64,000 bases of DNA from Streptomyces sp. SAI-127 (GTDB lineage: Bacteria > Actinomycetota > Actinomycetes > Streptomycetales > Streptomycetaceae). The position numbers were made by a program, and so were the translations under genes. How positions within the stretch are numbered: position 1 is the stretch's first letter; each line of letters opens with the position of its first letter. The stretch is from assembly GCF_029894425.1 (NCBI RefSeq), contig NZ_JARXYJ010000001.1, forward strand, positions 2,046,001 to 2,110,000, given 5' to 3'. The notes beneath the pieces were generated by a model. That model saw only the letters and a program-made list of their open reading frames with translations. It was not told the origin of the DNA and made no database searches. Shown in pieces: positions 1 through 64,000 of the stretch.

Positions 1-272
1 AGGTCGCCGTACTCCGTGTCCCACAGGGCCACACCGTCATGGTGACGGGTCGTCAGCACGGCGTACCCGGCGCCGGCACGGGCGAACAGGTCGGCCCACT
101 CACGGGGGTCGTACTTCGCCCCCGTGAAACGCTCCAGCTGGGACATGTACTGATCGTGCGGGACGATGTCGTCGTAGAACGACCAGGACTCCTGGACGCC
201 GTCCACGGCGTAGATGCCCCAGTGGATGAAGATCCCCAACTTGGCGTCGGTGAACCAGGGTTGCATCGGCAC
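1..272 (-). CDS. alpha-L-fucosidase, GH29 (partial)
   Basis: Only the N-terminal 90 codons are present; the gene runs off the left edge. The start of the protein (WFTDAKLGIFIHWG, later LTTRHHDGVALWD) is the typical GH29 N-terminus. GH29 enzymes are retaining exo-alpha-L-fucosidases. The start is GTG at 272, two codons before an ATG at 266, with a GGAGGGGG ribosome site that straddles the stop of the upstream GH38 gene. No signal peptide is visible, so the enzyme is probably cytoplasmic. It is the third gene of the leftward GH4-GH38-GH29 operon. The catalytic residues lie outside the window. Confidence 0.85.
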   Translation of the reverse strand, partial: MPMQPWFTDAKLGIFIHWGIYAVDGVQESWSFYDDIVPHDQYMSQLERFTGAKYDPREWADLFARAGAGYAVLTTRHHDGVALWDTEYGD

Positions 273-276
273 GGGG

Positions 277-3200
277 TCACCCCCTCCGCAGGCGGAGCGT
301 CAGCACCTGGAACGGCCGCAGCGAGACCGCCACGCCGCCGTCGGTGACCTCGGCCGTCTCGTCCTCCAGCGGGCGCTCCAGCAGGTCGGTGACCTGGGCG
401 CCGGCGAGCGGGAAGCCGGTGCGCAGCACGCCCCGGGCGCGACCGCCGCCCGACTCGTACAGCCGGACCACCACGTCACCGGATCCGTCGTCGGCGAGCT
501 TGACCGCCTCGACGGTCACGCCCTCGCCGTCGACCGAGACGACCGGCTCGGGGGCACCGGCCGCGTCCGCCACCCGGAGCGGGAGGTTGAGGGAGTAGCC
601 CTCGGCGACGGTGTCCTCGATGCTCGCGCCGGGCAGCAGTGAGTAGGTGAAGCGGTGCGTGCCCTGGTCGGCCTCCGGGTCCGGGATGCGCGGGGCGCGG
701 ACCAGGCTGAGCCGGACCGTGGTCGTCGTACCGCCGTCCTCGCGGACCGTACGGGAGACGTCGTGCCCGTAGGTGGAGTCGTTCAGCACGGCGACGCCGT
801 AGCCCGGTTCGCCGACGTGCACCCAGCGGTGGCCGGAGACCTCGAAGCGGGCCGCCTCCCAGCTGGTGTTGGTGTGCGTGGGCCGCTGGATGTGGCCGAA
901 CTGGATCTCCGCGGAGGAGTGCGCGGCCCGGACGTCCACCGGGAAGGCGGCCTTGAGGATCTTCTCGGCCTCGTGCCAGTCGATCTCGGTCTCGAAGTCG
1001 ATCCGGGGGCTGCCGGCGCGCAGGGTGATGGTCTGGGTGATCGTCGAGCCCTTGCCGAAGGACCGCGTCACGCGGATCGCGCCCACTAGCGGGTCCTCCG
1101 AGACGACCTCGACCGACGTGGGCTCCAGGAGATCGGTGTACCGGTTGTTGTAGTGCTTGTCGATGTCCCAGGCGTCCCAGTAGTTCGGGAGGTCGGTGTG
1201 CAGGCGGAGCAGGTTGCCCTTGTCGCCCAGCACCTCCCGGCCGGCCCGCAGATCGAGGACGGACGACAGCGTGCCGTCCTCCGCCACCTCCACCCGCACC
1301 AGACCGTTGTCGAGGACACGACCGGAGACACCGACCGGCTGCTCGGGCTCGGCGTCGGCCACCGGTGCGCTGCCGTTCGCGGGCACCTCGACGTACGCCA
1401 GGGCCTGATCGCCCGTACGCACCACCTCGGCACGGTCGAACGGGCTGGTGTTGAAGACCCGGGTGCCACCGGCGCCGAGCGCGGCCACCGCCTCGGCGGT
1501 CAGCACCTCCAACTCCTCGGCCACACGGGCGTATTCGGCCTCCGCCTCGCGGTGCACCCAGGCGATCGAGGAGCCCGGCAGGATGTCGTGGAACTGGTGG
1601 AGCAGGACCGTCTTCCACAGGCGGTCGAGCTTCTCGTACGGGTACGAGTAGCCCGGCGCGTGCAGCGCGGCCGTCGTCGCCCACAGCTCGGCCTCGCGCA
1701 GCCGGTGCTCGGAGCGCCGGTTGCCCTGCTTGGTGCGGGCCTGCGAGGTGTAGGTGGCGCGGTGCAGCTCGAGGTAGAGCTCGCCGACCCAGACCGGGGC
1801 GTCGGGGTACTCCTCGCGGGCCTTGGCGAAGAACTCGTCGGGGTGCTCGACGACGACCTTGGGCGAGCCCTCCAGGTCGGCGAGGCGCCGGGCCCGCTCC
1901 ATGATCTCGCGGGTGGGGCCGCCGCCGCCGTCGCCCCAGCCGAAGGGGGCCAGGGAGCGCGTTCCGCCGCCCTTCTCGTTGTAGTTGCGGACCGCGCGGT
2001 CCATCTCCTCGCCGCTGAAGCGGGCGTTGTAGGTGTCGACCGGCGGGAAGTGGGTGAAGATCCGGGTGCCGTCGATGCCCTCCCACCAGAAGGTGTGGTG
2101 GGGGAACTTGTTGGTCTGGTTCCAGGAGATCTTCTGGGTGAGGAACCAGTCGTTGCCGGCCAGCTTGGCGAGCTGCGGGTAGGCGGCGGTGTAGCCGAAG
2201 GAGTCCGGCAGCCAGACGCCCTTGGTCTCGACGCCGAAGTGCTCGATGAAGAACCGCTTGCCGTGGATGAGCTGGCGGGCGATGGCCTCGCCGCCGGGCA
2301 GGTTGCCGTCGGCCTCGACCCACATGCCGCCGACCGGGGCCCACTGGCCCTTCTTCACGGACTCCTGGATGCGGGCCCAGACGTGCGGGTAGTTGTCGCG
2401 GACCCATTCGTACTGCTGCGCCTGGGAGCAGGCGAAGATGAAGTCGTCGTACTCGTCGGCCAGCGCGGTGACGTTGGAGAAGGTGCGGGACGTCTTGCGC
2501 TTGGTCTCGCGGATGGGCCAGAGCCAGGCGGAGTCGATGTGGGCGTGGCCGACCCCGGAGACCGTGTGCGCGCTGGCGTGGGCCGGCTTGGCCAGCACGG
2601 GCGCGAGGACCTCGCGGACCGCCGCCGCGCTGCCGGAGACGTCGTCCAGGTCGAGGGCGTCCATGGCCCGGTCCAGGGCGTGCAGGATCTCGTGGCGGCG
2701 GGGCTCGTGCTCGGCGAGGTGGACCATGAGCTCGCGCAGCACCTGGAGGTCCAGGTCGAGGTGGAAGACCTCCTCGTCGAGGACGGCGAGGTCGGCGCGC
2801 TGGAAGGTGTAGAGGGGCGCGGAGCCGGCCGTGAGCTTGTCGCCCATCGGCGTGATCTTCGAGAAGTTGTCCTTGAGGATGTCCGGGTTGGATGCGGCCT
2901 CGACCAGGTAGTCGATCTCCTCGCCGCCGTTCGCCGGGTTGGCGATGGGGACGTACTGGTTGAGCGGGTTGACGGCCTTCAGGGGGCGGCCGTCGGCGAG
3001 GTGGACCAGGGCCTCGGCCTGGTTGCCGGGCCAGTCGCCGACGAAGCCGAGGTCGATGACCGCCTCGACGCGCCGTCCGGCCCACTCGGCGGGGACCCGG
3101 CCGCGCATCCGGAACCAGGTGGTGCCCCAGGGCGGGCCCCAAAGGGTGTCCATCGCGAAGGGCGTGTAGCGGGCGGCCGCGGCCTCCTCGAAGGAGACCG

Positions 3201-3324
3201 GCTCGCCCGGCGCCTGCCAGGCCTCGACCTCGAAGGGGACGGTGGCCGCGTAGACCGCGGGCTTGATGCGCTGGTCGTGGGCGCGCTGGACGCGCTCCTC
3301 GATGCGGCGGCGTTCGTCGTGCAT
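277..3324 (-). CDS. alpha-mannosidase, GH38
   Basis: 1015 residues, full length for a GH38 zinc-dependent retaining alpha-mannosidase. The zinc-site motif GHAHIDSAWLWP spans residues 259-270, and the nucleophile motif WLPDSFGYTAAYPQ starts at 371 with Asp374 the probable nucleophile. A long beta-sandwich C-terminal half follows, as usual for the family. No signal sequence is visible, so it should act on imported or phosphorylated oligosaccharides inside the cell. It lies 77 bp downstream of the GH4 gene and 5 bp before GH29. The spacer upstream carries a 12-bp LacI-type palindrome. The precise mannosyl linkage cannot be read from the sequence. Confidence 0.93.
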   Translation of the reverse strand: MHDERRRIEERVQRAHDQRIKPAVYAATVPFEVEAWQAPGEPVSFEEAAAARYTPFAMDTLWGPPWGTTWFRMRGRVPAEWAGRRVEAVIDLGFVGDWPGNQAEALVHLADGRPLKAVNPLNQYVPIANPANGGEEIDYLVEAASNPDILKDNFSKITPMGDKLTAGSAPLYTFQRADLAVLDEEVFHLDLDLQVLRELMVHLAEHEPRRHEILHALDRAMDALDLDDVSGSAAAVREVLAPVLAKPAHASAHTVSGVGHAHIDSAWLWPIRETKRKTSRTFSNVTALADEYDDFIFACSQAQQYEWVRDNYPHVWARIQESVKKGQWAPVGGMWVEADGNLPGGEAIARQLIHGKRFFIEHFGVETKGVWLPDSFGYTAAYPQLAKLAGNDWFLTQKISWNQTNKFPHHTFWWEGIDGTRIFTHFPPVDTYNARFSGEEMDRAVRNYNEKGGGTRSLAPFGWGDGGGGPTREIMERARRLADLEGSPKVVVEHPDEFFAKAREEYPDAPVWVGELYLELHRATYTSQARTKQGNRRSEHRLREAELWATTAALHAPGYSYPYEKLDRLWKTVLLHQFHDILPGSSIAWVHREAEAEYARVAEELEVLTAEAVAALGAGGTRVFNTSPFDRAEVVRTGDQALAYVEVPANGSAPVADAEPEQPVGVSGRVLDNGLVRVEVAEDGTLSSVLDLRAGREVLGDKGNLLRLHTDLPNYWDAWDIDKHYNNRYTDLLEPTSVEVVSEDPLVGAIRVTRSFGKGSTITQTITLRAGSPRIDFETEIDWHEAEKILKAAFPVDVRAAHSSAEIQFGHIQRPTHTNTSWEAARFEVSGHRWVHVGEPGYGVAVLNDSTYGHDVSRTVREDGGTTTTVRLSLVRAPRIPDPEADQGTHRFTYSLLPGASIEDTVAEGYSLNLPLRVADAAGAPEPVVSVDGEGVTVEAVKLADDGSGDVVVRLYESGGGRARGVLRTGFPLAGAQVTDLLERPLEDETAEVTDGGVAVSLRPFQVLTLRLRRG

Positions 3325-3376
3325 GAAGGGTCTCCAGGGAGGGAGAGAGCGAGCTGGTGGGGCCGACAGGCGAGGG

Positions 3377-3388
3377 GAAAGCGCTTTC
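3377..3388. promoter_or_regulatory. LacI-type operator candidate (GAAAGCGCTTTC)
   Basis: Perfect 12-bp palindrome with a central CG step, 53 bp upstream of the GH38 start, in the spacer after GH4. LacI/GalR-family operators characteristically have this form. No LacI-family gene lies in the window, and the local regulator is DeoR-type, so the cognate protein would be encoded elsewhere. It may mark an internal promoter for GH38-GH29. Confidence 0.5.
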
Positions 3389-3401
3389 TAAGGAACGGAC
3401 G

Positions 3402-4739
3402 CTACTTAAGGTACGCGAGCCCGGGATGCACCGAGGTGTAGCCCTCGACCAGCTTGCGGGCGACATTGACGGAGTCGACCAGCGGGTGCAGCGCGAAGGC
3501 CTTCACCGCGGTCGCGCGCGAGGCTGACCGGGCGGCGGCCAGCACCTCCCGCTCGACCGCCTTGACCGAGCAGACCAGTCCGGTGGCGTGGTCGGGCAGC
3601 GGTGCGACGGAGACCGGGTGGGCACCGTTGGCGTCGACGAGGCAGGGCACCTCGATGACGGCGTCGTGGTCGAGCACGGAGAGCGTGCCCTGGTTGCGGA
3701 CATTGAGAATCAGGGTGGTGCGCTCGTCGCGGGCGATGGCCCGCATCAGGGCGAGGGCGACCTTCTCGTAGCCCCCGGAGAGATCGTCGGCGTCGCGTTC
3801 TCCGGCGCCGGCCGTCTCCCGGTTCTCGGACATGTAGGTGGCCTCGCGCTCGGCACGCGTGCGGTCCCACACGTCCAGCGCCTTGGCGCCGGGGGCGCCG
3901 ACCTCGTCGTAGAACCGCGCCTGCTGGTCGGCGAGGAAGGCACCGCGGGTCTTCTCGGCGTGCTGGTAGGCGCGGACGGCCTCGCGGTTGAAGTAGTAGT
4001 AGTGCAGGTACTCGTTGGGGATCGCGCCGAGGGACTGGAGCCAGTCGACGCCGAAGAGCTTGCCCTCCTCGAAGGAACCGAGCAGATCGGGGTCGGCGAG
4101 CAGGCGGGGCAGCTCGTCCCGGCCCGCGATCTTCAGACCGCGGACCCAGCCGAGGTGGTTGAGGCCGACGTAGTCGATCCAGGCCTCGTTGGGGTTGGCG
4201 CCGAGCACGCGCGCGATACGGCGGCCGAGGCCGACCGGGGAGTCGCAGATGCCGATGACACGGTCGCCGAGGTGACGGGACATGGCCTCGGTGACCAGGC
4301 CCGCCGGGTTGGTGAAGTTGATGACCCAGGCGTCGGGGGCGAGGCGGGCCACGCGCCGGGCGATGTCCACGGCCACCGGGACCGTGCGCAGGCCGTAGGC
4401 GATGCCGCCCGCGCCGACCGTCTCCTGGCCGAGGACGCCCTCCGCGAGGGCCACCCGCTCGTCGTCGGCACGACCCTCCAGGCCGCCGACGCGGATCGCC
4501 GAGAAGATGAAGTCGGCGCCGCGCAGAGCCTCGTCGAGGTCGGTCGTGGTGGTCACCGCGGGGGCGCCGGGGACGGCCGCCGCCTGTTCGGCGAGGACCC
4601 GGCCGACCGCGGAGAGCCGGCCGGCGTCCAGGTCGTGCAGGACGACCTCGGTCACCCGGCCCTCGGCGCGGTCCGTCAGCAGCGCGCCGTACACGAGCGG
4701 GACCCGGAAGCCGCCGCCGCCAAGAATCGTCAGTTTCAC
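3402..4739 (-). CDS. GH4 glycosidase (6-phospho-beta-glucosidase-like)
   Basis: 445 residues, usual length for GH4. The N-terminal Rossmann loop (LTILGGGGFRVPLVYGAL) binds NAD. INFTNPAG, GICDSP and GLNHLGW are GH4 signatures; the Cys of GICDSP and the His of GLNHLGW are the expected Mn ligands. The family cleaves glycosides by an NAD-dependent redox/elimination route and often takes 6-phospho-sugars, though non-phosphorylated substrates are known, so the substrate is open. Start is GTG at 4739 with GGAGG eight bases upstream. It is the first gene of the leftward glycosidase operon. The 214 bp between it and the DeoR gene hold no further gene that I can recognise. Confidence 0.87.
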   Translation of the reverse strand: MKLTILGGGGFRVPLVYGALLTDRAEGRVTEVVLHDLDAGRLSAVGRVLAEQAAAVPGAPAVTTTTDLDEALRGADFIFSAIRVGGLEGRADDERVALAEGVLGQETVGAGGIAYGLRTVPVAVDIARRVARLAPDAWVINFTNPAGLVTEAMSRHLGDRVIGICDSPVGLGRRIARVLGANPNEAWIDYVGLNHLGWVRGLKIAGRDELPRLLADPDLLGSFEEGKLFGVDWLQSLGAIPNEYLHYYYFNREAVRAYQHAEKTRGAFLADQQARFYDEVGAPGAKALDVWDRTRAEREATYMSENRETAGAGERDADDLSGGYEKVALALMRAIARDERTTLILNVRNQGTLSVLDHDAVIEVPCLVDANGAHPVSVAPLPDHATGLVCSVKAVEREVLAAARSASRATAVKAFALHPLVDSVNVARKLVEGYTSVHPGLAYLK

Positions 4740-4953
4740 CGGGCGCCTCCAAAAATGCCCCGGCTTTCAGGCTGGGACGAATCATCTACGGGCAGCGCGT
4801 CGCGAGAACCGGGCACGCGCTGCCTCCTTGCACTTGCTCCGAGAACCCGGGCCGGCGTCGACCCGGCCGCTGTCGATCGCGTACGACCCGGTCGCCCACC
4901 GAGCGGTCGAGCGGCGTGAGCCGGGGGTCTCCTTCGACTCCGGGGGCGCGGAT

Positions 4954-5745
4954 TCAAGCTTGCACCTTTCCTGCCAGGACCACCTCGACGCCCGCCTCCT
5001 CCAGGGAGGAGCGGGTCGCCGCGTCGACCGGCGCGTTCGTCACCACCACGTCCAGCTCCTCCGGACCGCAGACCTTCGCCATGCCCGTGCCCGGGAACTT
5101 GGCCGTGTCGGCGAGCAGGACGGTCTTGTCGCTCGCCTTGATCATGGCCCGTTTGACCGGCACCTCGACGACCGTCGTGTCCATCACGTGCCCACCGGGG
5201 CGCACTCCACTGGTGCCGAGGAAGAGCCAGTCGGCGTGCAGCTGGCGGAGGTTGTCCTCGGTGAGGAAACCGACCAGGGAGCGGTACTCGCGGCGGACCA
5301 TGCCGCCGAGCAGTACCAGCTCGATGCCCTCGTCGTCGGCGAGCTCCTCGTAGACGACCAGGTTGCTGGTGATCACGGTGAGCCGGCGGCCGTGCAGCTG
5401 CCGGGCCAGGCGGTAGGCGGTGGTGCCGATGTCGAGCAGCACGGACTGGCCGTCGGCGATCAGCGCGGCCGCCCGGGCGGCTATGGCGTCCTTCTCCGCC
5501 ACCCGGACCTCGGCGACCTCGGCGAAGGGCTGGTCGCCCTCCTCGGCGCGCGCGCCGCCGTGGACCCGGGTGAGCAGCCCGTCCTCCTCCAGCTTGACCA
5601 GGTCACGCCGGATGGTGGCGGGGCTCACACCGAGTTGCTCGGAGAGATCCGTCACGGCCGCGGGACCGCCTGAGCGCAGGGCCCGCAGGATGAGTTGGTG
5701 TCGTCGTTCAGCCAGCACGCGGTGAACACTACTCGTCATCTTCAA
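4954..5745 (-). CDS. DeoR-family transcriptional regulator
   Basis: 263 residues with a DeoR N-terminal winged helix (residues 15-65; motif VSPATIRRDLVKLEEDGLLTRVHGGA) and the C-terminal DeoRC sensor domain with DIGTTAYRLAR and later VLLADTAKFPGTGMAKV. Such regulators usually sense a phosphorylated sugar made by a neighbouring kinase; here a PfkB kinase is divergent across 100 bp. It probably represses the kinase-ABC transporter operon and perhaps the glycosidase operon. A 10-bp-spaced direct repeat just before the kinase start is a candidate operator. Confidence 0.9.
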   Translation of the reverse strand: MKMTSSVHRVLAERRHQLILRALRSGGPAAVTDLSEQLGVSPATIRRDLVKLEEDGLLTRVHGGARAEEGDQPFAEVAEVRVAEKDAIAARAAALIADGQSVLLDIGTTAYRLARQLHGRRLTVITSNLVVYEELADDEGIELVLLGGMVRREYRSLVGFLTEDNLRQLHADWLFLGTSGVRPGGHVMDTTVVEVPVKRAMIKASDKTVLLADTAKFPGTGMAKVCGPEELDVVVTNAPVDAATRSSLEEAGVEVVLAGKVQA

Positions 5746-5817
5746 TCATTTCTATGCTCAGTTCTGCTTAGGTATTGACCAATGTCGCCGAGCGGCGCAC
5801 GATTCCCGTCATCGAAA

Positions 5818-5835
5818 TTGACGAGTTTTGACGAG
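5818..5835. promoter_or_regulatory. direct repeat, possible DeoR operator
   Basis: TTGACGAG occurs at 5818 and again at 5828, ten bases apart and so on the same helix face, immediately before the PfkB start. Helical-phase direct repeats are common for DeoR-family operators. The second copy overlaps the ribosome-site region, which would suit repression by blocking. Assignment is by position only. Confidence 0.4.
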
Positions 5836-5845
5836 AGGCGCTCAC

Positions 5846-7006
5846 GTGGACGACGACCGGCCCGAGGTGCTGCTGACCGGGCTGCTCTTCTACGACCTCG
5901 TCCTGACGGGTCTGGGAAAGCCGCCGACGCCGGGCGAGGAGATCTGGACGTCCGGCATGGGCTGCGGCCCCGGCGGCATCGCCAACCTGGCGGTCGCCGC
6001 GTCCCGCTTCGGCCTGCGCACCTCCCTGGCCACGGTCTTCGGCGACGACTTCTACGGCGCCTACTGCCAGGAGATCCTCGCCGGTCAGGAAGGTGTCGAC
6101 CTCTCGCTCTCGCGGGTCGCGGACGGCTGGCACACCCCCGTCACCGTCGCGCTCGCCCACGGTGACGACCGGGCGCTGGTCACCCACGGCCAGGAACCGC
6201 CGTACTCCCAGGACGCGCTGATGGGCGACCCGCCCGAGGCGCGCACGGCCCTGGTGCATCTGGAGTCCGAGCCGCGCGCCTGGCTCTCCAAGGCCGCCGC
6301 GAACGGCACGCACATCTACGCGGACGTCGGCTGGGACCCCACCCAGGTGTGGTCCACCGACCTCCTCGACCAGCTGGCCCTGTGCCATGCCTTCCTCCCC
6401 AACGAGACCGAGGCGATGGCCTACACCCGCACCGACAGCGCGGTCGCGGCCCTCGGCACGCTCTCCGAGCTGGTGCCGGTGGCCGTGGTCACGCGGGGCG
6501 GGGAGGGCGCGGTCGCCGTCGACCAGACCACCGGCGAGTACGCGGACGTGCCGGCCCTGGCCGTCGACGCCCTCGACGCCACGGGCGCGGGTGACGTGTT
6601 CGGCGCGAGCTTCGTCGCGGCCTCGCTCGGCGGCTGGCCGCTGGAGGAACGGCTGCGGTTCGCCGTCCTCGCCGCGGGTCTTTCGGTACGGCATCACGGC
6701 GGGGCCCTGGCCGCCCCGGGCTGGTACGGCGTGAGCCGCTGGTGGCGCTCGCTGACTGACCCCGACCTGAAGCGGGCGTACGGATTTCTGGCCGACCGCA
6801 TCCCGGCGGACGTGGGCCCACCGGTCCACTACGCGCCGATCACACCGCCGGCCGGGCCGGCAGCGTTCGCGCCGGTGGCTCCAGGGGCCGAGCACGCTCC
6901 GGCCGCCCGGAAGACCTCGTCGGCCGAGCACGCCCCGATCTCCCCGGACACCCCGCCGTCCGCGCACTCCCCCGTGCCCCCACCCGACACCGCACGGCAG
7001 CACTGA
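5846..7006 (+). CDS. PfkB-family carbohydrate kinase
   Basis: 386 residues from GTG 5846, chosen because GAGAGGCG lies at ribosome-site distance; an upstream TTG at 5828 is in frame but has no ribosome site. The N-terminal GG motif (GMGCGPGGIANLAVAASRFG) and the ATP-site motif DATGAGDVFGAS (about 244-255, with the catalytic Asp of GAGD) are those of ribokinase/PfkB enzymes. The enzyme should phosphorylate an imported sugar. The kinase fold ends near residue 325; about 60 residues of Pro/Ala-rich tail with two AEHAP copies follow, which is unusual. It heads the rightward transporter operon. Confidence 0.87.
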   Translation: MDDDRPEVLLTGLLFYDLVLTGLGKPPTPGEEIWTSGMGCGPGGIANLAVAASRFGLRTSLATVFGDDFYGAYCQEILAGQEGVDLSLSRVADGWHTPVTVALAHGDDRALVTHGQEPPYSQDALMGDPPEARTALVHLESEPRAWLSKAAANGTHIYADVGWDPTQVWSTDLLDQLALCHAFLPNETEAMAYTRTDSAVAALGTLSELVPVAVVTRGGEGAVAVDQTTGEYADVPALAVDALDATGAGDVFGASFVAASLGGWPLEERLRFAVLAAGLSVRHHGGALAAPGWYGVSRWWRSLTDPDLKRAYGFLADRIPADVGPPVHYAPITPPAGPAAFAPVAPGAEHAPAARKTSSAEHAPISPDTPPSAHSPVPPPDTARQH

Positions 7007-7061
7007 CCCCGCAACTTCCACGCAAGCCCCCCATGCACGTCCCGAAAAGATCCGAAAGGCG

Positions 7062-8357
7062 GTGGGAGCTGTGCGGCTCTCACGAAGAGGCCTGCTGCGC
7101 GCGGGCCTGGGCGGTACAGCCGCCACGGCACTCGGCGGCCTGGCCACCGGCTGCGCCGTTCCGACCGGTTCGACCGGCCGGAACATGGTCCTGTGGTACT
7201 GGAGCGGCGGTCTGAGCGACACCGTCGTGAAGAACGCCAGGGCCCGCTACGGCAGTTCCGTGAGCCTGGACGCCATCCAGATCGGCGGCCAGTACCGCTC
7301 CAAGCTCATCACCACCATCACGGGCCGGGCCCACATCCCCGACATCGCGGGGCTCAAGGGCGAGGACATGGCCGCCTACCTGCCGAACGCGGACCAGTTC
7401 ATCGACCTGCGGACCCTGGGCGCGGAGAAGTACAAGAGCCAGTACCTGTCCTGGAAGTGGGACCAGGGCATCGCCGACGACGGCACGATGGTCGGCTTCC
7501 CGATCGACTGCGGACCGGTCGGGCACTTCTACCAGTACGAGATCTTCCGCAAGGCGGGGCTGCCGTACGAACCGGACGACGTCTCCAAGGAGCTGAACAC
7601 CTGGGAGAACTACTTCGCCGCGGGTGAGCAGCTCAAGAAGCGGATCCCGGGGACCATGCTCCTCACCGACGTCAACTCCGTGTTCGAGAACGTCGTACAG
7701 CAGGGCTCCAAGCGGTACGTCGACAAGGACCGCCACTTCATCGGCGACCAGGAGCACGTGCGCGACGCCTGGGCGCTCGCCGTGGAGGCCAAGCGCCGCG
7801 GGATCGTCTCCGACCTCGTGAGCGGCACCCCGGACCAGCTGTCGGCCAAGCAGGACGGCAAGCTGCCCAGTGAACTGGGCGCCTCCTGGGCGGCCTTCGA
7901 CATCAAGAACGGTGTGCCGAAGGCCAAGGGCAGGTACCGGGTCGCCCAGATGCCGGTGCGGCCCGCCAACAACGGCGGATCGTTCCTGGCGATCACCAAG
8001 GCGTGCCGGGAGCCCGAGCGGGCCTTCGAGATCATCACCTGGATCCTCAACGCGTCCAACCAGGCGCAGGGTTACGTCGACGCGGGCCTCTTCCCCTCCA
8101 CGCCCGCCTCGTACGGCCTGAAGCAGATGCGGGAGCCCGACCCGTACTTCGGCGGCCAGGTCACGACCGACATCTTCGGGCCGGCCGCGCAGAAGATCGT
8201 GGTCGCCTACAACAGTCCGTTCGACGTCGCGCTCGGGCAGCCCATCAAGGACGAGATCAAGAACGTCGGCGTCCTCGGCAAGGACCCCAAGAAGGCCTGG
8301 AGTGACGCCATGAGCAAGTGCCGTCGCATAGCGAAGCACCTGGGGGTGAGCTACTGA
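7062..8357 (+). CDS. sugar ABC transporter substrate-binding lipoprotein
   Basis: 431 residues, family 1 extracellular solute-binding protein. The N-terminus has a Tat-like twin arginine (LSRRGLLRAG) and a lipobox, LATGC, so it is a Tat-exported lipoprotein anchored outside the membrane. GTG at 7062 is used; GTG 7071 is an equally possible start, since the GAAAGG and GGGAG sites fit neither perfectly. Its stop TGA overlaps the ATG of the first permease. It should deliver an oligosaccharide to the two permeases downstream. Ligand specificity cannot be read. Confidence 0.9.
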   Translation: MGAVRLSRRGLLRAGLGGTAATALGGLATGCAVPTGSTGRNMVLWYWSGGLSDTVVKNARARYGSSVSLDAIQIGGQYRSKLITTITGRAHIPDIAGLKGEDMAAYLPNADQFIDLRTLGAEKYKSQYLSWKWDQGIADDGTMVGFPIDCGPVGHFYQYEIFRKAGLPYEPDDVSKELNTWENYFAAGEQLKKRIPGTMLLTDVNSVFENVVQQGSKRYVDKDRHFIGDQEHVRDAWALAVEAKRRGIVSDLVSGTPDQLSAKQDGKLPSELGASWAAFDIKNGVPKAKGRYRVAQMPVRPANNGGSFLAITKACREPERAFEIITWILNASNQAQGYVDAGLFPSTPASYGLKQMREPDPYFGGQVTTDIFGPAAQKIVVAYNSPFDVALGQPIKDEIKNVGVLGKDPKKAWSDAMSKCRRIAKHLGVSY

Positions 8358-9307
8358 TGGCCGTCCTCGAGCAGACTCCGCCCGCGGTGGTGCAGCCCTC
8401 GCCCACGCGGCCCAAGAAGGGCCTGCGCAAGTACTGGCACCTCTACGCCGCGATCTCCCCCTTCTATCTGATCTTCCTCGGCTTCGGCCTGTTCCCGGTC
8501 GGCTTCTCGCTCTACCTGTCCTTCCACCGCTGGGACGGCCTCGGCTCGATGGAGTGGGCCGGGCTCTCGCAGTACCAGTACCTGCTGAGCGACGGCGACT
8601 TCTGGAACTCGATCGGGAACACGCTCATTATCTGGGCGCTGGCCACCTTCCCCATGATCTTCCTGGCGATGGTCACGGCCGTGATGCTCAACTCCGCGGT
8701 CCGGTTCAAGGGCCTGTACCGCGTCGCGTACTTCCTGCCGAACGTCACCTCGGTCGTCGCCATCGCGATCGTCTTCGGCTCGATCTTCTCCACCAACAGC
8801 GGTGTGGTGAACGCCGTCCTGCACTCGGTGGGCATCGACCAGGTGGCCTGGCTGAACACGCCATGGGGCATCAAGGTCACCATCGCCGCCCTGATGACCT
8901 GGCAGTGGACCGGCTACAACGCCATCATCTTCCTCGCCGGCCTGCAGACCGTCCCGGGCGAGCTGTACGAGGCGGCGCGCATGGACGGCGCCGGTCCGAT
9001 CCAGACCTTCTTCCGGATCACGCTCCCGCTGCTGCGGCCCACGCTGCTGTTCGTGCTCGTCGTCTCGACGGTCACGGGTCTGCAGAGCTTCTCCGAACCG
9101 CAGGTCCTGCTCCAGACCTCGTCCAACGACTCGACGTTCGCGGGCGGGCCCGGTCACTCGGGCCAGACGATGGTCCTCTACTTCTTCCAGCAGACCTTCG
9201 ACAACAACGACTTCGGGTACGGCGCCGCGGTGGCGTGGGGCATCTTCCTCGTCGTCGTCCTGTTCTCGATCATCAACTGGCGCCTCGTGCAGCGCCGCGG
9301 CGACTAG
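8357..9307 (+). CDS. sugar ABC transporter permease (MalF-type)
   Basis: 316 residues, about six membrane segments after a short Pro-rich cytoplasmic N-terminus. The EAA loop reads EAARMDGAGPIQTFFRITLP, the site that docks the ATPase. The start ATG overlaps the stop of the binding protein (TGATG). It pairs with the next permease to form the membrane channel. No ATPase gene lies in the operon; in streptomycetes a shared ATPase (MsiK) commonly energises such CUT1 importers. Confidence 0.93.
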   Translation: MAVLEQTPPAVVQPSPTRPKKGLRKYWHLYAAISPFYLIFLGFGLFPVGFSLYLSFHRWDGLGSMEWAGLSQYQYLLSDGDFWNSIGNTLIIWALATFPMIFLAMVTAVMLNSAVRFKGLYRVAYFLPNVTSVVAIAIVFGSIFSTNSGVVNAVLHSVGIDQVAWLNTPWGIKVTIAALMTWQWTGYNAIIFLAGLQTVPGELYEAARMDGAGPIQTFFRITLPLLRPTLLFVLVVSTVTGLQSFSEPQVLLQTSSNDSTFAGGPGHSGQTMVLYFFQQTFDNNDFGYGAAVAWGIFLVVVLFSIINWRLVQRRGD

Positions 9308-9321
9308 GAAGGGCGCGCATC

Positions 9322-10161
9322 ATGGCTGCCATCAAGGGATCCCGCCGCAGGGGGATCGCGCTGCACCTCCCGCTGATCATCGGCACCGTGCTCTCGGCCT
9401 TCCCGTTCTACTGGGCCGTGATCATGTCGACGCACAGCTCGTCGGAGATCTTCGCGTACCCGCCGAAACTGCTGCCGGGAACGCACTTCCTGGAGAACGT
9501 CCGCAACCTCTTCGACGCCATCGACTTCTTCGGGTCGATGTGGAACTCGCTGCTGGTCGCGGTGTCGGTGACCTTCCTCGTCCTGCTCTTCGACTCGCTC
9601 GCGGCCTTCGTCTTCGCCAAGTTCGAGTTCCCGGGCAAGAACGTGCTGTTCGGGCTGCTCATGGTCATCTTCATGGTGCCGGCGCAGCTGTCGGTCATCC
9701 CGCAGTTCGTGATCATGGCGAGGATCGGCTGGATCGGCTCGATGACCGCGCTGATCGTGCCGGCCGCGGCCAACGCCTTCGGTATCTTCTGGATGCGCCA
9801 GTACATGAAGTCCGCCATCCACGACGAACTGCTCGACGCCGCCAAGCTGGACGGCGCGCACTTCCTCCGCCAGTACTGGCACGTGGCGCTGCCGGTGGTC
9901 CGCCCCGGTCTCGCCTTCCTCGGCATCTTCACCTTCATGGGCCAGTGGAACGACTTCGCCTGGCCCCTGATCGCCCTCACCAACCCCGGCAACGTGACCC
10001 TCCAGGTCGCGCTGTCCCAGCTCAACGGCACCCACGGCACCACCGACTACGGGATCGTGATGACCGGCGCCCTGCTCGCCCTCGTCCCGCTGCTGATCGT
10101 GTTCGCCATCGGCGCCAAGCAGATCATCGGCGACCTCGCCAAGGGAGCCGTGCGCGGATGA
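9322..10161 (+). CDS. sugar ABC transporter permease (MalG-type)
   Basis: 279 residues, six predicted membrane segments, EAA loop as ELLDAAKLDGAHFLRQYWHV followed by ALPVVRPG. The start ATG at 9322 has GGAAGGG eight bases upstream and lies 14 bp after the first permease. The typical MalG tail (IIGDLAKGAVRG) is present. It overlaps the GH2 start by ATGA, so translation of importer and beta-galactosidase is coupled. Confidence 0.93.
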   Translation: MAAIKGSRRRGIALHLPLIIGTVLSAFPFYWAVIMSTHSSSEIFAYPPKLLPGTHFLENVRNLFDAIDFFGSMWNSLLVAVSVTFLVLLFDSLAAFVFAKFEFPGKNVLFGLLMVIFMVPAQLSVIPQFVIMARIGWIGSMTALIVPAAANAFGIFWMRQYMKSAIHDELLDAAKLDGAHFLRQYWHVALPVVRPGLAFLGIFTFMGQWNDFAWPLIALTNPGNVTLQVALSQLNGTHGTTDYGIVMTGALLALVPLLIVFAIGAKQIIGDLAKGAVRG

Positions 10162-13082
10162 CGGACGATCCGCTGATCGCCCTGCGCCCCTGGGAGGCAC
10201 CGGAGGTGACCTCCTGGGGACGGCTGCCCATGAACGCCGTCGACCGGCGATCCGGAGTACTCCCCCTGGACGGCGACTGGCGCTTCCAGTTGCTGCCCGC
10301 TCCGGACGCGCCGGTCGGCGGCTCCTGGTCCTCGGCGTACGTGCCGGGGGCCTGGACCGTGCAGGGCACCGACGACCTGCCGCAGTACACGAACGTGCGA
10401 ATGCCGTTCCCCGAGTACCCGCCCCACTCCCCCGCGGCCAACCCCACGGGCGTCTACGAGCGCGAGGTGGACGTCCCCGCCGAGTGGGCCGGACGCCGGA
10501 TCGTGCTGCAGGTCGGGGCCGCCGAGAGCGTGCTCCTGGTGCACGTGGACGGGCGGCCCGTCGGCGTCTCCAAGGACTCCCATCTGGCGGCCGAGTTCGA
10601 TCTCACGGGACGGGTGCGCGCGGGCACGCGGAGCGTCGTACGGCTGACGGTCGTCAAGTGGTCGGACGCCTCGCACATCGAGGACCAGGACCAGTGGTGG
10701 CACGGCGGGATCACCCGGTCCGTGCTGCTGTACGCGACGGATCCGCTGCATCTGGCGGACGTGACCGTGCGGGCGTCCCGCAGCGGCGAACTGCGGGTGG
10801 ACTGCAGGGTGCGGGACGCGGCCGGCGCACTGCCCGAGGGGTGGTACGTCAGCGGTGAGCTGGAGGGGCACCTGCTCACCCAGGACGCGGAGTTCGACCG
10901 GTTCAACGCCGAGGACGAGCGGGTCTCCGACTTCCTCGGCGAGGCACGGCTGCGGACCGTCGTGGAGGACGTGCGCACCTGGACCGCCGAGACACCCGAG
11001 CTGTACTCGCTCACCGTCCGACTGCACCGCGCCGACGGCACGGTCACCGACACCTCACGGCACCGGACCGGCTTCCGGGACGTCGAGATCACCGGCCGCG
11101 ACCTGCTGGTCAACGGCGAGCGGATCTTCGTCCGGGGCGTGAACCGGCACGACTTCCACCCCCTGACCGGGCGCACGGTGTCGTACGACGACATGCGCGC
11201 GGACCTGATCACGCTGAAGCGCTTCGGGTTCAACGCGATCCGCACCTCCCACTACCCGAGCGATCCCGCCCTCTACGACCTCGCCGACGAACTCGGTTTC
11301 TACGTCGTCGACGAGGCGGACATCGAGTCCCACGACCACGCCCACGAGATCGCCGACGACCCGCGCTATGTGAACGCCTTCGTGGACCGGGTCTCGCGGA
11401 TGGTACTGCGGGACAAGAACCACCCGTCGGTCGTCATCTGGTCGCTGGGCAACGAGTCGGACTACGGCGCGAACCATGACGCGGCCGCCGGGTGGGTGCG
11501 CCGGCACGACCCGACGCGGCCGATCCAGTACGAGGGGGCGGCCAAACTCGACTGGGCGGACCCTTCGGTGGCCTCCGACATCGCCTGCCCCATGTACGCC
11601 TCGCTCGAGGAGTGCGTGGAGCACGCGCTCTCCGGGCGGCAGACCAAGCCCCTGATCTGGTGCGAGTACTCGCATGCCATGGGCAACAGCAACGGCACAC
11701 TCGCGGACCATTGGGCGGCCATCGAGTCAACGCCAGGTCTTCAGGGCGGGTTCATCTGGGAGTTCTGGGACCACGGCATTCTGCAGCGTGTGAACGACGG
11801 CAGACCGGTCGGACGTGGGGGCGTCGGGCTCTATGACAACGGTGTCGCCGCGCCCGGCCACCGCTGGGCCTACGGCGGCGACTTCGGCGAACTCCTGCAC
11901 GACGGCGCCTTCATCGCGGACGGCGTGGTCTTCCCCGACCGCACGCCCAAGCCGGTGATGTACGAGCACCGCGAGATCGCGGCGCCGGTGCGCATCGAGT
12001 GCTTCAGGCACGAGGGCATCGTGCTCGGCAACCACCAGCACTTCCGCGGCCTGGCCTGGCTGGCCGGCGCGTGGGAGCTCTCGCTCGCCGACGGACGCAC
12101 GCTGACCGCGCCCGCCGAACTGCCCGATCTGCGGCCAGGTGAGACGGCGGCGGTACCGCTGCCGTTCGAGCTGCCCGAGGAGGGCGGTGAGGCGTGGCTG
12201 ACGCTCCGGGTGACGACCGCCGGGGACGAGCCCTGGGCGCCGCGCGGGACGGTGGTGTGCCTGCCGCAGGTGCGGCTGCGCGAGGCGGTTCCGCAGGCTC
12301 CGGTACGGGTGAAGAACCGTTCCGTCGAGGTCGACGACGACGGTCTCCTGGTCCACCCCCTGCTCACCTGCGCACCCACGCTCTCCCTGTGGCGGGCGCC
12401 CACCGACAACGACGAGCTCGGCGGCACGGCACCGCGCTGGCGTGACTGGGGACTCGACGCCCTGGTGCGCAAGGTCACGGACGTACGGCGGAGCCCCGGA
12501 CGGGTCACCGTGCACGCCGAGTACGCCTGTGAGGCCGGTGTGGTCCGCCATCTGCAGGTCTTCACCGCGGTCGAGGGCGCAGTCCACGTCGCGGAGTCGG
12601 CCGAACTGCCGGACGAGCTCGACGACGTGGCGCGGGTCGGCTCCGTCTTCGAGACGGTCGCCGGGCTCGACCTGATGGAGTGGTACGGACAGGGCCCCTG
12701 GGAGTCGTATCCCGACCGCGCCTTCGGGGCGCCCGTCGGCCATCACTCCGTGCCCGTGGACGGACTCTTCACCCCCTATCTGCGCCCGCAGGAGAGCGGC
12801 GGCCGGTACGGCGTACGCCACTTCACGCTCTCCGCGCCGGACGCCACCGGCCTCGCGGTCGTCCTGGACGAACCGCGCCAGGTCGGCGTGAGCCGGTACC
12901 GCGCCGCGGACCTCACCGGCGTGACGCACCACGACGAACTCGTCCCGCGGGCGGGCTGTGTCGTGCACATCGACGCGGCCCACCGCGGCCTCGGCACCGC
13001 CTCCTGCGGACCGGACACCACCGCCTCCTACCTCGTCGCGCCGGGCGTCCATCGCTGGAGCTGGACTCTGCGCGCCCTCTGA
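10158..13082 (+). CDS. beta-galactosidase, GH2 (LacZ-type)
   Basis: 974 residues, the usual LacZ length. Order: jelly-roll sugar-binding domain (about 35-200), immunoglobulin-like domain (200-310), TIM barrel (about 310-600), C-terminal beta-gal small-chain domain (about 700-970). Acid/base motif WSLGNESDYG places Glu433, and IWCEYSHAMGNS places nucleophile Glu503. The enzyme hydrolyses terminal beta-galactosides with retention. There is no signal peptide, so it acts on imported sugar. Its start overlaps the permease stop (ATGA), tying activity to uptake. Some GH2 relatives act on other beta-glycosides, so the substrate is inferred. Confidence 0.9.
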   Translation: MTDDPLIALRPWEAPEVTSWGRLPMNAVDRRSGVLPLDGDWRFQLLPAPDAPVGGSWSSAYVPGAWTVQGTDDLPQYTNVRMPFPEYPPHSPAANPTGVYEREVDVPAEWAGRRIVLQVGAAESVLLVHVDGRPVGVSKDSHLAAEFDLTGRVRAGTRSVVRLTVVKWSDASHIEDQDQWWHGGITRSVLLYATDPLHLADVTVRASRSGELRVDCRVRDAAGALPEGWYVSGELEGHLLTQDAEFDRFNAEDERVSDFLGEARLRTVVEDVRTWTAETPELYSLTVRLHRADGTVTDTSRHRTGFRDVEITGRDLLVNGERIFVRGVNRHDFHPLTGRTVSYDDMRADLITLKRFGFNAIRTSHYPSDPALYDLADELGFYVVDEADIESHDHAHEIADDPRYVNAFVDRVSRMVLRDKNHPSVVIWSLGNESDYGANHDAAAGWVRRHDPTRPIQYEGAAKLDWADPSVASDIACPMYASLEECVEHALSGRQTKPLIWCEYSHAMGNSNGTLADHWAAIESTPGLQGGFIWEFWDHGILQRVNDGRPVGRGGVGLYDNGVAAPGHRWAYGGDFGELLHDGAFIADGVVFPDRTPKPVMYEHREIAAPVRIECFRHEGIVLGNHQHFRGLAWLAGAWELSLADGRTLTAPAELPDLRPGETAAVPLPFELPEEGGEAWLTLRVTTAGDEPWAPRGTVVCLPQVRLREAVPQAPVRVKNRSVEVDDDGLLVHPLLTCAPTLSLWRAPTDNDELGGTAPRWRDWGLDALVRKVTDVRRSPGRVTVHAEYACEAGVVRHLQVFTAVEGAVHVAESAELPDELDDVARVGSVFETVAGLDLMEWYGQGPWESYPDRAFGAPVGHHSVPVDGLFTPYLRPQESGGRYGVRHFTLSAPDATGLAVVLDEPRQVGVSRYRAADLTGVTHHDELVPRAGCVVHIDAAHRGLGTASCGPDTTASYLVAPGVHRWSWTLRAL

Positions 13083-13121
13083 CTCCCCCTTCTTCTTCAC
13101 TTCCCTCGCAACGGAGCACAC

Positions 13122-14945
13122 GTGTGCACTTCGCATGAGCACGATCAGGGCGAGGCCGCCCAGGCCGGTGCCGGACGGCGCAGTTTCCTGCGGGCGACGG
13201 CACTGCTGGGCGCGGCCGCCACGGCGGGCGTCGCGCTGCCGACCGTGGCCGAGGCCGCGGTGTCCGGGTATCGTCCCGACACCCGGAGCCGGCGCTTCAC
13301 GCTCGCCGTCATGCCCGACACGCAGTACCTCTTCGACGGGCCGAGCATCGACAAGGCTCCCGTCGAGGCCTCGCTGCGGTATCTGCTGGAACACGGGAAG
13401 GACGAGAACATCGTCTTCCTGTCCCACCTCGGCGACCTCACGCAGAACGGCGCGGCACCCGAGTGCGCCGCGATCGGCGAGGCGTTCGAGCTGCTCGACC
13501 GCCGGGGTGTCGGCTACAGCGTCCTCGCGGGCAACCACGACGTGAAGTCGTCCACCACCGACCAGCGCGGTGCGACGCCCTACCTGGACGTGTTCGGTCC
13601 CGACCGGTTCAAGGGCCGGAAGACCTTCGGCGGTGCCTCGCCCGACGGCTACAACACCTTCCACCTCTTCGAGGCCGCGGGCCGCGAGTGGATGGTGCTC
13701 GCGCTGGACTGGCGCCTTTCGGACCAGGGGTACGCCTGGGCGAAGAGCGTCCTGGCCGCCCACCCGAGGACGCCGGTCGTCCTGACCACGCACGAGCTCG
13801 TCGTCGAGGACGACACTCTCTCGGACTACGGTCAGCAGCTGTGGGACCGGCTGGTCAAGGACCACGACCAGATCTTCCTCACCCTCAACGGGCACTACTG
13901 GCCGGCCGGCCGGGCGACCCGCCGGAACGCGGCGGGCAACGACGTCCACCTGCACCTGACGAACTACCAGAACCGGTACTTCGGCGGCGCCGCCATGATC
14001 CGCCTGTACCGCTTCGACCTCGACCGCGACGTGATCGACGTGGAGACGGTCTCCCCGTGGATCCTGGGCCGGGCCTCCAAGGGGCTCAACGAGCTGGAGC
14101 GGCAGGAGATCGAACTCAGCGGCGACGCCGACCGGTTCTCCGTCGACATCGACTTCGCCTCGCGGTTCGCCGGCTTCGATCCGGTGCCGGCGCGTGCGGC
14201 GCGGCCCGCGTCGGCGATGCTGATCCGGGACACGGCCGCCTACTGGCGCTTCGACTCGCCCGTCTCCGGCACCGTCCGTGACCTGTCCGGGCGCGGCAAC
14301 GACCTCACCGTGGTCTCGGTGGGCGGCGGCTCCCTCGGCTGGTCGGCCGACCACCACCCCGACCAGCCGGGCCACGGCAGCCTGGAGTTCCAGGGCTACA
14401 AGTCACCGCTGAAGGGCGCGTATCTGCGGACGGTCGACGGGGCTCCGCTCAACTCGGCCACCTTCAAGGACGGTTACACCATCGAGGCGTTCTACTGGCT
14501 CCCCGAGGACTGGGACGCCTCGCACAACGCCTGGTCCGGCCTCGTCAGCCGCACCGGCCGCAACGGCTCCGTCGGCACGGTCACCGACGACCCGGACGAA
14601 CCGCTGGCCACGCTGTCCCTCTCCGACGGGCCGGGCCCGCAGTGGGCGGTGCATCCACTCAACCAGCAGCAGCTCGCCACCAACTGGGGGGACGAGACCG
14701 CCCGCGAGAAGTGGTGGCACGTGGCCGTGGTCAACGACGGGCGGCACACGATCCTGTACGTCCAGGGCTGCCCCGTCGCCCGCAACCCGCACGCCCCCGC
14801 TGTCGGCATCGCCTCGGCCGGGCTGCCCTGGCTGCTCGGCGGCTACGAGTACGCCGACAGGATCGACCAGATCCTGCACGGCCGTCTCGGCGACGTCCGG
14901 ATCGTCGGACGCGCACTGCCCGTCTCCTCCTTCATGACTCACTGA
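13122..14945 (+). CDS. Tat-secreted calcineurin-like phosphoesterase with LamG-like domain
   Basis: 607 residues. A Tat signal (GRRSFLRATALLG, cleavage likely after AEA near residue 45) leads into a metallophosphoesterase domain with MPDTQYL, HLGDLTQNG, AGNHD, TTHE and NGHYW, the five metal-ligand motifs in order (about 60-290). From about residue 365 (YWRFDSPVSGTVRDLSGRGNDL) a concanavalin/LamG-like module runs to the end and could bind glycans or another surface ligand. Start is GTG 13122 with GGAG seven bases upstream. It follows the GH2 gene by 39 bp and precedes the PHP protein by 11 bp. Substrate is unknown. Confidence 0.85.
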   Translation: MCTSHEHDQGEAAQAGAGRRSFLRATALLGAAATAGVALPTVAEAAVSGYRPDTRSRRFTLAVMPDTQYLFDGPSIDKAPVEASLRYLLEHGKDENIVFLSHLGDLTQNGAAPECAAIGEAFELLDRRGVGYSVLAGNHDVKSSTTDQRGATPYLDVFGPDRFKGRKTFGGASPDGYNTFHLFEAAGREWMVLALDWRLSDQGYAWAKSVLAAHPRTPVVLTTHELVVEDDTLSDYGQQLWDRLVKDHDQIFLTLNGHYWPAGRATRRNAAGNDVHLHLTNYQNRYFGGAAMIRLYRFDLDRDVIDVETVSPWILGRASKGLNELERQEIELSGDADRFSVDIDFASRFAGFDPVPARAARPASAMLIRDTAAYWRFDSPVSGTVRDLSGRGNDLTVVSVGGGSLGWSADHHPDQPGHGSLEFQGYKSPLKGAYLRTVDGAPLNSATFKDGYTIEAFYWLPEDWDASHNAWSGLVSRTGRNGSVGTVTDDPDEPLATLSLSDGPGPQWAVHPLNQQQLATNWGDETAREKWWHVAVVNDGRHTILYVQGCPVARNPHAPAVGIASAGLPWLLGGYEYADRIDQILHGRLGDVRIVGRALPVSSFMTH

Positions 14946-14956
14946 CGGGAATCACC

Positions 14957-16630
14957 ATGAACGAGCAGCAACTGCCCTCCTGGGCCGACCCCTCCGTCAA
15001 CCCCGCCGACCTCGACGCCCAGGGCGTGTCGAGACGCGGACTCCTGCGCCGCGCGGGCCTGTTCGGCGCCGCGTTCGCCCTCGGCTCGGCGGCGACGCCC
15101 GCGTTCGCCTCCTCCGAGAAGCCGGGCTTCGGCGGCGACGACCCGCGCCTCGCCTACCTGGTGGGCGACCACCACGTCCACTCCGTGTACAGCCACGACG
15201 CGAAGTACACGTTCTCCCAGCAGGCGCAGGCCGCCGCAAAGTACGGCCTCGACTGGATGGTGTTCAACGAGCACTCCAACTTCGGGCACGCCTACTACGG
15301 CGCCAGGATGGAGCACGCGGAGATCGTCAAGGCCCGCGCGGAGAACCCGCGCCAGCTGATCTTCCAGGGCCTGGAGTGGTACATCCCGGCCGCCGAGCAC
15401 TGCACGGTGTTCGCGGCCCCAGGACCGCACGAGACCGACCTGCTCACGCAGTTCGAGCTCGCCTACGACGGCAAGCTCCTGGGCTACACCGAGGGGTCCG
15501 CGGGCGCCGCCGACACCGCGCGCAACGAGGCCCACGCCGTCAAGGCGATCAAGTGGCTGGCGGAGCAGCGCCGTTCGGGCTACGTCGACGACGTCCTCGT
15601 GCTCGCCAACCACCCGCTGCGGCTCGGCATCGACTCCCCGCACGAGATGCGGGGCTGGCGGGACGCCGCCCCCGAGATCATGATCGGCATGGAGGGCGCG
15701 CCGGGCGCCCAGGGCGCGGCGCTCCCCGGCTGGCGCGGGGCGACCTCGATCCGCGGCGAGTACGAGAACAAGCCGTCGGCGCAGTCGTGGTCGGGCTATC
15801 CGACGGACGCCTATCTGACGTACGGCGGCTTCGACTGGGCGACGGCGACCGTCGGCGGGCTGTGGGACTCGATGCTGGCAGAAGGCAGCCTGTTCTCGAT
15901 CACCACGAACTCCGACAACCACCGCACGGTCTTCGACACGTGGAAGAACGGCGACTGGCCGGCCGGGCAGAACTTCGACAACACCGGCAGGCTGCCCGAC
16001 CCGGTGAACACCGACACCCCGCAGCCCGGCAGCGACTTCTGGCCGGGCGAGTTCAGCCGCACCCACGTCGGCGTGACCCGCTACGGCTACCGCGCGGTGA
16101 TGGCGGGGATGCGCGCGGGCCGGGTCTGGGTGGACCACGGGCATCTGCTCGACGGACTCGACGTCCGCGTGAAGCGGGACTGCGACCTGGGCCACGGGGT
16201 CACGCTGGGCGGGCGGCTGCGGGTCCGCAAGGGCGAGAAGATCACGCTGTACGTCACCGTCACCAGCGCCTCCCGGGCCAACGCGCAGGGAATCCTGCCG
16301 GAGCTGGCGCACGTGGACGTGATCCGGGGCGCGGTACGGGGTCCGGTGAGCGACCGGGACGGCTGGAAGGCGCCCGACACCAAGGTCGTACAGACGAAGG
16401 ACGTGTCCGGCCGGAAGGGGACGTACACCCTGCGCATCCCGCTGACCGCCGGGGACGAGTCCTTCTACGTCCGGCTGCGCGGCAGCGACGGCAAGCGGCA
16501 CGGTACGGGGTATCTCGGCGCCTCGGTCGATCCGCACGGTCCGATTCCGCACGAGCCCGGCAACGGTGACCCGTGGGCGGATACGTGGTTCTATTCCAAC
16601 CCCGTCTTCGTCGACGTGGCGGGCGCCTGA
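14957..16630 (+). CDS. Tat-secreted PHP-domain metallohydrolase
   Basis: 557 residues with a Tat signal (VSRRGLLRRAGLFGAAFALG). The mature protein opens with a PHP signature (GDHHVHSVYSHD, then NEHSNFGH) and later ANHPLRLG and TTNSDNHR, a set of His/Asp residues suited to a multinuclear metal site. PHP proteins hydrolyse phosphoesters; secreted examples are poorly studied. The C-terminal third (about 400-550) looks like a beta-rich domain. It is the last gene of the operon and ends 30 bp before a strong terminator. The pairing with a second secreted phosphoesterase suggests phosphate removal from extracellular substrates. Confidence 0.8.
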   Translation: MNEQQLPSWADPSVNPADLDAQGVSRRGLLRRAGLFGAAFALGSAATPAFASSEKPGFGGDDPRLAYLVGDHHVHSVYSHDAKYTFSQQAQAAAKYGLDWMVFNEHSNFGHAYYGARMEHAEIVKARAENPRQLIFQGLEWYIPAAEHCTVFAAPGPHETDLLTQFELAYDGKLLGYTEGSAGAADTARNEAHAVKAIKWLAEQRRSGYVDDVLVLANHPLRLGIDSPHEMRGWRDAAPEIMIGMEGAPGAQGAALPGWRGATSIRGEYENKPSAQSWSGYPTDAYLTYGGFDWATATVGGLWDSMLAEGSLFSITTNSDNHRTVFDTWKNGDWPAGQNFDNTGRLPDPVNTDTPQPGSDFWPGEFSRTHVGVTRYGYRAVMAGMRAGRVWVDHGHLLDGLDVRVKRDCDLGHGVTLGGRLRVRKGEKITLYVTVTSASRANAQGILPELAHVDVIRGAVRGPVSDRDGWKAPDTKVVQTKDVSGRKGTYTLRIPLTAGDESFYVRLRGSDGKRHGTGYLGASVDPHGPIPHEPGNGDPWADTWFYSNPVFVDVAGA

Positions 16631-16659
16631 CGGACACCGTGCCGGTGTGCGCCCCGGGC

Positions 16660-16718
16660 GTCGACAGCGGCACACCCAGGGCGGGGACGATCCCGCCCGG
16701 GGTGTGCGCTCTGTCGAC
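16660..16718. terminator. bidirectional terminator hairpin
   Basis: Long stem: outer GTCGACA/TGTCGAC, small internal loop, GCACACCC/GGGTGTGC, then an inner GGGCGGG/CCCGCCC stem with a six-base loop. It lies between the convergent PHP and MaoC genes and can serve both strands. No U tract, as usual in Streptomyces. Confidence 0.8.
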
Positions 16719-16736
16719 GGCCCTGTACTCCTACCG

Positions 16737-17192
16737 TCAGGCGTAGAAGCGCGACAGGCTCTGCAGCACCGCGGCCGGCTTGGCCCCGCCCTCGATCTCG
16801 ATCGCCCCGTCGACGGTGACCTGCACACCGCCCGGGACCTCCTCGACGTCCGTGAGCTTGGCGACGAGGCGGATGCGCGAGCCCACCTTCACCGGCGAGG
16901 GGAAACGGACCTTGTTCAGGCCGTAGTTGACCTTCGTGGTGACGCCCTGGACGTCCAGCAGCTCGGTGAAGAGCGGGATGAACAGCGAGAGGGTGAGGTA
17001 GCCGTGCGCGATGGGCGCGCCGAAGGGGCCTGCCGCCGCCTTCTCGGGGTCCACGTGGATCCACTGGTGGTCGCCCGTGGCGTCGGCGAACGTGTTGATG
17101 CGCTCCTGGGTGACCTCGATCCACTCGCTGGTGCCGAGGTCGCTGCCGGCGAGCTTCTTCAGTTCGTCGAGGCCGTTGACGGTGACGCTCAT
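16737..17192 (-). CDS. MaoC-like (R)-specific enoyl-CoA hydratase
   Basis: 151 residues with a hot-dog MaoC dehydratase fold. The signature FADATGDHQWIHVDPEKA holds the catalytic Asp/His pair, and GPFGAPIAHGYLTLSL follows as in hydratase-2 proteins. Such enzymes hydrate trans-2-enoyl-CoA to the (R)-3-hydroxyacyl-CoA. It is the last gene of the leftward operon, 14 bp after the acyl-CoA ligase. With the SDR at the operon head it mirrors the hydratase/dehydrogenase pairing of peroxisomal type-2 multifunctional enzyme. Confidence 0.88.
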   Translation of the reverse strand: MSVTVNGLDELKKLAGSDLGTSEWIEVTQERINTFADATGDHQWIHVDPEKAAAGPFGAPIAHGYLTLSLFIPLFTELLDVQGVTTKVNYGLNKVRFPSPVKVGSRIRLVAKLTDVEEVPGGVQVTVDGAIEIEGGAKPAAVLQSLSRFYA

Positions 17193-17206
17193 GTAGCTGT
17201 CCTTAC

Positions 17207-18712
17207 CTAAGAGTTGGAGCCGAAGCGCTTGCGCACCCGGGACTTGAGGAGCTTTCCGGAGGCGGTGCGCGGGAGTCCGTCCGCGATCACCACCGACTTG
17301 GGGATCTTGTACTTGGCGAGCCGTCCGGCCAGGGAGGCCAGGACCTCGTCGGGATCGGGGGTGGCGCCCTCGCGCGGCACGACGACCGCCCGTGGCACCT
17401 CGCCCCACTTGTCGTCCTGGACACCGATGACCGCGCACTCGGCGATGTCCGGATGGCCGAGGAGCAGGTCCTCGATCTCGGCGGGGTAGATGTTCTCGCC
17501 ACCGGAGATGATCATGTCCTTGATGCGGTCGACGATGAAGACGTATCCGTCCTCGTCGACGCGGGCCGCGTCCCCGCTGCGGAACCAGCCGTCCGCGAAG
17601 GAGGCGGCGGTCTCCTCGGGCAGCCCCCAGTAGCCGGGCATGACGTGCGGCCCCCGGAGCACGACCTCGCCGGTCTCGTCGACGTCGACGGGCGCCAGGT
17701 CCGGCCGTACGACCCGGACATCGCTGAAGAAGTGCGGCACGCCCGCCGAACCCGCCTTGCTGATGGCGTGCTCGGCGTCCAGGAACAGGGTTCCGGGAGA
17801 GGCCTCGGTCATGCCGTAGCCCTGGAGGAAGGTGAGCCCGCGCTCCTGGTACGCGGCGATCAGGGGCGTCGACACCGGGGAGCCGCCGCAGGTCAGGATC
17901 CGCAGGGAGGACAGGTCCGCGTCCGCCCAGCGCGGGTGCCTCGCCACCTGCTCGAACATCGTCGGCACCCCGAACATGAAGGTGATCCGGTGCTGTTCGA
18001 TCAGGTCGAAGGTCGCGTTCGGCTCGAAGGCCTCGACCAGGACACAGGTGCCGCCCTTCAGGAGCACGGGCAGCGTCAGCATGTTCAGGCCGGCCGTGTG
18101 GAACAACGGCGCGGAGACCAGGGCGCGTTCGTCGGAGATCAGGTCGGTGTCGACGAGGACGTTGATCGCGTTCCAGGTCAGATTGCCGTGGGTGAGCATG
18201 GCGCCCTTGGGACGGCCGGTCGTGCCCGAGGTGTACATGATGATGCAGGTGTCGTCGGCGGTGACCGGCTCGTCGATCGGTTCCGCCGCCGACCCGGCGA
18301 GCAACTGCTCGTATTCGGCGCCGACTTCGACGTAGGTACGGACGTCGGTGCTGCCCGGCAGTCCGGCGACGAGTCCCGCGTGCGAGGGGCCGTATACCAG
18401 TGCCCTGGCCCCGGAGTCGGACAGCTGGTAACCGATCTCCGGCCCGGCGAGGCGGGTGTTGAGGGGGACGAAGACCGCGCCCAGGGAGCCGGCCGCGAAC
18501 AGCGTCTCCAGGTAGGAGGGGTGGTTCGGGCCGAGGTAGGCGACGCGGTCGCCGCGCCGGATGCCCCGGGCGCGCAGGGCGTGCGCGAGGCGGGTGACGC
18601 GGGTGTGCAGTTCGGCGTACGTGAACGTCGTGTCGCCGTGGATCAGGGCGGTGCGGTGCGGGGTCTTGCGGGCCCGGCGTGCGGGCCATGAGCCCAGTCC
18701 CTCGTTGCGCAT
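17207..18712 (-). CDS. acyl-CoA synthetase (AMP-forming)
   Basis: 501 residues, ANL superfamily. The P-loop YTSGTTGRPKGAMLTH (about 170-185), GYGMTEASPG, the hinge region GWFRSGDAARVDEDGYVFIVDR and the C-terminal catalytic Lys motif LPRTASGKLLKSRVRK are all present, so the enzyme should be active. It makes an acyl-adenylate and then an acyl-CoA from a carboxylic acid; the acid is unknown. It lies 10 bp downstream of the amidohydrolase and 14 bp upstream of MaoC, in one operon. Confidence 0.92.
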   Translation of the reverse strand: MRNEGLGSWPARRARKTPHRTALIHGDTTFTYAELHTRVTRLAHALRARGIRRGDRVAYLGPNHPSYLETLFAAGSLGAVFVPLNTRLAGPEIGYQLSDSGARALVYGPSHAGLVAGLPGSTDVRTYVEVGAEYEQLLAGSAAEPIDEPVTADDTCIIMYTSGTTGRPKGAMLTHGNLTWNAINVLVDTDLISDERALVSAPLFHTAGLNMLTLPVLLKGGTCVLVEAFEPNATFDLIEQHRITFMFGVPTMFEQVARHPRWADADLSSLRILTCGGSPVSTPLIAAYQERGLTFLQGYGMTEASPGTLFLDAEHAISKAGSAGVPHFFSDVRVVRPDLAPVDVDETGEVVLRGPHVMPGYWGLPEETAASFADGWFRSGDAARVDEDGYVFIVDRIKDMIISGGENIYPAEIEDLLLGHPDIAECAVIGVQDDKWGEVPRAVVVPREGATPDPDEVLASLAGRLAKYKIPKSVVIADGLPRTASGKLLKSRVRKRFGSNS

Positions 18713-18722
18713 CTGAGGCCCC

Positions 18723-19610
18723 TTATGGCTTGGTGAGCCCGAGCAGACGGGCGGCGTTCTCCTTGAGGATCTTCGGCTTCACCTCGTCCTTGATCGACAG
18801 CTTCCCGAAGTCGGCGAGCCAGCGGTCGGGGGTGAGGACGGGGAAGTCGGAGCCGAAGAGGACCTTGTCCTTGAGCAGGGTGTTCGCGTACTGCACGAGC
18901 TGCGGCGGGAAGTACTTCGGCGACCAGCCGGACAGGTCGATGTGCACGCCCGGCTTGTGCGTGGCGACGGCGAGGGCCTCGTCCTGCCAGGGGAAGGACG
19001 GGTGCGCCAGGATGATCTTCAGATGCGGGAAGTCGGCCGCCACGTCGTCCACGTGGAGCGGGTTGGAGTACTTCAGGCGGATGCCGCCCCCGCCGGGGAC
19101 GCCCGCTCCGATGCCGGTCTGGCCGGTGTGGAAGAGGGCGATGGTGCCGGTCTCCTCGATGACCTCGTAGAGGGCATAGGCGACCGAGCGGTCGTTGGGG
19201 AAGAAGCCCTGGATGCTGGGGTGGAACTTGAAGCCCTTCACCCCGTACTCCTCGACCAGGCGCCGGGCCTGCTTCACGCCCGCCTTACCCCGGAACGGGT
19301 CGATGGACGCGAAGGGGATGAGGACGTCCGCGTTGGCGGCCGCCGCCTCGGCGACCTCCTCGTTCGGGACCGGCGCCGTGCCGGTCGCGGACTCGGCGTC
19401 CACCGTGAAGATCACGGCGGCCATCTTCCGCTCGCGGTAGTAGGCGGCGGTCTCCTCCAAGGTCGGCTTCCGCTTGCCCTCGACCTTGAAGTAGGCCGAG
19501 GAGGCGTCGTGCAGGTCGTCGTCCAGGGAGGAGTGGCCCTTGGAGGACACCTCCGCGTGGGTGTGGACGTCGATCGCGACGAGGTCCTCGACGTTCATGG
19601 AGAGGTCCAT
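18723..19610 (-). CDS. amidohydrolase family 2 (ACMSD-like) protein
   Basis: 295 residues from ATG 19610, which overlaps the upstream SDR stop by one base (TGATG) with GGAGG four bases before; a GTG one codon upstream is also possible. The metal motif IDVHTHAEV opens the protein, GVKGFKFHPSIQGF, ILAHPSFPW and FGSDFPVLTPDRW follow. This is the TIM-barrel amidohydrolase-2 family, which includes non-oxidative decarboxylases and ring hydrolases of aromatic catabolism. The reaction here is not determined. It sits in a CoA-dependent catabolic operon. Confidence 0.82.
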   Translation of the reverse strand: MDLSMNVEDLVAIDVHTHAEVSSKGHSSLDDDLHDASSAYFKVEGKRKPTLEETAAYYRERKMAAVIFTVDAESATGTAPVPNEEVAEAAAANADVLIPFASIDPFRGKAGVKQARRLVEEYGVKGFKFHPSIQGFFPNDRSVAYALYEVIEETGTIALFHTGQTGIGAGVPGGGGIRLKYSNPLHVDDVAADFPHLKIILAHPSFPWQDEALAVATHKPGVHIDLSGWSPKYFPPQLVQYANTLLKDKVLFGSDFPVLTPDRWLADFGKLSIKDEVKPKILKENAARLLGLTKP

Positions 19611-20527
19611 CACGCCTCCGGAAGCTTCGGTGCCGGGATGCCGACCGTCTGGAGTTCGGCGCCCACCGACGTCGGGAAGGCGTCGGCCAGGGTGTCGGGG
19701 GTCCAGCCGCCGTCGGCGTAGGCCGCCCTGATCTCCTGCGGATGGGACCAGAGTGCCACCTTGTCGCCGCCGATGCCGATGGCCTGCCCGGTGATGCCCC
19801 GGGCGGCCTCGGAGGCGAGGAAGGGGACGAGGGCCGCGCAGTCCTCGGGGGTGCCGAAGCCCTCGCCCTTGCGGAGGAAGTCGGGGAGCGCCTCACCGTT
19901 CTTCATGGCCTCGATGTACGGGGCGAAGGCGGGGATCGTCTCGGTCATCGCGGTCGCGGCGACCGGCACGATCGCGTTGACGGTGATGCCGGCGCGGCCC
20001 AGTTCCATGGACCAGGTGCGGGCGAAGGCGGCGATGCCGGCCTTGGCGGCGGCGTAGTTCGTCTGTCCGAAGTTGCCGCGCTGCCCGGCCGGGGAGCCGA
20101 CCAGGATCAGGGAGCCGCCCTCGCCCTGCTCGCGCATGCGGACCGCGGCGGCGCGGGCGCAGGTGAAGGTGCCCTTGAGGTGGGTCGTGATCACCGCGTC
20201 GAAGTCGTCGTCGGTCATCTTCCACAGCACCTTGTCCCGCAGGATGCCGGCGTTGGTGACCAGGATGTCGAGCCGTCCGAACTCCTCCACCGCCCGGCCC
20301 ACCAGCCGCTCGGCGGCCTCGGTGGTGCCGACCGGGACCACCTCGGCGACGGCGGTGCCGCCCGCCTCCGTGATGGACTTCACGGCCTGCTCGGCGACCG
20401 CCTCGTCGACGTCGTTGACGACCACGGAGGCGCCGTGGGCGGCGAGGGCGTGCGCGTAGGCGAGGCCGAGGCCCCGGCCGCTGCCGGTGACGACGGCGAC
20501 CTTGCCGGAGAGATCGATGCTGGACAC
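19610..20527 (-). CDS. short-chain dehydrogenase, hydroxyacyl-CoA type
   Basis: 305 residues, about 50 longer than a classical SDR. GSGRGLGLAYAHALA is the cofactor motif, VTNAGILRD the structural motif, and YAAAK with an upstream Ser (LILVGSPAGQRG) the catalytic set. The NDVDEAVAEQAV segment and the extended C-terminus are typical of the dehydrogenase part of (R)-specific multifunctional beta-oxidation proteins. It should oxidise a 3-hydroxyacyl-CoA produced by the MaoC enzyme. It is first in the leftward operon, with a good promoter at 20574-20602. Confidence 0.88.
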   Translation of the reverse strand: MSSIDLSGKVAVVTGSGRGLGLAYAHALAAHGASVVVNDVDEAVAEQAVKSITEAGGTAVAEVVPVGTTEAAERLVGRAVEEFGRLDILVTNAGILRDKVLWKMTDDDFDAVITTHLKGTFTCARAAAVRMREQGEGGSLILVGSPAGQRGNFGQTNYAAAKAGIAAFARTWSMELGRAGITVNAIVPVAATAMTETIPAFAPYIEAMKNGEALPDFLRKGEGFGTPEDCAALVPFLASEAARGITGQAIGIGGDKVALWSHPQEIRAAYADGGWTPDTLADAFPTSVGAELQTVGIPAPKLPEA

Positions 20528-20573
20528 GAGCGGGTCCCTTCATGGGTTCACACGGGGTGCGGCTACGAGATCG

Positions 20574-20602
20574 AAGCTAAGAGCAATAATTGGTGACGTC
20601 AA
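20574..20602 (-). promoter_or_regulatory. sigma-70-type promoter of the SDR operon
   Basis: On the minus strand TTGACG is followed after 17 bases by TAGCTT, 47 bp before the SDR start. Both boxes and the spacing fit a housekeeping promoter. It is interleaved with the candidate MarR operator. Confidence 0.55.
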
Positions 20603-20608
20603 TAGTTG
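20584..20608. promoter_or_regulatory. candidate MarR operator
   Basis: CAATAATTG (20584-20592, itself palindromic about its centre) and CAATAGTTG (20600-20608) are AT-rich repeats in otherwise GC-rich DNA, 16 bp apart. They cover the spacer and -35 box of the SDR promoter, as expected for repression by the divergent MarR protein. Confidence 0.45.
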
Positions 20609-20722
20609 TTGGAGACCTTCGGGTGCGTCATGCTGGAATCTCCCTGACACACCGAGCACGAGGAGCCCGCCATCACACGCCAGCACGTCACCCCGAAGCC
20701 CATCGACTCGGAGGAGCCGTGG

Positions 20723-21142
20723 ATGCGCGGGCTGCACGCGGACACCGGTTACCTGCTGTACCGCCTGGGCCTGCGCTCGGGTCAGCTGTTCAACACGTTC
20801 CTCCAGGAGTCGGGGCTGCGCCTGCGCCACTACGCGGTGCTGCGCTATCTCGCCGGGTCCGCGGGCGCCCTCCAGCGGGAGCTGAGCACCCGGCTCGGCT
20901 ACGACCCCAGCGCGATCGTCGGCCTGGTCGACGACCTGGAGAAACTGGGCCTGACCGAGCGCCGCCCCTCCCCCGACGACCGCCGCAGCAAGATCGTCGT
21001 GCTCACCGAGGAAGGCCGCGGGTTCCTGCGCGGCACCGACGAGGCCGGCCGGCGGGTGACCAACGACCTGCTCGCCCCGCTCGACCCCGCCGAGCGCGAG
21101 GCACTCCAGGCCCTCCTGCTGAGGGTCGCCGACCAGCCATGA
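20723..21142 (+). CDS. MarR-family transcriptional regulator
   Basis: 139 residues from ATG 20723 (GGAGGAG six bases upstream). The winged helix reads LSTRLGYDPSAIVGLVDDLEK with a wing at RRPSPDDRRSKIVVLTEEG. The frame stays open upstream and a second ribosome site (GAGGAG) precedes an in-frame ATC at 20672, so the protein may be 17 residues longer (see findings). It probably controls the divergent acyl-CoA catabolic operon, with the ligand likely an acid or its CoA ester. The stop overlaps the ATG of the IclR gene. Confidence 0.87.
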   Translation: MRGLHADTGYLLYRLGLRSGQLFNTFLQESGLRLRHYAVLRYLAGSAGALQRELSTRLGYDPSAIVGLVDDLEKLGLTERRPSPDDRRSKIVVLTEEGRGFLRGTDEAGRRVTNDLLAPLDPAEREALQALLLRVADQP

Positions 21143-21924
21143 CCGTACGCTCGGCGCCGGACCGGCTGCTGTCCGTGCTCGCCGCCTTCGACCACGACCA
21201 CCCGGCGCTGTCCCTGACCGACATCAGCCGGCGCGCGGGGCTGACCCTGACCACCACCCACCGACTGGTGGGCGCGCTGACCGACTGGGGCGCTCTGGAG
21301 CGGGACGACGCGGGCGTCTACCACGTCGGGCTGCGGCTGTGGGAGGTCGCCGCGCTCGCGCCGCGCGGGGTCGCGCTCCGGCAGCTGGCGCTGCCGTATC
21401 TGGAGGACCTGTACGAAGCCACCCACGAGAACGTGCAGTTGGCGGTGCGGGACGGCTCGGACGTCGTCTACATCGAGTGGATCGCGGGGCGTTCGTCGGT
21501 CGGCGTGCACATCAGGGTGGGGGCGCGCTGGCCGCTGCACGCCACCGGGGTCGGCCTGGTGCTGCTGGCGCACTGCGAGCCTTGGGAGCAGGAGGAGTAC
21601 TGCGCGGCCCCGCTCGCCGTCTTCACGCCGTACACGATCACCGAACCGGCGAAACTGCGCCGGGTGCTCGCCGAGGTCCGGCGCACCGGCGTCGCGGTGA
21701 GCAGTCGTCAGGTCACCGACGACGCCCTCTCGGTGGCCGCCCCCGTGTGCGGGCCCGACGGGACGGTGGTCGCGGCCGTGTCGGTCGTGGTGCCCCAGGC
21801 CGACGCCCAGGTGCCGGCGTTGATCCCCGCGGTACGGCTCGCGGCGCTCGGAATCTCGCGGGCCCTGGGCTGGCAGCCCACGGTCCCGCCCCGTTCGGGT
21901 GCCGGATATCCCTCTCACCGGTGA
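21139..21924 (+). CDS. IclR-family transcriptional regulator
   Basis: 261 residues. N-terminal helix-turn-helix (LSLTDISRRAGLTLTTTHRLVGAL, about 25-48) and C-terminal IclR effector domain (DGSDVVYIEWIAGRSSVGVHIRVGARWPLHATGVG, then VSSRQVTDDALSVAAPV). IclR proteins often govern aromatic or organic acid catabolism. Translationally coupled to MarR by ATGA overlap, so two regulators of different families appear to share one transcript and perhaps the same target operon. Confidence 0.92.
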   Translation: MTVRSAPDRLLSVLAAFDHDHPALSLTDISRRAGLTLTTTHRLVGALTDWGALERDDAGVYHVGLRLWEVAALAPRGVALRQLALPYLEDLYEATHENVQLAVRDGSDVVYIEWIAGRSSVGVHIRVGARWPLHATGVGLVLLAHCEPWEQEEYCAAPLAVFTPYTITEPAKLRRVLAEVRRTGVAVSSRQVTDDALSVAAPVCGPDGTVVAAVSVVVPQADAQVPALIPAVRLAALGISRALGWQPTVPPRSGAGYPSHR

Positions 21925-21982
21925 GGTCCCGGCCGCGTCGGCGTCGTGATACTGGAACGGCCCCGGCCCCGAGGAGCCGCTC

Positions 21983-23179
21983 ATGTCCGCCGCCCGGTCC
22001 TGGTACGCCCCCGTCGTGACCCGCCTGAGGACGACGAACCCGTACGCCGTCGACAGCGCGCTCGCCGTGCTGGTGCTGTTCGCCGCGTCACTGCAGTGGA
22101 TGTTCCCGGACGAGGGGGACGACCGCCTGAGCCTGGTGGGCTGGCTGCTGGGGGCCGCCACCGCCGTCCCCCTCATCTGGCGGCGCCGCTCCCCCTACGC
22201 GTGCGCCCTGGCGGTCTCGGCGGCCACCACGGCGATGGCCTACTACCACGCGCCACCGCCCGACGTGCTCTACGGCGGCTTCGTCGTCCTCTACACGATG
22301 GCCGCCCTGGGCCTGCCCTGGCAGCGCCGCACGATGCTGGCGTGCTGGCTGCTCGGGGCCGTGCTTACCATGCAGCACAGGGAGCACTCCGAGCCCTTCG
22401 AGTACGCCTTCCACCTCACCGGCATGATCTGCGCCTACGGCCTCGGCGTACTGGCCCGCGTGCAGCGCGCGTACACCGCCGCCGTCGAGGACCGGGCCGG
22501 CCGGCTGGAGCGGGAGCGGGCCGCGGAGACCGCGCGGGCCATCGCTCAGGAACGGTCCCGGATCGCCCGGGACATGCACGACATCCTCGCGCACGCGGTG
22601 AGCCTGATGGTCGTCCAGGCGGAGGCGGGCCCGGTCGTGGTGCGCAGCGATCCGGACCGCGCCGAGGCGGCGTTCGACGCGATCGCGGCCAGCGGACGGG
22701 ACGCGATGACCCAACTGCGGCGAATTCTAGGGGTGTTGAAGGAGGAGGAGCGCCGTGGCGGTGCCGCAAGGCTGCCCCAGCCGGACCTCGCCGGGCTGCC
22801 CGACCTGGTCCGGCAGGTCTCCGACTCGACGGGCCTGCACGTCGGGTTGAGCGTACGGGGCCGACCGCGCCCCCTCCCCCCGGACACCGAGGTCGCCGCC
22901 TATCGCGCGGTGCAGGAAGCCCTGACCAACACGGTGAAGCACGCGTACGCTTCCTCCGCACAGGTGGAACTCGACTGGGCGGAGGCGGAGTTGACCCTCA
23001 CGGTGACCGACGACGGCAGGGGACCGGCACGCTCGGACGGCGGGCACGGACTCATCGGTCTCCGGGAGCGGGCGGCCACCTGCGGGGGCAGCGCGGAGAC
23101 CGGGACGGGTCCGGAGGGGGGCTTCCGGGTCGTCGTACGACTGCCCGCCGGCGCGGACCGGGAAGCGGCCCTCGGGTGA
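21983..23179 (+). CDS. NarL-type two-component sensor histidine kinase
   Basis: 398 residues. Four or five membrane segments in residues 25-160 without a large extracellular loop, then a coiled segment (about 162-190) and the HisKA_3 box RSRIARDMHDILAHAVSLMV with His199. The ATPase domain has EALTNTVKHA, DDGRG and GHGLIGLRERA. The start ATG has GAGGAG six bases upstream. It is coupled to the response regulator by GTGA overlap. The signal is unknown. Confidence 0.92.
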   Translation: MSAARSWYAPVVTRLRTTNPYAVDSALAVLVLFAASLQWMFPDEGDDRLSLVGWLLGAATAVPLIWRRRSPYACALAVSAATTAMAYYHAPPPDVLYGGFVVLYTMAALGLPWQRRTMLACWLLGAVLTMQHREHSEPFEYAFHLTGMICAYGLGVLARVQRAYTAAVEDRAGRLERERAAETARAIAQERSRIARDMHDILAHAVSLMVVQAEAGPVVVRSDPDRAEAAFDAIAASGRDAMTQLRRILGVLKEEERRGGAARLPQPDLAGLPDLVRQVSDSTGLHVGLSVRGRPRPLPPDTEVAAYRAVQEALTNTVKHAYASSAQVELDWAEAELTLTVTDDGRGPARSDGGHGLIGLRERAATCGGSAETGTGPEGGFRVVVRLPAGADREAALG

Positions 23180-23844
23180 GCATCCGGGTGGTCGTCGCCG
23201 ACGACCAGGAACTGGTCCGCAGCGGCTTCAGCATGATCCTGGAGGCGCAGCAGGACATCGAGGTGGTCGCCGAGGCCGGGGACGGCGCCGAGGCGGTCGA
23301 CGCGGTGCGCCGGCACTCCCCCGACGTGCTGCTCCTCGACATCCGGATGCCGGTCATGGACGGCCTGGAGGCGGCCCGGCGGGTGTGCGCGCAGTCGAGC
23401 TGCAGGGTGGTCATGCTGACCACGTTCGACCTCGACGAGTACGTGTACGACGCGCTCTACGCGGGGGCCAGCGGCTTCCTCCTCAAGGACGTGCGCCGGG
23501 ACGACCTCGTGCACGCGGTCCGCGTGGTCGCGGGCGGCGACTCCCTGCTCGCGCCGGCCGTCACCCGCCGCCTGGTCGCCGACATCGTGCGCCGCCGCCG
23601 CGAGGAGGCCGCCACCGGGGCCACCCCCGACCGCCTGGACGTCCTGACGGCCCGCGAGGTGGAGACCCTGCGGATGCTGGCGCGGGGCCTGTCCAACGCG
23701 GAGATCGCGACAACACTGTTCGTCAGCGAGCACACGGTGAAGACACACGTCAGCAACGTCCTGAGCAAGCTGGGCCTGCGGGACCGGGTCCAGGCGGTGA
23801 TCTGCGCGTACGAGACGGGTCTGGTGGCGCCGGGTGCCCCCTAG
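23176..23844 (+). CDS. LuxR/NarL-family response regulator
   Basis: 222 residues from GTG 23176, overlapping the kinase stop. The receiver domain has the acidic pair ADDQ (residues 9-10), phospho-acceptor Asp55 in LLLDIRMPVMDG, and Lys in LLKDV. The C-terminal helix-turn-helix reads LTAREVETLRMLARGLSNAEIA and SEHTVKTHVSNVLSKLGLRDR. The gene ends in CTAG, a palindrome that also supplies the stop of the convergent VOC gene. The nearby MMPL exporter is a possible target. Confidence 0.94.
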   Translation: MSIRVVVADDQELVRSGFSMILEAQQDIEVVAEAGDGAEAVDAVRRHSPDVLLLDIRMPVMDGLEAARRVCAQSSCRVVMLTTFDLDEYVYDALYAGASGFLLKDVRRDDLVHAVRVVAGGDSLLAPAVTRRLVADIVRRRREEAATGATPDRLDVLTAREVETLRMLARGLSNAEIATTLFVSEHTVKTHVSNVLSKLGLRDRVQAVICAYETGLVAPGAP

Positions 23845-24248
23845 TCCCCGAGTTCGGTGAAGAGGGTCAGCTGAAGCGAACCCGGCGCTTCCAGGCGGGA
23901 GTTCAGCGAGTTCCAGGGCGTGCGAGTCGGTTCGGCGACCACCTCCGCCCCGGCCTCCGCCAGCCTGGCCGTCGTGAGGGCCGAGTCGTCCACCTCGAAC
24001 GCCACCCGGATGTGCCCCGCGACCCGCCGCCCCACCTCGACCTCGTCGATGAACGCCGCATGGTTCGGGTCGGTCAGCTCCAGCGTCGCCCGCCCCGCCT
24101 CCAGAATCGTGACCCGCCCGTCGGGTGAGGAGAACGCGGCCCGTTCGGGCAGCCCGAGGACGTCCCGGTAGAAGCGCAGCGCCTCGTCGTAGTCCTCCGC
24201 CGTGACGACGAGCCGGAGTTCACGGACGGTGGGTGGTACCTCGGACAT
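23841..24248 (-). CDS. VOC-superfamily (glyoxalase-like) protein
   Basis: 135 residues with the paired beta-alpha-beta-beta-beta units of the vicinal oxygen chelate fold (LRLVVTAEDYDEALRFYRDVLGLPERAAF and VAFEVDD...LAEAGAEVVAEPTRTPWNSLNSRLEAP). Family members include glyoxalases, dioxygenases and drug-binding resistance proteins; the exact role is unreadable. It shares a CTAG palindrome with the convergent response regulator so the two stop codons overlap. Confidence 0.8.
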   Translation of the reverse strand: MSEVPPTVRELRLVVTAEDYDEALRFYRDVLGLPERAAFSSPDGRVTILEAGRATLELTDPNHAAFIDEVEVGRRVAGHIRVAFEVDDSALTTARLAEAGAEVVAEPTRTPWNSLNSRLEAPGSLQLTLFTELGD

Positions 24249-24267
24249 ACGGCCTCCTCGATGGTGT

Positions 24268-24317
24268 CTCCTCGGTCAACTCCGCGACCGGTACCGGAGA
24301 TTCCTCCCTCCGAGGAG
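24268..24317. repeat. inverted repeat upstream of MMPL gene
   Basis: CTCCTCGG at 24268-24275 and CCGAGGAG at 24310-24317, 34 bp apart, in the intergenic space between the VOC and MMPL genes. It could be a regulator site or a leader stem; no direct evidence for either. Confidence 0.3.
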
Positions 24318-24442
24318 TGAGAGAGCGCCCCGTCTCACCCGTACGGCGGAGGCCCGGAAACCGCCCGCCCCGGCGATCCGGTGATCACGCCCGCGGCACG
24401 AATCTGGGGCGGTATCACTCCTCGACCCGCCGGGAGGCGACC

Positions 24443-26545
24443 GTGCTCTCCACCCTCGCCCGGGCAGCGACCCGCCGCCCGCTGACCGTCATCGGCCTCT
24501 GGGCCGCCTTCCTGCTGCTGGGCTTCGGCCTCGGGACGGGCGTCTTCGCCGATCTCTCCGACGACGTGCCCGACGTGCCCGGCACCGAGTCCGACATGGC
24601 CGACGACTATCTCTCCGGCGTGGACCCGACCGGCGAGTCCGTCACCGCGGTCGTCGCGGGCGTGCCGGTCTCCGACGCCGCCCTGCGCGCCCAGGTCGAG
24701 CGGACCGTCGCCGAGGTCCGGAGGATCGCCGGGGTGGCCGAGGTACCGGACCCGTACACCACGCCCGGTCTCACTGCCCGCGACGGCCGGGCCCTCGTCG
24801 TCCCCGTCACCTTCGAGGGCGGCCTGAGCGACGAGGCCGAGGAGGAGGCGACGGACTCGGCCGTCGAGACCATCAAGCGGATCGACGCGCCCGACGTCCA
24901 CGTCAGCGGCGGCGAACTGCTCGGGCGGCAGCTCGGCGAGCGCGCCCAGGAGGATGTGAAGAACGCCGAGTTGATCTCGCTGCCGGTCGTACTCGCCCTG
25001 CTGCTCGTCGTGTTCGGCGGACTGCGCGCCGCCGCGCTGCCGCTGGTGATCGCGGTGAGCGGGATCGCGGGTGCCTTCCTGGGACTGTTCGCCTTCAGTC
25101 AGGTCACCGACATCTCGGTGTACGCGATCCAGGTCACCACCATGCTGGGCCTCGGACTCGCCATCGACTACGCCCTGTTGATGCTGGTCCGCTTCCGCGA
25201 GGAACGACGGCACACCGAGGACGTCATCGAGGCCGTGCACCGCACAGTCGACGCGGCCGGCCGGACCGTGCTGTTCTCCGGGCTCACCGTGGCCGTCAGC
25301 CTGACCGGCCTGCTGGTCTTCCCGAGCGTGTTCCTGCGCAGCATGGGCCTGGCCGTCGCCGCCGTCGTGGTGGTCGACATGCTGGCCGCGGTCACGCTGC
25401 TGCCCGCGCTGCTCACGAAGTTCGGGGGCAGGATCCGGCCCTCGAAGGCACGCTCCCAGGACGAGGAGGGCCGGGTCTTCGCCCGCCTCGCCCGCTTCGC
25501 GCAGCGCCGCCGGATCGCCGTCCTGGTCACCGTCGTGCCGGCCCTGCTGCTCCTCGCCCTGCCCGTGACCGGCCTGCGGATCGCCATCGGCGACGCCCGG
25601 CAGCTGCCTTCCGGTACCGAGGCACGGCAGTTGTACGACACCGTCGACGCGCACTTCCCGAAGGGCACCGGCGTCTCCCCCGTGACCGTCGTCCTGAAGC
25701 CCGGCACCGACACCGCGACCGCCGACCGCATCCGCACCCTGGTCCCGAACTCCGAGTCCCGCGCACTGCCGGGCGGCAACACAGTCGTAGAGCTGCAACC
25801 GCCCGGCAGCGTGGACGGCAGGGCGGCCACCGACCTCGTCGAGCGGGTACGGGACGTGCGCGGCACCGAGCCCGCCGAGGTGACCGGGGTCGCGGCCCGG
25901 CTGGTCGACTTCCGCGCGATGCTCGCCGACCGGGCGCCCTGGGCGGCCCTCACCGTCCTGGCCGGCATCTTCGTCCTGCTGTTCGCCTTCACCGGCTCGG
26001 TGCTGATCCCGCTGCGCACGATCGCGACCACTCTGCTCAGTCTGGGCGCGGCGCTCGGCGTGGTGGTGTGGGTCTTCCAGGACGGCCACGGCGCCGGACT
26101 GCTCGGCGGCGAGGGGCTGGGCGCGCTGAGCCTGACCGCACCGCCGCTGATCGTGTCGATCGCGTTCGGGCTCGCCATGGACTACGAGCTGTTCATCCTG
26201 GCCCGGATGCGGGAGGCGCGGCAGCGCACCGGGGACGACCACGAGGCCGTGGTGACCGGGCTGCGCCGCTCCGGGCGGGTCGTCACCTGTGCCGCCCTGC
26301 TCCTCGCGGTCGTGTTCGGCGCCTTCATGACCGGCGGGTTCTCCCCCATCCTCCAGATCGGCCTCGGCCTGACCCTGGCGGTGCTGATCGACGCGACGGT
26401 CGTACGGATGCTGCTGGTCCCGGCGACCATGGCGCTGCTCGGCCGGCGCGCCTGGTGGGCGCCCGGGCCGCTGCGCCGGGTGCACGACCGGTTCGGGCTG
26501 CGGGAGGCGGCCGCGGCCCAGCCGTCCGTGCCCACGAAGGTCTGA
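24443..26545 (+). CDS. MMPL/RND-family membrane transporter
   Basis: 700 residues from GTG 24443 (GGAGG six bases upstream). Two tandem halves, each an extracytoplasmic loop followed by five or six membrane segments: first half segments at about 180-360, second half at about 530-670. The repeated motif GLAIDYALLMLVRFREE and GLAMDYELFILARMREA marks the proton-relay helix of each half. MMPL proteins export lipids or hydrophobic compounds by proton antiport. Cargo unknown. No lipid synthesis gene is adjacent, so drug or fatty-acid export is as likely as lipid export. Confidence 0.9.
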   Translation: MLSTLARAATRRPLTVIGLWAAFLLLGFGLGTGVFADLSDDVPDVPGTESDMADDYLSGVDPTGESVTAVVAGVPVSDAALRAQVERTVAEVRRIAGVAEVPDPYTTPGLTARDGRALVVPVTFEGGLSDEAEEEATDSAVETIKRIDAPDVHVSGGELLGRQLGERAQEDVKNAELISLPVVLALLLVVFGGLRAAALPLVIAVSGIAGAFLGLFAFSQVTDISVYAIQVTTMLGLGLAIDYALLMLVRFREERRHTEDVIEAVHRTVDAAGRTVLFSGLTVAVSLTGLLVFPSVFLRSMGLAVAAVVVVDMLAAVTLLPALLTKFGGRIRPSKARSQDEEGRVFARLARFAQRRRIAVLVTVVPALLLLALPVTGLRIAIGDARQLPSGTEARQLYDTVDAHFPKGTGVSPVTVVLKPGTDTATADRIRTLVPNSESRALPGGNTVVELQPPGSVDGRAATDLVERVRDVRGTEPAEVTGVAARLVDFRAMLADRAPWAALTVLAGIFVLLFAFTGSVLIPLRTIATTLLSLGAALGVVVWVFQDGHGAGLLGGEGLGALSLTAPPLIVSIAFGLAMDYELFILARMREARQRTGDDHEAVVTGLRRSGRVVTCAALLLAVVFGAFMTGGFSPILQIGLGLTLAVLIDATVVRMLLVPATMALLGRRAWWAPGPLRRVHDRFGLREAAAAQPSVPTKV

Positions 26546-26560
26546 CGGCTGCGGCGTACG

Positions 26561-26593
26561 GTGCCCGGACGCTCCCGGCGAGCGCCCGGGCAC
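26561..26593 (+). terminator. terminator of MMPL gene
   Basis: GTGCCCGGACGCT and AGCGCCCGGGCAC pair over 12 of 13 positions with a seven-base loop, 16 bp after the MMPL stop. Confidence 0.75.
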
Positions 26594-26599
26594 CTCGCG

Positions 26600-26764
26600 C
26601 GTCCCCGGGGCGACCACGGTGTCCTGGGCCAGGAGACAGGCCTGGGCGCGTGAAACGCCCCGGTCGCCGGCGATGCGGGTGACGGCCTCGACGGTGGAAG
26701 CCCCCACGTAGTGCCCGCTGAACGACCGGCGGAACCGGTCGGCCGCGCGGTGCGAGAACGACAC
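26600..26764 (-). pseudogene. remnant of an aldo/keto reductase C-terminal region
   Basis: The minus-strand frame from 26764 reads DRFRRSFSGHY, then STVEAVTRIAGDRGVSRAQA, then CLLAQDTVVAPGTR. This resembles the aldo/keto reductase segment in which an FRR motif precedes VEAV..IA...G.S.AQ.AL.W.LAQ and an IPGTR cofactor loop. The AL.W part and residues after GTR are missing, and the N-terminal barrel is absent. It therefore looks like a decayed gene end. The identification rests on short motifs only. Confidence 0.4.
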
Positions 26765-26889
26765 CTGCGAGTCCCGTTTCAGCGACTCCTTACCGGAATC
26801 TCAGACAGTCATCCACCGTTTCAAAGGATCAACCCAGGTACGAGGCGCACGATGCACCCGCAAAGGTGGATATCTCAGGAAGGTGTGCC

Positions 26890-28122
26890 GTGGGCGTCCC
26901 GCACATATCGAACCGGTCCGAGCGACAGCCGGAGAGGTGGTCCCGGCGCGGGATGCTCGCCGCCCTGGGTGCCGTGCCGGCGGCCGTCGTCCTGACGGGC
27001 TGCAGCGGATCCGCGGACGCCTCGGAGGGGACGTCGACCGCGTCCGCCCAGGTGGCCGCGGAGAAGGCGGCCATCACGGTCACCCCCGCCGACGGGACCA
27101 GGAAGGCCGACTTCGCCACCCCCGTCGAGGTCACCGTGACCGACGGCACCCTGGCCTCCGTGAAGGTGACCGGCAACGACGGCTCCACGCTGGCCGGGTC
27201 GCTCAACGACGCGAAGACCACATGGACTTCGACGACGAACCCCTACTCGGGCACCAGGTACACGGTCGCGGTCACCGCACAGGACGGCACCGAGGAGACG
27301 GCGGCCTTCACGACGAAGTCCCCCGGCGAGACGTTCGTGGGCTGGTTCACCCCCGAGGCGAACACCACCTCCGGCGTCGGCATGCCGGTCTCCATCAACT
27401 TCTCGCACGCCGTGTCCGACAGGGCCGCCGTCCAGAAGGCGATCACGGTGACCGCCGAACCCGCGGTCGAGATCGTGGGCCACTGGTTCAGCGACACCCG
27501 GCTCGACTTCCGGCCCGAGACCTACTGGGCGGCCGGCACGAAGATCACGCTCGGCCTGCGGCTCAAGGACGTCCAGGGCACGGCCGGCGTCTACGGCGTG
27601 CAGTCCAAGGACGTCACCTTCCACATCGGCCGCGAGCAGATCAGCACGGTCGACCTGTCCACCAAGGAGATGGTGGTCAGGAGGGACGGCGAGACGATCG
27701 CCACGTACCCCGTCTCCGGCGGCGACTCCGACCACACCACCTGGTCCGGGATCATGGTGATCAGCGAGCGGTTCAAGCAGACCCGCATGGAGTCCTCGAC
27801 GGTCGGCCTCGGCGACGAGTACGACATCTCCGACGTCCCGCACGCCCAGCGGCTGACCACCTCCGGCACCTTCGTGCACGGCAACTACTGGGCGCCCACC
27901 TCGGTGTTCGGCAGCCGGAACACCAGCCACGGCTGCGTCGGCCTGCACGACGCCAAGGGCGCGGACGACAGCTCCGTGGACGGCTACAAGTTCTACGAGA
28001 GCTCCCTGCTCGGCGATGTCGTGATCGTGAAGAACTCCGGCGAGAGGACCGTGGAACCGTCGAACGGGCTCAACGGCTGGAACCTGTCGTGGTCCGACTG
28101 GAAGGCGGGCAGCGCGGTCTGA
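26890..28122 (+). CDS. L,D-transpeptidase lipoprotein (YkuD)
   Basis: 410 residues from GTG 26890, chosen for GGAAGG six bases upstream; an in-frame GTG at 26866 lacks a site. Signal peptide with RR (SRRGMLAALG) and lipobox VLTGC, so membrane-anchored outside. Two Ig-like domains (about 60-260) lead into the YkuD domain, with the catalytic HGN...SRNTSHGCVGL motif (Cys nucleophile, His before it). These enzymes form 3-3 peptidoglycan cross-links, which are abundant in actinobacterial walls. The gene ends 7 bp from the convergent regulator. Confidence 0.92.
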   Translation: MGVPHISNRSERQPERWSRRGMLAALGAVPAAVVLTGCSGSADASEGTSTASAQVAAEKAAITVTPADGTRKADFATPVEVTVTDGTLASVKVTGNDGSTLAGSLNDAKTTWTSTTNPYSGTRYTVAVTAQDGTEETAAFTTKSPGETFVGWFTPEANTTSGVGMPVSINFSHAVSDRAAVQKAITVTAEPAVEIVGHWFSDTRLDFRPETYWAAGTKITLGLRLKDVQGTAGVYGVQSKDVTFHIGREQISTVDLSTKEMVVRRDGETIATYPVSGGDSDHTTWSGIMVISERFKQTRMESSTVGLGDEYDISDVPHAQRLTTSGTFVHGNYWAPTSVFGSRNTSHGCVGLHDAKGADDSSVDGYKFYESSLLGDVVIVKNSGERTVEPSNGLNGWNLSWSDWKAGSAV

Positions 28123-28129
28123 GACAGCG

Positions 28130-28915
28130 TCAGAGCAACCTGGCGAGGGCTTCGGCGGAGGGGCTCGAGGGCACCGCCTGGTAGACGATGATCACCTGTT
28201 GCTCCGCGCCCCCGACGGTGAGCGCCTGCCGCCGCAGGGCGAGTTCCCCGACGTGCGGGTGGGCGAACCGTTTGAGCTCGTCGCGGGAGGGCCGCGCGTC
28301 GTAGCGCGCCCACAGGCCGCGGAAGTCCTCGTCCGTCTCCAGCTCGGCCACGAGCCGTACGGTCACGGGGTCACGCGGGTCGGCCTCGGCGCGCAGGGCC
28401 GCGACGGTCTGCGCGGCGATCTCCGGCCAGTCGGGGAACAGCCGGCGGGCCGCGGGATCGAGGAACATGTCCCGGACCAGGTTGCGCCCCGGCTCGTACA
28501 TCGGCGCGAGCGCGCGGGCCCACTTGTTGGCGGCCAGCACCTCGAACCGCCGGTTGCGCACATACGCCGGTGTGCCCGCCCACGCGTCGAGCAACTGGTG
28601 CAGGTCCGGGGCGACTTCGGTCTCCGCGGGCCGTACGGGATCGGGGGCGGCGAGCGCGAACAGATGCGCGCGGGTGTCGGCGTCCAGTTCCAGCGCCCGC
28701 GCGAGCGCCCGCAGCACCTGCGGCGAGGGATGCTGGTCCACGCCCTGTTCCAGCCGGGTCAGATACGGCTCGCTGATGCCGGCCAGCCGGGCCAGCTCGT
28801 CCCGGCGCAGTCCCGCGACCCGGCGTCTTCCGTGGGCGGGCAGGTCCGCGCGCGAGGGCGGCACCCGTCCCCGCCGGGCCTTCAGGAACTCTCCGAGCGC
28901 GTTGCCGGCCGCCAT
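28130..28915 (-). CDS. XRE-family regulator with MmyB-like ligand domain
   Basis: 261 residues from ATG 28915. N-terminal helix-turn-helix RRDELARLAGISEPYLTRLEQG (about 36-57), then the PAS-like MmyB domain (YVRNRRFEVLAANKWARALAPMYEPGRNLVRDMFLDP, FRGLWARYDAR, FAHPHVGELALRRQALTVGG), which binds fatty-acid-like or other ligands in this family. It is divergent from the SDR gene across 64 bp, the classical arrangement for an MmyB-type regulator and its target. The end is 7 bp from the convergent transpeptidase gene. Confidence 0.92.
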   Translation of the reverse strand: MAAGNALGEFLKARRGRVPPSRADLPAHGRRRVAGLRRDELARLAGISEPYLTRLEQGVDQHPSPQVLRALARALELDADTRAHLFALAAPDPVRPAETEVAPDLHQLLDAWAGTPAYVRNRRFEVLAANKWARALAPMYEPGRNLVRDMFLDPAARRLFPDWPEIAAQTVAALRAEADPRDPVTVRLVAELETDEDFRGLWARYDARPSRDELKRFAHPHVGELALRRQALTVGGAEQQVIIVYQAVPSSPSAEALARLL

Positions 28916-28979
28916 GGCCGAAAGGGTAACCCTGCGGGGGTGCTGGCTGCCGTCCTGTGGGAGGCGCAGGGTCGAGGGC

Positions 28980-29789
28980 ATGAAGAAGACCTGGTTCATC
29001 ACCGGCGCGTCCCGCGGCTTCGGCCGGATCTGGGCGGAGGCCGCCCTTTCCCGAGGCGACCGGGTGGCCGCCACCGCCCGCCGCCCCGAGTCCCTCGAGT
29101 CTCTCGTCGACACCTACGGGGACAGCGTCCTGCCCCTCGCCCTGGACGTCACCGACCGGGCGGCCGCCTTCGCCGCCGTCCGACGGGCCGCCGACGCCTT
29201 CGGCCGCCTCGACGTGGTCGTCAACAACGCGGGCTACGGCCTGTTCGGCATGGTCGAGGAGACCACCGAGGAACAGGCCCGCGCCCAGCTGGACACGAAC
29301 GTGCTCGGCCCGCTGTGGGTGACACAGGCGGCCCTGCCGCTCCTGCGCGCCCAGCGCGGCGGGCACATCCTGCAGGTGTCCAGCATCGGCGGCCTGGCCG
29401 CCTTCCCCTCCCTGGGCCTCTACAACGCCTCCAAGTGGGCGCTTGAGGGCATGAGCGAGGCGCTCGCCCAGGAGGTCGGCCCGCTCGGCGTCCGCGTCAC
29501 GATCGTCGAACCCGGCCCCTACGGCACCGACTGGTCCGGCTCCTCGGCGGTGCACGCCGAGCCCCTCGCCGCCTACGAGCCGATCCGCGAGGCCCGCCGG
29601 GCCGGTGCCGGCGCCCGGGCGCCCCAGGATCCGCGGGCCACCGCCGAGGTCGTCCTCGAACTGGTCGACACGGACGAGCCGCCCCTGCGCCTGTTCCTGG
29701 GGACGTATCCCTATCCGGTCGTGGAAGCCGCCTACCGCCGGCGACTGGACACCTGGGAGGCCTGGCGGCCCCTCGCCGCCAGGGCCTGA
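28980..29789 (+). CDS. short-chain dehydrogenase/reductase
   Basis: 269 residues. Cofactor motif TGASRGFGRIWAEAAL, NNAGYG, catalytic Ser in VSSIGG, and YNASKWA. The TGxxxGxG loop followed by ATARRPESL points to NADP preference. Substrate unknown. It is divergent from, and probably controlled by, the MmyB-like regulator. Confidence 0.9.
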   Translation: MKKTWFITGASRGFGRIWAEAALSRGDRVAATARRPESLESLVDTYGDSVLPLALDVTDRAAAFAAVRRAADAFGRLDVVVNNAGYGLFGMVEETTEEQARAQLDTNVLGPLWVTQAALPLLRAQRGGHILQVSSIGGLAAFPSLGLYNASKWALEGMSEALAQEVGPLGVRVTIVEPGPYGTDWSGSSAVHAEPLAAYEPIREARRAGAGARAPQDPRATAEVVLELVDTDEPPLRLFLGTYPYPVVEAAYRRRLDTWEAWRPLAARA

Positions 29790-29899
29790 CGCGGACGTGC
29801 GGGCCGGCGCCTCGGCAGCAGCCTGGGCGAACGGCGCCGGTCCGCACCTTTCACTGGGTGAACTCACCTGCGCCGCAGCGACTTTCACTGTTTCACCTC

Positions 29900-29928
29900 T
29901 TGACGGCCGGAGTGGCCGAGAGCACATT
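29900..29928 (+). promoter_or_regulatory. candidate promoter of GH16 gene
   Basis: TTGACG, 17-bp spacer, CACATT. The -35 box is good and the -10 box weak. It lies just upstream of a 14-bp palindrome and 90 bp before the start codon. Confidence 0.4.
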
Positions 29929-29938
29929 GGGCGCACTT

Positions 29939-29952
29939 TGAGAGCGCTCTCA
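29939..29952. promoter_or_regulatory. LacI-type operator, CebR-box-like (TGAGAGCGCTCTCA)
   Basis: Perfect 14-bp palindrome at about the expected transcription start of the secreted GH16 glucanase. It differs from the known Streptomyces CebR box (TGGGAGCGCTCCCA) only at the symmetric third position of each half. CebR represses cellulose/cello-oligosaccharide genes, so carbon-source control of the glucanase is likely, by CebR or a close relative encoded elsewhere. Confidence 0.65.
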
Positions 29953-30017
29953 GAGCGCGCTCGAAGGGCACCCCCGCACCCGCACCCCCACTCCGTACTC
30001 GAGAGGCAGCACCCCCC

Positions 30018-31403
30018 ATGAGTGAAACCTCCGGCATACCCAGACGGCGGCGAGCCCTCGTCGCCGTGCTGAGCACCCTCGGTCTGGCCGCCGCCCTCGC
30101 GACCGCGGCCACCCTCCCCGCCGACGCCTCCGCCCCCACACCGCCCACGGGCTGGTCGCAGGTCTTCCTCGACGACTTCAACGGCTCCGCCGGGTCCGGC
30201 GTCAACACCTCCAACTGGCAGTACTCCACCGGTACTTCCTATCCGGGCGGCCCCGCCCACTGGGGCACCGGCGAGGTCGAGACGATGACCAACAGCACCA
30301 GCAACGTGGCGCTGGACGGCAACGGCAACCTGCGCATCACGCCGCTGCGCGACTCGGCCGGCAACTGGACCTCGGGCCGTATCGAGACCAACCGCACCGA
30401 CTTCCAGCCCCCGTCCGGCGGCAAGCTGCGCGTCGAGGCGCGTATCCAGATGCCCAACGTCACCGGCACCGCGGCCGAGGGCTACTGGCCGGCGTTCTGG
30501 GCACTGGGCGCGCCCTACCGCGGCAACTACCAGAACTGGCCGAGCGTCGGTGAGCTGGACATCATGGAGAACGTCCAGGGCATGAACCGCGTGTGGGCCA
30601 CGATGCACTGCGGCACCAACCCGGGCGGCCCGTGCAACGAGACGACGGGCATCGGCAACAACGTCGCCTGTCCGGGCTCGACCTGCCAGTCGGCGTTCCA
30701 CACCTACACCATGGAGTGGGACCGTTCGGTGAGCCCCGAGACGATCCGCTTCCTCGTGGACGGCACCCAGTTCCACTCGGTCAACGCGAGCCAGGTGGAC
30801 GCGACGACCTGGGCCAACGCCACGGGCCACGGTTTCTTCCTCATCCTCAACGTGGCGATGGGCGGCGCCTTCCCGGACGCGTTCGGCGGCGGTCTCGACT
30901 CCGGCACCCAGTCCGGCGTGCCCATGACCGTCGACTACGTCCAGGTGCTGTCGGCCGGTGGGAGCGGTACCACGCCTCCGCCCACGGGCGGCGTCGACGC
31001 CTACGGCACCATCCAGGCGGAGTCGTACAACAGCCAGAGCGGCGTGACCGCCGAGACCACGACGGACACCGGTGGCGGCCAGGACATCGGCTCGCTCGCG
31101 AACGGTGACTGGGCGCTGTACCAGAACGTCAACTTCGGCTCCACGGCGGCGAATCAGTTCGTCGCGCGCGTGGCGAGCGGCGCGGCGGGCGGCGTCAGCG
31201 GTCTGGTCGAGGTGCGCCTGGACAGCCGTACCGCCACTCCGGTCGGCAGCTTCTCGATCGCCGACACGGGCGGCTGGCAGTCCTGGAGAACGGTCCCGGC
31301 GAACATGAGCTCCGTCACCGGCACGCACAACGTGTATCTGACCTTCACCAGCGGCCAGCCGGCCGACTTCGTGAACGTGAACTGGTTCACCTTCGGTCAC
31401 TGA
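30018..31403 (+). CDS. secreted endo-beta-1,3-glucanase-like GH16 with CBM6-like module
   Basis: 461 residues. Signal peptide with RRRR and a hydrophobic stretch (about 10-38). GH16 domain at about 45-312, with the active site GELDIMENV: Glu179 nucleophile, Glu184 acid/base. A short linker (GGSGTTPPPTGG) joins a C-terminal beta-sandwich (about 328-461, IQAESYNSQSGV...FVNVNWFTF) typical of CBM6. The overall form matches laminarinase-type enzymes; galactan- or agar-active GH16 members cannot be excluded. The upstream CebR-like palindrome suggests induction by glucan breakdown products. Confidence 0.9.
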   Translation: MSETSGIPRRRRALVAVLSTLGLAAALATAATLPADASAPTPPTGWSQVFLDDFNGSAGSGVNTSNWQYSTGTSYPGGPAHWGTGEVETMTNSTSNVALDGNGNLRITPLRDSAGNWTSGRIETNRTDFQPPSGGKLRVEARIQMPNVTGTAAEGYWPAFWALGAPYRGNYQNWPSVGELDIMENVQGMNRVWATMHCGTNPGGPCNETTGIGNNVACPGSTCQSAFHTYTMEWDRSVSPETIRFLVDGTQFHSVNASQVDATTWANATGHGFFLILNVAMGGAFPDAFGGGLDSGTQSGVPMTVDYVQVLSAGGSGTTPPPTGGVDAYGTIQAESYNSQSGVTAETTTDTGGGQDIGSLANGDWALYQNVNFGSTAANQFVARVASGAAGGVSGLVEVRLDSRTATPVGSFSIADTGGWQSWRTVPANMSSVTGTHNVYLTFTSGQPADFVNVNWFTFGH

Positions 31404-31419
31404 CCGGTGTGTTGACGCT

Positions 31420-31450
31420 GCCCCGCGAGGCCTGTGCGGTCTCGCGGGGC
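31420..31450. terminator. bidirectional terminator hairpin
   Basis: GCCCCGCGAG and CTCGCGGGGC form a perfect 10-bp stem with an 11-base loop between the convergent GH16 and beta-propeller genes. Confidence 0.8.
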
Positions 31451-31459
31451 GGCGTTCCG

Positions 31460-32482
31460 TCACCCCAGGTAGGCGGGGGCGACCGCGGAGGTCATCAGGC
31501 GGCGGGCCGTGCCGGTGCCGTCGGCGGGGACGGTCCACAGGTCGGAGCCGTAGTCGCCGGGGAGGGCGTAGACGAGGGTGTCGTCGTCGGCCCACAGTGC
31601 CTGGTCGTCGATGTCGCGCGACTCGGCGGTCGCGGTCTCCTTCATGGTGCGCAGGTTCAGGACGTACAGGCGCCAAGGGGCGTCGGGCGAGGCCCCCTTG
31701 ACACGCTTCTTGTAGGCGATGCGGGTGCCGTCGGGTGAGAGGGAGGGGCATTCGACGTTGCGGTGCAGGGTGGTGAGCGTGCGCGCGGTCACGTCGCCCC
31801 GCACGAGGTACGTCCGGCCGCCGGTCGCCAGCGTGGCGTAGAAGTGGTGGTCGTCGGCGAAGGTGACGCCCCAGACGTTGGTGTCGGCGGCATGGTAGGT
31901 CCGGCCGTCCTTGACGATGTGGAACGTCTCCAGGTTGTCGTCGATCGCCCAGGTGCGGGTGTCGACGACGGCCGTGCGGGTGGAGAAGTTCGTTCCGGCG
32001 TACGAGTCTCCGCTGACGAACACCGTCCAGGCGACCATGTGTCCGGAGGGCGAGACCCGGGCCCGGGTGGGGATGCCGGCCGCCGGGAAACGGTGGCGTT
32101 CGCGCAGGTGCGCGTCGAGCACCACCGCGCGGTAGGTGTCCTCCAGCGCGCCGTGCACGGCCTGGAGGCAGATGCCGGTGCCGGCGGCCGCGTGGAAGCG
32201 CAGGCACTTCACCCCCGAAGCGGTGCGCGGGCCCTGCGGATCGTCGGCGGGGACGGTGGCGATCTCGTCGCGGTGCGGTCCCCAGGCCAGGTTCCGTACG
32301 AGCAAGCGGCGCCCTGCCGTCGGCCGCAGCGAGACGGTGCCGGCGCGCACGGTCGGACCGTTCGCCTGCTGCCGGTCCCTCATGCCCGAGCGGTGGGCGG
32401 CGTACAGGACCGACCCGGTGCCGACCGCGCCGAGCAGCACGACGGCGACGAGGAGGGTCAGCAGACGGGTCGTTCGGGTCAT
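31460..32482 (-). CDS. TolB-like beta-propeller membrane-anchored protein
   Basis: 340 residues. One N-terminal membrane segment (LLTLLVAVVLLGAVGTGSVLYA, about 7-28), then repeats of about 45 residues with propeller blade motifs such as LAWGPHRDEIATV, RVSPSGHMVAW, CPSLSPDGTRIAYKK and QALWADDDTLVYALP...DLWTVPADGTG. Such folds generally bind partners rather than catalyse. Function unknown. Its ATG overlaps the stop of the MFS gene, so both are cotranslated. Confidence 0.75.
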   Translation of the reverse strand: MTRTTRLLTLLVAVVLLGAVGTGSVLYAAHRSGMRDRQQANGPTVRAGTVSLRPTAGRRLLVRNLAWGPHRDEIATVPADDPQGPRTASGVKCLRFHAAAGTGICLQAVHGALEDTYRAVVLDAHLRERHRFPAAGIPTRARVSPSGHMVAWTVFVSGDSYAGTNFSTRTAVVDTRTWAIDDNLETFHIVKDGRTYHAADTNVWGVTFADDHHFYATLATGGRTYLVRGDVTARTLTTLHRNVECPSLSPDGTRIAYKKRVKGASPDAPWRLYVLNLRTMKETATAESRDIDDQALWADDDTLVYALPGDYGSDLWTVPADGTGTARRLMTSAVAPAYLG

Positions 32483-33798
32483 GCGGACACCTCGTCGGTG
32501 GTTGCGGGGGTCGCGTCCGTACCGCGCAGGACGAACGCGGACATGACGGCGGCGGCGGCCAGTGCGGCCGCGGTGACGGCGAGCGCGGTCCGCCCGCCCC
32601 ACAGGCTCCACGCCGCGCCGAAGGCGAGCGAGCAGGCGAAACGGGCCAGCGCCTGTCCGGTGCCCACCAGGGCCTGCCCGGCGCCCTGGTGCCGGGCGGG
32701 GACGGCTCCGGCCGTGGCGGCGGCGAGCACGCCGTCGGTGGCCGCGTAGAAGGTGCCGTGCAGCACGAGGACGGCGATCACCGCCCAGGCGCCGTGCCAC
32801 GGGGAGAGCACGAGGCCGTAGCCGAGCAGCAGGACGCCGTGGCCGGCCAGGAAGAGCCGACGACGGCTGACGCGGTCGGCCAGGGCGCCGAGCGGCACGG
32901 CGAGCAGCAGGAAGAAGGCGGCGGTGCCCAGCGGCAGCAGCGGGAACAGGTGGGCGGGCAGGTCCCCTTCACGCTGGAGCAGCAGATACAGGAAGGAGTC
33001 GCTGACGGTGGTCAGGCCGAGCAGGGCCGCGCACACCGTGAGACGGCGCAGTTCCGGCCGGCGCAGCAGCCCGATCGCGTCACGCAGCGTCGGCGGCCGG
33101 TCCGGCTCGGGCGGTGGCGACCGTCGTACGGCATCGGCGGGGGCGTCGATGCGGCGGGGCACGAAGAGCACCAGCACCAGGACGCCGAGTACGGCGACGC
33201 AGCCGCTGACCGCGAAGACCGCGTCGTAGCCGTCGACGGTGGCCCGCAGGACGGCGAAGGCGACCAGCGGGCCGAGGAGCGCGCCGGTGGTGTCCATGGC
33301 ACGGTGGACGCCGAATGCCCTTCCTCGGTGGGCGGGTTCGCTCGCCAGCGAGATCATCGCGTCCCGTGGGGCGGTGCGCAGTCCTTTGCCGGTCCGGTCG
33401 GCCGCGAGCACGGCGCTGAGCACGGGGAGGGTGTGGGCGAGGAGCAACAACGGTTTGCACAGGGCCGACAGACCGTAGCCGAGGCCCGCCACGACCTTGT
33501 GGCGGCGGCCTCCCCGGTCGGCGAGGTGACCGCCGGCCAGCCGGACGAGGGCGCCGACGCCGTTGTTGATGCCGTCGAGGAGGCCGAAGCCGAGCGGCGA
33601 GAGGCCGAGGCCCGCGACCACGTACAGCGGCAGGACGGCCGTGACCATCTCCGAGGAGACGTCCGTGATCAGGCTGACCGCGCCCAGGGCCAGCACGGTG
33701 GAGGGCACGGCGGCCGGCCGCCGCCCCGGACGGGTGTCCGGGACGACGGCGGCCTCGGTGCCGCGGGAACCCGTGCTCCGGGAGTCCGCGAGGTACAC
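32479..33798 (-). CDS. MFS transporter
   Basis: 439 residues from GTG 33798, twelve predicted membrane segments. GGHLADRGGRRHKVVAG and GALADRVSRRRLFLAGHG are the two MFS loop 2-3 / 8-9 motifs; DRTGKGLRTAPRDAMIS is typical of the MFS subfamily near YfkF/tetracycline-type exporters. The start lies 5 bp after the phosphoesterase stop. Probably an exporter; substrate unreadable. It forms a phosphoesterase-MFS-propeller operon. Confidence 0.87.
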   Translation of the reverse strand: MYLADSRSTGSRGTEAAVVPDTRPGRRPAAVPSTVLALGAVSLITDVSSEMVTAVLPLYVVAGLGLSPLGFGLLDGINNGVGALVRLAGGHLADRGGRRHKVVAGLGYGLSALCKPLLLLAHTLPVLSAVLAADRTGKGLRTAPRDAMISLASEPAHRGRAFGVHRAMDTTGALLGPLVAFAVLRATVDGYDAVFAVSGCVAVLGVLVLVLFVPRRIDAPADAVRRSPPPEPDRPPTLRDAIGLLRRPELRRLTVCAALLGLTTVSDSFLYLLLQREGDLPAHLFPLLPLGTAAFFLLLAVPLGALADRVSRRRLFLAGHGVLLLGYGLVLSPWHGAWAVIAVLVLHGTFYAATDGVLAAATAGAVPARHQGAGQALVGTGQALARFACSLAFGAAWSLWGGRTALAVTAAALAAAAVMSAFVLRGTDATPATTDEVSA

Positions 33799-33803
33799 GG
33801 GCG

Positions 33804-34694
33804 TCAGTTCCAGATGCCGGTGATGTCGGAGGCCGAGGCGGCGTTGCCCGCGTGGGCACTCAGACCGGCCAGGTCCTCCACGGTGCGCAGCACGTTGTAG
33901 TGGTTGTAGGTCGTGGAGCTGGAGCTGCCGGGGGTGACGTGCTGCCCGTAGAACAGGGTGGGGATGCGGTTGCCGGAGAGCTTGTTGTCCTCGTCGAAGG
34001 TGACGGCGAGGATGCTGTTGTGGGTCTTGGCCCAGGTGGCGTAGGCGCCCAGGTTGTTCTTGATCCAGGTGTCGCCGGTGGAGACCGAGCAGTCGTGCAT
34101 GTCGCTGCACAGGTTCGGGACGACGAAGGACACCTTGGGCAGGGTCGTGTAGTCGGCCGGGAACTGCGCGAAGGTCTTCGCGGTGCTGGTCGGCACGTTG
34201 GAGAAGCCGAACCACGGATTGTGCTTCTGCGCGTAGTTCCCGCTGCTGCAGGTCGTCGAACCCTGGCTGGGCAGCGACTCGTTGTAGCTGGCCCAGGTCT
34301 TGCCCGCGGCGATCAGCTCGGAGGCGAGGTTGGGCTTGTTGATGGAACCGACGCCGACGCAACTGTCGTCGGTGCGGCCCTGGTTGGAGCCGGAGAAGAG
34401 CATGTAGTAGTTCGGCTCGCTGGGGTGGGTGAGGCCGTAGGACTGGGTGAGGTTGGCGCCACCCGCCTTGAGGGTGTTGTTGAGGTAGGGGGCGCTGGAG
34501 CTGCCGATGACCTGCGAGTAGGCGTGGTTCTCCAGTACCACGACCACGACGTGGTCGGGGGTGGGGAGAGCGGCTGCCTCGGCGGTGGAGGCCGTTGCGG
34601 CCCACACGCCGATCGAGGTGGCGGTGAGGGCGAGGGCTCCGGCGAGTGCGGAGAGGGAACGTCGGTTGCGCTGCGGTGCCTTGACGGCGGCCAT
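33804..34694 (-). CDS. secreted phosphoesterase (AcpA/phospholipase C-like)
   Basis: 296 residues from ATG 34694 with GGAGG six bases upstream. Signal peptide (SLSALAGALALTATSIGVWAA, cleavage near ASTAEA about 40). The mature protein begins PTPDHVVVVVLENHAYSQVIG, with the metal-binding Glu-Asn of the phosphoesterase superfamily, then HPSEPNYYMLFSG and AVTFDEDN. The family includes acid phosphatases and phospholipases C. A PHO-box-like repeat lies upstream, which suits a phosphate-scavenging enzyme. Confidence 0.87.
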   Translation of the reverse strand: MAAVKAPQRNRRSLSALAGALALTATSIGVWAATASTAEAAALPTPDHVVVVVLENHAYSQVIGSSSAPYLNNTLKAGGANLTQSYGLTHPSEPNYYMLFSGSNQGRTDDSCVGVGSINKPNLASELIAAGKTWASYNESLPSQGSTTCSSGNYAQKHNPWFGFSNVPTSTAKTFAQFPADYTTLPKVSFVVPNLCSDMHDCSVSTGDTWIKNNLGAYATWAKTHNSILAVTFDEDNKLSGNRIPTLFYGQHVTPGSSSSTTYNHYNVLRTVEDLAGLSAHAGNAASASDITGIWN

Positions 34695-34765
34695 GACTGT
34701 CCTCCGGACAGAGGTGACGGACGTTCGGGGGAGCGGCGCCGCAACCCTAGGAGCCTTCGGCCGGG

Positions 34766-34787
34766 TCCGCGTGAAGGCCGGGCGAAC
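34766..34787 (-). promoter_or_regulatory. PHO-box-like direct repeat
   Basis: On the minus strand two 11-bp units, GTTCGCCCGGC and CTTCACGCGGA, lie 72 bp before the phosphoesterase start. PhoP boxes in Streptomyces are 11-bp direct repeats beginning G(G/T)TCA. The first unit departs from the consensus at one key base (CG for CA). Confidence 0.35.
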
Positions 34788-34899
34788 CGTGGGTTCCGCC
34801 GGGCAAAGATCACCCCACGCACAGGTCACGCACTGCAAAGCGCGAGTCAAGTGGCCGTCATTCGGGACCAGTTCGGCGGGATGCCAGCAGTGGATGCCG

Positions 34900-35286
34900 T
34901 CAGCCCTCGCCGATGAGACAGAACTCGTTCCCCTCGGGATCGAGCAGCGTCAGATGGTCCGTGTACCGGTCCCGGACCGACGCACCGAGCGCGACGAGCC
35001 GTTCGGCCTCCGCTCCCACGTCCGTGGCGAACAGGTCCAGGTGGACCCGGTTCTTGACGCTCTTGCCCTCCGGCACCAGCTGGAACCACAGTCGGGGCCC
35101 GCCCAGCGAGGACTCGACGAGCACGGTCGGGTCGTCCTCGACGTCCGTGATCCCGAGGGACCTCAGCCGGGCCAACTCCTCGTCGTCGTACGGGGCGACG
35201 GCATACCCGTCCATCGCGGCCGCCCAGAACCGCGCCGTGGCGGCGGGGTGGGCGCAGTCGAAGACGATGTCTCGCAGTCGGGCCAT
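34900..35286 (-). CDS. VOC-superfamily protein (glyoxalase-like)
   Basis: 128 residues: DIVFDCAHPAATARFWAAAMDGY opens the first VOC unit; HLDLFATDVGAEAERLVALGA, then LTLLDPEGNEFCLI, closes the second. This subgroup is common in streptomycetes and of unknown substrate. It lies 11 bp downstream of the AraC regulator and is probably cotranscribed with it. The 205 bp between it and the secreted phosphoesterase gene hold only the PHO-box-like repeat. Confidence 0.8.
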   Translation of the reverse strand: MARLRDIVFDCAHPAATARFWAAAMDGYAVAPYDDEELARLRSLGITDVEDDPTVLVESSLGGPRLWFQLVPEGKSVKNRVHLDLFATDVGAEAERLVALGASVRDRYTDHLTLLDPEGNEFCLIGEG

Positions 35287-35297
35287 TCGGTGCACTC

Positions 35298-36212
35298 CTA
35301 TCGAAGTTCCGTCCGGAACGCCGCCGGCGTCATCTCGGTGTGCTGCTGGAAGAACTTCGAGAAGTTGGCCGCGTCCGGGAACCCCACCGCCGCCCCCACC
35401 CGCCCGATCGGCATGTCCGTGTGGGCGAGCAGCCGCTTCGCCTCCAGCACGACCCGCTTGTCGATGAACCCCTTGGGGGTCTCCCCGGTGGCGGCGCGCA
35501 CCGCACGCACCAGGGTCCGGCGGGAGTAGCCCAGCGCGTCGGCGTACGCGCTGACACTGTGGTTCGTGGCGAAGCCCTTCTCCACCGCGTCCCGGAACAG
35601 GGTGAACGTCGACTCGGTCCGCCGCCCCGCCTCGGCCGAACTGGCCGCGAGGTGGGCCAGGCGCAGCAGGAACGCCGTCAACGAGTGCCGCAGGACCGAG
35701 GTGTGCAGGCTCATCGGGAGGGTCGAGGTGTCCTCGTACTCCCGCTGCAGCTGGACCAGTGAGGCCTGAAGGCCCGTCAACTGAGCGCCGGAGGGCCGCA
35801 GCAGTGGCGGCAGGTCGTAGCGGTAGAGCCCCGTCGCCTCCACCGTCGCCCGCGGCAGGAAGCCCGGTTGCATGGCCAGCACGGTTCCGCGGTACTCGCT
35901 CGTCGGTGAGAAGCGGTGGACCTGACCCGGCCGGATCCACAGCAGGTCGCCCGCCGTCGCCTCGTACTCGGCGAAGTCGATCATGTGGCGCACGGGACCG
36001 CCGTCGAAGAGCATCACGACATGGAAGTCGATGCGGTGCACCCGCTCCAGCGGGGCGTCCGCGTGCCACGTGCGGCCGGTGCCCATCGCGCCGACCTGCA
36101 TGCCGACTCCGCCCACGCTCAGCTCTATGGGGAAGGGGAACGTTCTGATCCCGTCCACTCCGCCGTCACCGTGTCCGCCAAGGATGGACTCCTGGGCTGT
36201 TCTGTCCGCCAT
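35298..36212 (-). CDS. AraC-family transcriptional regulator
   Basis: 304 residues from ATG 36212 with GAGAAGG just upstream. N-terminal cupin (about 35-130; FDGGPVRHMIDFAEYEATAGDLLWIRPGQVHRF) and two helix-turn-helix motifs at the C-terminus (SAYADALGYSRRTLVRAVRAATG and IGRVGAAVGFPDAANFSKFFQQHTEMTPAAFR). It is divergent from the pentose-phosphate operon across 146 bp, which includes a 15-bp palindrome, so control of tkt is possible; control of its own VOC partner is equally so. Confidence 0.9.
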   Translation of the reverse strand: MADRTAQESILGGHGDGGVDGIRTFPFPIELSVGGVGMQVGAMGTGRTWHADAPLERVHRIDFHVVMLFDGGPVRHMIDFAEYEATAGDLLWIRPGQVHRFSPTSEYRGTVLAMQPGFLPRATVEATGLYRYDLPPLLRPSGAQLTGLQASLVQLQREYEDTSTLPMSLHTSVLRHSLTAFLLRLAHLAASSAEAGRRTESTFTLFRDAVEKGFATNHSVSAYADALGYSRRTLVRAVRAATGETPKGFIDKRVVLEAKRLLAHTDMPIGRVGAAVGFPDAANFSKFFQQHTEMTPAAFRTELR

Positions 36213-36290
36213 GTCCTTCTCGTGCCGCCTGCCTGGAGCGATCCGTGTCCCACTTTCACCACAGGCTGACACACCGCGACCTTCCCCCGT

Positions 36291-36305
36291 AAAAGTCAGA
36301 CTTTT
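36291..36305. promoter_or_regulatory. AT-rich palindrome upstream of tkt
   Basis: AAAAGTC-A-GACTTTT, a perfect 7-1-7 inverted repeat in an unusually AT-rich patch, 54 bp before the transketolase start and 79 bp before the AraC start. Likely a regulator site for the pentose-phosphate operon. Confidence 0.5.
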
Positions 36306-36358
36306 AAGTTTGAACGCGTCAGACCAGCTACTTCGCTCCGATCGAGGACTTCTTGAAG

Positions 36359-38434
36359 ATGAGCACGCAGACACCGGACAGCTTCGAATGGACCGAACTC
36401 GACCGGCGTGCCGTCGACACCGCCCGCCTGCTGGCGGCGGATGCCGTGCAGCAGGTCGGGAACGGCCACCCCGGCACCGCGATGGCTCTGGCCCCCGCGG
36501 CGTACACGATCTTTCAGAAGGTGATGCGTCACGACCCGGCGGACCCCGAGTGGACCGGCCGTGACCGCTTCGTCCTCTCCCCCGGGCACACCTCGCTGAC
36601 GCTCTACACCCAGCTCTACCTCTCCGGGTACGAGCTGGAGCTCGACGACCTGAAGGCGTTCCGGACCCACGGCTCCAAGACGCCCGGTCACCCGGAGTAC
36701 GGGCACACCGCCGGTGTCGAGACCACCACCGGTCCGCTCGGCCAGGGTGTCGCCAACGCCGTCGGCATGGCGATGGCCGCCCGCTACGAGCGCGGCCTCT
36801 TCGACCCCGAGACCCCCGAGGGCGAGTCCCCCTTCGACCACACCATCTGGGCGATCGTCTCCGACGGCGACCTGGAGGAGGGCATCTCCGCCGAAGCCTC
36901 CTCGCTCGCGGGCCACCAGAAGCTCGGCAACCTGGTCTTCGTCTACGACGACAACCACATCTCCATCGAGGGCGACACGGCGACCGCCTTCTCCGAGGAC
37001 GTGCTGAAGCGGTACGAGGCCTACGGCTGGCACACCCAGCGCATCGAGCCCGGGGCCGACGGCGACATCGACGTACCCGCCCTGTACGCGGCCCTGAAGT
37101 CCGCGCAGGCCGAGACCGGGCGGCCCTCGATCATCGCGATGCGCACGATCATCGCCTGGCCCGCCCCGAACGCCCAGAACACCGAGGCGGCCCACGGCTC
37201 CGCGCTGGGCACCGACGAGGTCGCCGCCACCAAGCGGGTCCTCGGCTTCGACCCCGCGCGCACCTTCGAGGTCGCCGACGAGGTGCTGGCCCACTCCCGC
37301 AAGGCCCTCGACCGGGGCGCCGACGCGCACGCCGCCTGGGACAAGCAGATCTCCGTATGGCGCGGTGAGCAGCCCGAGCGGGCCCGGCTCTTCGACCGGA
37401 TCGTCGCCGGCCAGCTCCCCGAGGGCTGGGAGTCCGCGATCCCGGTCTTCGAGGAGGGCAAGTCCGTCGCCACCCGGGCCGCCTCCGGCAAGGTGCTCCA
37501 GGCCCTCGGCGCGGTGCTCCCCGAGCTGTGGGGCGGTTCCGCCGACCTCGCCGGCTCGAACAACACGACCATCGACAAGTCGAGCTCCTTCCTGCCGAAG
37601 GGCAACCCGCTGCCGGAGGCCGACCCGTACGGCCGAACGGTCCACTTCGGCATCCGCGAGCACTCGATGGCCGCGGAGATGAACGGCATCGCGCTGCACG
37701 GCAACACGCGGATCTACGGCGGCACCTTCCTGGTGTTCTCCGACTACATGCGCAACGCCGTACGCCTGTCGGCGCTCATGCAGCTGCCCGTCACCTACGT
37801 CTGGACCCACGACTCCATCGGCCTCGGCGAGGACGGTCCCACCCACCAGCCGGTCGAGCACCTCGCGTCGCTGCGCGCGATCCCGGGCCTGAACATCGTC
37901 CGCCCGGCCGACGCCAACGAGACCGCGACCGCCTGGGCCGAGATCCTCCGCCGGCACGCCACCGACCCGGCCCCGCACGGTCTCGCGCTCACCCGCCAGG
38001 GTGTGCCGACGTACGCGCCGAACCCGGACGCGGCCAAGGGCGGGTACGTCCTCGTCGAATCGTCCGGGGAGACGCCCGACGTCGTCCTCATCGCCACCGG
38101 CTCCGAGGTCCAGCTCGCCGTCGCCGCGCGGGAGCGGCTGGAGGCGGAGGGGGTCGGCACCCGGGTGGTGTCGATGCCGTCCGTGGAGTGGTTCGAGCAG
38201 CAGCCGCGGGAGTACCGGGACAGCGTCCTTCCGCCGTCCGTGCGAGCCCGCGTCGCAGTCGAGGCCGGTATCGGTCTCACGTGGTACCGCTTCACAGGTG
38301 ACGCAGGACGCATCGTCTCCCTCGACCACTTCGGCGCCTCCGCCGACGCGAAGATCCTGTTCGCCGAGTACGGCTTCACCGCCGAGAACGTCGCTGCAGC
38401 AGCCCGGGAATCCGTGGCCGCCGCGCGTGGTTGA
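36359..38434 (+). CDS. tkt: transketolase
   Basis: 691 residues, standard length. Thiamine diphosphate binding segment [18 protein letters not shown]...[10 protein letters not shown] at about 165-210; [13 protein letters not shown] near the N-terminus; the second-domain signature [13 protein letters not shown] and the C-terminal TGSEVQLA. It transfers two-carbon units between pentose, tetrose and hexose phosphates. First gene of the operon tkt-tal-zwf-opcA-pgi-gnd. ATG 36359 preferred over a TTG two codons upstream. Confidence 0.97.
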
Positions 38435-38453
38435 TCCGATCGCCAGAAAGAAG

Positions 38454-39599
38454 ATGATCACAGTGACCGAAGCAACCGCGACCGCGGGAGCACTCAAGCG
38501 CCTGTCCGACGAGGGCGTATCCATCTGGCTGGACGACCTGTCTCGGGGGCGGATCGAGTCCGGGAACCTGGCCGAACTGGTCGGGACGAAGCACGTGGTG
38601 GGTGTCACCACCAACCCGTCGATCTTCCAGGCCGCCATCGGCTCGGGAGCGGGCTACGAGGAGCAGCTGACCGACCTCGCCACCCGGGGCGTCACGGTCG
38701 ACGAGGCCGTACGGATGATGACCACGGCCGACGTCCGCGCCGCCGCCGACGTGCTGCGTCCGGTGTACGACGCCACCGGCGGCCGGGACGGCCGGGTCTC
38801 CATCGAGGTCGACCCGCGCCTGGCCCACGACACCCGGGCGACGATCGCCGAGGCCAAGCAGCTCGCCTGGCTCGTCGACCGCCCGAACGTCATGATCAAG
38901 ATCCCCGCGACCAAGGCGGGCCTCCCGGCGATCACCGAGGTCATCGGCCTCGGGATCAGCGTCAACGTCACGCTGATCTTCTCGCTGGAGCGCTACCGCG
39001 AGGTCATGGACGCCTACCTGGCGGGTCTGGAGAAGGCCGCGAAGAAGGGCCTCGACCTCTCCACGATCCACTCCGTCGCCTCCTTCTTCGTCTCCCGCGT
39101 CGACTCCGAGATCGACAAGCGCCTGACGGTGCTGGGCACGGACGCCGCCCTCGCGCTCAAGGGCAGGGCGGCCCTCGCCAACGCGCGACTCGCCTACGAG
39201 GCCTACGAGGAGGTCTTCTCCGGCGAGCGCTGGACCGCCCTCGGCGGCGCCCGCGCCAACAAGCAGCGCCCGCTGTGGGCCTCGACCGGCGTGAAGGACC
39301 CGGCCTACAAGGACACCCTCTACGTCGACGACCTGGTCGCGCCCGGCACGGTCAACACCATGCCGGAGGCCACCCTGAACGCCACCGCCGACCACGGTCT
39401 GATCACCGGCGACACGGTGACCGGCGGCTACGCGCAGGCCCGCGCCGACCTGGCCGCCGTGGAGGCGCTGGGGATCTCGTACGACGAGGTCGTGCAGCAG
39501 CTGGAGGACGAGGGCGTCGCCAAGTTCGCGGTGGCCTGGCAGGACCTGCTGGACGCCGTCACGAAGTCGCTGAACAGCAAGGGAGTTGACGCGGAATGA
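38454..39599 (+). CDS. tal: transaldolase
   Basis: 381 residues, the long actinobacterial form. [14 protein letters not shown] near the N-terminus and [15 protein letters not shown], which carries the Schiff-base Lys. Moves a dihydroxyacetone unit from sedoheptulose-7-P to glyceraldehyde-3-P. Start taken as ATG 38454; GTG 38463 is also possible. Its stop overlaps the zwf start (ATGA). Confidence 0.96.
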
Positions 39600-41131
39600 C
39601 CGTCACCGCCGACTGGGAGAACCCGCTGCGCGACGAGCGCGACCGGCGCCTCCCCCGGATCGCCGGACCGTCCGGACTCGTCATCTTCGGCGTCACCGGC
39701 GACCTGTCCCGCAAGAAGCTGATGCCGGCCGTCTACGACCTCGCCAACCGCGGCATGCTGCCGCCGGGCTTCTCGCTCGTCGGGTTCGCCCGCCGGGACT
39801 GGGAGGACGAGGACTTCGCGCAGATCGTGCACGACTCGGTGCGCGAGCACGCGCGGACCGAGTTCCGTGAGGAGGTCTGGCAGCAGCTCGCCGAGGGGAT
39901 GCGGTTCATCCCGGGCGACTTCGACGACGACACGGCGTTCAAGCAGCTGCGCCAGACCGTCGAGGAGCTGGACAAGGCCCGCGGCACCAGCGGCAACTAC
40001 GCCTTCTACCTCTCCGTACCGCCGAAGTTCTTCCCGAAGGTCGTCCAGCAGCTCAAGAAGCACGGGCTGGCGAACGCGCCCGAGGGCTCCTGGCGGCGGG
40101 CGGTCATCGAGAAGCCGTTCGGCCGCGACCTGAAGAGCGCCCGCGAGCTCAACGCCCTCGTGCACGACGTGTTCGAGCCGGACCAGGTCTTCCGCATCGA
40201 CCACTACCTCGGCAAGGAGACCGTCCAGAACATCCTGGCGCTCCGCTTCGCCAACCAGATGTACGAGCCCATCTGGAACCGGTCGTTCGTCGACCACGTC
40301 CAGATCACGATGGCCGAGGACATCGGCATCGGCGGCCGCGCGGGCTACTACGACGGCATCGGCGCCGCCCGTGACGTCATCCAGAACCACCTGCTCCAGC
40401 TCATGGCGCTGACCGCCATGGAGGAGCCGGCCGCCTTCGACGCCGAGTCGCTGCTCACCGAGAAGCTGAAGGTCCTCAGGGCCGTGAAGCTGCCGGAGGA
40501 CATCGGCGCGCACGCCGTGCGCGGGCAGTACGCGGGCGCCTGGCAGGGCGGCGAGAAGGTGCTCGGGTATCTGGAGGAGGAGGGCATCGACCCGGCCTCC
40601 ACGACGGACACGTACGCCGCCATCAGGCTGAACGTCGACAACCGCCGCTGGGCGGGCGTCCCCTTCTACCTGCGCACCGGCAAGCGGCTCGGCCGCCGGG
40701 TCACCGAGATCGCGGTCGTCTTCCAGACGGCCCCGCACTCGCCCTTCGACTCCACGGCCACCGAGGAGCTCGGCTCCAACGCGATCGTCATCCGGGTGCA
40801 GCCGGACGAGGGCATGACGGTCCGGTTCGGGTCGAAGGTGCCGGGCACCTCGATGGAGATCCGGGACGTGACGATGGACTTCGCCTACGGCGAGTCGTTC
40901 ACCGAGTCCAGCCCGGAGGCCTACGAGCGGCTCATCCTGGATGTCCTTCTCGGGGACGCCAACCTGTTCCCCCGTCACCAGGAAGTGGAAGAGTCCTGGA
41001 AGATCCTCGACCCGATCGAGGAGCACTGGGCGAACCACGGCCGTCCGGCGCAGTACGCGTCGGGTACCTGGGGACCCGAGGAAGCCGACGAGATGCTCGC
41101 ACGAGACGGACGGAGCTGGCGCAGGCCATGA
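39596..41131 (+). CDS. zwf: glucose-6-phosphate 1-dehydrogenase
   Basis: 511 residues. NADP motif [20 protein letters not shown] at the N-terminus and active-site motif [14 protein letters not shown] with the catalytic His/Lys. Catalyses the entry step of the oxidative pentose phosphate pathway. Coupled by ATGA overlaps to tal upstream and opcA downstream; OpcA is its assembly/activity factor in actinobacteria and cyanobacteria. Confidence 0.97.
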
Positions 41132-42063
41132 AGATCGACCTGACCGACACCACGGCAAGCAAGATCAACAAGGCGCTGGTGCAGGGTCGCCGCGCCATCG
41201 GCACACCGGCCGTGGGCATGGTCCTGACGATGGTGATCGTCACGGACGAGGAGAACGCCTACGACGCGATCAAGGCGGCCGAGGAGGCCTCGCACGAGCA
41301 CCCCTCGCGCACCCTGGTCGTCATCAAGCGGCACGCCCGCACCCCGCGCGACCGCACCAACTCGCACCTCGACGCCGAGGTCCGGGTGGGCGCCGACGCC
41401 GGCACCGGCGAGACGGTCATCCTGCGGACCTACGGCGAGGTCTCCGACCACGCCGACTCCGTCGTGCTGCCGCTGCTGCTGCCGGACGCCCCGGTCGTGG
41501 TGTGGTGGCCGGTGGACGCGCCGGAGAACCCCGCGAAGGACCCGCTGGGCGCGCTGGCCCAGCGCCGGATCACCGACCTGTACGCCGTCGAGAACCCCCT
41601 CGAGGTCCTCGCGACCCGGGTCCGCTCCTACGCGCCCGGCGACACCGACCTCGCCTGGACCCGGCTGACCCCCTGGCGCTCGATGCTCGCGGCGGCCCTG
41701 GACCAGGCCCGCACCGAGATCATCTCCGGGGCCGTGGAGGCCGAGGCCGACAACCCGGCCGCCGAGCTGCTCGCGCGCTGGCTGGAGGCGCGGCTGAAGG
41801 TGCGGATCGACCGCGTGGTCACCGCCGGTCCGGTCGTCACGGCCGTCCGCCTGGGCACCGCGAACGGCGAGGTCGTCATCGACCGCCCCGAGGGCCCGCT
41901 GGCCACGCTGTCCCTGCCGGGCCAGCCCTCCCGCACTCTCGCGCTGAAGGTCCGCACCACCTCCGAACTCATCGCCGAGGAGCTGCGGCGCCTCGACGCG
42001 GACGAGATGTACGCCGTCGCCCTCCGGGGCGAGGCCACCAAGGAGACCCCCTCTCATGTCTGA
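41128..42063 (+). CDS. opcA: glucose-6-phosphate dehydrogenase assembly protein OpcA
   Basis: 311 residues, full length for OpcA. The typical N-terminus ([24 protein letters not shown]) and the central [18 protein letters not shown] are present. OpcA allosterically supports G6PDH. Overlaps zwf by four bases and the start of pgi by eight, the usual tight zwf-opcA arrangement. Confidence 0.95.
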
Positions 42064-43732
42064 CTCTCCCAAGCTGACGCGCCGCCCCGAGTGGACCGCG
42101 CTGGAGGACCACCGCGCCGGGGGTGCCCCCCATCTGCGTGAGCTGTTCGCGACGGACCCCGGGCGCGCGGAGCGGTACGTCGTGCGCGTCGGCGATCTGC
42201 GCATCGACTACTCCAAGCACCTGATCACCGACGAGACCCTGGCCCTGCTCCAGGAACTGGCCACCGCCACCGACGTGTTCGGGCTGCGCGACGCCATGTT
42301 CCGCGGCGAGCGGATCAATCTCACCGAGGACCGGGCGGTGCTGCACACCGCGCTGCGCGCCCCCGCCAACGCGGTGGTCGAGGTGGACGGGGAGAACGTC
42401 GTGCCGCGGGTGCACGCCGTGCTCGACAAAATGAGCGACTTCGCGAACCGGGTCCGCTCCGGCGAGTGGACCGGCCACACCGGCAAGCGCATCAAGAACG
42501 TCGTCAACATCGGCATCGGCGGCTCGGACCTCGGTCCCGCGATGGCGTACGAGGCCCTGCGGGCCTACACGGCACGGGAGTTGACGTTCCGCTTCGTGTC
42601 CAACGTGGACGGCGCCGACCTGCACGAGGCGGTGCGGGACCTGGACCCGGCGGAGACCCTGTTCATCGTCGCGTCCAAGACCTTCACCACGATCGAGACG
42701 ATCACCAACGCCACCTCGGCCCGCACCTGGCTGCTCGACGGCCCGGCCGGACTCCGCGACGACAAGGCCGTCGCCAAGCACTTCGTCGCCCTGTCGACGA
42801 ACGCCGAGAAGGTCACGGACTTCGGCATCGACCCGGACAACATGTTCGAGTTCTGGGACTGGGTCGGCGGCCGCTACTCCTACGACTCGGCGATCGGCCT
42901 CTCCCTCATGATCGCCATCGGCCCGGACCACTTCCGGGAGATGCTCGACGGCTTCCGGATCGTCGACGAGCACTTCCAGAACGCGCCCGCCGAGGCCAAC
43001 GCCCCGCTGATCCTGGGCCTGTTGGGCATCTGGTACGGCAACTTCCACGACGCCCAGTCGCACGCGGTACTGCCGTACTCCCACTACCTGTCGAAGTTCA
43101 CCGCCTATCTCCAGCAGCTGGACATGGAGTCCAACGGCAAGTCGGTGGACCGTGACGGCAACCCGGTGGAGTGGCAGACCGGCCCTGTGGTGTGGGGCAC
43201 GCCCGGCACCAACGGGCAGCACGCCTACTACCAGTTGATCCACCAGGGCACCAAGCTCATCCCGGCCGACCTGATCGGCTTCGCCCGGCCGATCGACGAG
43301 CTGAGCGACGAACTCAAGGCGCAGCACGACCTGTTGATGGCCAACCTGTTCGCGCAGGGGCAGGCGCTCGCCTTCGGCAAGACCGCCGAGGAGGTCCGCG
43401 CGGAGGGTGTGGCCGAGGAGCAGGTGGCGCACCGCACCTTCCAGGGCAACCACCCCACGACCACCGTCCTGGCCAAGGAGCTCACCCCCTCGGTCCTCGG
43501 GCAGCTGATCGCCCTCTACGAGCACAAGGTGTTCGTCCAGGGCGCGATCTGGCACATCGACTCCTTCGACCAGTGGGGCGTCGAGCTCGGCAAGGTCCTC
43601 GCCCGGCGCGTCGAACCCGCCCTGACCGAGACGTTTACATCAGCCGCTGCCGCGGCGGGCTCCGTCCCCGGCCTCGACTCCTCCACCACCGCCCTCGTGG
43701 CCGCCTACCGTGAACTGAAGGAAGTGCTCTGA
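42056..43732 (+). CDS. pgi: glucose-6-phosphate isomerase
   Basis: 558 residues. [18 protein letters not shown] and [21 protein letters not shown], with the C-terminal signature GVELGKVLA. Interconverts glucose-6-P and fructose-6-P, so fructose-6-P made by tkt/tal can be recycled into the oxidative branch. Overlaps opcA by eight bases. Placing pgi inside this operon makes a self-contained NADPH-generating cycle. Confidence 0.97.
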
Positions 43733-43733
43733 C

Positions 43734-44621
43734 ATGACAGCGATGCAGCTCGGCCTCATCGGCCTCGGCAAGATGGGCGGCAACATGCGCGAGCGCATCC
43801 GCCGCGCCGGCCACACCGTCATCGGCTACGACCGCAACCCCGACGTCTCCGACGTGGCGAGCCTGTCCGAGCTGGTCGACAAGCTCGAAGCGCCGCGCAC
43901 GGTGTGGGTGATGGTCCCGGCCGGCGCCGCCACCCAGTCCGTCGTGGACGAGCTCGGCGAACTCCTCTCCCCCGGTGACACCGTGGTCGACGGCGGCAAC
44001 TCCCGCTGGAGCGACGACGAGAAGCACGCCGAGGAGCTGGGCGCCAAGGGCATCGGCTTCGTCGACGCCGGTGTCTCCGGCGGCGTGTGGGGCCTCCAGA
44101 ACGGCTACGCCCTGATGGTCGGCGGTGACAAGGAGCACGTGGACAGGCTGCAGCCGATCTTCCACGCGCTCAAGCCCGAGGGGCCGTACGGCTATGTCCA
44201 CGCGGGCAAGGTCGGCGCCGGGCACTTCTCCAAGATGGTTCACAACGGCATCGAGTACGCCATGATGCAGGCGTACGCCGAGGGCTGGGAGCTGCTGGAG
44301 AAGGTCGAGTCGGTGGACAGCGTCCGGGAGGTGTTCCGCTCCTGGCAGGACGGGACCGTCATCCGCTCCTGGCTGCTCGACCTCGCGGTCAACGCCCTCG
44401 ACGAGGACGAGCACCTGGACAAGCTGAAGGGGTACGCGCAGGACTCCGGCGAGGGCCGCTGGACCGTGGAGGCGGCCGTGGACAACGCGGTGCCGCTGCC
44501 GACGATCACCGCCTCGCTCTTCGCGCGGTTCGCGTCCCGTCAGGACGACTCCCCGCAGATGAAGATGATCGCGGCGCTGCGCAACCAGTTCGGCGGCCAC
44601 GCCGTCGAAGCGAAGAAGTAG
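43734..44621 (+). CDS. gnd: 6-phosphogluconate dehydrogenase (decarboxylating), short form
   Basis: 295 residues, the short GndA-type rather than the 470-residue form. GLIGLGKMGGNMRERI is the cofactor loop; the second strand ends YDRNP, and an Asp there suggests NAD rather than NADP preference. DGGNSRWSDD and the GAGHFSKMVHNGIEYAMMQAYAEG active site are intact. It closes the oxidative pathway to ribulose-5-P. Start ATG 43734; ATG 43743 also possible. Confidence 0.93.
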   Translation: MTAMQLGLIGLGKMGGNMRERIRRAGHTVIGYDRNPDVSDVASLSELVDKLEAPRTVWVMVPAGAATQSVVDELGELLSPGDTVVDGGNSRWSDDEKHAEELGAKGIGFVDAGVSGGVWGLQNGYALMVGGDKEHVDRLQPIFHALKPEGPYGYVHAGKVGAGHFSKMVHNGIEYAMMQAYAEGWELLEKVESVDSVREVFRSWQDGTVIRSWLLDLAVNALDEDEHLDKLKGYAQDSGEGRWTVEAAVDNAVPLPTITASLFARFASRQDDSPQMKMIAALRNQFGGHAVEAKK

Positions 44622-44628
44622 GCGCGCC

Positions 44629-45216
44629 GTGGGGGATCTTCTTCTGGTCCGCCACGGCGAGACGGAGTGGAGCGTGTCGGGACAGCACACCAGCTGGACC
44701 GACCTGCCCCTCACCCAGCACGGCGAGGAACAGGCCAAGTCACTCGCTCCGCTCCTCTCGGGCCGGACCTTCTCGCTCGCGCTGACCAGTCCGCTGGGCC
44801 GCGCCGTACGCACCGCCGAACTGGCGGGCATCACCGGGGCCTTGACGGACCCCGACCTCCACGAGTGGGACTACGGCGCCTACGAGGGCGTCACCACCGT
44901 CGAGATCCACCGCACCCGCCCCGACTGGTACCTGTGGACCGACGGGGTCCCGCCCGGCCCGGAGGGGCACCCCGGCGAGTCCCCCGAGGAAGTCGGCCGC
45001 CGCGCCGACCTGGTGCTGGCCCGGGTGGACGCCGCTCTTCCCGAGGGTGACGTCGTCCTCGTGGCCCACGCCCACTTCCTGCGGGTCCTGACGGCCCGCA
45101 GGCTGGGGCTCGCCCCGGCGGAGGGCCGGCTGTTCCAGCTGGCCACCGGGACGGTGAGCCGGCTGTCGACGGAACACGACCGTCCGGTGGTCGCGGAGTG
45201 GAACACCAGGGCGTAG
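44629..45216 (+). CDS. histidine phosphatase superfamily protein
   Basis: 195 residues. LLLVRHGETEWS has the phospho-accepting His, LTSPLGRAVRTAEL the second Arg, DLHEWDYGAYEG the acidic loop and LVAHAHFLRVL the second His. The protein belongs to the phosphoglycerate-mutase-like phosphatases and may act on a sugar phosphate. GTG start 7 bp after gnd, so it is the last gene of the pentose-phosphate operon; the context supports a role in sugar-phosphate homeostasis. Confidence 0.87.
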   Translation: MGDLLLVRHGETEWSVSGQHTSWTDLPLTQHGEEQAKSLAPLLSGRTFSLALTSPLGRAVRTAELAGITGALTDPDLHEWDYGAYEGVTTVEIHRTRPDWYLWTDGVPPGPEGHPGESPEEVGRRADLVLARVDAALPEGDVVLVAHAHFLRVLTARRLGLAPAEGRLFQLATGTVSRLSTEHDRPVVAEWNTRA

Positions 45217-45228
45217 CACGGCAGTTGT

Positions 45229-45262
45229 CGACGGCCCGGGAGCACGGACTCCCGGGCCGTCG
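45229..45262 (+). terminator. terminator of pentose-phosphate operon
   Basis: CGACGGCCCGGGAG and CTCCCGGGCCGTCG form a perfect 14-bp stem with a six-base loop, 12 bp after the last stop. Confidence 0.85.
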
Positions 45263-45315
45263 CCGTCGGCAGGGCCTGTTGACACCGTGACGTGTGCGTT
45301 GGAGAGTCACGGCTG

Positions 45316-46779
45316 ATGGAGATCAACAACCTGACCCCGGCCGAACTGCGGGTGTGGCGTGCCTTCCCGAAGGGCGAGGCCGTGGACTTCCGTACGGCCG
45401 GGGACGAAGACGTGGCGGACGGCGCCGAGTGGGGTGCCGAACGCACGGTCCGGGCCTCCGTGTTGCGGGCGCTGATGCTCAACGGACCACAGGAGGACGG
45501 GGAGATACCCGCCCTCAAACTGGCGGGCGCCCGGATCACCGGTGTGCTCGGGCTCCAGTACGGGACGGTCGACCACGCCGTACGCCTCAGCCACTGCCAC
45601 TTCGACGACGCACCGCTGCTGTACGGCTGCCGGCTGCGCCAGTTGAACCTCAGCAACTCCGTGCTGCCCGCACTGACCGCCGCGACCCTGCGCGTGGACG
45701 CCGTGCTGCGGCTGACGGACTGCAAGGTGAACGGCCCGGTGCGGCTGGGCGGGGCACAGATCGCCGGAGCGCTGTTCATGGACCGCGCCGAGATCACCGC
45801 GGTCGACGCCGGCGAACCCGCGCTCCAGCTCAACCACATGAGCATCGGCGACGACCTGTGGGCGCCGGGCCTGCGCGCCCACGGCGAGGTCCGCCTCAAC
45901 GGCGCCACCGTGGCCGGTTCCGTCAACCTCAACGACGCCCGGCTCAGCCACCCCGGCGACATCGTCCTCGACGCGCAGACCCTCGTCGTGGAGGGCGACG
46001 TCCATCTGCGCCGGGTGCACACCTTCGGCTGGATCGGTCTGCGGGGCGCTCGGATCGCGGGCCGGCTCGACTTCTCGTACGCGCACCTGTCGAACCCGGG
46101 CGACGCGGCGCTCAGGGCGAACAGTTCCACCATCGGGGAGCTCTGGCTGCGCAAGGGGCCGCGCATTCAAGGCACCCTCAGCCTGCGCCGCGCCCAGATC
46201 GACGACCTGTTCCTGGAACCCGAGGTGGTGCCGGAGGAGGTCCAGTTCAACAAGCTCGTCTACACCTCGCTCACCCCCCAGGAGCCCGCCGAGCGCCGCC
46301 TGCCGATGCTGGAGCGGGACCGCGAGGGCTATGTCCCGCACGCCTACGAGCAGTTGACCGCCGCCTACCGCCGTATCGGCGACGACCGCGCCGCACGACT
46401 GGTCCAGCTCGCCAAGCAGCGCCGCCACCGCGCCACCCTCGCCTGGTACGGGCGCCTGTGGGGGCACGTCCAGGACGCCACCGTCGGCTACGGCTTCCAC
46501 CCCCTGCGGGCCTGCGTCTGGCTGGTCTCCCTGCTTGCCATCGGCACGGTCGCCTACAGCCTCCACCACCCGCCACCGCTCAAGGCGGACGAGGCCCCGC
46601 GCTTCAACGCGCTGTTCTACACCCTCGACCTGCTGCTGCCGGTGATCTCCTTCGGCCAGGAGGGCGCCTTCGCTCCGCAGGGGTGGTATCAGTCGCTGTC
46701 GTACGCGCTGGTCATCGCGGGCTGGATCCTGGCGACGACGGTCTTCGCCGGTGTGACGCGGACCGTCAACCGCCAGTGA
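45316..46779 (+). CDS. beta-helix membrane protein of unknown function
   Basis: 487 residues from ATG 45316 (GGAGAG upstream). Residues about 50-300 are a run of 20-25-residue repeats with alternating small/hydrophobic positions (ARITGVLGLQY, AQIAGALFMDRAEI, ATVAGSVNLNDARL, ARIAGRLDFSYAHL, IQGTLSLRRAQI), predicted to stack as a right-handed beta-helix like pentapeptide-repeat proteins. A basic helical linker (DDRAARLVQLAKQRRHRATLAWY) leads to two C-terminal membrane segments (about 400-420 and 460-480). Similar proteins are annotated in streptomycetes as membrane-associated oxidoreductases, but I see no redox cofactor motif. Confidence 0.7.
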   Translation: MEINNLTPAELRVWRAFPKGEAVDFRTAGDEDVADGAEWGAERTVRASVLRALMLNGPQEDGEIPALKLAGARITGVLGLQYGTVDHAVRLSHCHFDDAPLLYGCRLRQLNLSNSVLPALTAATLRVDAVLRLTDCKVNGPVRLGGAQIAGALFMDRAEITAVDAGEPALQLNHMSIGDDLWAPGLRAHGEVRLNGATVAGSVNLNDARLSHPGDIVLDAQTLVVEGDVHLRRVHTFGWIGLRGARIAGRLDFSYAHLSNPGDAALRANSSTIGELWLRKGPRIQGTLSLRRAQIDDLFLEPEVVPEEVQFNKLVYTSLTPQEPAERRLPMLERDREGYVPHAYEQLTAAYRRIGDDRAARLVQLAKQRRHRATLAWYGRLWGHVQDATVGYGFHPLRACVWLVSLLAIGTVAYSLHHPPPLKADEAPRFNALFYTLDLLLPVISFGQEGAFAPQGWYQSLSYALVIAGWILATTVFAGVTRTVNRQ

Positions 46780-46786
46780 TCCCGGG

Positions 46787-47662
46787 TTACTTGGGGGCGC
46801 CGACCACGCCCGCCAGTTCCGCGATGTCCCCGAGCATCCGCGCCGCGTCCGGCTCCCGCCCGGTGAACAGCCGGAACGCGTCCGCGGCCTGGAAGACGGC
46901 CATGCCGCCGCCGTCCAGAGTGGCGCAGCCGAGCGCACGGGCGGTCCGCAGCAGCTCCGTCTCCAGCGGGCGGTAGACCACCTCGGCGACCCACAGCTCG
47001 GGGCGGAGCAGGTCGGCAGGGAACGGCAGACCGGGGTGGGCGGCCATGCCGGTAGGAGTGGCGTGCACGATGCCGTCGGCGTCGGCGAGCAGCCGCGGCA
47101 GCCGGTCGGGGGCGGCCGCGGCCGCCCGGCCCTCGCCGAAGTGCCGGTTCAGCGACGCGGCGAGATCCGCGGCCCGGTCGGCGAGCGCGTCGACGACGGT
47201 GACCCGCCCGGCGCCCAGGGTGAGCATGGCGTGCGCGACGGCCGCCCCCGCACCGCCCGCCCCCAGTTGCACGACCCGTTCGAGCGGCACGTCGGGCAGC
47301 CCGCGCGCGAAGGACGCCGCGAAACCGGTGACGTCGGTGTTGTGGCCGGTGGCCCGGCCGTTCTCGAAGACCACGGTGTTGACCGCGCCGAGCGCCTCGG
47401 CCTGCGGGGCGAGCGCGTCCAGGTGGCCGATGACCAGCTGCTTGCACGGGTGGGTGATGTTCAGCCCGTCGAAGCCCAGGTCACGGGCGGCCCGCACCAG
47501 ATCGCCGACCGCCTCGGGGCGCACCCCGAGCACGTCGATGTCGACGAGCCGGTACACATAACGCAGGCCCTGCCGGTCCGCCTCCCGCTCGTGCAGCGCC
47601 GGGCTCAGCGAGGGGCCGATGCCGGCGCCGATCAGTCCGACGAGAAACGAGTCCTTGGCCAC
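46787..47662 (-). CDS. shikimate/quinate dehydrogenase (AroE-like)
   Basis: 291 residues from GTG 47662 (AGGAGG upstream). GPSLSPALHE, DGLNITHPCKQLV (catalytic Lys replaced by the family-standard Lys/Asp pair in context GHNTDVTGF), and cofactor loop QLGAGGAGAAVAHAML. The residue following the second strand is Asp (VVDALADRA), which favours NAD over NADP and fits a catabolic quinate/shikimate role rather than aromatic biosynthesis. It is divergent from a TetR regulator that is followed by an MHS-type transporter. Confidence 0.87.
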   Translation of the reverse strand: MAKDSFLVGLIGAGIGPSLSPALHEREADRQGLRYVYRLVDIDVLGVRPEAVGDLVRAARDLGFDGLNITHPCKQLVIGHLDALAPQAEALGAVNTVVFENGRATGHNTDVTGFAASFARGLPDVPLERVVQLGAGGAGAAVAHAMLTLGAGRVTVVDALADRAADLAASLNRHFGEGRAAAAAPDRLPRLLADADGIVHATPTGMAAHPGLPFPADLLRPELWVAEVVYRPLETELLRTARALGCATLDGGGMAVFQAADAFRLFTGREPDAARMLGDIAELAGVVGAPK

Positions 47663-47682
47663 GCGGACCTCCTGAGACGAGC

Positions 47683-47706
47683 CTAATGTACGAACCAGTA
47701 CGTTAG
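47683..47706. promoter_or_regulatory. candidate TetR operator 1
   Basis: CTAATGTAC and GTACGTTAG form an inverted repeat, 8 of 9 bases matching, with six bases between. It sits 21 bp before the AroE-like start in the divergent AroE-TetR space. It shares the outer CTAA-N16-TTAG layout with the site at 48521-48544. Confidence 0.6.
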
Positions 47707-47791
47707 CTATATCAGCCGGACTGCCGCCGGGGAAGACTCGGGCCGCGCCTTCTAGAATCTGCGGCACCGGCCGCACTCCCGAAGGAACCCG

Positions 47792-48457
47792 ATGACCAGC
47801 GTCGACGAACCGGCACGACCAGGCGAGCGGATCCGCGACGCCGCCCGCACCCGGGCCGAGATCCTCGACGTGGCGACCCAGGAGTTCGCGCGGGCCGGCT
47901 ACGACGGCGCCCGTGTCGACGAGATCGCCGCCCGCACCCGCACCACCAAGCGGATGATCTACTACTACTTCGGCGGCAAGCAGCAGCTGTTCACGGCCGT
48001 CCTGGAGCGGGCGTACGGCGTGATCCGCGAGGCCGAGCAGGAGCTGGACGTCGAGCACCTGGACCCGGTCGCGGCAATCCGGCGCCTGGCCGAGGTGACC
48101 TTCGACCACCACGAGCAGCACCCGGACTTCATCCGTCTGGTCAGCATCGAGAACATCCACGGGGCCGAGCACATCGCCGCCTCCGAGAAGCTGGGGAAGA
48201 TCGGCTCGCCCGCGCTCGACGTGATCCGCCGCATCCTGGCATCGGGGCAGGAGTCCGGGCTGTTCACCGCCGACGTGGACGCGGTCGACCTGCACGCGAT
48301 GATCAGTTCGTTCTGCTTCTTCCGGGTCGCCAACCGGCACACCTTCGGCGCCCTGTTCGGGCGTGACCTGGTCGCCGCCGAGCAACGGGAGCACTACCGG
48401 ACCATGTTGGGAGACATGGTGATCGCCTACCTGACGGCGGACCGCGCGGCGGACTGA
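47792..48457 (+). CDS. TetR-family transcriptional regulator
   Basis: 221 residues. N-terminal helix-turn-helix (ILDVATQEFARAGYDGARVDEIAARTRTTKRMIYYYFGGKQQLFTAVLE, about 25-75) and a helical effector domain of the TetR_C subtype seen beside aromatic-acid genes. It likely represses the divergent dehydrogenase and the downstream transporter; both upstream regions carry similar inverted repeats. Confidence 0.92.
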   Translation: MTSVDEPARPGERIRDAARTRAEILDVATQEFARAGYDGARVDEIAARTRTTKRMIYYYFGGKQQLFTAVLERAYGVIREAEQELDVEHLDPVAAIRRLAEVTFDHHEQHPDFIRLVSIENIHGAEHIAASEKLGKIGSPALDVIRRILASGQESGLFTADVDAVDLHAMISSFCFFRVANRHTFGALFGRDLVAAEQREHYRTMLGDMVIAYLTADRAAD

Positions 48458-48520
48458 CCCGGCACGTCCCGACCCCTTGACACCCGGGATGCGCGGGCGC
48501 ACCATCCTCGGCAACCGCTA

Positions 48521-48552
48521 CTAACTATCCAGTGGGTTAATTAGCTGGATAG
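48521..48552. promoter_or_regulatory. candidate TetR operator 2, upstream of transporter
   Basis: Two overlapping symmetric elements: CTAA-N16-TTAG (48521-48544) and a perfect CTATCCAG-N12-CTGGATAG (48525-48552). They lie 30-60 bp before the transporter start in an AT-rich patch, where they would block or overlap the promoter. Confidence 0.6.
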
Positions 48553-48581
48553 CTCCCGGAGTCCCCCCGAAGGAGCAACCC

Positions 48582-49922
48582 GTGTCCGTCCCCGCCGAAG
48601 CCGTCGGGCAACCGAAAAAGGCGGCGACCGCCGCCTGGATCGGCAGCGCCCTGGAGTACTACGACTTCTTCATCTACGGCAGTGCCGCAGCCCTGATCTT
48701 CCCGAAGGTGTTCTTCGACGAGTCCGACCCGGCCACCGCGACCCTGCTGTCGCTGGCCACGTTCGGTGTCGCCTACGCGGCCCGGCCGGTCGGCGCGCTC
48801 TTCCTCGGGCATTTCGGCGACCGGGTCGGCCGTAAGAAGATCATGGTCTTCACGCTGATTCTGATGGGCCTGTCGACGTTCCTCATCGGCTGTCTGCCGA
48901 GCCGCCACCAGGTCGGCACCCTCGCCCCGGTCCTGCTGGTCCTGTGCCGCGTCCTGCAGGGCATCTCGGCGGCCGGCGAGCAGGCCAGCGCCAACTCCAT
49001 GAGCCTGGAGCACGCGCCGGCGCACCGCCGGGGCTTCTTCACGAGCTTCACGCTCAGCGGCACACAGGGCGGGCAGCTGCTCGCCACCCTGGTCTTCCTG
49101 CCGGTCGCCGCGCTGCCCGAGGACCAGTTGCTGTCCTGGGGCTGGCGGGTGCCGTTCTGGCTGAGCGTGGCGGTCGCCGTGGTCGGCTTCGTCATCCGCC
49201 GCAAGCTGGACGAGACACCGGCGTTCGAGCAGCAGGCCGCCTCCGAGGGCGTCCCGAAGCTTCCGCTGGTGGTACTGCTGCGGGAGCACTGGGCGGATGT
49301 GCTCCGGGTGATCGGGGGCGCGCTGATCGCCTCGGTCTCCACGATCTTCACGGTGTGGGCGCTGGCGTACGCGACGAGCGACGCGGTCGGGATGAGCCGT
49401 TCCTCGATGCTGTGGGTGGGCGCGCTGGCCAACCTCGTCGCGCTCGCCGCGATCCCCCTGTGGGCCACGCTGTCGGACCGCATCGGCCGGCGGCCGGTCT
49501 TCCTGATCGGCGCGGCGGGCAGCGCGGTGACGATGTTCCTCTACCTCTGGGCGATCTCCACGGGCAACTACCCGCTGACGCTGCTGCTCGGCATCGTCGC
49601 CTTCGGCGTCGTCTACAGCGCGGCGAACGGGGTCTGGCCGTCCTTCTACGGCGAGATGTTCTCCACCAGGGTCCGGCTGTCGGGCATGGCGATCGGCACG
49701 CAGATCGGTTTCGCCGTGGCCGGCTTCGCGGTCACCTTCGCGGCACAGATCGCGGGCCCCGACGGCACCGACTGGTCCTCGGTGGCCCTGTTCACCGCGG
49801 CCCTGTGCGTCCCCCCGCTGATCGCCGCCCTGACCGCCCGCGAGACCCACAAGGTCCCCACGGAGGACCTCGGCTCCCGCACCCCCCGGGAGGCGCCCCG
49901 CCCGGAGAAGGTGACGGCCTGA
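48582..49922 (+). CDS. MHS-family MFS transporter (shikimate/aromatic acid symporter-like)
   Basis: 446 residues from GTG 48582 (AGGAG upstream), twelve membrane segments. WIGSALEYYDFFIYGSAAALIF, RPVGALFLGHFGDRVGRKK and QGISAAGEQASA are metabolite:H+ symporter signatures as in ShiA, KgtP and ProP. With an AroE-type dehydrogenase next door, a hydroaromatic acid such as shikimate or quinate is the likely cargo. Confidence 0.9.
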   Translation: MSVPAEAVGQPKKAATAAWIGSALEYYDFFIYGSAAALIFPKVFFDESDPATATLLSLATFGVAYAARPVGALFLGHFGDRVGRKKIMVFTLILMGLSTFLIGCLPSRHQVGTLAPVLLVLCRVLQGISAAGEQASANSMSLEHAPAHRRGFFTSFTLSGTQGGQLLATLVFLPVAALPEDQLLSWGWRVPFWLSVAVAVVGFVIRRKLDETPAFEQQAASEGVPKLPLVVLLREHWADVLRVIGGALIASVSTIFTVWALAYATSDAVGMSRSSMLWVGALANLVALAAIPLWATLSDRIGRRPVFLIGAAGSAVTMFLYLWAISTGNYPLTLLLGIVAFGVVYSAANGVWPSFYGEMFSTRVRLSGMAIGTQIGFAVAGFAVTFAAQIAGPDGTDWSSVALFTAALCVPPLIAALTARETHKVPTEDLGSRTPREAPRPEKVTA

Positions 49923-49949
49923 CCCTCCCCACTCCGCTCCCCCCCAAGT

Positions 49950-49985
49950 CGAGCCCCCGGGCGCCCTGCCGGCACCGGGGGCTCG
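49950..49985. terminator. bidirectional terminator hairpin
   Basis: CGAGCCCCCGG and CCGGGGGCTCG, perfect 11-bp stem with a 14-base loop, between the convergent transporter and VOC genes. Confidence 0.8.
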
Positions 49986-50006
49986 GGCCTGCCCGGCTCC
50001 CCACGC

Positions 50007-50417
50007 CTACGCGTTCGACCAGCCCCGCGTGCACAGCACCAGCCGGTACCCGTCCGGGTCCTCCACCGTGACGCCCCACTCGTTCCAGTACGGGTTCGGC
50101 GACAGCACCCGTTTGCCGCCGTGGGCCTCGAGGCGGGCCACGAGATCCTCCGGCACGGGCCCGTCGACGTAGATCACCAACAGGTCCTCCTCGGTGGGGC
50201 GGGGTTCGACCGGGTGGCCCTGTTCATGGACGAGTTCCAGGTGCCAGCCGGCGTCCGGCCACCCGAGCATCAGCAGGTCGTGCTCGCCGGGTTCGGGGCC
50301 GCCCTCGGCGCGCCACACGACACCCAGGCCGAGCCCCTCGGCCCAGAACCGCTCGGCGGCGGCCAGGTCCCGGGACGGGCGGGCGATACGGATGTGACTG
50401 CGGCCGTTGACGGGCAC
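50007..50417 (-). CDS. VOC-superfamily protein
   Basis: 136 residues from GTG 50417. HIRIARPSRDLAAAERFWAEGLGLGVVW and VEDPDGYRLVLCTRGW are the two VOC units. Substrate unknown; the third VOC gene of the window, not closely similar to the other two by eye. The 126 bp upstream hold no recognisable gene. Confidence 0.8.
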   Translation of the reverse strand: MPVNGRSHIRIARPSRDLAAAERFWAEGLGLGVVWRAEGGPEPGEHDLLMLGWPDAGWHLELVHEQGHPVEPRPTEEDLLVIYVDGPVPEDLVARLEAHGGKRVLSPNPYWNEWGVTVEDPDGYRLVLCTRGWSNA

Positions 50418-50543
50418 GGTGACCTCTTCCCCTCGGTGTGCCGGTCAGCGTAGGCAGCCACAGATCACCGGCGCATCGGCCATGCGCCCTGCTCCCCGAG
50501 TCGTAGGACCTCTCCCGCCGGGGTGCGCGAAGCGTCCCCTCGG

Positions 50544-50993
50544 TCAGTCGCGAGCCGTCCGGGCCGGAATCCCGTAGGCCCGCTCCACCCGCAACCGCAG
50601 CACCAGCCGCCGGTCCCGGACCATCGCCGCGCGGTAGTCGTCCCAGTCGGGGTGTTCGCCCTGGACGTCCCGGTACAGGCGGACGAGTTCCTCGACCGTG
50701 TCGTCGTGCGGGTCGTCCGCCACGGGGGTGAGGTCGGCCGTGCCCTCGGCGACCGTGTACGCCCACCGGTCCGACGTCGTCACGTGGTACGAGGCGCGGG
50801 GGTCACGGCGCAGGTTGCGGGTCTTGGCGCGGTCGTCGGTGAGCGAGACCCGGATGATCCGCTCGTCGGGGTAGTAGGCGTGCCTGACGTTCGACAGCTG
50901 GGGCCGGCCGTCGCGCTTGAGGGTGATCAGCACCCCGCCGTGGCCCTCCGAGAGCAGCCGGAGCAGTGCGTCCTGCGTCGCGTCCTGAGTCAT
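50544..50993 (-). CDS. PPOX-class F420/FMN-dependent oxidoreductase
   Basis: 149 residues with a split beta-barrel: GHGGVLITLKRDGRPQLSNVRHAYY, DRAKTRNLRRDPRASYHV and VAEGTADLTPV are typical of the pyridoxamine-oxidase-like F420-binding enzymes of actinobacteria. Substrate unknown. It is divergent from the serine hydrolase gene across 158 bp. Confidence 0.87.
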   Translation of the reverse strand: MTQDATQDALLRLLSEGHGGVLITLKRDGRPQLSNVRHAYYPDERIIRVSLTDDRAKTRNLRRDPRASYHVTTSDRWAYTVAEGTADLTPVADDPHDDTVEELVRLYRDVQGEHPDWDDYRAAMVRDRRLVLRLRVERAYGIPARTARD

Positions 50994-51151
50994 ACCACGA
51001 TCAACCGGCCCGGCCGCACCCGGCATTCCCGTGACCGGCGATTCCCCGCCGACCCGCGGCTCGTCGCGGTTTCCTGAGCGACGATGATGTCTGAGGTGGT
51101 CCGGGCCGGGTATATCGGTCCGCACCTCGACGGACGCGACGGAGGAATGCG

Positions 51152-52378
51152 ATGGCACAGCTTCGGCAAGAGGTCGATCCCGCTGAGGTGGGGCTGGACG
51201 GCAAGGCCCTGGACCGCCTCGACCAGCACTTCGCCCACTACGTCGACGAGGGCCGGATGCCCGGCTTCCTGGTGTCCGTCGCCCGCGGCGGACGCGTCGC
51301 CCACCTCACCGCGCACGGCCACCGTGACCTCGCGGCCGGCCTGCCGGTCGAGGCCGACACCCTGTGGCGGATCTACTCGATGACCAAACCGGTCACCTCG
51401 GTGGCCGCCCTCCTGCTGGTGGAGGAGGGACGGCTGTCGCTGGACGACCCGGTCGCCGAGTATCTGCCGGCGTTCGCGGAGCCCCGGGTCCACGTGGACG
51501 GTTCCGGCGAGAACCTCACCACCCGCCCGGCCGACGGTCCGATCCGGATCCGGCATCTGATGACCCACACCGCGGGTCTGACCTTCGCCTTCTACCACTG
51601 CCACCCGGTCGACGCCCTCTACCGCGAGGCCGGCCTGGAGTCGTCCGTGCTGCCGGGCTCGGACCTCGCCGAGACCGTCGCCGTGTACGCGAGCCTGCCG
51701 CTGCAGTTCGAGCCGGGCACGCAGTGGAACTACTCGGTGGCCTCCAACGTCCTGGGCCGGGTCATCGAGATCGTGTCCGGCCAGACCCTCGACGCCTTCT
51801 TCGCCGAGCGCGTCCTCGGGCCGCTCGGGATGACCGACGCCGGCTTCTGGGTGCCGGACGAACAGGCGCACAGGCTCTCGGAGTTGTACGGCGAGAAGGA
51901 CGACGGCACCATCGAGCCGGTCCCCGGACTGCCGCTGCGGGGCCGCCCCCGCCTGCTGTCCGGCAGCGGTGGCATGGTGGCGTCCGCGTACGACGTCCAC
52001 CGCTTCGCGGAGCTGCTGCGCCGCCGCGGCGAACTGGACGGCACCCGCCTGCTGTCCGCCGAGACGGTGGACCTGATGACCTCCAACCACCTCCCGGGCG
52101 GCGCCGACCTGCGCGCCTTCGGCGCCAAGCCCGCCCACGACGAGCCCGGCAACGACGGCGTCGGCTTCGGACTCGGCGTCTCCGTGGTGACCGACCCGGC
52201 CCGCACCCTGGCCCCTTCGAGCCTCGGGTCCTACGGCTGGAGCGGGGCGGCGTCCACGACCTTCTGGGTCGACCCGGGCCGCGATCTGACCGTGCAGTTC
52301 TTCACCCAGGTACGGCCGAAGACGCTGAAGCTGTTCCCCGACCTCAAGCGGCTCGTCCACGAGGCGGTCGTGGACTAG
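51152..52378 (+). CDS. serine hydrolase, class C beta-lactamase family
   Basis: 408 residues. SxxK is SMTK (Ser76, Lys79), the second motif YSV follows at WNYSVASN, and the third-motif region lies near SYGWSGAAST. HLMTHTAGLTFAF is characteristic. No signal peptide, so it is a cytoplasmic esterase/transesterase of the EstB/LovD type rather than a secreted beta-lactamase. ATG 51152 has GGAGGAA upstream. It is convergent with the saccharopine operon, 15 bp from its end. Confidence 0.87.
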   Translation: MAQLRQEVDPAEVGLDGKALDRLDQHFAHYVDEGRMPGFLVSVARGGRVAHLTAHGHRDLAAGLPVEADTLWRIYSMTKPVTSVAALLLVEEGRLSLDDPVAEYLPAFAEPRVHVDGSGENLTTRPADGPIRIRHLMTHTAGLTFAFYHCHPVDALYREAGLESSVLPGSDLAETVAVYASLPLQFEPGTQWNYSVASNVLGRVIEIVSGQTLDAFFAERVLGPLGMTDAGFWVPDEQAHRLSELYGEKDDGTIEPVPGLPLRGRPRLLSGSGGMVASAYDVHRFAELLRRRGELDGTRLLSAETVDLMTSNHLPGGADLRAFGAKPAHDEPGNDGVGFGLGVSVVTDPARTLAPSSLGSYGWSGAASTTFWVDPGRDLTVQFFTQVRPKTLKLFPDLKRLVHEAVVD

Positions 52379-52393
52379 GACGCCCCGGATCGC

Positions 52394-53548
52394 CTACTGA
52401 TCGACCCGGAGCGTGAAGTGGACGCCGTCGCGGGCCAGTTCGCCCAGCCACTGCTCGGACCGGGCCGCAGTCTCCGCCGCCCGGTTCAGGCCGGCCGGGA
52501 GAGAGCCGTCCAGGATGTGACCGGTGCCGAGGGCGAGAGTGCGGGAGACACAGCGGGCCATGGCGCTGTCCTCCTCGTCGCCCACCAGGTCGAGGAGGTA
52601 GCCGCCGGACCAGGTGCGGCCGTCCTTTGCGCGCACGTCGAGGGAGACGGCGAGGACGACCCGGTCGCGGTCGGCCTCCGTCGTCGGGTATCTGGCCGCC
52701 AGTTCCTGGGCCAGGGCGGCGATCCGGGTGTCGTCGCCGGTCCTCAGCTCCTCGAAGACCGGCTCCCAGGCGCGCAGCCAGCCGTCCAGCCGCAGGGTCC
52801 CGCGCACGAAGGTCCGCGGTGTCCAGGCGGCCGGCAGTCCGTACTGCTCGACGAAGGGGAGGCTGTCGCGGTTGGGGTAGACCTCGAACGTCTCACCGTC
52901 CACGACATGGCGCCGGGTCGCCTCCCAGGGGCGGTCGGCGGTGGTCGGGGTGCCGTTGTCGATGTAACGGGCGGGCGAGCGCAGGGCGTTCAGGACTCCG
53001 GCGGGGGCCCAGCTGAAGCGGTACTTGAAGTCGTTCGGGACGGCGGGGACACCGCCGCAGTAGGAGGTGAGGCTGTACGACGCCGGTGTCGCGTCGCCGA
53101 TCACACCGCGGGCCGCGGCGACGAGGCTGTGCGCGAAGAGGTGGTCGATGCCCGGGTCGAGGCCCGCCTCGGTGAGGACGACGATCCCGGCCCTCTCCGC
53201 CTGCGGCACCTGTTCGAGGACGGCGTCCGACACATAGCTGGAGCAGGCGAAGTGGGCCCTTTCGCGCGCGCAGGCGGCGAGGATCCCGGCGTGCTCGGGC
53301 GCGGGCAGCATCGACACCACGACGTCGCCGGGCGCCAGTGCGGCCACGAGCGCGGACAGCGTGTAGGCGCGCGGCTCGGCCCGTCCGGTGAGCCCCAGTG
53401 CCGCGAGGGCCTCGGCGGCACGCTCCTCGGTGCGGTGCCACAGACGGACCCGGTCGGCGGTGTCGCACAGCTCGGCCAGGCCGCTGCCGGTGGAGAGCCC
53501 GGCGCCGATCCAGTGGACGGTGCCGGTCGCGGGGACCAGGTCAGACAC
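52394..53548 (-). CDS. saccharopine dehydrogenase, LYS9-like (L-glutamate-forming type)
   Basis: 384 residues from GTG 53548, which overlaps the upstream gene by eight bases. HWIGAGLSTGSGLAEL is the Rossmann loop; AGIVVLTEAGLDPGIDHLFAH is a LYS9 signature, and SYCGGVPAVPNDFKYRFSW is the C-terminal domain motif. LYS9 enzymes interconvert saccharopine with glutamate plus aminoadipate semialdehyde. Last gene of the operon. Some homologues reduce other substrates, so the family rather than the exact reaction is certain. Confidence 0.85.
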   Translation of the reverse strand: MSDLVPATGTVHWIGAGLSTGSGLAELCDTADRVRLWHRTEERAAEALAALGLTGRAEPRAYTLSALVAALAPGDVVVSMLPAPEHAGILAACARERAHFACSSYVSDAVLEQVPQAERAGIVVLTEAGLDPGIDHLFAHSLVAAARGVIGDATPASYSLTSYCGGVPAVPNDFKYRFSWAPAGVLNALRSPARYIDNGTPTTADRPWEATRRHVVDGETFEVYPNRDSLPFVEQYGLPAAWTPRTFVRGTLRLDGWLRAWEPVFEELRTGDDTRIAALAQELAARYPTTEADRDRVVLAVSLDVRAKDGRTWSGGYLLDLVGDEEDSAMARCVSRTLALGTGHILDGSLPAGLNRAAETAARSEQWLGELARDGVHFTLRVDQ

Positions 53549-54605
53549 GACGGAACTCCCCTTCGTCGATGCCGAGTTCACGGCACGCCTGATGGAACCG
53601 GTCCAGACAGCGCCCCCAGGGGCCGCCGACCCCGAACTCCAGCAGCAGGGGCAGCAGGGACCCCGAGAAGCCGACGCTGGACTCCTCCGGGAGCAGCGAC
53701 GGCAGGTTGTCGATGGCGATCAGGTCGAGCGGGGGCTCCTTGTGCAGCCGGCGGACGGGCTCGGCCCACTCGGTGACGCGGTCGTAGACCGGCAGGACGT
53801 TCAGGGGCGAGCCGACGTCGCAGGTGACGTCGGAGAGGGTGCGCAAGCGGCGGTTCGGGTCGTCGAGGTCCGCCTCGCGGACGAAGGGCGGGACGGGAGT
53901 GGTGGCGAGGACGCAGTTCACGAGCAGATCGTGGGCGAGCAGGGCGGGGCGGTCCAGACTGCGGGTCTCCTCGAGGTCCCAGCAGGCCGGCTCGACCCCG
54001 GCGGCCCGGAGCGCGACGCGCGCGCCCCGGCCGCTGCGGCCCAGGGCGCCGATCACCAGCGCCCGGAACTCCTCGTCCCCGGCGGCGGGCCGCAGGACCT
54101 CGCCCAGTTCCTCCTGCGAGGTGGGCGTGAGGGGAGCGGACAGCCTGCCCCGGTGCTGGAGCACGGCCAGGGCCGCACCCAGGTAGCCGGCCCAGTAGCC
54201 GAAGGCGGCGAGCCTGCGGCCGTGGTCGTCGACCAGGTACTCCAGGTCCAGGAGCGCCCCTCCCCCGGCGGCGAACCGGCGCAGCAGTTCCAGGGCGCCC
54301 GGCTGCTCCTTGTAGGCGTGCCCGAAGAAGAGGTGCCGGTGCGGCAGGGCGGCGGGCTCGTCGGGGAGTTCCTTCAGGCCCACGACCACGGCGTCCAGCG
54401 GCGCCCGGGACGCCCACGACCCCGCGGGCGCGACTCCGCAGCCGGCCGCCTCGTACTCCTCGATCGGGAAGATCCGCTGCGGGGACTCCTCGACGGTCAG
54501 CGTCACCCCGCTGTCGACGAGCCGCCGGGCGTCGGACGGCACGACGGGCGTGCGTCGCTCGGTGGAACGGACCTCGTGGCGCAGCCACAGATGGAGCTCG
54601 GTCAT
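53541..54605 (-). CDS. saccharopine dehydrogenase, LYS1-like (L-lysine-forming type)
   Basis: 354 residues, LYS1 length. The N-terminus (LWLRHEVRSTERRTPVVPSD, then VEESPQRIFPIEEYEAAGC) is the AlaDH/PNT-N domain with the lysine-forming enzyme's Arg/Lys/Glu pattern; LFFGHAYKEQPG follows, and SDVTCDVGSPLNVLPVY is near the C-terminus. It should join lysine and 2-oxoglutarate in saccharopine, or the reverse. ATG 54605 overlaps the FAD oxidase stop. Finding LYS1-like and LYS9-like genes side by side is unusual for a bacterium that makes lysine by the diaminopimelate route. Confidence 0.87.
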   Translation of the reverse strand: MTELHLWLRHEVRSTERRTPVVPSDARRLVDSGVTLTVEESPQRIFPIEEYEAAGCGVAPAGSWASRAPLDAVVVGLKELPDEPAALPHRHLFFGHAYKEQPGALELLRRFAAGGGALLDLEYLVDDHGRRLAAFGYWAGYLGAALAVLQHRGRLSAPLTPTSQEELGEVLRPAAGDEEFRALVIGALGRSGRGARVALRAAGVEPACWDLEETRSLDRPALLAHDLLVNCVLATTPVPPFVREADLDDPNRRLRTLSDVTCDVGSPLNVLPVYDRVTEWAEPVRRLHKEPPLDLIAIDNLPSLLPEESSVGFSGSLLPLLLEFGVGGPWGRCLDRFHQACRELGIDEGEFRRV

Positions 54606-55750
54606 ACGCGGTTGGCCTCCGGGCGCGGGGCGTCGGCCGCGAACCGGCCGGCGCTGAGCGGGCTGATGTCCACGAAGGGTACGCGGCCGAGGTACAGGTC
54701 GCGGACGACCTCGCCGACGGCCGGCCCCTGGAGGAAACCGTGGCCGGAGAAGCCGGTCGCGTACAGGAAGCGGGACACCGAAGTGGCCTCGCCGATCAGG
54801 GCGTTGTGGTCGGGGGTGAGCTCGTACAGGCCGGCCCAGCCGCCGGTGCGGCGCAGGTCGAGGAGGGCGGGGGCGCGATGCGTCATGGCCTCGGCGAGGC
54901 GGGGGATCCAGCGGTCGTGGGTGGCGGTGTCGAAGCCGGGTGTCTCGTCGGGGTCGGACATGCCGAGGAGGAGGCCGGGGCCCTCACCGTGGAAGTAGAG
55001 GCTGCTGGTGAAGTCGATGGTCATGGGGAGGTCGGGCGGCAGCCCCTCGACCGGTTCGGTGACCGCGATCTGGCGGCGCAGCGGCTCGACCGGCAGGTCG
55101 ACGCCGACCATCGCGCCGACTTCCCGCGACCAGGCTCCGGCCGCGCAGATCACCGTGCCGGTGGCGATCCGGCCCCTGCTCGTCACGACGCCCGTGATGT
55201 CGTCGCCGTGCAGTTCGATGCCGGTGACCTGCGTGTGCCGCAGGATCGTCGCGCCGTGGCGGCGGGCGTCGGCGGCGTAGCCGTACACGACGGACTCGGG
55301 GGTGCAGTGGCCGTCCTCGGGCGAGAAGGAGGCGGCGAGCAGGCCGTCGGTGGTGATGAGGGGGGACAGCCGGCGCGCCTCGGCCGGGTCGGTCATGCGG
55401 CTCGGGACGCCGAGGGAGTTCTGGAGGCGCACGCTCTCCTCGAAGGAGGTGACCTCCTCCGGGGTCGACAGGAGGAACAGATAGCCGACCCGGTGCAGCC
55501 CGATGTCCTGCCCCGTCTCCTCCTCGAAGCGGCCGAACGCCTCCAGGCTGCGCGCCCCGAGCCGGATGTTGAGCTCGTCGGAGAACTGCGCCCGCACCCC
55601 GCCCGCGGCCTTCGACGTGGAGCCGGAGGCGAGGTCGTCGCGCTCGACGAGCACCACGTCCCGTACGCCCGCGCGCGCCAGGTGGCGGGCGATGCTCGTG
55701 CCCATGACGCCGCCGCCGATCACGACGACGCCGGCCGCGTGCGTGTTCAC
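54602..55750 (-). CDS. FAD-dependent amino acid/amine oxidoreductase (DAO family)
   Basis: 382 residues from GTG 55750. VVVIGGGVMGTSIARHLARAG is the dinucleotide-binding loop, SGSTSKAAGGVRAQFSDELN the flavin-proximal segment, and ATGFSGHGFLQGPAVGEVV the C-terminal FAD motif. This is the glycine/sarcosine/D-amino-acid oxidase family, which includes saccharopine and pipecolate oxidases. GTGA overlap with the ornithine-cyclodeaminase homologue upstream and ATGA overlap downstream. It probably oxidises a secondary amine made by its neighbours. Confidence 0.87.
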   Translation of the reverse strand: MNTHAAGVVVIGGGVMGTSIARHLARAGVRDVVLVERDDLASGSTSKAAGGVRAQFSDELNIRLGARSLEAFGRFEEETGQDIGLHRVGYLFLLSTPEEVTSFEESVRLQNSLGVPSRMTDPAEARRLSPLITTDGLLAASFSPEDGHCTPESVVYGYAADARRHGATILRHTQVTGIELHGDDITGVVTSRGRIATGTVICAAGAWSREVGAMVGVDLPVEPLRRQIAVTEPVEGLPPDLPMTIDFTSSLYFHGEGPGLLLGMSDPDETPGFDTATHDRWIPRLAEAMTHRAPALLDLRRTGGWAGLYELTPDHNALIGEATSVSRFLYATGFSGHGFLQGPAVGEVVRDLYLGRVPFVDISPLSAGRFAADAPRPEANRV

Positions 55751-56709
55751 CGGCGCTCCCCCTTCGCCGCCCGCACCACGGCCCAGGCCGCGGCCGCGTC
55801 CTGGATGCCGAGGCCGACGCTGTTGTAGTAGACGATGTCGCCGGGGGCCGTCCGGGCCACGGCTCGGCCGGTCAGGACGTCGCCGAGCCCGACGAGCTCG
55901 GTCAGCAGCCCGGTCCTGAGCGCGTCCACGACCGGGCCGGCGTGCTCCGCCGCGGTGGCCGGGTCGTCCACGACGACGGTCGCGGACCGCCGTAGGACGT
56001 CGGTGTCCACCTCCCGGCGGGTGGGCTCGAAGGACCCCACGCTCACCACCGTGCACCCGGGCGCCAGCCACTCACCGTGCACCACCGGTGTCGTGCTCAG
56101 GGTGCAGGCCGCGACCAGAGAGGCTCCGCTCACCGCCTCCTCGGCGCTGCCGACCGCTTCGGCGGGGAAGCCGAGCTCCGCCAGGGTCTCGGCGGCGCGG
56201 GCGCGGTGTCGCGGAGTCGGGCTCCACAGCCGTACGGATGTCAGGTCGCGCACCCGGGCGATCGCCCGCACATGGGCCAGAGCCTGGGTGCCGGAGCCCA
56301 GCACGGCCAGGTCGGTGCTGTCGGGCCTGGCCAGCGCGTCGACGGCGACGGCGCTCGCGGCGGCCGTGCGCAGGGTGGTCACCGCGGCACCGTCCATGAC
56401 GGCGGCCAGGCGGCCGGTCACCGGGTCGAGCACCGAGACCACGGCGTGGATCGTGGGCAGCCCGGCCGCCGCGTTGCCCGGGTTGACGCTGCCGAACTTC
56501 GCGACGGCCCCGGAGTCGGCGGAGAGCCGGGAGACGTACGCGAAGAGCACGCTGTCGTCGAAGCGGCTCGGATGCATGATCTTCGCCGGCAGGTCGGCCG
56601 TCCCGGAGCCGAGCGCGGTGAAGGCCGCGCGCTGCGAGGCGATGGCCGTGTCCGCGTCGAGCAGGCGGGTGACCTGCGGTCCGGACAGGAAGAGGACGTC
56701 GTCGGTCAT
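55747..56709 (-). CDS. ornithine cyclodeaminase / mu-crystallin family protein
   Basis: 320 residues. KFGSVNPGNAAAGLPTIHAVVSVLDPVTGRLAAVMDG and LRTAAASAVAVDALA, with the NAD loop LAVLGSGTQALAHVRAI, are the family signatures. Members include ornithine and lysine cyclodeaminases (proline and pipecolate formation), ketimine reductases and opine-type enzymes. With saccharopine dehydrogenases next door, a lysine-derived imine or pipecolate step is the best guess. It lies 45 bp after the GTP cyclohydrolase stop, so a joint transcript is plausible. Confidence 0.87.
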   Translation of the reverse strand: MTDDVLFLSGPQVTRLLDADTAIASQRAAFTALGSGTADLPAKIMHPSRFDDSVLFAYVSRLSADSGAVAKFGSVNPGNAAAGLPTIHAVVSVLDPVTGRLAAVMDGAAVTTLRTAAASAVAVDALARPDSTDLAVLGSGTQALAHVRAIARVRDLTSVRLWSPTPRHRARAAETLAELGFPAEAVGSAEEAVSGASLVAACTLSTTPVVHGEWLAPGCTVVSVGSFEPTRREVDTDVLRRSATVVVDDPATAAEHAGPVVDALRTGLLTELVGLGDVLTGRAVARTAPGDIVYYNSVGLGIQDAAAAWAVVRAAKGERR

Positions 56710-56754
56710 GCCCTCTTCCTGTCCGGATTTCCCGTCCCGGAATCAGTCCGGTGA

Positions 56755-57414
56755 TCAGGACAGGTGGGCCACCGCGTCCAGATGGGGCAGGACGTGGTCA
56801 AGGCGCTCCCGCTTGGTGCGCAGATAGGTGATGTTGCTCTCGCACGGCGTGATGAGCAGCGGCACCGTCTCGGCGACCTTGATGCCGTGCCGCAGCAGCG
56901 CCTCGCGCTTGCGCGGATTGTTGGACATCAGGCGGACCGAGTTCACGCCCAGGTCGTGGAAGATCCCGGCGGCGACGCCGTAGTCCCGGGAGTCCACCGG
57001 CAGACCGAGCGCGAGGTTGGCCTCGACGGTGTCCAGGCCCTCCGCCTGGAGCGCCATGGCACGCAGCTTGGCGAGCAGTCCTATGCCCCGGCCCTCGTGG
57101 CCCCGCAGGTAGACGACGATGCCGCTGCCCTCCTTGACCACGGCCCGCAGCGCGGCATCCAGCTGGTCGCCGCATTCGCAGTGCTGGGAGCCGAACGCGT
57201 CACCGGTCAGGCACTCCGAATGCAGGCGGACAAGGACATCGTCCGCGCCGATGTCACCGTAGACCAGAGCGACTTGTTCGTCACCGCGGTCGTGATCGAG
57301 GTAGCCGACCGCCTGGAATTTCCCGTACACGGTGGGCAGCGGGGCATTCACCACGCGTTCCACGCCGGTGCGCTGTGGTGCCTTCTTGCCGAGGACGCCA
57401 ACTTTATCTGTCAT
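56755..57414 (-). CDS. GTP cyclohydrolase II homologue with Tyr-to-Met change (FAPy-forming type)
   Basis: 219 residues. Zinc and GTP site intact: HSECLTGDAFGSQHCECG has the three Cys, and LRGHEGRGIGLLAKLRA the catalytic loop. The residue after that is Met120 (RAMALQ), where the E. coli enzyme has Tyr105 (RAYALQ). In S. coelicolor SCO6655 a Met at this position is reported to stop the reaction at the formylated pyrimidine FAPy, since Tyr105 is needed for deformylation. No ribB domain is fused and no riboflavin genes are near, so this is probably not the housekeeping riboflavin enzyme. It is the first gene of the leftward saccharopine operon and starts 38 bp from the creatininase gene. Confidence 0.92.
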   Translation of the reverse strand: MTDKVGVLGKKAPQRTGVERVVNAPLPTVYGKFQAVGYLDHDRGDEQVALVYGDIGADDVLVRLHSECLTGDAFGSQHCECGDQLDAALRAVVKEGSGIVVYLRGHEGRGIGLLAKLRAMALQAEGLDTVEANLALGLPVDSRDYGVAAGIFHDLGVNSVRLMSNNPRKREALLRHGIKVAETVPLLITPCESNITYLRTKRERLDHVLPHLDAVAHLS

Positions 57415-57452
57415 GATCTGTTTCCTAAGCAGAGACGAAAGGCCGTGAAAAG

Positions 57453-58205
57453 ATGAGCGGTTCGGGAATACGGTCGGCGGCGTACGGTCTGTTGCCGACG
57501 GACACTACGGAAGACGTACGGACGCGGGGGGCGGGCGTCTCAACGCAGGTCGCCGTCCTTCCGGTCGGAAGCTTCGAGCAGCACGGTGCGTACCTTCCCC
57601 TGGCGACCGACACGCTCGTCGCCTGTGCCGTCGCGCGGGAGATCGCCGCGGCGTACCCGGTGCACCTCCTCCCCCCGGTGACGATCTCCTGCTCGCACGA
57701 GCACGCGGCCTGGCCGGGGACCGTCAGCATCTCCTCCGTCACCCTTCATGCGGTGGTACGGGACATAGCGGCCTCGCTGCGCCGCTCGGGCGTCGAGGCC
57801 CTGGTCGTGGTCAACGGACACGGCGGCAACTACGTGCTGGGCAACGTCGTCCAGGAGGCCTCCGCCCGCGGCGAGCGAATGGCGCTCTTCCCGGCCGCGG
57901 AGGACTGGGAGGCCGCCCGTGTGGAGGCCGGCGTGGTCACCTCGCTGCTCACCGACATGCACGCGGGAGAAATCGAGACCTCCATTCTTCTGCACACCGA
58001 TCCGGAATGTGTCCGGTCCGGTTACGAGACCTCCGATTTCGTCGCGGACGACCGTCGTCATCTCCTCACCCTCGGTATGTCCGGTTACACCGATTCCGGT
58101 GTCATCGGGCGCCCTTCACTGGGCTCGGCGGAAAAAGGGAAAGCCTTGCTGGAGAGCCTCGCGGCGTCCTTCGGTGCGTATTTCTCCACGCTCACCGCGG
58201 AGTAG
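57453..58205 (+). CDS. creatininase-family amidohydrolase (ArfB-like)
   Basis: 250 residues. Metal-ligand motifs GSFEQHGAYLPLATDT, VVNGHGGNY and DMHAGEIETS are intact. The family includes creatininase, mycofactocin MftE and the archaeal formamide hydrolase ArfB, which deformylates FAPy. Next to a cyclohydrolase predicted to release FAPy, a deformylase role is the natural inference. The 3-prime 121 bases overlap the convergent membrane-protein gene. Start ATG 57453 with GAAAGG ten bases upstream. Confidence 0.87.
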   Translation: MSGSGIRSAAYGLLPTDTTEDVRTRGAGVSTQVAVLPVGSFEQHGAYLPLATDTLVACAVAREIAAAYPVHLLPPVTISCSHEHAAWPGTVSISSVTLHAVVRDIAASLRRSGVEALVVVNGHGGNYVLGNVVQEASARGERMALFPAAEDWEAARVEAGVVTSLLTDMHAGEIETSILLHTDPECVRSGYETSDFVADDRRHLLTLGMSGYTDSGVIGRPSLGSAEKGKALLESLAASFGAYFSTLTAE

Positions 58206-59599
58206 CGGTTCGCGGGGCGCAGTCCCTGGTACCAGCGGACGACCAGGACGACCGCGCCCGGCAGGCTCGCCACGAAGCTGAGGACGCCGTACACGATCGC
58301 GGTCGCGAGTCCGGCGCCCGCGCCGAGGCCCATGGCGGCGAACGCCCAGGCCGTGACGCCCTCCCGGGGGCCGAACCCGCCGACGTTCAGGGGCAGTCCC
58401 ATGGCGAGCAGGGCGAGCACGGCCAGGGGCAGAAGTGCGGCGACGGAGGCGTCGGAGCCCGCGATGCGGGCGGCGAGCACGAACATCCCGAGGTGGCCGG
58501 CGAGGACGACGGCCGAAGAGAGCGCGACGCCGGGCCAGTTGCGGCGGGACAGCAGGCCCTCGCGGGCCTCGCCGAGGGTCGCGCGCAGGACCCGGCCCCG
58601 GCGGGAGGAAGGGGTCCGGTTCATCCGCAGGGCCACGACGACGGCGAGAGCGCCCAGGCCGGCGAGGCCGACGGCGGGGGCGAGGTGGCGGGCCTCAGCC
58701 AGCACCGGGGAATCCATCGTGAGCAGCACGGCACCGCCGACGACCACCAACGCGATCTGTCCGGCGACCCGTTCGAGGACGACCGCCCGGACACCGCGGC
58801 CCATGTCACCGGTGCTCTGGCCGTGCCGCACCGCGCGGTGCACATCGCCGAGGACACCGCCGGGCAGGGCCGCGTTCAGGAACAGGGCACGGTAGTAGTC
58901 GGCCACGGCCTCGCCGAGCGGCAGCCGGATGCGCAGCCCGCGGGCCACCAACTGCCAACGCCAGGCGCTGAACACGGTGGTCAGCACGCCGATCGCGAGC
59001 GCCGCCAGCAGGGCGGGGCCGTCGATCCGGCGCAGCCCGTCCAGGAAGACGCCGGTGCCGAGGCGCCACAACAGGACCGCGAGGATGGTGACGCCCGCGA
59101 CGGTGCCGATGTGGGTGCGCAGGGCGCGGGAGTTGAGTACTCCGCGCAGCGCGGTACGCCAACGGGGGGTCCGAGCGGTCCCGGGCCGTGCCGCGGTCAC
59201 GATCACGCCGATCCGGTCCCGGGAGACGGCGGCCTCGGTCAGGTCCGCGACGGGCTCCCCGGCTGCCTCCAGGATCCGGGCCCGGGCCACGATCGCCTCG
59301 GCCCGTGCCGTGAGCAGCTCGTCCCGCGTCTGGACCACCTCGGCCCGGAGCGTGAGGGCCCGGCGGGAGAGCGTGCCCGGCTCGGGCGCCTCCGCGGGTC
59401 GCCGGACGGGCAGCCGCGCCGTGCCGTGGCCGGTGCTGCGGACCGGGAGGCTCGCCCCGCTCCGGTCGGTGCTGCGGACCGGCAGGGCCTTTCGCTCGCC
59501 CGCCCCGGCGTCGTCGCCGCGGGTCGAGCGGTCCTCCTCCTGGCGTCCGGTGCGCTCCGCACGCCGCTCGGTGTCCGGCCGCACCGTCTCCACGCTCAT
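58085..59599 (-). CDS. UPF0104 / LPG-synthase-TM family membrane protein
   Basis: 504 residues. An N-terminal cytoplasmic part of about 145 residues is charged, with an internal repeat of LPVRST. Seven or so membrane segments follow (about 165-470). LPGGVLGDVHRAVRHG and LPLNVGGFGPREGVTAWAF are the family's conserved loops. The family includes the flippase domain of MprF and related proteins proposed to move lipid-linked sugars; there is no aminoacyl-transferase domain. The last 40 residues extend past the usual end and are encoded antisense to the creatininase gene. ATG overlaps the methyltransferase stop. Confidence 0.83.
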   Translation of the reverse strand: MSVETVRPDTERRAERTGRQEEDRSTRGDDAGAGERKALPVRSTDRSGASLPVRSTGHGTARLPVRRPAEAPEPGTLSRRALTLRAEVVQTRDELLTARAEAIVARARILEAAGEPVADLTEAAVSRDRIGVIVTAARPGTARTPRWRTALRGVLNSRALRTHIGTVAGVTILAVLLWRLGTGVFLDGLRRIDGPALLAALAIGVLTTVFSAWRWQLVARGLRIRLPLGEAVADYYRALFLNAALPGGVLGDVHRAVRHGQSTGDMGRGVRAVVLERVAGQIALVVVGGAVLLTMDSPVLAEARHLAPAVGLAGLGALAVVVALRMNRTPSSRRGRVLRATLGEAREGLLSRRNWPGVALSSAVVLAGHLGMFVLAARIAGSDASVAALLPLAVLALLAMGLPLNVGGFGPREGVTAWAFAAMGLGAGAGLATAIVYGVLSFVASLPGAVVLVVRWYQGLRPANRYSAVSVEKYAPKDAARLSSKAFPFSAEPSEGRPMTPESV

Positions 59600-60599
59600 G
59601 ACGCTCCGTCCGTCGGCCGGGACAGCGCCAGCAGGTCACTGTGGTGGACGACCACCTTCAACTCGCCCGCGCGGCAGGCCTCCAGGCGGTCCCGGAGGTA
59701 GCGCTCGGCGGGCTCCTTCAGCTCGGGCCGCTCCTCGACGGCCGCGCCGACCCAGCCGCGCAGCCACTGGGCAGTGAGCGCGGACTCGGCGGGACCGAGG
59801 CGCCAGGCACTCGGGTGCAGCCGTACCGTCGCGCCCCGTTCGGAGAACGCCTCGCAGGCGACGGTGACGGCGTCCGGGCCGAGCAGTCCGCCGCGCCGCT
59901 GATGGGCGTTGAACGCGTCGGCGATCTCGTCGTCCAGCGGGTCGGCCGGGGTGAGTTCGACGCGGCCCGCCACGGACAGGGTGAGCAGGGCCGGGCAGCC
60001 GGCGCCCGTGCAGGCCGTGGCGAGGGTCCCGATCTCCTCGCGGGTGAGGACGTCGAGGAGTGCGGAGGCCGTCACCAGGGAGGCGCCGGCGAGGGCGTCC
60101 GGGGTGAGCAGGCCGACGTCGCCGCGGCGGGTCTCGACGGTGACCCGGCTGCCGTCGGCGGCGGAACGCGGGGAGGCGACCGCGGCGAAGTGCAGGAGGT
60201 AGGGGTCCCGGTCGTGCAGGATCCAGTGCTGGGGGCCGTCCAGGCGGGGCGCCAGCCAGCGGCCCATCGAACCGGTGCCGCAGCCCAGGTCGTGGATGAC
60301 AAGGCCGGCCTTGCCCGGCAGGTTCGCCAGCCGGATCCGCAGCGGGTCGATCAGATCGCCCGCCCGCGCGGCCGCGTCGGGTCCCTCCCGGAGCTCGAGC
60401 CACTCGGGGGCGTAGCGGGGAGCGTCGTCGGGACCCGCGTCCCTGAGCCGTACGGTGGGACGCTCGCCGGGGTGGGTGCTGGGCCCGGCACCGGGGATGA
60501 CCGATTCCGCGTCGGAAGGAACTCCGGGCTTCACCGAAGCCACCTCCCACGGCCCCGGCTGTGCCGGGATCTTCCCGCTCTGCTTGGTCGCCGTCTTCC

Positions 60600-60603
<4 letters not shown>
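59596..60603 (-). CDS. class I SAM-dependent methyltransferase
   Basis: 335 residues. An N-terminal extension of about 60 residues (basic and Pro-rich) precedes a Rossmann methyltransferase domain: motif I IHDLGCGTGSMGRWLAPRL and acidic loop HDRDPYLLHFAAV. LLDVLTREEI corresponds to motif III. The substrate is unknown; context suggests a small glycosylated or pterin/pyrimidine-derived metabolite. Overlaps both neighbours by ATGA. Confidence 0.85.
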
Positions 60604-62266
<1,663 letters not shown>

Positions 62267-62293
62267 TCAGCCGTCTCTCACTCTTTTCTCAGG

Positions 62294-63274
62294 TCAGGCG
62301 CTCTTGCCGTACCTCACGAGGTGACAGAGGGCCGGAATTTCCCCACTGGCCAGCTTCGGCATCACCCCGGGGAGTTCTTCGAACGCGCTTTCCCCCGTGA
62401 TGAGGGCGTCGAGCGCCGGATCGGCGAGCAGCTTCAGCGCGAGGGCGAGCCGGTCGCCGTAGCTGCGGTTGCCGCGCGCCGGGGACACGGTGCCGACCTG
62501 GCTGCTGCGGATGACGAGCCGCCGGGAGTGGAAGGCCTCGCCGAGCGGGAGGGCGACCTTGCGGTCGCCGTACCAGCTCAGTTCGAGGACCGTGCCCTCG
62601 GCGGTGAGGAGTTCCAGGGAGCGGGCGAGGCCCTGTTCGGTGGCGCTGGCGTGGACGACGAGGTCGCAGTCGCCGAGGGCGTCCGCGGGGGACGCGAAGC
62701 CGACGCCGAGGGCCTCGGCGGTCTTGGCGCGGGCGGGGTCGGCGTCCACCAACTGGACCCGGACGCCCGGAAAGCGGGCCAGCAGCGCGGCGACCGAGCT
62801 GCCGACCATGCCGCCGCCGACCACCGCGATCCGGTCGCCGATCAGGGGGGCCGCGTCCCAGAGGGCGTTCACGGCGGTCTCGACCGTGCCGGCGAGGACG
62901 GCTCGTGCGGCGGGCACGTCGTCCGGTACGACCGTCACGGCGCTCGCGGGAACTACGTACCGCGTCTGATGCGGGTACAGACAGAAGACGGTCCTGCCCT
63001 TCACCGCGGAGGGCCCCTCCTCCACCACTCCGACGCTGAGGTAGCCGTACTTCACCGGCCCCGGGAAGTCGCCCTCCTGGAACGGTGCCCGCATGGTCGC
63101 GTACTGGCTCTCGGGCACCCCGCCGCGGAACACGAGTGTCTCCGTGCCCCTGCTGACTCCTGAGTACAGCGAGCAGACCAGCACCTCGTCCTCACGCGGG
63201 GCCGGAAGGGTGACCTCCCGTATCTCGCCCTCGCCCGGAGAGCGGAGCCAGAACGCGCGTGCGGCGGCCTTCAT
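62294..63274 (-). CDS. MDR-family dehydrogenase without catalytic zinc ligands (BchC-like)
   Basis: 326 residues. N-terminal GroES-like domain with [17 protein letters not shown] and a Rossmann loop [19 protein letters not shown] (about 150-168). The Cys-Gly-x-Asp and GHE zinc motifs of alcohol dehydrogenases are replaced by GVSRGTE and KYGYLSVG, so it is a non-zinc or atypical enzyme, as in BchC-type proteins. It likely oxidises or reduces a side chain in the pathway. First gene of the leftward operon; upstream 120 bp contains direct repeats and is shared with the divergent phosphatidyltransferase. Confidence 0.84.
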
Positions 63275-63305
63275 CGAGAACCTCCTGAACGATCGGGAAC
63301 CCGGG

Positions 63306-63325
63306 CACGTACCTCGTCACGTACC
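63306..63325. repeat. CACGTACC direct repeat in divergent promoter region
   Basis: CACGTACC at 63306-63313 and 63318-63325, twelve bases apart, 32 bp before the MDR start and 70 bp before the phosphatidyltransferase start. A candidate binding site for a shared regulator; none is visible in the window. Confidence 0.35.
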
Positions 63326-63394
63326 GAGATGTGCACAGGCCGCGCACAGTACGCGGCCTTGATCGACTCTGTCATCTGGCCGGAGGAATGTGCG

Positions 63395-64000
63395 GTGGCC
63401 CTGAACAACACTTACGAAGCAAGGCTGGTCCAGCAGGAGACCGCTGTGGGAGCGGGTCTGCAGATCCTGTTGCTGGCCCTGCTCGGCACGGCGATAGGCA
63501 TGGGGCCCGCGGGCTGGCTGACCGGCCTCGCCTTCGCCGTCGCCACCTGGGCCGTGCTCTCCAGGGCACTGCACCGCACCCGACCCCGCTCCTTCGGACC
63601 GGCCAACCGGGTGACCCTCGGCCGGGCGACCCTCGTCGGCGGAGTGACCGCGCTGGTCGCGGACTCCTTCCAGGACTCCCCGCCGGTGACGCTGTTCGTG
63701 GGCCTGACCGCGGTGGCCCTGATCCTCGACGGCGTCGACGGCAAGGTCGCCCGCGCCACGGGCACCTCGACCCCGCTGGGCGCGCGGTTCGACATGGAGG
63801 TCGACGCGTTCCTGATCCTGGTGCTCAGTGTGTACGTCTCGATGTCGCAGGGTCCGTGGGTCCTGCTGATCGGCGCCATGCGCTACGGCTTCGTCGCCGC
63901 GGCCCGCGTCTGGAACTGGCTGAACGCCCCCCTGCCGCCGAGCATGGCCCGCAAGACGGTGGCCGCGCTCCAGGGGATCCTGCTGCTCGTGGCCGCGTCC
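63395..64000 (+). CDS. CDP-alcohol phosphatidyltransferase (partial)
   Basis: 202 codons present, cut by the right edge. GTG 63395 with GGAGGA seven bases upstream. The signature D-G-x-x-D-G-x-x-A-R-x8-G-x3-D-x3-D is complete (DGVDGKVARATGTSTPLGARFDMEVD), and several membrane segments flank it. Such enzymes transfer a phosphatidyl group from CDP-diacylglycerol to an alcohol such as inositol, glycerol phosphate or another polyol. It is divergent from the MDR gene and likely part of the same functional group as the glycosyltransferase and UPF0104 protein. Confidence 0.9.
   Translation, partial: MALNNTYEARLVQQETAVGAGLQILLLALLGTAIGMGPAGWLTGLAFAVATWAVLSRALHRTRPRSFGPANRVTLGRATLVGGVTALVADSFQDSPPVTLFVGLTAVALILDGVDGKVARATGTSTPLGARFDMEVDAFLILVLSVYVSMSQGPWVLLIGAMRYGFVAAARVWNWLNAPLPPSMARKTVAALQGILLLVAAS

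Follow-up and report, generated by a model that had tools for sequence, protein, structure and literature searches.

A conserved Streptomyces gene cluster for a probable GTP-derived pathway that may lead to a pterin- or pyrimidine-like product

The window, by which we mean the whole stretch of 64,000 nucleotides of Streptomyces sp. SAI-127 that was analysed, carries at its end a cluster of eight genes. All eight had been listed in a preliminary description, and both Pfam profiles and open reading frames confirmed their presence. The genes are the following.

56755-57414, minus strand: GTP cyclohydrolase II (GCHII) paralogue, 219 aa; PF00925, 220 bits (Pfam)
57453-58205, plus strand: creatininase-family amidohydrolase, candidate formamidopyrimidine (FAPy) deformylase; PF02633, 208 bits (Pfam)
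58085-59599, minus strand: UPF0104 / LPG_synthase_TM flippase-like membrane protein; PF03706, 117 bits (Pfam)
59596-60603, minus strand: class I SAM methyltransferase; PF13649, 22.6 bits, under the cut-off of 27
60600-61784, minus strand: GT4-type glycosyltransferase; PF00534, 104 bits (Pfam); E-x7-E motif intact
61781-62179, minus strand: PTPS-family (COG0720) T-fold protein of the SCO6650 type; PF01242, 75 bits for 61781-62149; TTG start
62294-63274, minus strand: zinc-less medium-chain (MDR) dehydrogenase; weak Pfam matches, BchC 47.5 bits, under cut-off
63329-64192, plus strand: CDP-alcohol phosphotransferase; PF01066, 53 bits; the window covers 63329-64000 and the ORF extends beyond

The order of the eight genes was kept in 18 of the 21 Streptomyces T-fold loci examined. 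The other three were one reduced locus, in which the MDR, T-fold and RibD_C genes are present with no adjacent GT4, creatininase or GCHII (L093 of genome G477, a contig of 13.2 kb), and two T-fold paralogues standing alone (L094 and L095), whose surroundings gave no functional clue. The serial stop/start overlaps from T-fold to UPF0104 that had been noticed earlier are real: they are 4 nt long and recur in the 18 full Streptomyces clusters between T-fold and GT4 (18/18), methyltransferase and UPF0104 (17/18), and GT4 and methyltransferase (15/18). Linkage of the cluster genes persists across large evolutionary distances. The gene set is common to many Streptomyces and their relatives and to the distant Rubrobacter and Chloroflexus, and MDR, T-fold and GT4 with a reductase were found in Actinomycetota, Chloroflexota, Thermomicrobiales and two MAGs labelled Proteobacteria. 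For T-fold, MDR, GT4 and RibD_C the distance matrices correlate with r of 0.83-0.96 overall and 0.52-0.93 within groups, values that are uncorrected for shared ancestry. The preliminary description had divided the region into two halves at 57.4 kb. This division did not hold, as GCHII and creatininase go with the right half and the genes at 52.4-56.7 kb with neither. The amino-acid genes at 52394-56709 were considered as cluster members and left out; three of them adjoin the cluster in 3 of 6 other Streptomyces loci, and OCD in 0 of 6.

The window GCHII, one of three GCHII copies in the source genome, has Met120 at the position of a Tyr in the RibBA of 4i14 (motif EGRGIGLLAKLRAMALQ). We take Met at this deformylation-Tyr position to mark the FAPy-forming type of GCHII represented by S. 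coelicolor SCO6655, which likewise has Met120. As a PF00925 member with Tyr120 replaced, the window protein falls into this type, and the earlier call of a FAPy-type enzyme is thereby upheld. The GCHII lacked the deformylation Tyr in all 25 loci bearing a creatininase and kept it in all 27 creatininase-free loci. On the GCHII tree the loss of Tyr and the gain of creatininase form a single event (support 99/98), and the match of residue and creatininase in 52 of 52 loci therefore does not amount to 52 independent tests. With orthologues defined at 66% identity or more, which left out 15 genomes whose sole creatininase match reached at most 63%, the 121 sampled Streptomyces comprised 51 with the T-fold, 51 with the creatininase orthologue and 50 with both, so that the orthologue was present in 50 of the 51 T-fold-positive genomes. 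In 45 of these 50 the two genes lie on the same contig, 3.6-5.0 kb apart. Creatininase relatives of 55-63% identity in Streptomyces were set aside; none of their 10 loci contained another cluster gene. Under NCBIfam cut-offs the window creatininase scored 38 bits for ArfB (cut-off 180), 127 for MftE (172) and 93 for creatininase (235). From its family and its co-variation with the GCHII residue, we propose that it may act as a FAPy deformylase.

A RibD_C-type pyrimidine reductase, absent from the earlier reading, is a newly added component of the pathway. The preliminary description had held that none of the genes is needed for riboflavin, which overlooks the riboflavin-type early steps of which this reductase is part. 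Its gene is part of the cluster in Micromonospora, in Rubrobacter, in Chloroflexota and in some Streptomyces, while other genomes carry it elsewhere, and it is unlinked to the cluster in the source genome. Some RibD_C-type reductase is present in 50 of the 51 T-fold-positive Streptomyces, and one of the source-genome type in 42 of the 51 (distant from the T-fold in 41, adjacent in G477) versus 16 of 70 T-fold-negative genomes. Eight of the nine T-fold-positive genomes without the source type carry a different RibD_C within the cluster, and the ninth genome is 79% complete. The RibD_C of the 16 T-fold-negative genomes is mostly of a more distant type; six such loci (L157-L162) contained a GCHII in 2 cases and no further cluster gene. 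RibD_C is present in 26 of 26 Rubrobacteraceae loci and in 22 of 27 from Chloroflexota and others. In the PDB, the Rubrobacteraceae copy is closest to an entry named diaminopyrimidinone reductase (6p8c) and one named uracil reductase (2azn). Every scanned copy was recognised by Pfam RibD_C, and the scores for TIGR01508 (diaminopyrimidinone reductase) of 152.7, 131.0, 128.1, 107.5 and 101.4 bits were below its cut-off of 186.45. In one actinobacterial family (3/3 genomes) the T-fold was present with no RibD_C match except riboflavin-type RibD; one of these genomes, G008, additionally has MDR and GT4.

The T-fold gene starts with TTG, GTG or ATG at an identical position in the 11 loci inspected, and its sole PDB match at E <= 0.001 was 3d7j, which is SCO6650. 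Among 19 aligned sequences, HGA replaces HGH in the 6 window-type rows, removing the third Zn ligand, and neither Cys nor Glu stands at the PTPS-I (QueD), -II or -III signature positions, in agreement with the inactive appearance described earlier. The Glu that serves as pterin anchor is kept in the window protein. In all 13 Rubrobacteraceae rows the three His and the Glu are intact. The call of a non-zinc MDR was also correct: at the catalytic-zinc motif, 15 aligned MDRs have Ser, Gly, Thr or Glu and no Cys, the zinc ligand of zinc-dependent MDR alcohol dehydrogenases. The AF2 model of the MDR (pLDDT 88.5) matched alcohol and polyol MDRs in Foldseek, and this search informed no further than that fold.

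In the GT4, E292 and E300 are invariant among 15 aligned sequences from several phyla, and 25 of the 26 Rubrobacteraceae loci and 25 of the 27 others carry the gene. The methyltransferase model (AF2, pLDDT 76) retrieved class I methyltransferases at low TM by Foldseek; the fold search did not narrow the substrate. The methyltransferases of the two lineages had no mutual BLAST match at 1e-6, with the exception of L147. The CDP-alcohol phosphotransferase has an intact DxxDGxxAR...GxxxDxxxD motif, and in five loci (L169, L171, L174, L177 and L180) its gene shares the strand of GCHII, MDR, T-fold and GT4. PlsC acyltransferase and MFS genes accompany many Rubrobacter and three Chloroflexales loci. 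FolB occurs in 25 of the 26 Rubrobacteraceae loci and in 15 of the 27 others, which hints at a dihydropterin; in the Streptomyces cluster neither FolB nor a phosphatase was seen.

We consider it fairly probable that these genes serve a dedicated GTP-derived pathway, from FAPy through a diaminopyrimidine and its ribityl form to a pterin-type core that is glycosylated, methylated and possibly attached to the membrane. The Met-type GCHII would open GTP to FAPy and go no further, and the creatininase-family enzyme would strip the formyl group to give 2,5-diamino-6-ribosylamino-4(3H)-pyrimidinone 5'-phosphate; in creatininase-free clusters a Tyr-type GCHII would handle both opening and deformylation. 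The RibD_C reductase would then convert the ribose to a ribityl chain. The eight window proteins include no deaminase, so the 2-amino group should be retained, which favours a pterin- over a flavin-type skeleton. Gene conservation, co-occurrence and residue co-variation give these early steps good inferential support. The zinc-less polyol-type MDR may next oxidise a chain hydroxyl, which at the 2'-OH would yield a ketone identical to that of the GTP cyclohydrolase I Amadori step, and the T-fold may bind the MDR product and cyclise or rearrange it. GT4 and methyltransferase would add a sugar and a methyl group. In the weakest step, CDP-alcohol phosphotransferase and UPF0104 might link the product to the membrane or move it across. 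Against this pathway weigh the reduced locus and the lone T-fold paralogues, the actinobacterial family with no RibD_C other than riboflavin-type RibD, the RibD_C of T-fold-negative Streptomyces, the mutually unmatched methyltransferases of the two lineages, and the lack of FolB and a phosphatase in the Streptomyces cluster. The part of the preliminary description that joined a GTP start to glycosyltransferase, methyltransferase and membrane-lipid genes stands on linkage and correlated distances; the pterin- or pyrimidine-like product class and the membrane attachment are what we infer from the sequences. We further suggest, tentatively and as a rather doubtful refinement, that a widespread pathway makes a pterin glycolipid anchored in the membrane, or a pterin glycoside that is exported. 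In this reading RibD_C reduction followed by MDR oxidation would recreate, as a polyol pathway, the rearrangement that GTP cyclohydrolase I performs on the sugar, the T-fold would close the ring, and the conservation between Chloroflexota and Streptomyces would reflect a role as cofactor, redox or light-absorbing lipid.

The same start could also proceed with no ring closure, to a glycosylated, methylated ribityl-diaminopyrimidine that the T-fold merely binds or epimerises. The losses in the window T-fold agree with this, as does the lack of a known pterin-forming enzyme among the eight window proteins; the FolB of many distant clusters and the intact ligands of the Rubrobacteraceae T-folds argue against it, and we regard it as unlikely. 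A bypass of GTP cyclohydrolase I, giving folate dihydroneopterin via sugar reduction and re-oxidation, is compatible with the chemistry and with FolB within or adjoining many clusters, and Chlamydia has a comparable bypass using RibA and TrpF. However, FolE was above its family cut-off in all 19 distinct genomes tested, which would make a simple dihydroneopterin route redundant, and GT4 is retained in nearly all loci. The bypass was rejected as the main role and is very improbable. An extra module for riboflavin or flavin supply seems still harder to accept: GCHII and RibD_C are riboflavin families and the cluster GCHII is the genome's only one in 4 of 5 Chloroflexales, but a Pfam scan of the eight window proteins found no deaminase, RibB, RibH or RibE domain, and five Rubrobacter genomes have another RibD-type gene beside a GCHII of RibBA length. 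The single GCHII sits away from the cluster in 5 of 6 Rubrobacter genomes, and 5 of 6 Rubrobacter and 6 of 6 Chloroflexales have no FolB apart from that of the cluster. Some cluster members therefore also serve riboflavin or folate, which counts against a wholly dedicated pathway. A reading in which GCHII has no functional tie to the adjacent creatininase, itself an MftE-like peptidase or other amidase, is the least credible. In its favour the top NCBIfam score is that for MftE, but this score is below its cut-off, and the creatininase co-occurs with the T-fold (50/51) and co-varies strictly with the GCHII residue.

Returning to the dedicated pathway, several of its parts resemble known systems. 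SCO6655 and SCO6650 have reportedly been studied one at a time, and the searched literature, with subscription papers largely outside it, gave neither an assigned pathway or product for them nor a description of the pathway or product proposed here. The window T-fold is of the same type as SCO6650 (PTPS homologue, PDB 3d7j) by sequence. In the archaeal riboflavin route reduction precedes deamination, and the pterins of cyanopterin and CtPGT derive from GTP cyclohydrolase I. As described in one paper (PMC9478397), the archaeal start (GCHIII, ArfB, pyrimidine reductase) also forms FAPy first and then deformylates it; it differs in its cyclohydrolase and in its deformylase, as the ArfB score above indicates. 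In the same paper, the Rhizobiales creatininase homologue BrbF is a proven FAPy formamidase, likened here by family and performing the reaction we propose, but it serves riboflavin, and its authors did not find the FAPy-making partner in their bacteria (PMC9478397). Cyanopterin and Chlorobium CtPGT (PMC5683033) involve a glycosyltransferase acting on a pterin, as proposed here. The window T-fold shares the fold family of COG0720 PTPS-I to -VI; it lacks the motifs which PMC5041015 gives as CxxxHGH for PTPS-I, CxxxxxHGH for PTPS-II and ExxHGH for PTPS-III, and the function of PTPS-V is there described as unclear. SCO6655 and SCO2687 are tabulated among genes with expression opposing predicted flux, most of which, according to the authors, rise in stationary phase (PMC2853524).

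The dedicated pathway would give S. coelicolor SCO6655 and SCO6650 a common frame and name the missing reductase, and it may account for a COG0720 subfamily lacking known function. It also bears on which bacterial enzyme makes FAPy, a question left by the BrbF authors (PMC9478397). Of the 121 Streptomyces sampled, 51 carry the T-fold, and it occurs in 24 of the 133 genera sampled from the class; an uncharacterised metabolite is therefore probably common in well-studied bacteria.

The cluster in the window comprises the following genes.

56755-57414, minus strand: GTP cyclohydrolase II (GCHII)
57453-58205, plus strand: creatininase
58085-59599, minus strand: UPF0104 protein
59596-60603, minus strand: methyltransferase
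60600-61784, minus strand: GT4
61781-62179, minus strand: PTPS-family T-fold protein
62294-63274, minus strand: zinc-less MDR
63329-64192, plus strand: CDP-alcohol transferase (extends past the window end)

The co-occurrence survey proposed in the preliminary description was run, and the order of the eight genes is kept in 18 of the 21 Streptomyces T-fold loci read. Eight of these 18 have a pyrimidine reductase-type protein (RibD_C) inserted. The core recurs in Rubrobacteraceae and Chloroflexota. Searches for the T-fold matched 51 of 396 Actinomycetota genomes at E <= 1e-5 (weak matches counted) and 51 of 121 Streptomyces genomes at E <= 1e-20. Across the class, 54 of 374 genomes, from 24 of 133 genera, carry it at E <= 1e-15. 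Stretches of at most 20 kb were read around 40 of the 50 matches outside the window genome in the 396-genome set. Among these 40 loci, six from Streptomyces have all eight genes in unchanged order, one from Micromonospora (named from a 98% MDR match) has all except creatininase, and a 3.8-kb contig (L042) has GCHII, UPF0104, GT4, T-fold and RibD_C. A single family, assigned to Rubrobacteraceae via named relatives, accounts for 23, with MDR and T-fold in all and GT4 in nearly all. No MDR or GT4 was present in the stretches read around the eight weakest matches (L066-L073).

The other three Streptomyces loci are one reduced locus and two lone paralogues. In the former (L093 of genome G477, 187-2215) MDR, T-fold and RibD_C are adjacent, with no GT4 or creatininase on the contig, which we read as the pathway in a reduced form or a different one. 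The paralogues (L094, 7724-8194; L095, 7971-8498) match the window T-fold at 76-78% and share some neighbours, none of them a cluster gene; their hosts (G414, G476) additionally carry a window-type T-fold. A second creatininase group (55-63%) occurs in 10 Streptomyces (L083-L092) with no other cluster gene nearby.

The serial overlap described earlier stands: T-fold, GT4, methyltransferase and UPF0104 are joined by 4-nt overlaps, conserved at the three junctions in 18, 15 and 17, respectively, of the 18 full Streptomyces clusters (own cluster counted). The T-fold starts at TTG 62179 rather than ATG 62149, and TTG, GTG or ATG occupies this position in 11 of 11 loci inspected. The catalytic motifs of GT4 (E-x7-E) and of the CDP-alcohol transferase are intact, as is the SAM-binding DLGCGTG region of the methyltransferase. 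The MDR was rightly called non-zinc: Cys is absent from the zinc motif in all 15 MDRs aligned. Structure comparison places its predicted model near alcohol and polyol dehydrogenases (TM 0.7-0.8). One zinc His is lost in 6/6 alignment rows of window-type T-folds, and all three His and the Glu are kept in 13/13 rows from Rubrobacteraceae. Beside the cluster, a minus-strand run at 52394-56709 holds four amino-acid metabolism-like genes, named by reading the sequence alone: saccharopine dehydrogenase-like, LKR-like, FAD oxidoreductase and ornithine cyclodeaminase-like. Three of them adjoin the cluster in 3/6 Streptomyces loci, the fourth in 0/6.

The distant clusters were extended by scanning species genomes with an alignment of Rubrobacteraceae T-folds. 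This gave 45 loci, including Chloroflexales, Thermomicrobiales, Sphaerobacter and MAGs labelled Proteobacteria, Hyphomicrobium and Singulisphaera. The last label is doubtful, because the GCHII of that MAG nests in Roseiflexaceae in the GCHII tree. In the Hyphomicrobium-labelled MAG (L147, 9023-16183), MDR, T-fold, GT4, a Streptomyces-type methyltransferase, RibD_C and GCHII lie within about 7 kb; provided that this MAG is labelled correctly, the genes seem to have moved from one phylum to another.

Genes found in the distant clusters (Rubrobacteraceae, 26 loci; Chloroflexota and other, 27 loci). Fifteen scan loci are omitted as presumed duplicates, their contigs being equal in length to ones already read (L103, L104, L106, L108-L118, L122). 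L105/L107, both counted, come from one MAG, as do L119/L121; several loci are on short contigs.
T-fold: 26; 27
GT4: 25; 25
RibD_C: 26; 22
MDR: 26; 22
FolB: 25; 15
Methyltransferase: 20; 14 (Rubrobacter-type)
PlsC: 24; 3
MFS: 15; 3
GCHII: 1; 15

RibD_C lies immediately upstream of MDR in 23/23 Rubrobacteraceae loci; its closest PDB relatives are pyrimidine reductases, and it scores under the TIGR01508 cut-off. In the own genome RibD_C is unlinked to the cluster and adjoins a second, Tyr-type GCHII that may supply the same pathway and is presumably the type of S. coelicolor SCO2687. The two genes (L078, 7245-9231; contig C1, about 5468244-5470231) are on opposite strands, separated by a gene that reads as MarR-like. 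Own-genome-type RibD_C is present in 42 of 51 T-fold-positive versus 16 of 70 T-fold-negative Streptomyces (Fisher 9e-11, kinship ignored). It is far from the T-fold or on another contig in 41 of the 42, beside it in G477, and its identity is 75-100% in the 41 versus 54-69% in most of the 16. Eight of the nine positives lacking it have another RibD_C within the cluster, between creatininase and UPF0104 (39-43% to that of Rubrobacteraceae); three came from loci already read and five were predicted beforehand and then found. The ninth assembly (G396) is 79% complete. Outside Streptomyces, all six creatininase-type genomes without an in-cluster RibD_C have one elsewhere, some matches with in-frame stops, and 18 of 21 genomes tested have a match at 1e-15 or better (in G703, other than the cluster copy). 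The three without a dedicated match at this threshold form family f2 (G008, G763, G834), where RibD itself may take this role or the route may differ. All three have the T-fold, G008 with MDR and GT4 (L041).

We take SCO6655 to halt at formamidopyrimidine (FAPy) owing to Met120, and the window GCHII has Met120. Among 89 loci, GCHII is present in 52 and absent from the stretch read in 37. The residue is Met (20), His (3), Gln (1) or Leu (1) in the 25 GCHII loci with creatininase (counted at >=50% identity; one, L096, is a short contig without T-fold) and Tyr in 27/27 without. In a tree of 53 GCHIIs, the residue changes once (support 99/98), so the correlation does not represent many independent tests; Tyr loss and creatininase are one event. 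The residue then drifted in one family with creatininase retained, which agrees with a deformylase role. According to PMC9478397, BrbF (Sinorhizobium, Brucella), also of the creatininase family, catalyses FAPy deformylation, the reaction proposed here.

Since a family search found no deaminase domain in the eight window proteins, a 2-amino-pyrimidine or pterin is favoured as the product over a flavin or lumazine. RibD_C reduction followed by MDR oxidation at C2' would give a ketone identical to the Amadori product of GTP cyclohydrolase I. Many of the distant clusters contain FolB, which suggests a dihydropterin. It may instead be present on account of folate, because the cluster copy is the sole FolB in 5/6 Rubrobacter and 6/6 Chloroflexales tested; an additional copy occurs in Rubrobacter taiwanensis (G026 = G509) and in a Thermomicrobiales MAG (G510). 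A requirement for the pathway in making dihydroneopterin for folate was rejected, as FolE is present in all 19 distinct genomes tested (20/20 handles).

CDP-alcohol transferase is present in 18/18 full Streptomyces clusters and 17/20 loci of other genera (co-stranded with GCHII, MDR, T-fold and GT4 in five of the 17), and UPF0104 in 18/20 of the latter. PlsC-type acyltransferase and an MFS transporter replace these in 24/26 and 15/26 Rubrobacteraceae loci, and in three Chloroflexales loci. Because two unrelated lipid/transport sets flank one core, the gene neighbourhood suggests a lipid-linked or exported product.

A table in PMC2853524 lists SCO6655 and SCO2687 among S. coelicolor genes with expression opposed to predicted flux; per its authors, most genes tabulated there rise in stationary phase and may serve antibiotic synthesis. 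No account of the pathway was found in the open-licence literature, a search that is weak for subscription papers. The pathway is real and conserved, its early steps are likely as proposed, and it is apparently undescribed.
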